This document shows, one piece after another, positions 1-33,435 of a stretch of 33,435 nt of DNA. Position 1 is the first letter of the stretch. Each line of letters begins with the position of its first letter. The position numbers were made by a program, and so were the translations under genes. The notes under the pieces are model-generated. The model ran no database searches and was not told where the DNA came from. It was given only the letters and a program-made list of their open reading frames with translations. The DNA is from Prevotella sp. (GTDB lineage: Bacteria; Bacteroidota; Bacteroidia; Bacteroidales; Bacteroidaceae): NCBI GenBank assembly GCA_017474515.1, contig JAFVHN010000089.1, positions 1 through 33,435 on the forward strand, written 5' to 3'.

Positions 1-2
1 AA

Positions 3-107
3 GCTGAACGCGTGGTAAGTTCCATGCCGAAGTGGATTCCTGGTAAGCAGAACGGCTCGCCGGTACGTGTGAAGTACACTGTGCCTGTTACATTCAAACT
101 CCAGTAA
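3..107 (+). CDS. TonB C-terminal end (partial gene)
   Basis: Only the last 34 codons are present, because the gene begins before the window. The reading frame starts at base 3 and ends with TAA at 105-107. The visible peptide contains MPKWIPGKQNG, then PVRVKYTVPVTFKLQ, which is the closing strand of the TonB C-terminal domain as found in many Bacteroidota TonB proteins. TonB spans the periplasm and passes energy from ExbB/ExbD to outer-membrane TonB-dependent receptors. The usual YP motif would lie upstream and cannot be seen. An ExbB/ExbD operon is present in this window (24590-27017), but nothing ties this TonB to it specifically. Confidence 0.85.
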   Translation, partial: AERVVSSMPKWIPGKQNGSPVRVKYTVPVTFKLQ

Positions 108-173
108 TATTGTTACGTAAGTTTATAATGTACAAGAACTTCAGAATATACCGCTCAACCTCAAACGATTACC

Positions 174-842
174 GTGAAAGGCGTAACTTTCAAAATGATG
201 CCCGTGGAAGGCGGAACGTTCACCATGGGAGCTACATCAGAGCAAGAAGAACCTTCCGATAATGAATTTCCCACGCATCAGGTGACCTTGTCATCGTATA
301 TGATAGGTGAAACGGAGGTTACACGGGGACTCTGGGATGCTGTGATGGGCAATGCCCCGGCAGTTTTCAAAGGCCACAATCGACCAGTGGTGAATGTTAG
401 TTGGGAAGACTGCCAAGAATTCATTAAGAAACTGAACAAGTTGACGGGCAGGAAATTTCGCCTGCCAACCGAAGCCGAGTGGGAGTTTGCAGCACGCGGC
501 GGCAACAAGAGCAATCATACACAGTATGCCGGCAGTGATAATTTGAATAATGTGGCTTGGTATGATGAAAACTCTGATAAAACCCATGACGTGGCAACCA
601 AATCTCCTAATGAGCTCGGACTTTATGACATGAGCGGTAACGTCTATGAGTGGTGCCAGGACAGATATGGCGGTTACAGCTCTTCTGCCCAGACAACCCC
701 CACCGGCCCTTCGTCGGGGTCTAGCCGGGTGTTACGTAGTAGCTGCTGGGACGACGGCGCCAGGCACTGCCGTGTGTCTTGTCGTTTCAACGACACGCCC
801 TCCTTTCGCGGCAACTACCTTGGGCTGCGCCTTGCTCTTTAG
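174..842 (+). CDS. SUMF1/FGE-fold protein, probable DGR target (variable protein)
   Basis: This 222-residue protein is a formylglycine-generating-enzyme (SUMF1/FGE-sulfatase, C-type-lectin-like) fold. Seen motifs: VEGGTFTMGAT near residue 12, GETEVTRGLWDAVMG near 44, RLPTEAEWEFAARGG near 97, GLYDMSGNVYEWCQD near 149, and a GLRLAL C-terminus. Residues 187-215, where the family normally reads like RGGSW...ARNCRVS.R, are strongly altered and use almost only NNY codons, the mark of adenine-directed mutagenesis by a diversity-generating retroelement. The start is uncertain. The only usable start is GTG at 174; there is no in-frame ATG between the TAA at 126-128 and residue 8, and no signal peptide, although the residues before GTG (TAQPQTIT) look like the mature start of a secreted relative. 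The gene may therefore be 5'-truncated. It lies in the same frame as the TonB end, separated by two stops. Confidence 0.8.
   Translation: MKGVTFKMMPVEGGTFTMGATSEQEEPSDNEFPTHQVTLSSYMIGETEVTRGLWDAVMGNAPAVFKGHNRPVVNVSWEDCQEFIKKLNKLTGRKFRLPTEAEWEFAARGGNKSNHTQYAGSDNLNNVAWYDENSDKTHDVATKSPNELGLYDMSGNVYEWCQDRYGGYSSSAQTTPTGPSSGSSRVLRSSCWDDGARHCRVSCRFNDTPSFRGNYLGLRLAL
723..839 (+). other. Candidate DGR variable region (VR) at the 3' end of the SUMF1-fold gene
   Basis: Codon-by-codon reading shows 16 atypical positions (residues 189-191, 193-195, 198, 203, 205-207, 210, 211, 213-215). Every one ends in C or T: AGT AGC TGC, GAC GAC GGC, CAC, TGT, TTC AAC GAC, TCC TTT, GGC AAC TAC. Each can be derived from AAC or AAT by changing only adenines. 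The unchanged codons between them are nearly free of adenine; only AGG at 762 and ACG at 795 contain one. This is the pattern of template-repeat AAY codons diversified by a DGR reverse transcriptase. The GC-rich end (819-839) would correspond to the initiation-of-mutagenic-homing segment. No second, adenine-rich copy (template repeat) and no reverse transcriptase gene were seen in the window, so mutagenesis would have to come from elements elsewhere or be ancestral. Confidence 0.7.
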
Positions 843-888
843 TTCTTCCCCTAAAAAGATGAAAAGATGACGAAAAACTAAAAAAAAG

Positions 889-960
889 GAAATTTTCTCA
901 TCGGCATGATGGAAATAAGCGGCCGCCAAGGCCGCGCCATCATGCCGATGAGAAAATTTC
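889..960. other. 24-bp perfect inverted repeat (large hairpin) after the SUMF1-fold gene
   Basis: Arms 889-912 and 937-960 are exact reverse complements over 24 bases. The 24-base centre carries a second 6-bp stem (919-924 with 930-935, GCGGCC/GGCCGC) around a 5-base loop. The hairpin starts 46 bases after the stop codon of the DGR-like gene. DGR targets in phages often have a hairpin or cruciform just downstream of the variable region that is needed for homing, and this could be such a site. Alternatively it is a terminator: on the minus strand it is followed directly by a T-run (complement of 881-887). On the plus strand no T-run follows. Confidence 0.75.
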
Positions 961-966
961 GCGCAC

Positions 967-1251
967 CCCGTTCTGCCGAATTTGTATTTTTTTCGTAAAC
1001 TCAACAGTTTCACAGTCGGCAGCATTTAGTATCAGTATTTGTAATGCGAAATAATATTTCCAATTTCTTTCGGTTTACAAATCCGCGTTTATGCATACCT
1101 TTAGATAAGTTACTCCATCTCGCCCGTTCTGCCGAATTTGTAATTCGGCAGCATTGAGTATCAGCATTTGTAATGCGAATTAATATTTCCAATTTCTTTC
1201 GGTTTACAAATCCGCGTTTATGCATAACTTTTTATAAGTTACTCCATCTCG
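967..1251. repeat. Tandem direct repeat, two structured units (156 and 129 bp)
   Basis: Unit 1 is 967-1122 and unit 2 is 1123-1251. They agree closely except for roughly 27 extra bases in unit 1 (about 987-1013). Unit 2 opens with a perfect 10-bp hairpin with a TGT loop (CTGCCGAATT/AATTCGGCAG). Both units then hold a longer stem, ATTTGTAA..CGAA pairing with TTCG..TTACAAAT, and end with a short TAACTT/AAGTTA-type stem, imperfect in unit 1. In unit 1 the first hairpin is opened by the extra bases. A minus-strand reading frame spans both units and repeats the peptide MHKRGFVNRKKLEIL, but the hairpins suggest a non-coding, structured repeat. Its function is unknown. Confidence 0.8.
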
Positions 1252-1274
1252 GCATAAAAAAAGAACGTGTTCTT

Positions 1275-1305
1275 TTTGTTCTGCGCTCGATTTTTCGTAA
1301 CTTTG
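1275..1305 (+). promoter_or_regulatory. Promoter for the recR operon
   Basis: TTTG at 1275-1278 and TAACTTTG at 1298-1305 are separated by 19 bases and match the Bacteroidota sigma-ABfr consensus (TTTG, 19-20, TAnnTTTG). The recR start codon is 57 bases downstream. A 9-bp inverted repeat (1258-1266 with 1269-1277, AAAAAGAAC/GTTCTTTTT) overlaps the -33 box. It could be an operator or the end of an upstream transcript; which one is not shown. Confidence 0.75.
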
Positions 1306-1362
1306 CCCCCACTTTCCACATTCACCCTATTTTGCAATCATAGGAAATAAAAGAAAAAAGGC

Positions 1363-1974
1363 ATGGAAAACGGTTATCCGTCGCATTTGTTGGAGCGTGC
1401 CGTCGAGGAGTTCTCTGGACTTCCCGGCGTGGGCCGCAAGACGGCGCTGCGCTTTGTGCTCCACCTGCTGCGTCAGGACGTAGAGACGGTGGAACGTTTC
1501 GTGGACGCCGTGGGCACCATGCGCCGCGACATCAAGCATTGCCGAGTGTGCCATAACATCAGCGACACCGAGGTGTGCCCCATCTGCGAGGACCCGCGGC
1601 GCGACGTGCATACCATCTGCGTGGTAGAAAACATCCAGGACGTCATGGCCATTGAGAATACGCAGCAATATAGGGGACTTTACCATGTGCTGGGCGGAAT
1701 CATTTCGCCCGTGGACGGCGTGGGCCCCGGCGACATCGAGATTGACTCGCTGGTGGAGCGCGTGGCGGCAGGAGGCATCAACGAGGTGATACTGGCGCTA
1801 AACGGCACAATGGAGGGCGACACCACCAATTTCTATATCTCGCGCAAACTGGCCCCTTACGACGTGGAACTGAGCGTCATAGCACGCGGCATTTCCGTGG
1901 GCGGAGAGCTGGAATACACCGACGAGGTGACGCTGGGCCGGTCGCTCATTAACAGGACACCATTGAAAAGTTGA
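1363..1974 (+). CDS. recR: Recombination mediator protein RecR
   Basis: The protein has 203 residues, close to the usual 200. It shows the helix-hairpin-helix motif PGVGRKTA (residues 21-28), a zinc finger with Cys60, Cys63, Cys72 and Cys75 (CRVC...CPIC), and a Toprim domain beginning near [11 protein letters not shown] (residue 84). RecR works with RecF and RecO to load RecA onto single-stranded DNA coated with SSB during gap repair. It acts in the cytoplasm. The ATG at 1363 follows a clear promoter. The next gene starts 15 bases after the stop, so recR, the membrane protein and the glycosyltransferase probably share one transcript. Confidence 0.97.
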
Positions 1975-1989
1975 ATAATTGAAAGATTG

Positions 1990-2463
1990 ATGGACAAACA
2001 AGTCATAAGAAATCTACAAGTGCTCTTCTGGGCACCAATCATCATTTCGGCAGCGCTCTATTTGATTTACGAAAACAACCTGCTGATACCCGGCGGCCTG
2101 CACCTGGGCGAGCAGGGACAATATGTGCTTCTGGGACTGATGGAAGTGTTTACACTGGCCGTCATTCCGTTCTCGCTCTACATGTTTAAGATTTCACGCA
2201 TCCACAACAGCCTGGTGACCGAGAAATGGCCGGCACTCTCGCGTTATGGCACTTTGCGTCTTTGCATGTTGGGTGGCATGATGATGTTGAACACCATATT
2301 ATATTATATAAGCGGAATGAACGCTTCTTTCGGATACATGGCCTTGGCACTGCTGTGCGTGATGCCTTTTGTTTTTCCTTCGTCGGGCAGGTGCAAGATT
2401 GAGGTGGGCGACGAGAAACCGGAAGAAGACACCACGGCGGCTGAACAAAAGGAGGGGGAATGA
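1990..2463 (+). CDS. Hypothetical four-helix membrane protein
   Basis: The product has 157 residues and no family that I recognise. Four hydrophobic segments can be seen: roughly residues 11-29 (FWAPIIISAALYLIY), 46-68, 88-108 and 112-129, followed by a charged cytoplasmic-type tail rich in Glu and Lys. ATG at 1990 is chosen over the TTG one codon earlier. Its stop overlaps the ATG of the glycosyltransferase by four bases (ATGA at 2460-2463), so the two are translationally coupled. A role alongside that enzyme in envelope glycan assembly is only an inference. Confidence 0.8.
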   Translation: MDKQVIRNLQVLFWAPIIISAALYLIYENNLLIPGGLHLGEQGQYVLLGLMEVFTLAVIPFSLYMFKISRIHNSLVTEKWPALSRYGTLRLCMLGGMMMLNTILYYISGMNASFGYMALALLCVMPFVFPSSGRCKIEVGDEKPEEDTTAAEQKEGE

Positions 2464-3659
2464 AACTGTCGGTGGTCATTGTCAACTACAACGTGAAACA
2501 CTATGTTGAGCAGTGTCTCAATAGTGTGATGCGGGCCGTGGACGGCATGGAAAGCGAGATATTTGTAGTTGACAACCATTCGCGCGATGGTTCGGTGGAC
2601 TATCTTCGCACGCGTTTTCCACAGGTTAATATCATTGATAGCCTGCACAACCAAGGGTTCTCGCGGGCCAACAATATCGCCATACGCCAGAGCCGTGGCG
2701 AATATGTGCTGTTGCTCAATCCCGACACATTCGTGGGCGAAACGGTCCTGAAAGAGTGTGTCCGCTTCATGGACGAACACGTCAATGCCGGTGGGGTAGG
2801 GGTGAGAATGTTGAAGGTTGACGGCAACAGTGCCATGGAAAGCCGTCGCGGACTGCCTTCTCCGGCCACGGCATTTTATAAGATGTGCGGGCTGTGCTCC
2901 ATGTTTCCGCGTCACCCTCGCTTCGGGAAATACTATATGAGCGGGTTGTCATGGGACGAGGCGGCAAGGATTGACGTGGTGAGCGGCGCCTTTTTCATGT
3001 TGCGGCGGAAGGCCGTGGAACAGGTGGGACTGCTCGACGAGGATTTCTTTATGTATGGCGAGGACATCGACCTTTCGTGCCGCCTGCTGAAGGGAGGTTT
3101 TGAAAACTGGTATCTCCCCGTGAAAATCTTGCACTACAAGGGCGAGAGCACCCAGAAATCGTCGTTCCGCTACGTACATGTGTTCTATGATGCCATGCTC
3201 ATTTTCCTTCGCAAACACTACGGACATTTCGGCTGGTGGCTCAGCCTGCCCATCAAGTTGGCGGTCTATATGAAGGCCGCTGTGACCTTGGTGAAGATGC
3301 AGGCCGAGAAAGTGCGCAAGTCATTGGGATTTACCTCAAGGAGGCGCGTGGAGGAACCGAAATTCATGTTCCTGGGAAGCCGGCAAATGCTCGACGAATG
3401 TCGCGAACTGGCTGCTAAACACGGGTTGCAGGCTCTGGGATTTGAGGAGGCTTCGCAACTGACAAGGCCGCAGGGACACCACGGACTGCTGCTGCCTGAA
3501 AACAAAGGTCAGCAAGTGAACATGGTCTATGATGTCCACGCTTATCAGTATGCCGACATTCTTGAAATCTTTTCCGCCAATCCAGCCCCCGATGTGCGCC
3601 TGGCCACCTACGACACCCAGACAGGTGTGATGATAACGATGGATGAAATCTATGTGTGA
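2460..3659 (+). CDS. Family 2 glycosyltransferase (rhamnosyltransferase-like)
   Basis: This 399-residue protein begins with the GT-A fold signature MKLSVVIVNYN, followed by VVDNHSRDGS (residues 36-45) and the metal- and sugar-binding segment LLNPDT (residues 85-90). GEDIDLSCRLLK near residue 197 is the acceptor-side motif typical of WbbL-like GT2 enzymes, which add sugars such as rhamnose to lipid-linked envelope glycans. A hydrophobic stretch near residues 260-285 (WWLSLPIKLAVYMKAAVTLV) suggests membrane contact. The last 100 residues form an extra domain not seen in minimal GT2 enzymes. The gene overlaps the preceding membrane-protein gene by four bases. The donor and acceptor sugars cannot be told from sequence. 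Confidence 0.88.
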   Translation: MKLSVVIVNYNVKHYVEQCLNSVMRAVDGMESEIFVVDNHSRDGSVDYLRTRFPQVNIIDSLHNQGFSRANNIAIRQSRGEYVLLLNPDTFVGETVLKECVRFMDEHVNAGGVGVRMLKVDGNSAMESRRGLPSPATAFYKMCGLCSMFPRHPRFGKYYMSGLSWDEAARIDVVSGAFFMLRRKAVEQVGLLDEDFFMYGEDIDLSCRLLKGGFENWYLPVKILHYKGESTQKSSFRYVHVFYDAMLIFLRKHYGHFGWWLSLPIKLAVYMKAAVTLVKMQAEKVRKSLGFTSRRRVEEPKFMFLGSRQMLDECRELAAKHGLQALGFEEASQLTRPQGHHGLLLPENKGQQVNMVYDVHAYQYADILEIFSANPAPDVRLATYDTQTGVMITMDEIYV

Positions 3660-3685
3660 GTCGTGCTTACAAAATCCTTTTTGAA

Positions 3686-3714
3686 GGAGTTTAGACGTTA
3701 CTGATGGCTCAGCC
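3686..3714 (+). repeat. Short intergenic repeat (GGAGTTTAGACG-TACTGATGGC type)
   Basis: This is one copy of a short repeat found in many gaps of this window, with a core of GGAGTTTAGACG, a few bases, then ACTGATGGC. Other copies lie at about 10525, 12898, 25923 and 30468. Here it sits between the glycosyltransferase and the GNAT gene. A T-rich tract follows. No function is known to me. Confidence 0.6.
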
Positions 3715-3751
3715 TTTTTTCACCTTTTTATTTTTTTAATTTAATCTCAAC

Positions 3752-4273
3752 ATGATGTCCTCAGAAGTCCCAAACGTGCGCCTGCGTGCCATGGAGCCCG
3801 AAGACCTTGATTTCCTTTACAACATGGAAAACGACAGGGAGGTGTGGCAGGTGGGAGTCACAAATGTGCCCTATTCGCGCTTTCTCCTCCATGAATATAT
3901 GTCCTCGGCCAGCGGCGACATCTTCACCGACAAACAGCTGAGACTGATGATCGACGTTGACGGCCAGTGCGTGGGCATCTGCGACCTCGTGAACTTCTCG
4001 CCGCGCCATCAGCGCGCTGAAGTAGGCATTGTCGTGAAGAAAAACTGTCGTCGGCACGGCTATGCCACAGAAGCACTTCATCAGCTTACAAACTATGCCC
4101 TCCATGTGCTTAACCTCCATCAAATATATGCTGTGGTGGCCTGTGCCAACAACGATGCCGTGCGGCTCTTCCGACGGTGCGGATTCTCCCAAGAAACACC
4201 CTTACGCGGGTGGCTTATTGACGGGAAACAAGCCTCCGACGCGTTGCTAATGCAGTTTTTTTTCCACAATTAG
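3752..4273 (+). CDS. GNAT family N-acetyltransferase (RimJ/RimL-like)
   Basis: The protein has 173 residues with the RimJ/RimL type layout: VRLRAMEPEDLDFLYNMENDREVW at the start, and the acetyl-CoA-binding stretch AEVGIVVKKNCRRHGYATEAL (about residues 89-109), where R-R-H-G-Y-A is the Q/R-x-x-G-x-G/A loop. NLHQIYAVVACANNDAVRLFRRCGF is the standard C-terminal beta-bulge and helix. Such enzymes acetylate amines, including N-termini of ribosomal proteins, amino acids and polyamines; the substrate here is unknown. Two ATG codons stand side by side (3752 and 3755), and either may be used. About 90 bases of repeat-containing DNA separate it from the glycosyltransferase. Confidence 0.88.
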   Translation: MMSSEVPNVRLRAMEPEDLDFLYNMENDREVWQVGVTNVPYSRFLLHEYMSSASGDIFTDKQLRLMIDVDGQCVGICDLVNFSPRHQRAEVGIVVKKNCRRHGYATEALHQLTNYALHVLNLHQIYAVVACANNDAVRLFRRCGFSQETPLRGWLIDGKQASDALLMQFFFHN

Positions 4274-4292
4274 AAAAAATGTGGCGTTTTTT

Positions 4293-4323
4293 TTTGTCAT
4301 TAAAAAAAATATTCCTACCTTTG
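4293..4323 (+). promoter_or_regulatory. Promoter for the tRNA-Asp pair
   Basis: TTTG at 4293-4296 and TACCTTTG at 4316-4323 with a 19-base spacer fit the Bacteroidota promoter consensus exactly. The first tRNA begins 29 bases after the -7 box. The region around it is strongly AT-rich. Confidence 0.8.
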
Positions 4324-4352
4324 CAACCGCTTTTACGAACAAGGCCATCCAA

Positions 4353-4427
4353 GGTGCGTTAGTTCAGCCTGGTTAGAATGCCTGCCTGTCACGCAGGAGG
4401 TCACGGGTTCGAGTCCCGTACGCACCG
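4353..4427 (+). tRNA. tRNA-Asp (anticodon GTC), first copy
   Basis: The 75-base sequence folds as a full cloverleaf: acceptor stem GGTGCGT/ACGCACC, anticodon stem CCTGC/GCAGG around the loop CTGTCAC (anticodon GTC), and T arm ACGGG-TTCGAGT-CCCGT. The discriminator base is G, as expected for tRNA-Asp. The 3' CCA is not encoded (the genomic bases after the discriminator are CAA), so it must be added by the CCA enzyme. It is transcribed with the second, identical copy. Confidence 0.97.
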
Positions 4428-4458
4428 CAAAACTTGTAAGTAAAGCATCTCTAAATTT

Positions 4459-4533
4459 GGTGCGTTAGTTCAGCCTGGTTAGAATGCCTGCCTGTCACGC
4501 AGGAGGTCACGGGTTCGAGTCCCGTACGCACCG
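4459..4533 (+). tRNA. tRNA-Asp (anticodon GTC), second copy
   Basis: This copy is base-for-base identical to the first and begins 31 bases after its end. Identity over the whole 75 bases points to a recent tandem duplication or to gene conversion. A strong terminator follows within ten bases. CCA is not encoded here either. Confidence 0.97.
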
Positions 4534-4541
4534 CAAAAATG

Positions 4542-4580
4542 AAAATCCAGCACCTCAACAAGTGCTGGATTTTTCTTTTT
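4542..4580 (+). terminator. Rho-independent terminator of the tRNA-Asp operon
   Basis: Arms 4542-4553 and 4562-4573 are perfectly complementary over 12 bases (core TCCAGCAC/GTGCTGGA) with an 8-base loop. The T-tract starts inside the second arm and runs to 4580. It begins nine bases after the second tRNA. Bases 4581-4758 between here and the next gene show nothing I can name. Confidence 0.9.
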
Positions 4581-4758
4581 AATAATTTGATTATCAGCAA
4601 GTCAAGGTGGTCAGGGTCAACTGATTCACCCGTACCTTTCGTAAGAAAACCATATCAAAATCATCCGAACAATGCACATTTTGTACACAGATTTGTAGCA
4701 ATACCTGGAGCGGGTCGGCCCGGTGCGAAATGTTCGTTCAGAAGAAAGCGAGAGTGCA

Positions 4759-5280
4759 CTATGGACAGGTGGTAAGCGGGTTGTCGCAAATCCGGTCAAT
4801 AGGCATCCAACCAGTATAACGCTTGTCTGTAGTGATTACCTTTATCCATTCTCCTCGAATCTCAAGGGGGCGCAAGCCGGTTTCTACCAGATATGAGAAT
4901 CCTAATTTCAGAGGTTTGCCCTTGGGCGATGGCGTCTCACGCAACACATTCTCATAGTCGCCGGCTATGGTGAAACCCAGTACCGAATAATGCACCCAAT
5001 AACCTGTGTTCGAGCCTTTTAGCTGTACAAAGTCTTCATCCTCATCGCCGTAGATGTCAATAACGGGGTCAATTCTCCACCAGTTGTTTTTCACTTCAAG
5101 CAGTGTCACCCCATAGCCGCCGTCAATATCGGGGAGTGTCTGCACCACCTTTCCTTTCGGCGCATTTCGGACGTTGGTGGGAGTGCCGCTATTGTCAAAA
5201 ATGTAGGCATGTGCCACGGTCTGGGCATACACAGACAAGGCGATGACCATCATCACGGTTGTCAAAATAAACTTTTTCAT
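4759..5280 (-). CDS. Secreted SH3-like domain protein, hypothetical
   Basis: The 173-residue product has a clear signal peptide (MKKFILTTVMMVIALSVYAQ) with cleavage after the AQ typical of Bacteroidota. The mature part, with PTNVRNAPKGKVVQTL followed by GEWIKVITTDKRYTGWMP, resembles bacterial SH3 (SH3b) repeats, which bind cell-wall peptides or act as structural modules in the periplasm. No catalytic domain is attached. It stands alone on the minus strand, facing the tRNA genes, with its own -7 box. The function is unknown. Confidence 0.8.
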   Translation of the reverse strand: MKKFILTTVMMVIALSVYAQTVAHAYIFDNSGTPTNVRNAPKGKVVQTLPDIDGGYGVTLLEVKNNWWRIDPVIDIYGDEDEDFVQLKGSNTGYWVHYSVLGFTIAGDYENVLRETPSPKGKPLKLGFSYLVETGLRPLEIRGEWIKVITTDKRYTGWMPIDRICDNPLTTCP

Positions 5281-5302
5281 ATTGTCAATTCTAATTGTTA
5301 TT

Positions 5303-5310
5303 CAAAGGTA
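5303..5310 (-). promoter_or_regulatory. -7 box for the SH3-like protein gene
   Basis: Read on the minus strand this is TACCTTTG, matching TAnnTTTG, 22 bases before the ATG at 5280. No good TTTG is seen at the -33 distance. A second match, TATATTTG, lies at 5346-5353 on the same strand and could be an alternative. Confidence 0.5.
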
Positions 5311-5493
5311 GTAAGGCCTATATTCGCGATAGCCTGATTTTTGTGCAAATATAGCTATTATTTTTGACAACTCAAGTGGAATCGTTATTTTTTTTGTCGG
5401 TAATAATCTGAGAATTCTATTTTCCCATTAAATCAAAGAAAAAAGGGCAAATCTTCGGAAATTTCGGAAGAGCACTGGGAAATAATCAAAAGG

Positions 5494-5598
5494 ATGCGGA
5501 AGGCTATGGAGGAAAACGAGAACCTGACCGACGATGATCTGGAGAGGAAGTACAACATATCGGTTCCGGGGATGTTGAGTTCAGAGTGGGGAGACTAA
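5494..5598 (+). pseudogene. Small orphan ORF, possibly a gene remnant
   Basis: ATG at 5494 opens a 34-residue frame ending at TAA 5596-5598, with the charged sequence MRKAMEENENLTDDDLERKY and a tail ending SSEWGD. The same frame stays open upstream to about 5410 with a coding-like, charged sequence (SEISEEHWEIIKR), but has no ATG there. This suggests the C-terminal remnant of a lost gene or a small protein with an unusual start. I recognise no family. The stop is followed 45 bases later by the promoter of the next gene. Confidence 0.3.
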
Positions 5599-5643
5599 TT
5601 ATTGTCAATCCTGTCCAATATCTTGAAGATAAATGGCTGTTGT

Positions 5644-5675
5644 TTTGTTTGTTTCCTAATAATGTTTTATATTTG
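5644..5675 (+). promoter_or_regulatory. Promoter of the C39-like peptidase gene
   Basis: TTTG at 5644-5647 and TATATTTG at 5668-5675 are 20 bases apart. The ATG at 5701 lies 25 bases beyond the -7 box. This supports 5701 rather than the upstream TTG at 5602 as the start, because that longer frame would run through the promoter. Confidence 0.75.
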
Positions 5676-5700
5676 CAGAAAGTTTTTAATTTCGGAAACA

Positions 5701-6420
5701 ATGAACATGAAATCAATGGTTAAGACCTTGTTGGCCGCTGTGATGCTCGCTTGGGTAACAGGCGCTTCGGCACAGAATCAGGAGGGGCAACTTGAAAATC
5801 AGGGCAATTCGTTAAGCAAACTGATGGTTATGCTCGGAAAGATGACTGATGAGCAGAAGGCTTATGCCCGTGCAAATTGGCTGGTGGCTCCCGATACTTA
5901 TGTGAACCGGCACGACCATCCGACGTCGTTTGTCATATCTCCCAACCCTATGCCCGACACCCAACAGACCTGCGAGTGTTCGGGATGCTCCAGTGCCTAC
6001 CTGTTGCGTTTCTATGGTGAGAGCGTTAACGGAGTGGAATTGTTCAACCAGCCGTCTTTTCCATGTAAACACAGCGAGGGCGCTTATCCCAAATGCTTCA
6101 AGATGCTTTTTGAGGAACAATATGGCAACTACACGACAGAGTATTACACGGGCACCACCGACGACCTGAAGAACGCCGTCAGCAAAGGAATTCCCGTCAT
6201 TGTGTTGCTTTTCAACGGGAAGACCCTGCATTATGTGCCTGTGGTGGGCTACGACAAAGATCACTTTTTCATCCAGGATTCCGTTGACGAATATAGGAAT
6301 GTGGACGACTGTGATGATTTCAACAGGTCGGTGGAAATACCAGCTTTCGACAAAATGTGGAATATTCCCATTGAGTCTTGCCAGCGTCTGTTTGTTAGAG
6401 TTGTGAAGTTGAAAAAGTGA
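5701..6420 (+). CDS. Secreted C39-like (papain-fold) cysteine peptidase
   Basis: The protein has 239 residues with a signal peptide ending GASAQ (residue 25). It has the layout of the peptidase C39-like family: a Gln (88/89) before a Cys-rich segment QTCECSGCSSAYLLRFYG, and LHYVPVVGYDKDHFFIQD (His167, then Asp183) as the His/Asp part of the triad. Spacing to the RFYG helix end points to Cys93 as nucleophile; Cys91 and Cys96 are close by, which is unusual. C39-type enzymes cleave peptides such as double-glycine leaders, but many secreted members have unknown substrates. The next gene starts nine bases after the stop, so the pair is likely an operon. It could be catalytically inactive. Confidence 0.75.
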   Translation: MNMKSMVKTLLAAVMLAWVTGASAQNQEGQLENQGNSLSKLMVMLGKMTDEQKAYARANWLVAPDTYVNRHDHPTSFVISPNPMPDTQQTCECSGCSSAYLLRFYGESVNGVELFNQPSFPCKHSEGAYPKCFKMLFEEQYGNYTTEYYTGTTDDLKNAVSKGIPVIVLLFNGKTLHYVPVVGYDKDHFFIQDSVDEYRNVDDCDDFNRSVEIPAFDKMWNIPIESCQRLFVRVVKLKK

Positions 6421-6429
6421 AAGGTGAAA

Positions 6430-6927
6430 ATGAGTCGTAGAGTGCGCAGGGCTTTCTTGCCAGAAGATGGCGAGAGAATCATGGAAGTTTTCTCGGCTGC
6501 CAAAGCCATTATGAGGAACTCTGGCAATGCTGATCAGTGGAAAGAGGGCTACCCCTCGTTGGAAGCTGTTCAGTCGGACATTGAGCAAAACGGCAGCTAT
6601 GTGGTTGAGGACGATGGCCTTGTGGTGGCTTATTTCGCTTTTCTGCCATCTCCCGAACCTACTTACTCGACCATTTATGGTGGTGAATGGGTGGATGACG
6701 TTCTTTCCTATCATGTCATCCATCGCATTGCCAGCATACCGGAAGCTCGCCGCATCTTCAAGACCATCATTGATTTCTGTTTCTCACAAGAGCATAACAT
6801 TCGCATTGACACCCACAGGGACAACCACATCATGCAACACAATATCTTGAAGCATGGTTTCACCTATTGCGGCATCATCTACCTTGCTTCCGGTGACGAA
6901 AGGCTTGCCTATCAGAAGATAATGTAA
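6430..6927 (+). CDS. GNAT family N-acetyltransferase
   Basis: This 165-residue protein belongs to a widespread GNAT group with the pattern IMRNSGNADQWKEGYPS near residue 30, VVEDDGLVVAYFAF, then HRIASIPEARRIFKTIIDF and RIDTHRDNHIMQHNILKHGF near the C-terminus. In this group the RIDTH...N..M..LL...GF block forms the last part of the acetyl-CoA fold. The substrate is unknown. ATG at 6430 is preferred to GTG at 6424. It follows the C39-like gene by nine bases, which suggests co-expression, but no functional link is evident. Confidence 0.88.
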   Translation: MSRRVRRAFLPEDGERIMEVFSAAKAIMRNSGNADQWKEGYPSLEAVQSDIEQNGSYVVEDDGLVVAYFAFLPSPEPTYSTIYGGEWVDDVLSYHVIHRIASIPEARRIFKTIIDFCFSQEHNIRIDTHRDNHIMQHNILKHGFTYCGIIYLASGDERLAYQKIM

Positions 6928-7004
6928 AAGTCTCTTATAGCCGGTCTTTTGCATTTTTTTGTCCCGCACATTCCATGTTTGTGGGAGACCGCTGTACACT
7001 TGTT

Positions 7005-9374
7005 TTAGAAATGAACCATGGCGCCGAGTCGCAATTCAAAGGTGTTTGCCTTCACGTTGTCGTAGTATTTGTAATGCGTGCGCCGCGAATAGTAGGAGCC
7101 CGAGAGCAAGATGCTCCAGTTGCGGTCGATGTCGAACTCGGCGACGGGGTTGACAACGAGCAGTGCAGCATTTCCCTTGTCGCCCTGTGCGTTGAGGTGC
7201 AACATATCCTCCTGTGTGAGGTCCGTCAGGTCTTTCTGCTCGTAGCCCTTCCAAGTGTAGATGCGGTAATAGTGGGCGTTGAGCACGAAGCGCCCGAAAT
7301 GTCGTAGTTCCATGTGCGTTTTTGTCTTCACGCTAAATCCGCTTCCCATGTTGTAGTCGCGGTCTATGAAGCTGTAGTAGTCGCTCTTGGTGCCGCCGAG
7401 CAGTATGGCGTTGAGGAAGATGCGCTGCTCCAGGTGCGAGAGCATGCCCACCTCGGGCATTTGAATGATGGCTCCCGGCCCGAAGGCAGCCGCCTCGCTG
7501 ATGCGATAAGGCGTGAGGTCCGAACCGTCTTTTACCGGCTCAGAGTCGAAATAGTCGAAATGCTGGTAAAGGCCAAATTCCGCTTTGATGTTTTTCTTCT
7601 CAATCATCGGCGTGCTCCACAGGCGCCCCATCAGGTGTACTTGGTTGATGAGAGGCTGGTTGCTGGAGAGACCGAAGACGACTTCCGATTCAAAGTAGTC
7701 GTAGGGCGCGTTATGCTCATCCTCGTTCACGGGGTCGCCATATTTCATCGAGAAATAGAGATAAGGATTGTGCTCACCCTTGAAGAAACTGGCGTCGTCG
7801 GCCAAGTAGCGGTCGCCCATGGAAAAGGAGATTTCCACGGGGTTGCGGTTGTAGTCGTGGTAACGATAATGGTTGTGCCGGACTGTCCATGCGTCGCCGG
7901 TTGCCATGCGCTTCAGCGCCCCCATGGGGTTGAACACTGCCGCCCCCAGTTCTCGCCAGAAGCGTGGCCATCCCCGTTTTGAGTCATCGAGGATGATGCG
8001 GCTTATGCGGTTGGTGATTTCGCCGATGCAGATGCCGCCCATGGTGGTGGCAATAAGGTCGTTGATGGCTGGCGGCTCGCGTTCGCCAAGAAATTCCCAT
8101 TCCAGCGAGCCTAGCATGGCGTAGGGTGCTGATTCCCAAAACGTGAGGCCTTGTGAGCGGGCCGAATTGAAGTAGAGGTTGCCATGATAGGGGTGCATGA
8201 ACAGATTCGTGGAAAACTGGTCGTTGTCCCATACGAAGCCATTTTTGAAGTTGTCGCCCCAGGTGTTCAGCGTGGTTTGTGCGAAGTCCGCATTGAGGGC
8301 AAAGCGGTCGAAGCAGTGAACGAAGACGTTTACGCCCGTCACCTGAGCCAGTGCCCACCAAGGGTGTTTCTTGCCCAGTCCCGGTGCCATCAGCGAATCG
8401 GCGGGCGATTGTTCCTCGCTCCTGTGTACCACGGCCGTTTGGCGGTTCATGTTGTGCGGGTAGCGGAAAGTCAGCCCGGCCTCGGCCAGCATGCGGTGGC
8501 GATAGCTTTTTTCATGGTGATAGTAGCGGGTGTCGCCGAAGCCAACCGAAGCAAACAATCCCATGTTTCGCGTCAGCTGGTAGTCGGCATTCAGGCGTGC
8601 CTGCACCGAGAAGAGCCGCGAAGGCCCCTCGTCGCTCCTTTTCTTGAAAGTCTCAATGTGGAAGTATCCGATGTCGGCGCCGATTGAGAATTTTGGCGTG
8701 AGCTGTGCATATTGCCCCAGACGGTAGAATACTGCCCCCGAGAAATCTTCGTCGAACCCCATGTAATGCGTTCCCAGGCCGATGATGTTGTAGGTGCTGC
8801 GGTTGCGGAAACGGATGGCGGAGTTCAGTTTTGAACTGGTGCCGAAGAACCCCATCACGTCGATGGTGGTTGCGGGGCTCACGTTCACCAGGCCTATCTT
8901 CCGGCCTTCGGTATCCTTCGAATAATTAAGTATTCCCACCTGCCATCCCCTGGGGTGCGAGGTTGCCACGTTGAACACTCCCACCTGCCATCCGTTCAGC
9001 TGGTCGGCATAGTTGTAGGCTCCCACCTGGAGGCCTTTCATGTCGCCCGACGATACGTTGAGCAGTGCGGCCGCCTGCATGCCGCTTTCCACGCCCATCG
9101 AAATGTTGGTGACGCCACTGAGCTGTGCTCCCCGCATCGGCGATGATGAAATGTTTGAGAAGCCCGACAACTGCAGTCCCCTTACGTTCCTGGCGTAGTT
9201 CGAGATCATGTTGGCCTGCACGCCTTTCAGCGTGTCGGTGTTGCTGGTCACGCCAATGCTGAGGTTCGTAACATGGGTGGTGTCTTCCCGATGGCTTTTC
9301 CCAATGTCGATGGCGATGCCATGCTGTGCATAGGCCGTTGAGACGGCCAAGGTGGCAAGGAGGCTGGCGGCCAT
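7005..9374 (-). CDS. DUF3943 outer-membrane protein with N-terminal surface repeats
   Basis: From the ATG at 9374 this is a 789-residue protein with a short signal peptide ending STAYAQ. The first 200 residues hold about ten degenerate strands of the form GxQxSGxxN/GWQVGxxN, like the LA_2272-type surface repeats. A beta-rich middle follows. The region with DNDQFSTNLFMHPYHG, YFNSARSQG and TTMGGICIGEI is the DUF3943 signature. The rest resembles an outer-membrane beta-barrel and ends in Phe (LGAMVHF). The frame extends upstream to 9503, but those codons are built from the local repeat DNA and are unlikely to be translated. It lies 142 bases downstream of pfkA on the same strand. The function is unknown; probably outer membrane. 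Confidence 0.8.
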   Translation of the reverse strand: MAASLLATLAVSTAYAQHGIAIDIGKSHREDTTHVTNLSIGVTSNTDTLKGVQANMISNYARNVRGLQLSGFSNISSSPMRGAQLSGVTNISMGVESGMQAAALLNVSSGDMKGLQVGAYNYADQLNGWQVGVFNVATSHPRGWQVGILNYSKDTEGRKIGLVNVSPATTIDVMGFFGTSSKLNSAIRFRNRSTYNIIGLGTHYMGFDEDFSGAVFYRLGQYAQLTPKFSIGADIGYFHIETFKKRSDEGPSRLFSVQARLNADYQLTRNMGLFASVGFGDTRYYHHEKSYRHRMLAEAGLTFRYPHNMNRQTAVVHRSEEQSPADSLMAPGLGKKHPWWALAQVTGVNVFVHCFDRFALNADFAQTTLNTWGDNFKNGFVWDNDQFSTNLFMHPYHGNLYFNSARSQGLTFWESAPYAMLGSLEWEFLGEREPPAINDLIATTMGGICIGEITNRISRIILDDSKRGWPRFWRELGAAVFNPMGALKRMATGDAWTVRHNHYRYHDYNRNPVEISFSMGDRYLADDASFFKGEHNPYLYFSMKYGDPVNEDEHNAPYDYFESEVVFGLSSNQPLINQVHLMGRLWSTPMIEKKNIKAEFGLYQHFDYFDSEPVKDGSDLTPYRISEAAAFGPGAIIQMPEVGMLSHLEQRIFLNAILLGGTKSDYYSFIDRDYNMGSGFSVKTKTHMELRHFGRFVLNAHYYRIYTWKGYEQKDLTDLTQEDMLHLNAQGDKGNAALLVVNPVAEFDIDRNWSILLSGSYYSRRTHYKYYDNVKANTFELRLGAMVHF

Positions 9375-9408
9375 CTTTTTAAGTGAAGAGTGAAAAGTGA
9401 AGAGTGAG

Positions 9409-9445
9409 GGCCTCCCTCTTATCCTCACTTGGGGGGGAGACTTGG
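9409..9445 (-). repeat. Partial copy of the paired G/C-hairpin intergenic repeat
   Basis: Read on the minus strand this contains CTCCCCCCCAAGTGAGG and AGAGGGAGGCC, followed by a TTCACTCTTCACTTTTC tract. It is a degraded copy of the repeat seen in better form at 15797, 25449, 30523 and 31751. It separates pfkA from the DUF3943 gene and creates the false N-terminal extension of the latter. Confidence 0.5.
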
Positions 9446-9516
9446 CGGTGTCATAACTCATAACTAAGAATTCATAACTAAAAGTGCCTTTTTCATTTAT
9501 CATTTAGCGTAGCGCA

Positions 9517-10494
9517 TTAAATGCTAAGTTCGTCGAGCACCCTGATGAGGCGTTTGTCGAAACGCTTGTCGGTGCGTATGCACTCGCTGAAAGGCACATA
9601 TACGATTTCGTTGTTTCGGTAGCCCACCATGATGTTCCGCTGCCCTTGCATAATGGCCTGCACGGCTCCCACGCCCATGCAGCTGGCAATGATGCGGTCG
9701 CGTGCCGACGGGCTTCCTCCGCGTTGCAGGTGTCCGAGAATTGACACGCGCACGTCGAACCCCGGGAACTCGTTTTTCACGCGGTCGGCGTAGTAGAGTG
9801 CGCCGCATTTGGGACTTTCCGACACGATGACGATGCACGACTTCTTCGACTTGCGAATGCCTCGGCCCATGAATTGGGCCAGCTGGTCCACGTCGGTGGC
9901 CTCTTCGGGCACGATGGCCGCCTCGGCACCGCAGGCGATGGCGCAATTTTGTGCCAGGAACCCCGCGTCGCGGCCCATCACCTCAATGAAGAAGATGCGC
10001 TCGTGGGAGTTGGCGGTGTCGCGGATGCGGTCCACGCACTCCGTGATGGTGTTCATCGTTGTGTCGTAACCGATGGTTGCATCGGTGCCATAAAGGTCGT
10101 TGTCGATGGTGCCGGGAAGGCCAATCACGGGGAAGTCGAACTCCATGCCGAAGTCGCGGGCTCCCGCCAGCGAGCCGTTGCCGCCGATGACCACCAGTGC
10201 GTCAATCTCCTCTTTTTGGCAGGTCTCGTAGGCTTTCTCCCTGCCCTCGGGGGTGGCGAACTCCTTGCTTCGGGCGGTCTTGAGGATGGTGCCGCCGCGG
10301 GTGATAATTCCCGAGACGTCCTCGGTGGAGAAGCTTTTCACCTCGCCCTTGATGAGGCCGTCGTAGCCCCTGTAGATACCTTTGATGTTGAAACCGTTGC
10401 AAATGCCCGACCGCGTCACGGCGCGGATGGCTGCATTCATGCCGGGAGCATCGCCGCCGGATGTCAGAATGCCGATAGTCTTAATTTTGCCCAT
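9517..10494 (-). CDS. pfkA: ATP-dependent 6-phosphofructokinase
   Basis: The enzyme has 325 residues, the normal bacterial length (about 320). It phosphorylates fructose 6-phosphate to fructose 1,6-bisphosphate, the committed step of glycolysis, in the cytoplasm. Seen: [14 protein letters not shown] (residues 11-24) for nucleotide binding, the catalytic PGTIDND (127-133), [11 protein letters not shown], and the substrate-binding [13 protein letters not shown] near residue 254. One oddity is GGNGS at 104-108, where E. coli PfkA has GGDGS with the Mg-binding Asp103. The Gly after it, which goes with ATP rather than pyrophosphate use, is kept. The start at 10494 is supported by the family N-terminus. 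Confidence 0.95.
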
Positions 10495-10524
10495 TAAAAT
10501 GATATTTTTGTTATTTTTTACTTA

Positions 10525-10700
10525 AGGAGTTTAGGAGTTTAGACGCTTGTAGGGACATACTTTATGTATGTCCGCTCTATCCATCACATGAATTTCGGAC
10601 TACATGGCGGCAGCAAATTCTTCACTCTTCACTCTTCACTTAAAAATTTTCTTCACTCTTCACTTAAAACATTCTTCACTTAAAAACTCATCACTCATAA
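10525..10700 (+). repeat. Intergenic repeat cluster between pfkA and the subtilase gene
   Basis: The gap carries three kinds of repeat. First is the GGAGTTTAGGAGTTTAGACG motif (10526-10545). Second is a perfect hairpin GGACATAC-TTTAT-GTATGTCC at 10553-10573, preceded by GTAG. Third is an array of TTCACTCTTCACTTAAAA units (about 10620-10690). Nothing resembling a gene is present. A palindrome AAAAGAGT-T-ACTCTTTT (10703-10719) abuts the subtilase stop codon and might end its transcript. Confidence 0.65.
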
Positions 10701-10718
10701 CTAAAAGAGTTACTCTTT

Positions 10719-12821
10719 TCACTCCACAATAAATTTCTGCCCGTCCTTGACATAGATGCCGCGGGTGGGAACCGTAATGCGACGGCCCTGCAGGTCATGG
10801 ATGATGCCGCGGCCCTTGGTGGCTGTTTCGTGGATGCCCCTTACGGCTGTCGTTGCCAGGATGTATTCAATGCCTTGTGCGGCATTGATTTTGCCATAGC
10901 CCCAGCGCACGGGGTCGTGGGCGGTGAAATTGTCGTTGTCGGCCGTCTGGCGCAGCACTTCCTTCACGTCGTCGGTTGTCAGTGCGGGGTTGGCCTGCAG
11001 CCAGCACGCCACGATGCCGCTCACCACGGGGCATGCCATCGACGTGCCGGTCTCTGCCGTGTAGGGGTATCCCTGCCACAGCATCCCGTCGAGCACGTTC
11101 TCGCCCTCCGACAGGACATAGTGGTTCATCGCCGACACCACGTTGACGCCCGGTGCGCTGACCAGGGGTTGCGTGATGTCGTTGAACGACGTGCCGTAGC
11201 TGGAGAACCAGGCGTAGTCGCCCAGGGTGTAATCTTCTTCGTCGTCTTCCGTTGGTGAACCGTCATAGCTGCGGTAGTCGGTGTTGACGCAATAGGCGCC
11301 CACGCTGATTACGCCGGGCGTGCAAGTCCAGTCGCCTGCCGACATCTCGTTGTCGCCAATCACTTGTCCCGGCAGCTCGAAGAAGTTGAAGCCGCCGAAG
11401 CTGTCCCACATGTCGATTTCGGTGCCTGCGGAGCCCGACACCGTGAGCTGGAAGAGGCAGAGCCCTTTGAACGTGCCTTCCATCATTGTCTGGAACGCCA
11501 GTTTGCCGTCGCCGTTGTCAAAGGCGGCAATGTCCAGGTCGCCGGTGAAGTATTTTGCCATGGTTGCATCGTCGTCGCTGTTGAGGGTGAAAATGAGCGG
11601 CTCGCAGCCTGGGGTGGCGGTGTATTCCTCCGTACTCCACACCTCTTTCGTCCTGCCGGTGAATTGGTTGATGGTCACCAGGCTGACCTTTATGCCCAGG
11701 CGGTCGCCGGTGCGTGTGTAGCCCACGGTCTCGTCCGAGATGACATAGTCGTCGCCCTCTTCCATAAATGCCAGCACGGTCTTTACCGAACTGTCGGTTT
11801 CGGTGAATTTCTTATAAAGGTGGATGGGGTAGCCGCCCTCGTTGCCTGCCGACATGACGGGGATGATGGACGTGGAGGCCGCCTCGATGGCCTCGGGCGC
11901 GGTGCCGGTGCCGTTGTGGGGGCCCAAGTGGCTGTTGAGGCTTCCGCTGAACACCATGGGCTTGCCGCTTTGGCGGGCGTAGGCGGTGGCGAACGACAGC
12001 ACCAGTTCGATGATGTCATTCTCGTCTTCCAGATAGGCCGACATGGCCTCATCGTCAATATCCTCATCAAGGCCTATGTACACGATGTCGGCCTCGGGGG
12101 CCATTCCGCCGAAGCCCATCGGCGAGAGGGAGCCGGCTGCGATGCCTGTGGTGTGTGAGCCGTGATATTCGTCGCTGGTGTCGGTGGTCAGGGTGGCAAT
12201 CAGTTCCGGCGTGTCGTAGATGGAGCCGGGAAACTCTATCGTGCCGGCTTCGGGGTCTTCGATGGTGAATTTCTTCCCGCTTTCGTCGCCTATCATGAAT
12301 ACGCACTTGAAGCGCGAGTTGCCCTCCGCATCCTTGAAGGCAGGGTGCTGGAAGTCCATGCCGTTGTCGAATATGCAGAGTGTGACGTCGCGCCCCGTGA
12401 AGGGTGTTGCCATGGCTGCCGTCGGGCCGTTGATGCGTCCTACGCCCGTTTCGTTGCGCGTGATGTCGGTCTTCCATTTCCCCTTGTGGCCGATGTCGAT
12501 GCGCTGCACGCCCTTGATGCCCTGAATGGCGTCGAGCCGGTCTGTAGGGATGTTGATAATGGCCTGCTGGCCGATGCGGCCTTGAATCTTGGCACCGGCG
12601 GCGCGCAGCTGGTCGAAGGTCTCGCGGGCGTTCTCCTCAGCCACCTTTACCACCAGCGTGGTGCGTTGGCGGGCGGGAGCCATGGCCGGGCCGTTGTCGA
12701 GACGGGCTACCTTTGCCTTTTGCCGGGCTATCTTCATCCTGGCTTGTGGCGTAATGGTTCCCTGTGCCATCATTGCAAGGCAGACGGCGCACATCATCAT
12801 CATGACAGAAAATCTTTTCAT
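10719..12821 (-). CDS. Secreted S8 (subtilisin-like) serine protease, likely type IX secretion cargo
   Basis: The protein has 700 residues. A signal peptide (residues 1-20, ending AMMAQ) is followed by a propeptide-like region. The S8 triad is visible: Asp152 in FDNGMDFQHP, His220 in HGSHTTGIAAG, and Ser594 in GTSMACPVVSG, with the oxyanion Asn327 in MSAGNEGG. A large insert (about residues 331-500) separates Asn from Ser, as in lactocepin-like subtilases. The C-terminus, with IHDLQGRRITVPTRGIYV followed by DGQKFIVE, resembles the short Prevotella form of the type IX sorting tail, suggesting export to the surface or medium. A PorE-like protein is encoded at 20335-22395. The probable role is protein degradation for nutrition. 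Confidence 0.9.
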   Translation of the reverse strand: MKRFSVMMMMCAVCLAMMAQGTITPQARMKIARQKAKVARLDNGPAMAPARQRTTLVVKVAEENARETFDQLRAAGAKIQGRIGQQAIINIPTDRLDAIQGIKGVQRIDIGHKGKWKTDITRNETGVGRINGPTAAMATPFTGRDVTLCIFDNGMDFQHPAFKDAEGNSRFKCVFMIGDESGKKFTIEDPEAGTIEFPGSIYDTPELIATLTTDTSDEYHGSHTTGIAAGSLSPMGFGGMAPEADIVYIGLDEDIDDEAMSAYLEDENDIIELVLSFATAYARQSGKPMVFSGSLNSHLGPHNGTGTAPEAIEAASTSIIPVMSAGNEGGYPIHLYKKFTETDSSVKTVLAFMEEGDDYVISDETVGYTRTGDRLGIKVSLVTINQFTGRTKEVWSTEEYTATPGCEPLIFTLNSDDDATMAKYFTGDLDIAAFDNGDGKLAFQTMMEGTFKGLCLFQLTVSGSAGTEIDMWDSFGGFNFFELPGQVIGDNEMSAGDWTCTPGVISVGAYCVNTDYRSYDGSPTEDDEEDYTLGDYAWFSSYGTSFNDITQPLVSAPGVNVVSAMNHYVLSEGENVLDGMLWQGYPYTAETGTSMACPVVSGIVACWLQANPALTTDDVKEVLRQTADNDNFTAHDPVRWGYGKINAAQGIEYILATTAVRGIHETATKGRGIIHDLQGRRITVPTRGIYVKDGQKFIVE

Positions 12822-12897
12822 CTTGTTTCTATTTTTTTAAGGTTAAACATTATCTCTTGAAAAAAGTGAAAAACCTTTGCTTTTACCATTCATTTTT

Positions 12898-12975
12898 TAG
12901 GAGTTTAGGAGTTTAGACGATACTGATGGCGGCAGCAAATTTTTCACTCTTCACTCTTCACTTAAAACACTCTTC
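12898..12975 (+). repeat. Intergenic repeat (GGAGTTTAGACG motif plus TTCACT tract)
   Basis: This gap between the patatin-like gene and the subtilase holds TAGGAGTTTAGGAGTTTAGA, ATACTGATGGCGGCAGCAAA and then TTCACTCTTCACTCTTCACT. It is the same composite as at 25923-26045. No gene is seen. Confidence 0.6.
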
Positions 12976-12980
12976 ACTTG

Positions 12981-15215
12981 TCAGAACTCAAAGCCGAGGT
13001 TCACATAGACATAGGGCTTCTTGGTGCGGTTGCTGTAGCCCAAAGTGGCACCTACGGGGCCGAACATGGTGTTGAGGTAATAGGCCACCTGTCCGCCTAA
13101 GAGCGTCTTGTGGTCAAGCAGCTCCCCGAGCTTTGCTGCCTCCTGGGCGCCGGCCACGCGCAGCAGCACATAGTTGTTGGTGCCGATGCGTTGCTGGGCC
13201 TGCAGCTGTGCGGCCACGAACTGGTGGTCCACATATTCTATGTTGCCAACGCCGGCGAAGGGCATCTGCTGCTCCACATAGTGGCTGAACCATTCGCCGC
13301 CGATGGTGTTGCCGAAGACGGCGGGAACGTTGGCGCCGAACAGCAGCCGCCCATATAACATGGGTTGCAGGGTGAAGCGGCGGCCCTTGGTGAACGACAT
13401 TCGCCAGTGGGCATTGACTTCGCTCGTGCCCGGCTTGTTGTCGAGTCCTGCGAAATTGTTGGTGATATAGGCATATTCGGCCTTGAAGCGTGCGCCGCGG
13501 GTGGGGAAATACCAGTTGTCTTCGCTATTGTAGTTCATCAGGGCGCGATAGCTGTAGAAATGTTCGTTCTTCAGGGTGACGTCCTTGGAATGTTCCGCCT
13601 CCAGCTTGTTGCGGTAGTGCATGTAGTCCCATCGCAGGCCCATCTGGATGGTGAAGTGTAGCACGCTGAACTTCACCGGCGATAGCTCGGCCTGGAACTG
13701 GTTGTAGAGGATGCTGTAGCCGCGGTCGCCGTTGACATACACGTCAACGTCGTTGCGCCGGAAGGTGTAGGAGAGGGAGGGGCTTGTGAAGCTCCTTGGA
13801 TGCACGGTAAGTTCGCCGCGGGCCATCAGCCGCTTGCCCAGCCTGAGGGTGGCATCAACGTCCATCGGCATCCGAGCTTTGATGGGGAAGTCGGCGCCCA
13901 CCTGCACGGCGGCGTGCTCCTCGTTGTCGTAGCGAAGTCCTACATGCGCCTGGTTGGTCTTGCGGTGGCCTGCCGTGAGGATGACGCGCACGCCATTTCC
14001 GTCGGGCACCAGCCGACATTCGGCGGTCTGGTAGAACAGGTCCACGCGCATGGAGGTGGTGAGTTGTTGCTCGCGTTTCACGTCTATGCTGTCGTGGCTC
14101 CCGTCGGTGTTTTTTTCCAAATGGAATTTCTGGCGCAAGAAGCGCTCGTCCTGAGGTGTCATGTTTTCGAAGACATAGGCCGTGACGCGTTGCTTGTCCG
14201 TCATCACCGTAGGATTTTTGGGGTAGAGCAGGGCAGGGCGGAAGGAGTCGTCGATGCCGATGCGCTTTTTCAGGGCCATCAGTTCGTCCCAGTGCTTCAT
14301 GGCTTCCTCGTCGCCGCGGCGAATAAGCGTGTCGATGGCCGCGGCGGAGAAGCTGGCGGCGTTGTAGCCCTTTGTGTCAACCTGCATGTGAACGTCGGTA
14401 ATGGCCAGGTTGTCGTCGTATTTGTTCTTACAATTCACGTCGATAATCTGGCTCAAGATGCTCATGGTGCCTCCTATTTCGTCGGCGTTTTTCGGGTCGC
14501 CCTGCACGGTGACGCCGATGACGATGTCGGCACCCATCTGGCGCGCGATGTCGGCTGGGTAGTTGTTTTTCAATCCCCCGTCAACCAGCACCATGTCGCC
14601 GATTCTCACGGGCGAGAAGGCAGCGGGGATGGCCATCGAGGCTCGCATGGCGATGGGCAGGCGGCCGCCGTGGAAAACGTATTCCGAGTTGTCGATGACG
14701 TTTGTGGCCACGCAGGCAAAGGGAATGGGCAGGTCGCGCGAGAAATCGAGCGAGTCGGTGAAGCCCACGCAAAGCTGCTGGAACAATTCCGCCAGGTTCT
14801 TGCCCTGTATGATGCCGCCGTCGTTGTAGTTGCGCTTGCCGATGGTGATGCCGCGGGTGAAGACGTAGGTGTTCTGCTTCTTCCTGTCGGCGAGGCTCTG
14901 CTTGGTCATGTCTTCCTTGTCGGTGATGACATAGCTCCAGTCCTGCACCCTCACCATCGAGTCGAGCGAGTTGGCGTTGTAGCCGATGGCATAGAGCCCG
15001 CCGACGATGCTGCCCATCGACGTTCCGGTGATGATGTCGATGGGGATTCCGGCCCGTTCAATCACTTTCAGTGCCCCGATATGTGCCATGCCTTTTGCAC
15101 CGCCGCCGCTAAGCACCACGGCCACTTTCTTGCGGTTGACAACCGGTCCGACGCTCTGGGCATCGGCAACACCCGTCATCATCATGGCAATGAGCAATAA
15201 CAGAATCTTTTTCAT
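12981..15215 (-). CDS. Patatin-like phospholipase with C-terminal beta-barrel (type Vd-like)
   Basis: From the ATG at 15215 this is a 744-residue protein with the signal peptide MKKILLLLIAMMMTGVADAQ. The patatin domain shows the oxyanion loop SGGGAKG (36-42), nucleophile Ser66 in GTSMGS, and catalytic Asp212 in VDGGLKNNYP. After about residue 310 comes a POTRA-like linker (TDKQRVTAYVFENMTPQDE). A beta-strand-rich half then ends YVYVNLGFEF, with the terminal Phe typical of BamA/Omp85-family barrels. The order patatin, POTRA, barrel is that of PlpD-type (type Vd) autotransporters, so the lipase would be carried through the outer membrane by its own barrel. The longer frame to 15269 is less likely because the signal peptide starts at 15215. 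msrA lies 50 bases upstream. Confidence 0.9.
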   Translation of the reverse strand: MKKILLLLIAMMMTGVADAQSVGPVVNRKKVAVVLSGGGAKGMAHIGALKVIERAGIPIDIITGTSMGSIVGGLYAIGYNANSLDSMVRVQDWSYVITDKEDMTKQSLADRKKQNTYVFTRGITIGKRNYNDGGIIQGKNLAELFQQLCVGFTDSLDFSRDLPIPFACVATNVIDNSEYVFHGGRLPIAMRASMAIPAAFSPVRIGDMVLVDGGLKNNYPADIARQMGADIVIGVTVQGDPKNADEIGGTMSILSQIIDVNCKNKYDDNLAITDVHMQVDTKGYNAASFSAAAIDTLIRRGDEEAMKHWDELMALKKRIGIDDSFRPALLYPKNPTVMTDKQRVTAYVFENMTPQDERFLRQKFHLEKNTDGSHDSIDVKREQQLTTSMRVDLFYQTAECRLVPDGNGVRVILTAGHRKTNQAHVGLRYDNEEHAAVQVGADFPIKARMPMDVDATLRLGKRLMARGELTVHPRSFTSPSLSYTFRRNDVDVYVNGDRGYSILYNQFQAELSPVKFSVLHFTIQMGLRWDYMHYRNKLEAEHSKDVTLKNEHFYSYRALMNYNSEDNWYFPTRGARFKAEYAYITNNFAGLDNKPGTSEVNAHWRMSFTKGRRFTLQPMLYGRLLFGANVPAVFGNTIGGEWFSHYVEQQMPFAGVGNIEYVDHQFVAAQLQAQQRIGTNNYVLLRVAGAQEAAKLGELLDHKTLLGGQVAYYLNTMFGPVGATLGYSNRTKKPYVYVNLGFEF

Positions 15216-15265
15216 TCTTTCCGTATTATGGGAGCCGACATTAAAAGATGGTATTTCATGAAAAA

Positions 15266-15769
15266 TCACCTCCCGGCCTTTCTCGCATATTCAAACAGGG
15301 CGAGGGGCAGGTGGCAATAGCCGTCGGGATTTTTGTCAAGATAGTCCTGATGGCGCTCCTCGGCGACGTGGAAGTTCTTAAGTGGCAGCTTCTCCACCGC
15401 CAACGGCTCCCGGTGGCGTGCCTGTTCCTCGGCATACACTTTGTTGATGATGGGCAACTGGGCCTCGTCGGTGTAGTAGATGCCGGTGCGGTAGCGCGTG
15501 CCCACGTCGTGGCCTTGCCGGTTGAGGCTGGTGGGGTCGATGGCCTTGAAAAACATGTTGACCAGAAATTCAAGGTCGGTGACGGCGGGGTCATAGACCA
15601 CGCGCACGGTTTCGGCATAACCCGTCGTGTCGGTATATACTTCTTCGTAGGTGGGGTTCTCGGTATGTCCGTTGGCATAGCCCACCTCTGTTTCAATCAC
15701 GCCTTTCACCTGTTTGAAGAAATGCTCTGTTCCCCAGAAGCACCCTCCCGCGAAGTAGATTTCATTCAT
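15266..15769 (-). CDS. msrA: Peptide-methionine (S)-S-oxide reductase MsrA
   Basis: The 167-residue enzyme carries the MsrA active site AGGCFWGTEHFF with catalytic Cys10. GYANGHTENPTYEEVYT and HDVGTRYRTGIYY (about residues 102-114) are also present, and all are family hallmarks. It reduces the S form of methionine sulfoxide in proteins, using thioredoxin as electron donor. There is no signal peptide, so it is cytoplasmic, and no MsrB domain is fused. It precedes the patatin gene by 50 bases on the same strand and may be co-transcribed with it. A repeat element (15797-15872) lies immediately upstream. Confidence 0.97.
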   Translation of the reverse strand: MNEIYFAGGCFWGTEHFFKQVKGVIETEVGYANGHTENPTYEEVYTDTTGYAETVRVVYDPAVTDLEFLVNMFFKAIDPTSLNRQGHDVGTRYRTGIYYTDEAQLPIINKVYAEEQARHREPLAVEKLPLKNFHVAEERHQDYLDKNPDGYCHLPLALFEYARKAGR

Positions 15770-15796
15770 ATAAATATGAGTTAAAATGTTTTTTTA

Positions 15797-15872
15797 GCCC
15801 ACCCCCGGCCCTTCCGTAAGGAGGGGAGAAAAATCACCGTACGTCTTCCCCCCAGGGGGGACATGAGGGGCC
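15797..15872 (+). repeat. Paired G/C-hairpin intergenic repeat, copy
   Basis: The element reads GCCCACCCCCGGCCCTTCCG, then TAAGGAGGGGAG, about 18 variable bases, and CGTCTTCCCCCCAGGGGGGA, ending ATGAGGGGCC. It forms two small hairpins (CCCTTCC-GTAA-GGAGGG and CCCCCC-A-GGGGGG region). Similar copies lie at 25449-25530, 30523-30610, 31751-31832 and, degraded, 9409-9445. It lies between the flavoprotein and msrA genes. Confidence 0.75.
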
Positions 15873-15880
15873 TTCACCTT

Positions 15881-16504
15881 TTACCTTATAAAATGCATGG
15901 GTTGCCACTCCTCGCGCCCGGGATAATCGGGTTTCCCGCCAGCGTGAATTTTGTTCAGGAGCCAGGCCATGTTGTTTGCCAATGTGCGCATGGTCTGCAT
16001 TCCCTCGCTATCGAGAGCAGCTTGTCCTTCCTCCCGTCCATAGACAATGTTCCAATATTGTGATGTCACAATGGGCATGTTCATCATCTGGAACGGCATG
16101 TTCATGGTTTGAATGGCGGCGGTGGCCCCTCCGCGACGGCATACGCATACAGCGGCGGCCGGCTTGTTCTGGAGTTTGTGGCCGGCCGAATAGAGCATGC
16201 GCTGGAAGAGGGAGAGCACCGTGCCGTTGGGCTGACCGTAATAGACGGGCGAGCCGATGATGATGCCGTCGCACTGGTCGAGTTTCTCTACGATGCGGTT
16301 GCATAGGTCGTCGTCGAACACGCACCTTCCAAGGCCTTTTATCTTGCACTGGTTGCAGGCTATGCACCCCCGCACGGGCTTCGTGCCTATTTGCACTATC
16401 TCGGTTTGAATACCTTGTTGTTCAAGCGTTTTGGCGGCTTCGCACAGGGCCGTGAATGTATTGCCCGCTTTCCGTGGGCTGCCGTTGATTAACAGTACTT
16501 TCAT
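15881..16504 (-). CDS. Iron-sulfur flavoprotein-like NAD(P)H-dependent oxidoreductase
   Basis: The 207-residue protein has the flavodoxin-like FMN fold: MKVLLINGSPRKAGNT (residues 1-16) binds the FMN phosphate, and IIIGSPVYYGQPNG (about 86-99) lines the flavin ring. Between them is a compact cysteine cluster, Cys47-x2-Cys50-x2-Cys53-x7-Cys61 (CIACNQCK...C), the spacing of iron-sulfur flavoproteins (Isf) that hold a [4Fe-4S] cluster. Such proteins move electrons from NAD(P)H, ferredoxin or thiols to acceptors, often in oxygen defence in anaerobes. MsrA next door on the same strand fits an oxidative-stress context. ATG at 16504 is preferred to the TTG at 16516. A -7 box (TATTTTTG on the minus strand, 16561-16568) lies upstream. 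Confidence 0.87.
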   Translation of the reverse strand: MKVLLINGSPRKAGNTFTALCEAAKTLEQQGIQTEIVQIGTKPVRGCIACNQCKIKGLGRCVFDDDLCNRIVEKLDQCDGIIIGSPVYYGQPNGTVLSLFQRMLYSAGHKLQNKPAAAVCVCRRGGATAAIQTMNMPFQMMNMPIVTSQYWNIVYGREEGQAALDSEGMQTMRTLANNMAWLLNKIHAGGKPDYPGREEWQPMHFIR

Positions 16505-16738
16505 CTTTCTTGGCAATTTAGGTTGTTATTGTAAATTAGCAAAACTCAGGTTATAACATGCAAAAATACTAAAAACTACAGAATAACCCGATTTTTCAAC
16601 CTTTTTTTAGTTTTTTTTTAAAAATGTGGTATGCCGAATTGGTTTTCCATCGATTTTTTTAATTCGGATGGGCCTTAACATTTCAAGTTTGCCCGTCTTT
16701 TTTTCTGATTCAACCTACTCATGTTTTCTTCATTTTGC

Positions 16739-16968
16739 GATGGATAGCGACATAGGTGAAAACCGGTAAAAATATTTGACAAAACGAACCTTTTTCCTGT
16801 TGCCTTTGTAAGTCGTTGGATTTCAGCTATTTGAAAAACGGTTCAAGTTTGACTGCAAATTTCGGTGAGAGATTTGCCAATTCTCTCCTCTCAATTTGCC
16901 AAATCTCTGCCCGAAATTTGCGGTCAAACCTCTTTGGGTAACCCAAAAACTATGAAAAATCTTGACAA
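16739..16968 (-). repeat. About 229-bp intergenic element with 81-bp palindrome, copy A
   Basis: This is one of three copies (others at 22553-22780 and 32948-33176). In minus orientation it starts TTGTCAAGATTTTTCATAG, contains the palindrome at 16848-16928 and ends with TTTTCACCTATGTCGCTATC. The palindrome arms (TTTGACYGCAAATTTCGG and its complement) pair with few mismatches around a CTCTCCTCTC centre. No reading frame is shared by the copies. The copy lies between the divergent flavoprotein and outer-membrane protein genes. The remaining parts of the 16505-17138 gap are AT-rich; a 7-bp inverted repeat CCGAATT/AATTCGG (16634, 16661) is the only other structure seen. Confidence 0.85.
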
Positions 16969-17138
16969 AAGAGGGCGCTGCGCTAAATGATAAATGAAAA
17001 ATGATAATGCTGGCATTAATGGTCCATTCTTCCCGTTAATGGAGCAAAGAAATGATGTCAGAACTCTTTACCTCCTGAACTCCTGCTCTCCAAAAGACGA
17101 ATAAGGCTTGATAAAAATTTGCTAAAGTACCGAGAATG

Positions 17139-17170
17139 TTTGCGTAAATGGATTTTTTGCTTTAATTTTG
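17139..17170 (+). promoter_or_regulatory. Promoter of the outer-membrane protein gene
   Basis: TTTG at 17139-17142 and TAATTTTG at 17163-17170 are 20 bases apart. The ATG at 17198 is 28 bases beyond the -7 box. This fits the Bacteroidota consensus. Confidence 0.75.
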
Positions 17171-17197
17171 CACTCTCAAACGTAAATTGATAACGAA

Positions 17198-18286
17198 ATG
17201 AAGTGTTTTACAAAGCGTCTGCTCGTAGTTGCAACGGCTTGCCTTGCCGTTTCTTTTTGCGCCCATGCACAATATGATGCCGACACCGTGCAGATAGAAT
17301 ATGTCAAGAAAAACGATGTGCTCATAGAAACCGTCCCTCAGGACGTGGTGCTGACCCAGCACCTGAAGGAGAAGCGCAATGTGCTCAAGGAGCTGAACGT
17401 GGGACTGACGGCCGGCACCACCGGACTGGGCGTTGACCTGTCGCTGCCCCTTTGCGACTGGGCCCATGTGCGCGCCGGCTTTGCCATCATGCCGTCGTTC
17501 AAGCATGTGATGGACTTTCGCCTGCAGGTGGGCGACAAGCCCGACCGTAAATACGACGAGAACGGCAACCGCATTGAGACGAGATTTGAAAAGATGGCAA
17601 AAATCTACCAACAATTGACCGGCCACGAGGTGAACGAGGATGTGCAGGTGATAGGCCGCCCCACGTTCTACAACGGCAAGCTTTTGGTGGACTTCTTCCC
17701 CTTCCGCAACAAGAAATGGTCGATAACGGCCGGCGTTTATTATGGCAACGAGGTGATAGCCAAGGCTTATAACCGCACGGAGGACATGCCGTTGCTGGAG
17801 TGCGTGGATTTCTACAACGTGATGTACGACAAGGTGATGGATGCCTACACCGACCCTTATAATATCTTCCACGACGTGATACTGGCCAATTATAACGGCG
17901 TGGACATCTTCGTGCCCGAGGACCAGTCAGAACTCATGTACACCTACATGAAGCGATGGGGCAGGATGGGCATCCACCTGGGCGACTATTTCCTGGTGCC
18001 CGACAAAGACTGCATGGTGAAGGCCTCGGTGAAAGCCAACCGCTTCAAGCCCTACCTGGGCTTCGGATACGGCAATGCCGTGCCCAAGCCCGGCAAGCGC
18101 TACGGGCTGATGGTGGAAGCCGGATTTATGATGTGGGGCGGAACGCCGGTGGTTGACTGCTATGGCACCGACCTTGTATATATGAATGTGAAAGGCCGTC
18201 CCGGGCATTATGTTGATTTCATCAAGAAACTGAAGGTGTTCCCCGTGCTCAACATCAAACTTACGAGGAAATTGTTCCCGGATTGA
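17198..18286 (+). CDS. Outer-membrane beta-barrel protein, hypothetical
   Basis: The 362-residue product has a signal peptide ending SFCAHAQ (residue 25). The mature protein alternates short amphipathic strands, for example LNVGLTAGTTGLGVDLSLPL near residue 66, WSITAGVYYGN near 178 and FKPYLGFGYGNAVP near 285. This is the look of a Bacteroidota outer-membrane barrel with about 8-12 strands. I cannot assign a named family or a function. It has its own promoter and is transcribed away from the flavoprotein gene. About 130 bases with a C-run and A/T-runs follow before the next gene. Confidence 0.75.
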   Translation: MKCFTKRLLVVATACLAVSFCAHAQYDADTVQIEYVKKNDVLIETVPQDVVLTQHLKEKRNVLKELNVGLTAGTTGLGVDLSLPLCDWAHVRAGFAIMPSFKHVMDFRLQVGDKPDRKYDENGNRIETRFEKMAKIYQQLTGHEVNEDVQVIGRPTFYNGKLLVDFFPFRNKKWSITAGVYYGNEVIAKAYNRTEDMPLLECVDFYNVMYDKVMDAYTDPYNIFHDVILANYNGVDIFVPEDQSELMYTYMKRWGRMGIHLGDYFLVPDKDCMVKASVKANRFKPYLGFGYGNAVPKPGKRYGLMVEAGFMMWGGTPVVDCYGTDLVYMNVKGRPGHYVDFIKKLKVFPVLNIKLTRKLFPD

Positions 18287-18398
18287 AAAAACTTCCTCAT
18301 ACCTACAAACAACTAAACGACCCCCCCAGAAAAAAGATTTTTTTTACATCTTGTGCAACTTTTTTAATGTGTGCTCCGTCAAACAAGCAAATGAACAT

Positions 18399-18406
18399 TA
18401 ATTTTG
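18399..18406 (+). promoter_or_regulatory. -7 box for the DUF6249/PspC/sigma cluster
   Basis: TAATTTTG at 18399-18406 matches TAnnTTTG. The ATG at 18414 is only seven bases later, so the transcript would be leaderless or nearly so. No clear TTTG is present at the -33 distance, which would fit a promoter needing an activator or another sigma factor. Confidence 0.5.
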
Positions 18407-18413
18407 TGAACAG

Positions 18414-19142
18414 ATGAAAAGAGAATTATTATTGACATGGATTTTGGCTGCCACCCTGTGTGTGCCCGTCACAATGCAAGGACAGCGACACAGGCACCAT
18501 CCAACAACATCAACCCCTCAGGCAGCATCGGTGGCAGACACTATTGCCAGCTCTCCCGTGAACCAAAACGCCGACACCGCGGCGGTGGAGGCTTTCTCAG
18601 ACACTACTTCCACGGCACCTGTATCGGCCGACACCAGCAAGGTGGTGACAAATGGTGTGACCAATGATTGGGACGAAGAATGGGAAGGTGACTTCGACGA
18701 CTTCTCCGTTTCCGACTGGCACGACCTGATTAACTCCTTTAACTTAGGTGTTGGCGGCGTCATTTTTGCCGTACTTGTAGTCATCTTGGTGATTCTTCTC
18801 CTTTTGTCGCCTTTCCTCCTCCTTGGCTTCATTGCTTGGCTGATAGTTAGGAACCGCAACCGCCGGTATAAGATAGCCGAAAAAGCCGTTGAGCAGGGCA
18901 ACGAAATCCCCGAGCCGCTCCTGAAGGAGGAGAAAGTGCCCGACGAGGACTTGTGGCGTAGCGGCATACGGAATATATTCTTGGGATTCGGCATCGCCAT
19001 CGCCTTCTCCATCTGGCATTCGTCCACCATCTCGGCCATCGGTTGGGTGCTCGCCTTCTATGGCATCGGCCAGGTGGTCATTGCCAAGACTTCGAAAAAG
19101 AAAGAGAATGAATCCAGTGACGATATAGAAAAGAGAATGTAA
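18414..19142 (+). CDS. DUF6249-type membrane protein
   Basis: The protein has 242 residues. After a signal peptide (about 1-24) comes a Thr/Ala/Asp-rich linker to about residue 105. A strong transmembrane segment follows (VGGVIFAVLVVILVILLLLS, with a possible second, LLGFIAWLIV), then a basic stretch RNRNRRYKIAEKAVEQG. Two C-terminal membrane helices frame the pattern DLWRSGIRNIFLGFGIAI...IGWVLAFYGIGQVVI. This C-terminal block is typical of the DUF6249 family found in Bacteroidota beside PspC and ECF sigma genes. The function is unknown, possibly envelope-stress sensing. A GC-rich hairpin separates it from pspC. Confidence 0.75.
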   Translation: MKRELLLTWILAATLCVPVTMQGQRHRHHPTTSTPQAASVADTIASSPVNQNADTAAVEAFSDTTSTAPVSADTSKVVTNGVTNDWDEEWEGDFDDFSVSDWHDLINSFNLGVGGVIFAVLVVILVILLLLSPFLLLGFIAWLIVRNRNRRYKIAEKAVEQGNEIPEPLLKEEKVPDEDLWRSGIRNIFLGFGIAIAFSIWHSSTISAIGWVLAFYGIGQVVIAKTSKKKENESSDDIEKRM

Positions 19143-19173
19143 ACACTTTATTCCCTCTCATTCACCCAATGCG

Positions 19174-19202
19174 CCGGACACCCCTCCCACGGGAGTGTCC
19201 GG
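19174..19202. other. GC-rich hairpin between DUF6249 and pspC genes
   Basis: CCGGACAC at 19174-19181 pairs with GTGTCCGG at 19195-19202. Inner bases CTCCC and GGGAG extend the stem, leaving a short bulge. No T-run follows directly, so it is not a standard terminator. It may stabilise or process the operon mRNA, or be a leftover repeat. Confidence 0.6.
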
Positions 19203-19255
19203 GGCCGGGCCACAGAGTTTTCCTTTAAGCAAAATAATTCATAAAACATAAAATC

Positions 19256-19444
19256 ATGGTACAGAAGAAATTAACAAGATCGGCCGACCGTATTTTGGGC
19301 GGCGTGTGTGGCGGCATTGCCGAATACATGGATGTGGACCCCACGGTGGTTCGCGTCGGTTACGCAGTGCTCACGCTTTTCACGGCTTTTTGCGGAGTGT
19401 TGCTCTATCCTGTCCTTTGGATCATCATCCCTGAAAGACGTTGA
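19256..19444 (+). CDS. PspC domain protein
   Basis: The 62-residue protein is a stand-alone PspC domain: KKLTRSADRILGGVCGGIAE (residues 4-23), then YMDVDPTVVRVGYAVLTLFT and a closing membrane helix GVLLYPVLWIIIPE. PspC domains sit in the inner membrane; in enterobacteria PspC senses envelope stress and activates the phage-shock response. The stop at 19442-19444 is three bases before the sigma-factor start, so the two are tightly coupled. Confidence 0.93.
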   Translation: MVQKKLTRSADRILGGVCGGIAEYMDVDPTVVRVGYAVLTLFTAFCGVLLYPVLWIIIPERR

Positions 19445-19447
19445 CAA

Positions 19448-19984
19448 ATGGCTGGGCCGGGCGACATGATGCTGGTCACACAGGTGGCTGTGTTTCACAA
19501 CAAGCGGGCTTTCGACCAGCTTGTGAAGAAATACCAGTCGCCTGTGCGGCGCTTCTTCCTCAATCTCACTTTGGGAGACACGCAGCTCAGCGACGACCTG
19601 GCCCAAGACACCTTTGTGAAGGCCTATCTGAAAATCAACACCTTCCGGGGTGTGTCGGGTTTCGGCACCTGGCTTTTCCGAATTGCCTATAACGTCTTTT
19701 ACGACTACCGCCGCTCGCATAAGCCCACCGTTGACGACAATGCGCCGGAACTCTCGTTGCGCTCTGCCGGCGGCTCCGACGGAACTATTCGGATGGACAT
19801 CTACGAGGCCATGAAAACCCTGAAGGAGGAAGAGCGCACTTGCATCACACTACAAGTGCTCGAAGGCTTCACGGTGGACAAGATTGTCGCGGCCACGGGA
19901 ATGGCCGAAGGCACTGTGAAGTCGCATCTCTCGCGTGGAAAAAAACAATTAGCTAATTATCTCAGGAAAAATGGATATGAATAA
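19448..19984 (+). CDS. ECF-type RNA polymerase sigma factor
   Basis: The 178-residue protein has region 2 (KRAFDQLVKKYQSPVRRFF, then DDLAQDTFVKAYLKINTF and GTWLFRIAYNVFYDYRR) and region 4 (LKEEERTCITLQVLEGFTVD, then MAEGTVKSHLSRGKKQL), as in sigma-70 family group 4. It would direct RNA polymerase to a set of stress or envelope genes. It overlaps the next gene by 14 bases, and that gene encodes a membrane protein of the type that usually accompanies such sigma factors. No anti-sigma zinc motif is visible in this protein. The start at 19448 keeps the normal N-terminal region. Confidence 0.93.
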   Translation: MAGPGDMMLVTQVAVFHNKRAFDQLVKKYQSPVRRFFLNLTLGDTQLSDDLAQDTFVKAYLKINTFRGVSGFGTWLFRIAYNVFYDYRRSHKPTVDDNAPELSLRSAGGSDGTIRMDIYEAMKTLKEEERTCITLQVLEGFTVDKIVAATGMAEGTVKSHLSRGKKQLANYLRKNGYE

Positions 19985-20330
19985 ACAAACTACTGACGAT
20001 GACCTGTTGGTCAGCCGGTTCCTGAAAGACCATGCCCCCGACGTGGCCGACAACGGCTTCTCGCGGCGCGTCATGGCCGCCTTGCCGGCGCGCACCTCGT
20101 GGCTTAGCCGTTGCTGGACGGCTTTCTGCCTTGTCATTGCTTTGGCATTGCTCATTTATGGCAGGGTGTTCGACACCTTGCGCGGCATGGCTCGCGGGTT
20201 ATGGGCCGACGTGGTGACAAATGACCTCGTGCTTACTTCCGTGCCCTTGTCATGCTATCTGGTCTGTGTGGCCATTGCCGTCATTGGCAGCTGCTCGCTC
20301 CTGGCTGCCGAGCGTTCGTTGCTCAGGTAA
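19971..20330 (+). CDS. DUF5056-like membrane protein, putative anti-sigma factor
   Basis: The 119-residue protein has a soluble N-terminus (TTDDDLLVSRFLKDHAPDVA then DNGFSRRVMAALP) and two membrane helices: CWTAFCLVIALALLIYG near residue 46 and LSCYLVCVAIAVIGSCSLLA near 94. The DDxLVxxFL...DNGFSxRVM pattern is that of DUF5056 proteins, which follow ECF sigma genes in Bacteroidota. A role as the membrane partner that holds the sigma factor is inferred from its position and the 14-base overlap. ATG at 19971 or 19977 are both possible. Its stop lies four bases from the stop of the convergent PorE-like gene. Confidence 0.8.
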   Translation: MDMNKQTTDDDLLVSRFLKDHAPDVADNGFSRRVMAALPARTSWLSRCWTAFCLVIALALLIYGRVFDTLRGMARGLWADVVTNDLVLTSVPLSCYLVCVAIAVIGSCSLLAAERSLLR

Positions 20331-20334
20331 GTCG

Positions 20335-22395
20335 CTAAAAGTCGAAGAACGCATCGTCGCTTCCCTTATTGTCGTCGGAAGCGGCCTTCTTGGGCTGTGT
20401 CTTCAGGTTTCCTTGTTCGTCGAACATGCCGTAGGTGGTTCTCAGTACAATGAACTCCGTGCGGCGGTTCAGCTGGTTGCATATTTCTTGTTTCTCGTCG
20501 TCCTTGATGGCCTTGATGAACTCCTCGGTGAGCACATCGTCTTCTTTCAACCAGTTGTATTTCTCGGTCATTTTCTTCCTGATGGTCTTGGGCTTTTCCT
20601 TGCCATACCCCACCGGTGTAAGCCTGTCTTTGGCAATGCCGTGGTCAATGAGGTATGCCACCACGCTTTCCGCCCTCCGTTGCGAGAGGCCCTTGTTGTA
20701 GGCGGCGCTGCCACGATAGTCGGCATGGGCACTCAACTCAATGGTCACGTTGGGGTTCTCGTTGAGCAATTTCACCAATTCGTCGAGCGACTTCTCGCTC
20801 TCGGGGCGGAGCGTGGCCTTGTCGTAGTCGTAGAAAATGTTGTCGATGAGCACCGGCACGCGGATGCTGGCCAGCGGGAATTGCAGCGTGTATTGTTGCG
20901 ACTCGGTGACGGGTTCCACCTTTATTTCCTCCTTGTGGTTGAGGAAACCCTTGCACGAAGCCAGCAGAATATAGCTCACGCCGGGCTCTATGACCTGCTC
21001 GAAGGAGCCGTCGCCCTTCACGCTCAGTTTCATGTTCGTGCCGTCGTTTCCCACCATCTGCACCTGGGCGGCGGGCAGTTCATAGCCGTCGGTTTCATAC
21101 ACCCATCCCTTGATGGTCTGAATGATTTCGGGCTTCTCGAAGCTGTATATGTGGTCCCATCCCCGGCCGTCGTTCCTGTTCGAAGAAAAGAAGCCGCGGT
21201 TGTGAGGGCCCTCGAAGGTCATGCCGAAGTCGTCGCCCTGCGAATTGAGCGGGTACCCCGGATGTTCAATTTCATATTTCCCCTTTTTACTTACAGTGGC
21301 AATGAAGATGTCGAGCCCTCCCATGCCCGGATGTCCGTCGCTCGAGAAGTAGAGGTCGCCGTTGGGCCTGAACGTCGGGAACATCTCGTCGCCCTCCGTG
21401 TTGACGGGCTCGCCAAGGTTTTCCACTCCGCCCAGTCCCGATGTCGTCAGCCTCACGCGCCAGATGTCGAGGCCGCCCTTTCCTCCGGGCATGTCGCTCA
21501 CGAAGTAGAGCCATTCGCCGTCGGGCGAGATAGCGGGGTGGGCGAAGCTCGACAGGGTGTCGCGCGAAAGCTCCACCTTGTTGCCCTTGCCCCAGGCAGC
21601 GTCGGCGCGTGCCGAAGTCATGATTGTGGCGTAGCGCGGATACGACGGGTCCGACGAGCATTGCGTCAGGTACATGGTGCTCCCGTCGGGGGTGAAGCAG
21701 CAGGCCCCTTCGTCGTATTCCGTGTTCAGGCCGCTCTCAATGGTCTGCGGGCGGCCCCATTTCCCCTTGTCGTCTTTTTCAGAATAGAAAATGTCGGCGG
21801 GTTTCGCCCCCGTAATGCCGCTCAGTTCGTTGCCCTGGGCCTCATTGCGCGTGGAGGTGAAATAGAGCTTTTCGTAGTCGTTGCCGAAGAGCATGGGGCT
21901 GTAGTCGGCGCGGCGCGAGTTGAAAATGTCCATCCGCTTCACCGTGTATCGCGAGCCGTCCTGCTTGATTTTCGGAGCCGACTTTGCCGATTGTAGTCCG
22001 TTGATGGCCAGCTGGTTGTCGGGCATTGAGTCGAGCACAAGTTGAAACTCCTGCGCTGCCTCCTTGTAGTTGCCGTTTTTCAGCAGTTGCCGGCCGAAAG
22101 CCAGGTGGGTGTCAACGTTGTCCTGCTTGTAGCGTATCACGTTGCGGTAGCTTGCAATGGCCTTCTGTGCTTGTCCGATGCGCTCCCAGCATAGGGCCTG
22201 CCGTGTAGAGATACGGCCGCGCTTGTCGCGCTCCTTCGCCGGTGTCTTCTGGTAGGCCGTCTTGAACTCGTTGGCAGCGTCGTAATACTCCCCAATGGCG
22301 AAATACTTTTCGCCCTTCTTCAGGTTCTGGTCGGCGCCGCAACTTGCCGCCAGGCAACCTATAATAATATATAATGTAAAGCGAATATGCCGCAT
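20335..22395 (-). CDS. porE: PorE-like OmpA-family lipoprotein (type IX secretion)
   Basis: From the ATG at 22395 the protein has 686 residues and a lipoprotein signal (IIIGCLAASC, Cys at about residue 19). The domains in order are TPR-like helices (about 20-140), a beta-propeller of PD40/WD40 type with repeats such as ISPDGEWLYFVSDMPGGKGG and LYFSSDGHPGMGGLDIF (about 155-400), a carboxypeptidase-regulatory-like domain (IIQTIKGWVYETDGYELPAA, about 410-490), and an OmpA peptidoglycan-binding domain (ELSAHADYRGSAAYNKGLS then QRRAESV, VGYGKEKP). This four-domain order is that of Porphyromonas PorE, which ties the PorKLMN ring of the type IX secretion system to peptidoglycan. Not every OmpA/TPR lipoprotein of this shape is PorE, so the symbol is provisional. 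Confidence 0.85.
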   Translation of the reverse strand: MRHIRFTLYIIIGCLAASCGADQNLKKGEKYFAIGEYYDAANEFKTAYQKTPAKERDKRGRISTRQALCWERIGQAQKAIASYRNVIRYKQDNVDTHLAFGRQLLKNGNYKEAAQEFQLVLDSMPDNQLAINGLQSAKSAPKIKQDGSRYTVKRMDIFNSRRADYSPMLFGNDYEKLYFTSTRNEAQGNELSGITGAKPADIFYSEKDDKGKWGRPQTIESGLNTEYDEGACCFTPDGSTMYLTQCSSDPSYPRYATIMTSARADAAWGKGNKVELSRDTLSSFAHPAISPDGEWLYFVSDMPGGKGGLDIWRVRLTTSGLGGVENLGEPVNTEGDEMFPTFRPNGDLYFSSDGHPGMGGLDIFIATVSKKGKYEIEHPGYPLNSQGDDFGMTFEGPHNRGFFSSNRNDGRGWDHIYSFEKPEIIQTIKGWVYETDGYELPAAQVQMVGNDGTNMKLSVKGDGSFEQVIEPGVSYILLASCKGFLNHKEEIKVEPVTESQQYTLQFPLASIRVPVLIDNIFYDYDKATLRPESEKSLDELVKLLNENPNVTIELSAHADYRGSAAYNKGLSQRRAESVVAYLIDHGIAKDRLTPVGYGKEKPKTIRKKMTEKYNWLKEDDVLTEEFIKAIKDDEKQEICNQLNRRTEFIVLRTTYGMFDEQGNLKTQPKKAASDDNKGSDDAFFDF

Positions 22396-22552
22396 CTTCC
22401 TTCTTTTTTTCTTATAACGCACAAATGCCCGTTTTATTGCAGGCAAATGCAAATCGGCGCTGGGAAAGCGAAACGACGCGGCTCCTGCCCCGGCTTGTTT
22501 GTATATAGTAAATTTTCAAATGTCATTCTTCATTTATCTGAGTGCATCTGTT

Positions 22553-22780
22553 TTGTCAAGATTTTTCAATGGATTTTTGACCTTTAAAATGGTTTGACCG
22601 CAAATTTCGGGGAGAGAATTGGCAAATTTCTCCTCTCAAACTGCCAATTCTCTCCTCGAAATTTGCGGTCAAACTCTGGACGATTTTCAAGGTGTTGATA
22701 CTCAATGGTTTACAAAATCCGCGCAAAATGGCTTATTTTGTCAAAATCTTTTACCAGTTTTCACCTATGTCGCTATCCAT
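22553..22780 (+). repeat. About 229-bp intergenic element with 81-bp palindrome, copy B
   Basis: This copy begins TTGTCAAGATTTTTCAATGG, has the palindrome at 22593-22673 (arms TTTGACCGCAAATTTCGG and complement, about 30 pairs, few mismatches) and ends with TTTTCACCTATGTCGCTATC. Within it, TTGTCAAGATTTTTCA near the start and TTGTCAAAATCTTTTACC near the end are similar direct repeats. It lies between the divergent PorE-like and thioredoxin-like genes. An open frame runs from 22692 through its right part into the next gene, but this is fortuitous. Confidence 0.87.
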
Positions 22781-22904
22781 CTTAAGGAAAGACTTTCGCC
22801 GCCTTCATGCCCGGCTTTTAAGAAGATTTAACGCCCCTCAGCGTAATATTTCCGCATTATCATCGTATCTGATTATAGAAGATATAACAATTAAGGAACA
22901 AACA

Positions 22905-24377
22905 ATGAACAAGCAAACCCTCATCACCATCCTTCTCGCCCTCGTCACTATGGCGGGACAGGCGCAGACCAAGACAGCCACCATCAAGGGCTATTCGCCT
23001 GCATTGAAAGACAGCACAGTGGCAGAGTGTAGTATTGAAAATGTGCGCGTTGCATCCGACACGGTCGTCGGTGGACAATTCACCCTGACCATTCCCGTGG
23101 AAGGACTTACGAAAAGTTACCTGTTCCTTGAGGGAGAAGGATGTCCCAATCATCTGATGACTATTTGGCTTCGACCTGGTGTGAACGTGAACCTGACGGG
23201 CACACACTGCCTCTACCCATTGTGGAAGGTGGAAAGTCCGCTACCCGAACAGCATACACTGAGCCGCATTACGGAATATGGCCATGACACGCTGGCAGAA
23301 ATGTTGCGGCTCGGTCTTGCCAATGCTCCGTGGGAAGAAGAAAGGGCTGTTTATATGAAATACTTGAAAAAGACGATGGACGTTCTTCCCTCATTGCCGG
23401 TAGATGCAGCGTCGCTCGATGAGTTGGAGGGAGTGGCTATGACGGCAAGAAACTATAAGAAGGATTTCCAATACATGGAGCAGTTGAAGGAACTGGAGGC
23501 CTCCACCGCCGCCCGTGCGCCGAAAGGGTTTGAAGAGCAACTGGCACAGATTCACACTCAGGTTTATCCGCCGCATGTCATGCAAGTAGGTGAAGAGGCC
23601 ATTGATGCCGAACTCATTGATATGCAGGGCCAAAAGCATCGTCTTGCCGAAGTGCTGGGACAGCCAGGCCGATATGTGCTGCTCGATTTCTGGAGTCTGG
23701 GATGCTACCCCTGCCGCATATCGGAGCCGGAGATGAGAATGGCCTACGAGCAATCGCAAGGTAAGTTGGAAATCATCGGCATCAATCAGGATAAACTCTC
23801 TGCTTGGCAAGAGAACGATTTCAGCAAGGGCATTGTCTGGAAGAACTGGAACGATGGGAAGATGGGCAAAGCCGACGTCGAAAACCACTATTGCGACATG
23901 AAAGCCATACCTTATTATGTGTTGATTTCGCCCGACAAGCGCATCCTCTGGAAGGCCGCCGGTTACGGTGTGGGATGGTTTATGGGCATGGTGTGTGCCA
24001 TCAACGGTCCCAAGCAGGACAACACCGCTAATCTGCAAGTCGCCATCCGAGAGGTGGATGCCGATGCCGGCGGCACCACCGTCAGTTTCCGCTATTACGG
24101 TCAAGAGGGCTATTGGTTCCGCATCGCCAAGGATTCCTATCTTGAGGCCAACGGCAGGAAATATAAACTGAAAGAAGCGAATGGCATCGCGCTCGATGAG
24201 AACAACTATCCCAAGCAGAAAGCGTCGGAAAGCACGGAGGGTGTCATGGGCAAACTGTTCTTCGCCGACTTCACGCTTACCTTTGAGCCATTTGAAACTG
24301 TTCCTTCCACTTTCGATTTCATAGAGGGCGATGAACAGGGTGCCTTCGTCATTCGTAATGTTTCGGTTGAAAAGTAG
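22905..24377 (+). CDS. Secreted thioredoxin-like thiol-disulfide oxidoreductase (AhpC/TSA type)
   Basis: From the ATG at 22905 the protein has 490 residues and a signal peptide ending GQAQ (residue 21). The N-terminal half resembles the DUF4369-like beta domain found on many Bacteroidota thioredoxin-like proteins. Then comes a thioredoxin fold, YVLLDFWSLGCYPCRISEPE, with redox pair Cys267-x-x-Cys270, and IPYYVLISPDKRILW with the cis-Pro. A further beta-rich C-terminal domain (about 390-490) resembles a lipocalin- or jelly-roll-like module. It probably reduces or isomerises disulfides in the periplasm. The longer frame starting at 22692 reads through a repeat element and lacks the signal peptide at its start. 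Confidence 0.85.
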   Translation: MNKQTLITILLALVTMAGQAQTKTATIKGYSPALKDSTVAECSIENVRVASDTVVGGQFTLTIPVEGLTKSYLFLEGEGCPNHLMTIWLRPGVNVNLTGTHCLYPLWKVESPLPEQHTLSRITEYGHDTLAEMLRLGLANAPWEEERAVYMKYLKKTMDVLPSLPVDAASLDELEGVAMTARNYKKDFQYMEQLKELEASTAARAPKGFEEQLAQIHTQVYPPHVMQVGEEAIDAELIDMQGQKHRLAEVLGQPGRYVLLDFWSLGCYPCRISEPEMRMAYEQSQGKLEIIGINQDKLSAWQENDFSKGIVWKNWNDGKMGKADVENHYCDMKAIPYYVLISPDKRILWKAAGYGVGWFMGMVCAINGPKQDNTANLQVAIREVDADAGGTTVSFRYYGQEGYWFRIAKDSYLEANGRKYKLKEANGIALDENNYPKQKASESTEGVMGKLFFADFTLTFEPFETVPSTFDFIEGDEQGAFVIRNVSVEK

Positions 24378-24555
24378 GAATGGCAAATGATAAATGACAA
24401 AGCATTATAGTTATGAGTTCTTAATTGTGAATTACTGCGGCAGTTCTTTTTCAACTTTTCAATTTTTCACCTTTTAAATGTCGGACATGTTGCCTCCATA
24501 GCTTAAACTTTGTTAGAAAACGCGGGCTTTTAGGGATTGATTGCCGGATTTTTAG

Positions 24556-24563
24556 TACTTTTG
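24556..24563 (+). promoter_or_regulatory. -7 box for the exbB operon
   Basis: TACTTTTG at 24556-24563 fits TAnnTTTG and is 27 bases from the ATG at 24590. No convincing TTTG is found at the -33 distance. Confidence 0.55.
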
Positions 24564-24589
24564 CGCCGGAAATTGTTATTTGGCTTTTT

Positions 24590-25447
24590 ATGATAAAAGT
24601 AAAGAAGAAAAGGAAGGCGGTTGCCGCGGCCTGGCTGGCGGTGCTGCTGATGTGTTTCCATGCCGTGACGGCCCGCGCCCAGGGCGACACGCTGAAGATG
24701 CAGGGCGCCGACGTGATAATCGAGCAGAACGACTCGGCGGCCATCGACAGCATCGTGTTCGACGAGGCCGCCGTGGCCGCTGCCGACAGTCTGATGATGA
24801 TGGACGAAACGCCGGGGCTGCACCAGCAACTGAAAATGAAGTTCTTGGAGGGCAATGCCGGGTTCATGTCGCTGGTGGCTTTGGTGCTGGTGCTGGGCCT
24901 CGCCTTCTGCATTGAGCGCATCATCTACCTGACGCTGAGCGAGATAAATGCCAAGAAACTGCTCTCCGACATAGAGGAAAAGGTGATGGCCGGACAGGTG
25001 GAGGAGGCCAAAGACCTGTGCCGCAACACGCGCGGTCCGGTGGCCAGCATCTGTTACCAAGGGCTGATGCGGCTGGGCGAGTCGATGGAAGACATTGAGC
25101 GCAGCATCGTCAGCTACGGGTCGGTGCAGAGCGCCAACATGGAGAAGGGGTGCTCGTGGATTACGCTGTTCATCGCCATGGCCCCGTCGTTGGGCTTCCT
25201 CGGCACGGTGATTGGCATGGTGATGGCTTTCGACCAGATACAGACGGCCGGCGACATCAGTCCCACCGTGGTGGCATCGGGCATGAAGGTTGCCCTTATT
25301 ACCACGATTTTCGGCATCATCGTGGCGCTCATCCTGCAGGTGTTCTATAATTTCATTCTCTCGAAGATTGAGCATATCACCTCGCAGATGGAGGAGAGCG
25401 CCATTTCGTTGCTCGACATTGCCATGAAATATAAGATTAAGAACTAA
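24590..25447 (+). CDS. exbB: MotA/TolQ/ExbB proton channel family protein
   Basis: The 285-residue protein has a signal-like N-terminus, an acidic periplasmic linker, and the three core helices of ExbB: GFMSLVALVLVLGLAFCIER (about 91-110), ITLFIAMAPSLGFLGTVIGM (about 192-211) and GMKVALITTIFGIIVALILQ (about 232-251). APSLGFLGTVIGM and the GM..AL.TT segment line the proton path. ExbB forms a pentamer around ExbD in the inner membrane and, with TonB, turns proton flow into force for outer-membrane transport. Three further genes of the same complex follow. TolQ cannot be excluded by sequence alone, but two ExbD genes downstream favour ExbB. Confidence 0.92.
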   Translation: MIKVKKKRKAVAAAWLAVLLMCFHAVTARAQGDTLKMQGADVIIEQNDSAAIDSIVFDEAAVAAADSLMMMDETPGLHQQLKMKFLEGNAGFMSLVALVLVLGLAFCIERIIYLTLSEINAKKLLSDIEEKVMAGQVEEAKDLCRNTRGPVASICYQGLMRLGESMEDIERSIVSYGSVQSANMEKGCSWITLFIAMAPSLGFLGTVIGMVMAFDQIQTAGDISPTVVASGMKVALITTIFGIIVALILQVFYNFILSKIEHITSQMEESAISLLDIAMKYKIKN

Positions 25448-25448
25448 T

Positions 25449-25530
25449 GGCCCACCCCCGGCCCCTCCCGTAAGGAGGGGAGAGTAAACCGCATACGTCT
25501 TCCCCCAAGGGGGGGACATGAGTGGGGCAC
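25449..25530 (+). repeat. Paired G/C-hairpin intergenic repeat, copy inside the exbB operon
   Basis: The element reads GGCCCACCCCCGGCCCCTCC, CGTAAGGAGGGGAG, variable bases, CGTCTTCCCCCAAGGGGGGG and ACATGAGTGGGG, followed by TTCACTTTTCACTTTTC units. It starts right after the exbB stop and runs nearly to the next start. It therefore lies within the probable operon transcript and would form two hairpins in the mRNA. Confidence 0.75.
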
Positions 25531-25559
25531 ATTTTTCACTTTTCACTTTTCACTTTTCA

Positions 25560-25895
25560 ATGATTGACTTCCTGCTTGTTCTGATGTATATTGCCGTAAT
25601 CGCCACACTTGTTGTAACGGGGTGGTCGGCGGCGAGAAGTCTCTCCCTGCGCGACCGTTCGCAGCGCGTGGTGAACAATATCCCCGTGAGGCGTATTGCG
25701 TGGGCCACGGCGGCACTGTTCTTCCTCCTTCTCATCGTTGGCTTCCTCGTCGGCTCCTCGGCACCGATGACGGTGAACGGCGAGGACTATTCGCGATGGT
25801 TCTGGCTGAAGGTTTCCGACATGTTCATCTTCACGTCGGCATTGCTCATCCTGATAGCGGGCGTGCTCGTGGTGGCGTCAAAAAGGCACTTTTAG
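25560..25895 (+). CDS. Small three-helix membrane protein of the ExbB/ExbD operon
   Basis: The 111-residue protein has three membrane helices: FLLVLMYIAVIATLVVTGWS (about 4-23), AWATAALFFLLLIVGFLVGS (about 47-66) and MFIFTSALLILIAGVLVVAS (about 88-107). Between them lie RSLSLRDRSQRVVNNIPVRR (cytoplasmic, basic) and a short periplasmic loop. ATG at 25560 is chosen because the codons before it come from the repeat tract. It sits between exbB and exbD, a place where Bacteroidota often encode such a protein. A role as an accessory subunit of the proton channel is inferred from context only. Confidence 0.75.
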   Translation: MIDFLLVLMYIAVIATLVVTGWSAARSLSLRDRSQRVVNNIPVRRIAWATAALFFLLLIVGFLVGSSAPMTVNGEDYSRWFWLKVSDMFIFTSALLILIAGVLVVASKRHF

Positions 25896-25922
25896 TTATG
25901 AGTTCTTAGTTATAAGTAGTTC

Positions 25923-26045
25923 TGGAGTTCTGGAGTTCAGACGTCACTGATGGCGCAGCCTTTTTCACCTTTTTCATTTTTCACCTTTTCACCTTTTAAA
26001 TGGCGGAAGCAAATTTTTCACTCTTCACTCTTCACTTTTCACTTA
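25923..26045 (+). repeat. Intergenic repeat composite before exbD
   Basis: This holds TGGAGTTCTGGAGTTCAGAC, GTCACTGATGGCGCAGCC, then TTTTTCACC units, a second GGCGGAAGCAAATTTTTCAC and TTCACTCTTCACTTTTCACT. It is the same composite type as at 12898. No gene is seen. Confidence 0.55.
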
Positions 26046-26049
26046 ATAA

Positions 26050-26565
26050 ATGTTATTCAGACACCGGCGGCGGACCATTCCCGCACTCAACACCACTTCA
26101 ACTGCTGACATATCGTTCATGTTGCTGATTTTCTTTCTTGTCACCACCTCGATGGACATGGACAAGGGACTGATGCGTCAGCTGCCCCCCGACGACAGCA
26201 AGCAGGAAGAGGTGGAACTTGACGTTGACAAGCGCAACGTGTTGAAACTGGTTCTCGACGGCGACAACCGGCTGACGGTTGACGACAGCATTGCCGACAT
26301 CGGCCAGCTGAGGAAGCGCGTTGTGGCTTTTTTGGCCAAATGCCCCGACCGCGAGCACCACGTCATCACCGTTGACGTGGACCCGAAGGCGCATTACGAT
26401 GCCTATTTTAACATGCAGAACGAGATTGTGGCCGCCTATCGGGCCATGCGCGAGGCACTGGCGCGGCGCAAGTACGGCCAGCCGTTCAACCAATGTACCG
26501 ACCAGCAGAAAGAAGCCCTGCGCGCCTTTGTGCCACAACGCATCGCCGAAGTCTATGAACATTAA
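26050..26565 (+). CDS. exbD: Biopolymer transport protein ExbD, first copy
   Basis: The 171-residue protein has a basic N-terminus (MLFRHRRRTIPALNTTS) and one membrane helix, ADISFMLLIFFLVTTSM (about 19-35). The invariant Asp of ExbD, which takes part in proton transfer, is the D of TADISF (residue 20). The periplasmic domain follows, with VLDGDNRLTVDDSIADIGQL and HVITVDVDPKAHYDAYFNMQ. Compared with ordinary ExbD (about 140 residues) it carries a C-terminal extension of roughly 40 residues. The next gene starts 11 bases after the stop. It would sit inside the ExbB pentamer. Confidence 0.92.
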   Translation: MLFRHRRRTIPALNTTSTADISFMLLIFFLVTTSMDMDKGLMRQLPPDDSKQEEVELDVDKRNVLKLVLDGDNRLTVDDSIADIGQLRKRVVAFLAKCPDREHHVITVDVDPKAHYDAYFNMQNEIVAAYRAMREALARRKYGQPFNQCTDQQKEALRAFVPQRIAEVYEH

Positions 26566-26576
26566 ATCCCATTGCC

Positions 26577-27017
26577 GTGTTTAAAAGAAACCATCACGAA
26601 ATGCCGGGGCTCAACATGTCGTCGATGCCCGACCTCATCTTTACGGTGCTGTTTTTCTTCATGATAGCCACCCATATCAGGAGTGTGCCCGTGAAAGTGA
26701 AGGCTGAGCTGCCCCAGGGAACGGAGCTGACCAAGCTGACCAAGCGCACGTCGGTGGTTTACGTCTATATCGGCCAGCCGCTGGGCACATCCGACGGCAC
26801 CACGCGCATCCAGTTGAACGACCGCTTTGCCGAACCCGAGCAGGTGGAAACCTTCATACGGGCAGAACGTGCCGGCTTGTCATCGGAAGACAGAAAGCAG
26901 ATGACCGTAAGCATCAAGGCCGACAAGCACACCGACATGGGAACGGTGACCGCCGTGAAGCAACAGTTGAGGAAAGCAGGCGCCTTGAGAATCAATTATT
27001 CAGCAAAATCACGGTGA
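26577..27017 (+). CDS. Biopolymer transport protein ExbD, second copy
   Basis: The 146-residue protein starts with GTG at 26577 (FKRNHHEMPGLNMSSMPD). The GTG is supported because a later ATG would cut into the conserved N-terminus. The membrane helix is LIFTVLFFFMIATHI, with the conserved Asp in SSMPDLIF (residue 18). The periplasmic part has YVYIGQPLG and MTVSIKADKHTDMGTVTAVK, the usual ExbD fold. Having two different ExbD genes suggests a mixed ExbD dimer, as known from several Bacteroidota. A short hairpin overlaps its stop codon. Confidence 0.9.
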   Translation: MFKRNHHEMPGLNMSSMPDLIFTVLFFFMIATHIRSVPVKVKAELPQGTELTKLTKRTSVVYVYIGQPLGTSDGTTRIQLNDRFAEPEQVETFIRAERAGLSSEDRKQMTVSIKADKHTDMGTVTAVKQQLRKAGALRINYSAKSR

Positions 27018-27028
27018 TTTGTGATTTT
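27005..27028 (+). terminator. Weak terminator-like hairpin at the end of the exb operon
   Basis: AAAATCAC (27005-27012) pairs with GTGATTTT (27021-27028) around an 8-base loop that contains the exbD stop codon. The T-tract is interrupted (TTTTATTTTG). The strength is doubtful. Confidence 0.4.
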
Positions 27029-27106
27029 ATTTTGACAAAATGAAAGTTTTTGCATAAAAAATAAAAGATTTTGTGCCCTTTTGCTTTCGTTTCGATATTT
27101 TTTCAC

Positions 27107-27114
27107 TAACTTTG
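27107..27114 (+). promoter_or_regulatory. -7 box for the Lrp/AsnC regulator gene
   Basis: TAACTTTG at 27107-27114 fits TAnnTTTG, 20 bases before the ATG at 27134. The nearest TTTG (27080-27083) gives a spacer of 23, longer than usual. Confidence 0.6.
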
Positions 27115-27133
27115 CAGAAATAATTTTATCATT

Positions 27134-27619
27134 ATGGCACATCATCAGTTAGATTCATTAGACAAGAAAATTCTTCGAATGATTTCAGAAGACGCCCGTG
27201 TTCCCTTCCTTGAAGTGGCCCGCACGTGCAATGTAAGTGGAGCTGCCATTCACCAGCGCATTCAGAAACTTACGAACATGGGAATCCTCAAAGGCTCTCA
27301 GTTTGTCATCGACCCCGAGAAGATAGGCTATGAAACGTGCGCCTACATCGGCCTCAACCTTCACGACCCGTCGAAGTTCGACACGGTGGTGGAGGCCCTG
27401 GAAAAGATTCCAGAGGTCGTGGAGTGTCATTTCACCACGGGCGATTACGACATGTTCATCAAGATATATGCCGTCAACAACCATCATCTGCTCAACATCA
27501 TCCACGACAAGTTGCAGCCCCTCGGCCTTTCAAGAAGCGAGTCCATCATCTCGTTTGGCTCTGCTTTCAGCCGCAAGTTGCCCATTGGCGATTTGATTGA
27601 GGATGATGAAAACTCATGA
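27134..27619 (+). CDS. Lrp/AsnC family transcriptional regulator
   Basis: The 161-residue protein has the AsnC-type helix-turn-helix (LDSLDKKILRMISEDARVPF, then LEVARTCNVSGAAIHQRIQK, residues 6-48). The C-terminal RAM domain follows (CAYIGLNLHDPSKFDTVVEA, then VVECHFTTGDYDMFIKIYAV, about 72-122), which binds amino acids and forms dimers to octamers. It probably controls amino-acid-related genes and itself. The gene is monocistronic, with its own -7 box and a strong terminator. Its target genes cannot be inferred here. Confidence 0.95.
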   Translation: MAHHQLDSLDKKILRMISEDARVPFLEVARTCNVSGAAIHQRIQKLTNMGILKGSQFVIDPEKIGYETCAYIGLNLHDPSKFDTVVEALEKIPEVVECHFTTGDYDMFIKIYAVNNHHLLNIIHDKLQPLGLSRSESIISFGSAFSRKLPIGDLIEDDENS

Positions 27620-27635
27620 AGAACCCATGGAAAAG

Positions 27636-27684
27636 AAAATCGGCAAAGGCATCCTCGTGAACTCGGGGTGCCTTTGCCGATTTT
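27636..27684. terminator. Bidirectional terminator between the regulator and folA
   Basis: Arms 27636-27651 and 27669-27684 are complementary over 16 bases (core ATCGGCAAAGGCA). The plus strand continues with T-rich TTTTTCTTGTTTG, and the minus strand with ATTTTCTTTTC. It therefore can end both the plus-strand regulator transcript and the minus-strand folA-thyA transcript. The stop codons on either side are at 27619 and 27701. Confidence 0.9.
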
Positions 27685-27700
27685 TCTTGTTTGATGTTTC

Positions 27701-28192
27701 TTAGTCCTCCCGCGGACGCTCGTAGTCGGCGAAAGAATATCTGAAAAGGTGCTTCTCGTCGGTGTCGTGGTCTTCTCGCCTCACGGCCACCCAGTTGTCG
27801 TAATTGGGAAAGAAGGCGTCGGCGTCTTCGGGCTCGTCGTCTATCTCTGTGAGGTACAGCCTGTCGGCTTTCTTCAGCGCCAGCCTATAGACTTTCTCTC
27901 CACCGATGATGAAGACGTTCTCTTCGTCGCGACATTGCGCCAGGGCTTCTTCGAGCGACGGAAAGCACTCGCACCCAGGCAAGGCCGTTTTCGTGCGTGT
28001 CAAGACAATGTTCCTCCTGTTGGGCAATGCCCCCTTGGGCAGGCTTTCAAACGTGCGCCGGCCCATGATGACCGTGTGCCCGGTCGTGAGGGCCTTGAAG
28101 CGTTTCAGGTCATTGGGCAGCCAGTAGAGCAGGCGGTTGTCTTTGCCAATGGCGCGGTTGCGGGCAACGGCAGCTATGATGTTGACTATCAT
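27701..28192 (-). CDS. folA: Dihydrofolate reductase
   Basis: The 163-residue enzyme (E. coli has 159) starts MIVNIIAAVARNRAIGKDNR, the usual DHFR beginning. It has Asp28 in WLPNDLKRFK as the proton-donor site. HTVIMGRRTFESLP (about 39-52) binds NADPH, and VFIIGGEKVY (about 96-105) is the second NADPH loop. It reduces dihydrofolate to tetrahydrofolate. ATG at 28192 is chosen over upstream codons that overlap the thyA end. The gap to thyA is 25 bases, so ThyA, which makes dihydrofolate, and DHFR, which recycles it, are made together. Confidence 0.96.
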   Translation of the reverse strand: MIVNIIAAVARNRAIGKDNRLLYWLPNDLKRFKALTTGHTVIMGRRTFESLPKGALPNRRNIVLTRTKTALPGCECFPSLEEALAQCRDEENVFIIGGEKVYRLALKKADRLYLTEIDDEPEDADAFFPNYDNWVAVRREDHDTDEKHLFRYSFADYERPRED

Positions 28193-28217
28193 TTGTTTCT
28201 TTCTTACTGGTGAACCG

Positions 28218-29012
28218 TTATACCGAAACCTCTGCCTTGATATGAGGCCACGGGTCATAATTCTCAAGTGTGAAGTCCTCGTATTGGAAGCTGAAGAGGT
28301 CCTTTACGTCGGGGTTGAGCCGCATCACCGGCAGAGGCCGCGGCGTTCTTGTGAGTTGCAGCCGTGCCTGTTCCAAGTGGTTGAGGTAGAGGTGTGTATC
28401 GCCTGTTGTGTGAATAAAATCTCCAGGCTTCAAGTCCGTTGCCTGTGCCACCATCATCAGCAGCAAGGCGTAGGAGGCGATGTTAAACGGCACCCCGAGG
28501 AAGGTGTCGGCGCTGCGCTGGTAGAGTTGTAGCGAGAGGCGGTCGCCGGCCACATAGAATTGGAACATGGTGTGGCAGGGTGGAAGAGCCATTTTGTTCA
28601 CTTCGGCCACGTTCCAGGCACTCACCATCATGCGCCTTGAGTTGGGCGTGTTCCTGATTTGTTCCACCACCATCTTTATTTGGTCAATAGTGCCGCCGTC
28701 ATAGTCGGGCCATGCGCGCCACTGGTGGCCATAGACAGGTCCGAGTTCTCCGTTTTCGTCGGCCCATTCGTTCCATATCCTCACGCCGTGTTCCTGAAGG
28801 TATTTCACGTTGGTGTCGCCTTTCAGGAACCACAACAGTTCGTAGATGATGCTTTTCAGGTGCAATTTCTTCGTAGTGAGCAGCGGGAAGCCCTCAGAAA
28901 GGTCGAACCGCATCTGGTGTCCGAAGATGCTTCGCGTGCCCGTTCCCGTGCGGTCGGGCTTGTCGGTTCCTTCGTCAAGTATGCGTTTCAGCAGGTCTAA
29001 ATATTGTTTCAT
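28218..29012 (-). CDS. thyA: Thymidylate synthase ThyA
   Basis: The enzyme has 264 residues, the same length as E. coli ThyA, and the catalytic Cys falls at the same place (Cys146 in [13 protein letters not shown]). Other signatures are [14 protein letters not shown] (18-31), [20 protein letters not shown], and [20 protein letters not shown] for dUMP and folate binding. It methylates dUMP to dTMP with methylene-tetrahydrofolate, producing dihydrofolate. The correct ATG is at 29012; the longer frame to 29168 lies inside the upstream gene. Its start overlaps the stop of the rRNA methyltransferase gene by four bases. Confidence 0.98.
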
Positions 29013-30427
29013 GATGATGTTATGTTGTTGAGTCTTAATACTTTCGGCGGGTTGTCGGGAGCATGGGAGCTTTTTATTTTCCATCCCTGCGGATAAGGAT
29101 TGTTGGCGCGGTTGCCTATGTTCTTCACAAAGCCGAGGTTCAGCCCGTTGTATGCCACTGTCGTCCATCCGCGCGGCCTGTCGCCGGTGAGCGTCAGGCT
29201 TTCTTTTCTCAGGAACGTGATGGCCTCATCATAACTGAGACCGTATTTTGGCAATGGCAGGGTGCCAAGGCCCGTGGCCAGGGCCAGCGAGGGGTGGGGG
29301 AGGAGTTCCTTGCCTTTCACTTCGCCCATCCTGATGCCGGCATGGAGAAGCCTCAAAGAGTTGTCGAGGCGGTCGTGGCAGGATGCCCATTGCCCGGGGA
29401 TGGCAAACAGACCCGCACCATTGTCGCGCCATTCAAACCCCTGCTCTTCCATCATTTCCCAGCCTTTTGGCGTTTGCGGTTTGCCTTTTGCCTTTCTTCC
29501 GTTTTCCTTTTTGTCTTTCCGTGACGTTTCGTTTTCCCCGTCTTTTCGCAATATGGCCATGAAAAGTCCCTCGCTTTTTGTAAAGCCTGGGATGAAGCGA
29601 TACACCGGTTTGTGGAAGGTTTGGCTCAATGAGCCCCTGATGCCCCACGAGTCGTCGGTGTCAACGTCGAGCACCTCGGCACCCATCTCCCGGCAAATCC
29701 ATTCCACGTTGTCTTCGTTTTCATGCTGGTTGAAGGTGCATGTGGAGTAAATCATGATGCCGCCGGGCTGCAGGCATGGCCAGATGTGTTGCACGATTTC
29801 CCGTTGCAGTGCTTGGCACCGTTCCACGTTTTGCATGCTCCACTCTTCCCTGGCGCCGGGGTCTTTCCTGAACATTCCCTCGCCCGAGCAGGGCACGTCG
29901 GCAAGCACAACGTCGAACAGCATGCCGGTCTTTCGGAAGTCTTTCGGCAGGTTGTTGGTGACGATGACGTCGCGGTGCCCCCATTTCTGCATGTTCTCCG
30001 CCAGCACCTGTGCCCGGCTTGCCACGGGCTCGTTGCATACGAGCAGGCTTCCGTCGGGCAGGGCAGCTCGTGCCGCCGTGGATTTTCCGCCCGGAGCTGC
30101 GCAGAGGTCGAGCATTATGACGGGTTGCCGCACATATTGCCTGAGAACAAGGTCGATGAACATCGACGCACTCTCCTGCACATAATAAGCGCCGGCGTGG
30201 AACAAAGGGTCGAAGGTAAATGCTTCGCGGGTGGGAAGAAACATGCCCGAGGGGCACCAGGGAACACGTGTGGCCAAAGGGCTTGCCATGCCGAAACCTT
30301 CTGATTTCTGCGGATGGAGGCGCACACTCACTGGCGGCAGGTCGTCAAGGATGGCGTGTTCCACCATTTCCCAAGCCCTTTCGCCCATCAGCCTGCGGGT
30401 TTCAGCAATGAATTGTTCTGGAAGCAT
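29009..30427 (-). CDS. rRNA (cytosine-C5) methyltransferase, RsmF-like (NOL1/NOP2/Sun family)
   Basis: The 472-residue protein has the NOL1/NOP2/Sun methyltransferase core: AdoMet loop [18 protein letters not shown] (106-123), [17 protein letters not shown] with Cys180, and [17 protein letters not shown] with catalytic Cys230. A C-terminal PUA-like part contains [15 protein letters not shown] and [13 protein letters not shown]. This arrangement is that of RsmF, which makes m5C1407 in 16S rRNA, and of the RsmB group; the RsmF type fits better because there is no N-terminal NusB domain. It is the first gene of the folA-thyA operon. A charged Lys-rich insert (about residues 305-325) separates the domains. 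Confidence 0.9.
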
Positions 30428-30449
30428 TGTTGTCTTTTTTTTAACTTTC

Positions 30450-30520
30450 GCAAGCTCCGCTTGCTCTTAGGAGTTGAGGAGTTTGGGAGTTGAGGAGTTT
30501 AGACGATAGTCGTAGCGCAC
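30450..30520 (+). repeat. Short hairpin and GGAGTT repeat tract
   Basis: A hairpin GCAAGC-TCC-GCTTGC (30450-30464) is followed by units of GGAGTTGAGGAGTTTGGGAG, then GGAGTTTAGACGATAGTCG. This tract sits upstream of the methyltransferase gene on its opposite strand and shows no coding potential. Confidence 0.5.
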
Positions 30521-30522
30521 CC

Positions 30523-30610
30523 CTAATGGCCCTAATGGCCCGGCCCCTCCCGTAGGAGGGGAGAGTAAAACGCCGAACGTCATCCCCCAAGGGGGATTAG
30601 AGGGGGGCCT
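30523..30610 (+). repeat. Paired G/C-hairpin intergenic repeat, copy
   Basis: The element reads CTAATGGCCCTAATGGCCCG, GCCCCTCCCGTAGGAGGGGA, about 20 variable bases and CATCCCCCAAGGGGGATTAG, ending AGGGGGGCC, then TTCACTCTTCACTC units. The leading TAATGGCCC is doubled. It lies between the lipoprotein hydrolase and the methyltransferase gene. Confidence 0.75.
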
Positions 30611-30651
30611 TATTCTTCACTCTTCACTCTTCACTCTTCACATAAATTGCC

Positions 30652-31629
30652 TTATTTTTCCAAAAACTTCCTCGCCCTCAGCGCCATATTCTCGCGCAGC
30701 TGGTTGCGGTAAAGCCATATTTCACGCGTGTGGTAATTGCCTTCGCAGCCAATCAGCGGCAGCACATAGTCGGTGGCCGAATAACCCGTCACTATGAGCA
30801 GCCGGGAGTCTGTGTCCAGACACACTGTCATGGTGTCTTTCTCTTGTTGGTCAATGGGCAGAAGCGGAGTGGGTTCCGTAATGAGCGTGGCCTTAGCGTC
30901 GTCGGTCCTCCAGTTCACGGGGTTGATGGCAAAGGCGCTCTTGCCAATGCCTTTCATGACGCACGACGTGTCGCGCACGGAGTTATAGCAAATGGTCACC
31001 CCTGTGTCGCCGGCTCCCTTGGCCCCCATAAAGCGATTGCTTGGGCGTAATGTTTCCTCGGGGATGCCGATGCCGATGGTGTAGGCAGCAATCATCCGTC
31101 CGAAAGTGCTGTCGTCCATTTCCTTCATCAGTTCCACCACGAGCCTGCCGCCAATGCTGAAGCCCGCCAGGATGAACGGCCGCCCCTGGTTATAGTGTTT
31201 CAGGTAATGGCCGAACGCCTTTCTGACATCGTCCAGCGCCACCGGCATCCGCTCAGCTTCCAGACTGTCGCTGGTGAACGTCTGGAGCGAACACTGGCGG
31301 TAATAAGGCGAAAAGAAGTTCAGCCGCCCGCTTAGGAGGGTGTCCACCCCCAGCATCTCGCCATAGAGGGGCCGCCGCACGCTGTCGTTATAGGTGTCGG
31401 CGTGGTGGAAGGGCGTTCCGTCGGCCAGCGTGTAGTCGCCCGTTTCGGTAGAAATGATATAGAAGATGTCGGCCGGCGCCTTGCGGTCGGTCACATACCA
31501 TTGCGTGCTGTCGTTGTAGTCGGGAGGGGCGGGAATGTTGTCGGTCGCTCCCGCCATAGTCCTGCTCTCCAGGCATCCTGCCAGCAGGGCACAGGCCGCC
31601 AGGGCGAAAGTCGTTTTCAATATCTTCAT
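30652..31629 (-). CDS. DUF3089-like alpha/beta-hydrolase lipoprotein
   Basis: From the ATG at 31629 the protein has 325 residues and a lipoprotein signal (ALAACALLAGC, Cys19). The alpha/beta-hydrolase nucleophile elbow is FILAGFSIGGR with Ser148. ADIFYIISTET and DVRKAFGHYLKHYNQGRPF match the DUF3089 pattern (a beta strand, then a long cap helix before the elbow). It is probably an esterase or lipase facing the periplasm or surface; the substrate is unknown. A longer start at 31665 is possible but would bury the signal. It is divergent from the SGNH-hydrolase gene. Confidence 0.85.
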   Translation of the reverse strand: MKILKTTFALAACALLAGCLESRTMAGATDNIPAPPDYNDSTQWYVTDRKAPADIFYIISTETGDYTLADGTPFHHADTYNDSVRRPLYGEMLGVDTLLSGRLNFFSPYYRQCSLQTFTSDSLEAERMPVALDDVRKAFGHYLKHYNQGRPFILAGFSIGGRLVVELMKEMDDSTFGRMIAAYTIGIGIPEETLRPSNRFMGAKGAGDTGVTICYNSVRDTSCVMKGIGKSAFAINPVNWRTDDAKATLITEPTPLLPIDQQEKDTMTVCLDTDSRLLIVTGYSATDYVLPLIGCEGNYHTREIWLYRNQLRENMALRARKFLEK

Positions 31630-31750
31630 GATGTTCAAGCCTATACCGGGGATTGTCTTATTCATGCCAATGGGGTGCAAATCATTTTGAGTGCAAAATA
31701 ATACAAAAAAAAGAATATCTCCAAATAAAAAAGTGAAATTTTCAACTTTT

Positions 31751-31832
31751 ATGGCCCACCCCCGCCCCCTCCCGTAAGGAGGGGAGCCCCGTGCCCCGCA
31801 CATCCTCCCCCCTTGGGGGGATTAGAGGGGGC
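31751..31832 (+). repeat. Paired G/C-hairpin intergenic repeat, copy
   Basis: The element reads ATGGCCCACCCCCGCCCCCT, CCCGTAAGGAGGGGAG, variable bases and CCTCCCCCCTTGGGGGGATT, ending AGAGGGGGC, followed by TTTTCACTTTTCACTT. It lies between divergent genes and just upstream of the -7 box of the SGNH-like gene. Confidence 0.75.
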
Positions 31833-31877
31833 TCACTTTTTCATCTTTTCACTTTTCACTTTTTCAACTTTTATGTT

Positions 31878-31885
31878 TACCTTTG
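31878..31885 (+). promoter_or_regulatory. -7 box for the SGNH-like esterase gene
   Basis: TACCTTTG at 31878-31885 fits TAnnTTTG, 25 bases before the ATG at 31911. The -33 position falls in the TTTTCACTT repeat tract and has no perfect TTTG. Confidence 0.55.
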
Positions 31886-31910
31886 CACGCGGAAACACCT
31901 AAGAAACGAT

Positions 31911-32804
31911 ATGACGAAGAAACTATTTTACATCTTTTCAACCCTGTGCCTGTTGCTTTTTGGTGGAACAAGTGCAAATGCCCAAAGGAAACCCGCCAGC
32001 GTGATACTTGTGGCCGGGCAATCGAATACCGACGGCAGGGTGAGCAACAATGAGTTGCCCGAATATATCAGGCAAAACGGCTATAAACATTGCTTGTGGT
32101 CGTATGGTAGCGACACCATTTCGGGTGGAGGACGATTTGAACCTTTCTGGCCAAGGGTCGCCAAACCCGACAACCACGAGCGGTGGGGCTATGATGCCGT
32201 AGTTTATTATCTGCTTGACCAACATTGCAAGCGCGACTTCTACGTCATCAAAGAGTCGTTGGGAGGAACGGCCATCGACACGGCTTGCGTAAGCACCAAC
32301 GGCATGTATTGGAACGCCTCGGAGGACTTCCTCGCGTCAACGGAAGCCGCAGACAAAGGGGGAAAGTCGCTCTTGAAGGCTTTCACCGAGAACATCGGCG
32401 CGTGCATCGACAACGTGCTCTCACACCACAAAAGAGGTTTTAAGCTGAAGGCCCTCCTGTGGCACCAGGGAGAGAGCGACAAGAAAATGGCCGCCCACTA
32501 TTATGACAACCTGAAAAGTGTGGTGGCATACATTCGCACATACCTTGTGGAAAAGACCGGTAACACGGCTTATGCTCATCTGCCGGTCATTTGCGGAACA
32601 TTCTCAGAGAAAAGCCGCGACCATAGCGAACAAATTGTGCAAGCCCTTGCCCGCCTGGAGAGGGAAGATCCCAATTTTCATGTCGTGGATGCCAGCGATG
32701 CCACCATTCAAAACGACCGCCTCCATTTCGACGCCCAGGGAGCCGAACTCCTGGGCTGGCGGATGTACAAGAAATTAACGGAAGTGGCAGGAAAAATCAA
32801 ATAA
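31911..32804 (+). CDS. Secreted SGNH-type carbohydrate esterase (sialate O-acetylesterase-like)
   Basis: From the ATG at 31911 the product has 297 residues and a signal peptide ending TSANAQ (residue 25). The SGNH blocks are visible: VILVAGQSNTDGR with nucleophile Ser38, KESLGGTAID with the oxyanion Gly, LLWHQGESDKK (about 182-192), and a closing DRLHFDAQG with the Asp-x-x-His pair. This matches the sialate O-acetylesterase / CE6-like group that removes acetyl groups from sugars. It probably acts in the periplasm on acetylated glycans. The frame upstream of 31911 passes through repeat DNA and is not used. Confidence 0.88.
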   Translation: MTKKLFYIFSTLCLLLFGGTSANAQRKPASVILVAGQSNTDGRVSNNELPEYIRQNGYKHCLWSYGSDTISGGGRFEPFWPRVAKPDNHERWGYDAVVYYLLDQHCKRDFYVIKESLGGTAIDTACVSTNGMYWNASEDFLASTEAADKGGKSLLKAFTENIGACIDNVLSHHKRGFKLKALLWHQGESDKKMAAHYYDNLKSVVAYIRTYLVEKTGNTAYAHLPVICGTFSEKSRDHSEQIVQALARLEREDPNFHVVDASDATIQNDRLHFDAQGAELLGWRMYKKLTEVAGKIK

Positions 32805-32823
32805 AAGGGCTATGCCATAGGAG

Positions 32824-32856
32824 CCGATGCTTCCAAGTGTCGGAATTTTTTTTTTT
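32824..32856 (+). terminator. Rho-independent terminator of the SGNH-like gene
   Basis: CCGATG (32824-32829) pairs with TGTCGG (32838-32843), including two G-U wobbles, around an 8-base loop. A run of eleven T follows (32846-32856). It starts 20 bases after the stop codon. Confidence 0.65.
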
Positions 32857-32947
32857 GCATCTTCCGCATAACCTCCGCTTATAGCCTTCCTGCTTTATCA
32901 TTTATTATTTTTCATTTATCATTTAGCGCAGCGCCCCCCCCCCTCAT

Positions 32948-33176
32948 TTGTCAAGATTTTTCATGGTTTTTTGAATACCCCAAGAGGTTTGACGGCAATT
33001 TGCGAGGAGAAATATTGAAGTTTGAGAGGAGAGATTTGGCGAATCTCTCCCTGAAAATTGCAGTCAAAATTGGCACGATTTACAAATGGCTGAAATTCAG
33101 CAAGTTACAAAAACAGCAAAATTTCGCCTGTTTTGTCAAATATTTTTACCAGATTGTACCTATGCTGTTATCCATC
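32948..33176 (+). repeat. About 229-bp intergenic element with 81-bp palindrome, copy C
   Basis: This copy begins TTGTCAAGATTTTTCATGG, has the palindrome at 32988-33068, and ends with TGTACCTATGCTGTTATCC. The flanks run in the same direction as copy B. However, the centre reads TTTGAGAGGAGAGATTTGGC, the reverse complement of the CTCTCCTCTCAA centre of copies A and B. A shared leader ATCATTTAGCGCAGCGC (just before the element) also occurs next to copy A. No gene is present; a long open frame from 33000 is judged spurious. Confidence 0.83.
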
Positions 33177-33239
33177 ACAAAAAGAGGTATTTTTGAACGG
33201 GTGACGGTTATATTATTATTCAAGTTTCTCATTCGCTCA

Positions 33240-33435
33240 ACTTCTTGGAGTTACAGGAGTTCGGGAGTTACAGGAGATAAAATGCTTTTAAATGATGAAT
33301 TCTTAGTTATGAATTATGCACGGCAGCAAAAACTCATAACTCATAACTCAAACTTAATAGTTCTGAAAACTCCCTTTTGGTCAGTTTGCAGAGGCTGGAA
33401 GTATTGTCTGAACTCCTGTAACTCCTGAACTACAT
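33240..33435. repeat. Terminal intergenic stretch with inverted GGAGTTACAGGAG repeats
   Basis: TTGGAGTTACAGGAGTTCGG, followed by GAGTTACAGGAG (33245-33276), is mirrored by CTGAACTCCTGTAACTCCTG with AACTAC (33409-33433). Between them lie AGTTATGA/TCATAACT units of the type seen near 9460 and 25900. No gene is seen, and the window ends here. Confidence 0.5.

Follow-up and report, generated by a model that had tools for sequence, protein, structure and literature searches.

The last codons of an FGE/SUMF1-type gene near one edge of a Prevotella sp. contig look as if they had been written by adenine mutagenesis, and the question raised by this locus is whether the gene is a target of a diversity-generating retroelement (DGR) and, if so, where the writer resides. 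The window, which is the whole stretch of 33,435 nucleotides analysed here (bases 1-33435 of contig C14), belongs to a genome (G000) of 3.5 Mb in 118 contigs that is 88% complete. The original prediction regarded the end of this gene as a DGR target having neither template nor reverse transcriptase (RT) in the window, and the data agree with that view: paralogs diverge at template-adenine columns, and cassettes of congeneric genomes supply the template type that is missing here. It is therefore very probable that positions 723-839 are the variable region (VR) of a remote DGR target. The features concerned are as follows.

174..842, + strand: FGE/SUMF1 (C-type-lectin-like) gene, the probable target; 222 aa from GTG; PF03781
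723..839, + strand: probable VR, a C-terminal block whose codons read NNY where the templates have AAY
732..836, + strand: 35-codon block; gapless alignment with the templates of five congeners and with the other 14 paralogs
738..743, + strand: AGT AGC (Ser-Ser), Gly-Gly in each of the 14 other paralogs as in the five templates; adenine mutagenesis does not explain it
840..849, + strand: TAG followed by TTCTTCC, read by eye
889..960, + strand: composite hairpin with 24-bp perfect arms (889-912 and 937-960) and an inner GC stem (919-935)
Genome-wide, 15 VR paralogs: C14 (window), C74 (three), C13 (two), C7, C96, C99, C4, C48, C49 and C19 (three)

The gene and its paralogs

The FGE-sulfatase family PF03781 was assigned to the open reading frame at 174-842 with an E-value of 1.1e-45. 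The frame follows a stop at 126-128, its first start is the GTG at 174 and its first ATG lies at 195; inspection of these in-frame starts revealed no leader peptide, and 12 other paralogs have, as judged by eye, a leader-like start (both C13 domains being only partly visible). The VR runs to the stop codon and thus occupies the C-terminal position in an FGE-type/C-type-lectin gene. Just 5' of the gene, in the same strand and frame, positions 3-107 hold the 3' end of another gene (34 residues plus stop) that enters from the contig edge.

A PF03781 search (E 1e-10 or better) retrieved 19 FGE genes in the genome; the same search gave five in G009, two in G194, one each in G016 and G061 and none in G040, five congeners. 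Fifteen of the 19 share one 35-codon C-terminal block. The other four matches (C42, C26, C19:3600 and C74:22725), for which the motif search gave no block of their own, do not enter the VR counts, and no close block emerged when three of them were scanned; C74:22725, which we take to be GldK-like, has relatives in G009, G194 and G016. By eye, the VRs fall mainly into two backbones, GCC..CGTGTGGCG and GCG..CGCGTTTCC. The window VR is loosely similar to the former, from whose seven members it differs at 9-17 of 64 non-A columns.

Congener cassettes and the pattern of variation

Complete cassettes of the relevant type occur in congeners. When the RT of G009 was used as query against 398 genus genomes, 18 gave a match (E 1e-20 or better), and five of them, G009 itself and four with 63, 59, 49 and 47% identity to it, form one RT clade. 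These five (G009, G194, G342, G409 and G244) carry complete cassettes, all in the gene order FGE target, accessory, DGR RT and adenine-rich template, and all with PIGNL[TP]SQ and YMDD in the RT; the G009 accessory matches HRDC (PF00570), and the accessory match of G244 crosses one stop codon. In four cis pairs, the template and its VR mismatch at 21/34, 18/29, 14/32 and 10/28 adenines and, in the same order, at 2/71, 0/76, 1/73 and 1/77 other bases, the G342 VR being omitted since an indel disturbs the comparison with its template. The cassettes resemble the window locus in the protein block and in the template-A codon positions. They differ in that each VR adjoins its accessory, RT and template, whereas here 15 VRs are dispersed and the cassette was not found. 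By eye, the TAG and TTCTTCC of the window recur in six of the 14 other paralogs (the three of C74, C13a, C7 and C96) and in the G342 and G409 VRs; at the equivalent site the templates of G009, G194, G342 and G409 differ, and that of G244 is identical to its VR.

On its contig C2 (135578-136435; L117, L252), G009 has another FGE gene whose end is VR-like. After it comes a 66-aa frame in which 32 residues match the HRDC-type accessory at 63% identity, and from its sequence the locus looks like a decayed cassette. The sole RT match of G009 lies on a different contig, C18.

Against these templates, the codon signature of the window copy can be read in detail. The sixteen atypical codons of the original prediction are all present and all end in C or T (AGC, AGT, AGC, TGC, GAC, GAC, GGC, CAC, TGT, TTC, AAC, GAC, TTT, GGC, AAC and TAC), and the scarcity of A between them was borne out by a count by eye (3 A among the 69 bases of 23 intervening codons). 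The further claim that all sixteen derive from AAC or AAT by changes at A did not hold, since the AGT AGC at 738-743 is GGY in all five templates and would require G-to-A changes. Thirteen of the sixteen, lying within the 35-codon block, correspond to template codons AAC/AAT or AGC/AGT and fit A-only change, one of them (block codon 9) being ACG in one of the five templates. The TTT codon would require a template AAT, which one of the five templates has, and at 723-725 (AGC) four of the five read AAC. Taken alone, the window VR has 11 of 11 NNY codons at the template-AAY positions, with a probability of about 0.005, so that chance is not negligible, and the strong evidence comes from the 15 paralogs jointly rather than from this copy. 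Between the window VR and any one of the other 14 paralogs, 9-23 of the 64 non-A columns differ, and against the five templates 9-18 do, so that none of the known templates is close to it. The window copy may be an older, retired target; alternatively, it may derive from a template that none of the other VRs represents.

Across the 15 paralogs, 156 of the 165 codons at the 11 template-AAY positions end in C or T, compared with 274 of 444 at 30 variable columns further upstream in the gene (Fisher p 4e-18), and K, E, Q, M and W are encoded by 5 of 165 and 102 of 444 codons, respectively (p 1.5e-10); both p-values are too small, since related paralogs were counted as independent. Heterozygosity at the three codon positions is 0.655, 0.561 and 0.203 at AAY codons, compared with 0.434, 0.396 and 0.437 upstream. 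Despite the inflated p-values, this codon-position profile is what DGR mutagenesis gives. All 24 A-core columns (those with A in all five congener templates) vary among the 15 VRs, as do 38 of 64 other columns, with mean pairwise differences of 0.645 and 0.208. Differences are thus located mainly at template adenines, as expected of a DGR target, in the congener pairs and in the 15 paralogs, and less completely so in the window copy. The C/T rule is kept at all 11 codons in ten paralogs and broken at nine of the 165 codons in the remaining five (C7, C74_2094, C49, C19_2043 and C19_1057). Third bases vary more in conserved VR codons (0.386) than in AAY codons (0.203), and this variation, together with that of non-A columns, requires several templates or drift; we attribute the value of 0.386 to multiple template lineages plus drift.

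The VR backbones and the gene bodies have partly separate histories. In the seven backbone-A paralogs (the two of C13, C7, the three of C74 and C96), among the 19 of 21 pairs listed, synonymous difference ranges from 0 to 0.111 in the VR backbone and from 0.057 to 0.286 in the gene body, and 46-96% of the A-core columns differ. Over all 105 pairs of paralogs, gene-body divergence shows no correlation with the difference at A-core columns (rho 0.03, p 0.77) and a partial one with that of the VR backbone (rho 0.46). C13a and C74_2094, for instance, have a synonymous difference of 0.148 upstream and of 0.000 over nine VR codons, with 71% of the A-core columns different; C4 and C13b have close gene bodies (nucleotide distance 0.114) and distinct VR backbones (synonymous difference 0.545). 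The gene bodies of C7 and C96 are only 5.7% apart at synonymous codons and their A-core columns 75% different, and homing was therefore recent relative to their duplication. Such separate histories are the pattern to be expected when shared templates home into several genes. Backbones could also be moved if ordinary gene conversion exchanged entire 3' ends, but this process by itself would not restrict the changes to A columns.

The same observations weigh against an origin without any DGR, that is, from duplicated FGE genes that ordinary mutation and recombination diversified under positive selection of a binding surface: FGE paralogs may indeed vary in the same loop, and no RT was found, but selection at the protein level does not keep third bases at C or T, nor would it keep adjacent synonymous sites near-identical with at least half of the A columns changed, and we regard such an origin as very improbable.

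The missing writer

The original prediction had pointed to the rest of the genome as the place to look for an A-biased copy of the template and a DGR RT, and had counted their absence, together with strain variation spread evenly over the codon positions, against itself. Neither was found in the 88%-complete assembly, but variation among the 15 paralogs is concentrated at template-A columns. A composed template-like probe matched 12 of the 15 VRs, and its next matches had E-values of 0.1 or worse and included no A-rich copy; a divergent template could be missed by this search, because the probe failed on C48, C49 and one C19 VR. The 15 VRs hold A at 5-18 of the 24 A-core columns (templates hold 24 by definition), and thus no VR among them is a template of this type. 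No RT of the DGR clade was detected in the assembly, in which PF00078 found two RTs. The one on C72 was rejected as writer for being group II intron-like (below the cut-off of that model), and the one on C5 for its lack, by eye, of a GNxxSQ-type DGR motif. The latter (L002, 1111-2406, minus strand) has 431 aa and scores 120 bits with the NCBIfam group II intron RT model (cut-off 300), followed by Drt3a with 71 bits. An HRDC-type query gave no accessory match in the assembly. Since accessory, RT and template share one short locus in the congeners, a single gap could hide all three.

Searches beyond the genome gave a similar picture. An exact template pattern, which would miss the G009 template, had no match in 40 relatives; a BLAST probe, which found the G009 template, matched two of 100 genus genomes, the window's own included. 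Fourteen further species were chosen for bearing a VR of one backbone, with a pattern that would also catch the template of that backbone; its 17 matches in 16 loci were all read as VRs, and the records belong to Bacteroidales, Bacteroidaceae, Prevotella and similar taxa, many from rumen. In these species the template probe gave 22 matches in 11 of the 14 genomes (best identity 82%); a VR-like block with A at 7-14 of the 24 columns is present in 21 of these loci, L163 giving no block. Identity is here a poorer argument than the A counts, since even the real template of G009 matched the first probe at only 85% identity. The HRDC-type query matched weakly in three species (E 6e-5 to 5e-4, frames of 729-759 aa), and thus neither template nor clear accessory was found among the 14 with these queries. 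RT alignment matches were obtained in six of the 14 (E 1e-10 or better, 48-132 bits); clade RTs score 300-790 bits, a rough comparison given that another query was used. As far as these scores can tell, none of the 14 has an RT of the G009-type clade. In three of the six (L104, L106 and L108) the RT carries PIGNLT[S/T]Q and may, from this motif, belong to a different kind of DGR, which might conceivably act on FGE targets. In two of the three neighbourhoods (L140, 6389-7559, and L141, 6928-7858) there is a near-repeat pair of another target type, apparently a different DGR in two VR-bearing species; the third (L139) has none at the threshold used.

Our findings suggest a DGR whose template would be an adenine-rich RNA of the type present in the congeners. 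A DGR RT would copy this RNA, misreading its adenines, and the cDNA would replace the 3' end of the FGE/C-type-lectin gene in the window, as well as those of 14 or more paralogs; the cassette itself may lie in the missing part of the assembly, be lost or be carried elsewhere. Within this scheme we infer the homing steps, the working of the hairpin and the binding of ligands by the C-lectin surface. The three possible whereabouts are alternatives within the DGR reading.

That accessory, RT and template reside in the genome in one locus of about 2.5 kb that was left unassembled or unbinned has, in our opinion, close to an even chance of being true. The assembly is only 88% complete, the G409 cassette itself lies on a contig of 4,056 bases, and several VR loci are near contig ends (C14 at 729, C99 at 704, C4 at 14285 of 15152 and C96 at 18872 of 20797), as is expected if repeats break contigs; the cassette went unseen in all 14 other VR-bearing species as well, however, which is much for random loss.

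It is possible, and rather less likely, that one or more FGE-type cassettes were once present and lost their RT and template, leaving 15 frozen VRs that slowly drift. RT, template and accessory all went undetected in the assembly, the window copy is devoid of the leader-like start of 12 other paralogs, and RGG changed to RSS in this copy, backbone drift and the rule-breaking codons of five paralogs would all be signs of decay, as would the VR-like FGE gene with an accessory fragment on contig C2 of G009, away from the only RT match of that genome. According to PMC4891356, strains of Treponema denticola without RT and template also retain their targets. Frozen VRs are hard to reconcile with the ten paralogs that keep the C/T rule throughout and with the recent homing seen in C7 and C96.

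A cassette on a separate element (plasmid, phage or integrative element) acting in trans would account for the failure to find a cassette of the clade in any of the 15 VR-bearing assemblies examined, but the elements searched make this unlikely. In IMG/VR, the best 80 of 317 RT relatives, found via two short peptide patterns that miss relatives without them, were 29-36% identical, and plasmid and phage RTs reached at most 37% (among 20 records) and 35% (among 20 of 77 records), in contrast to the 47-63% within the clade. The exact VR/template backbone pattern had no match in IMG/VR, and the DNA probe matched no phage record and four distant plasmid records. A more general speculation, which we hold to be doubtful, is that rumen and gut Bacteroidales keep DGR target families without a resident cassette, and that a short-lived or separately carried RT and template diversifies the many dispersed targets in bursts and then disappears; if so, hypervariable repertoires outlive their writer.

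Comparison with known systems and the 3' hairpin

Remote or orphan DGR targets are of a known kind; what is unusual here is the number of targets, the composite hairpin and the missing writer. In Treponema denticola, according to PMC4891356, a DGR has two to seven targets per strain, most of them remote; the present case differs by its 15 targets, its Bacteroidales-type genome and at least two VR backbones. Dispersed C-terminal CLec VRs, with 76 remote targets, are described for cyanobacterial DGRs in PMC7517822, where, unlike here, the targets were linked to a DGR that their own genome carries. Among the titles within our scope, which left most subscription papers and all bioRxiv preprints outside, none concerned FGE-type DGR targets in Prevotella-like genomes. 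Surveys that seek a template beside an RT miss remote targets, as the authors of one metagenome survey themselves state for their own work (PMC8144416). The VR signature, with a common 3' hairpin at some loci, reveals 15 targets in a genome without a visible DGR RT. Since VRs were seen without a clade RT here and in 14 further species, the location of the writer becomes a testable question.

The hairpin of the window spans 72 nt, starts 46 nt past the stop codon and has a GCCAA inner loop and a folding z of -8.5. Matches to its sequence in the genome (E below 0.1) all lie beside VR genes (C14, C13, C7, C96 and C19), the remaining VR genes having different hairpins or none. A long hairpin is found at a similar place after the VR in four of the five congener cassettes (G009, G194, G342 and G409; z -6.6 to -13.0), as in the window, and the stem search found none downstream of the G244 VR. 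After the templates of those four, the search found no stem over 9 bp, and the same fold gave z values of -3.0 (G009), -1.5, -0.3 and -0.2. According to PMC3240598, the hairpin of BPP-1 is required for homing, and phage-type hairpins have 7-10 bp stems and a 4-nt GRNA loop, 4-34 bp from the VR. The window hairpin is like that of BPP-1 in position, an inverted repeat just 3' of the VR, and unlike the form given there in its arms, inner stem, loop and distance. It probably marks the homing site.

Among 29 selected gene ends, the longest perfect stem belongs to the VR gene (24 bp, compared with at most 16 for the others). The window holds seven inverted repeats of at least 15 nt, two of them with longer arms than the VR hairpin, and the hairpin was rejected as sole proof of a DGR target because long inverted repeats occur elsewhere in the window. 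Those at 22592-22674 and 16847-16929 have arms of 33-34 nt and much sequence in common (GTTTGACYGCAAATTTCGG); unlike the VR hairpin in appearance, they may be copies of an intergenic hairpin that is dispersed in this genome.
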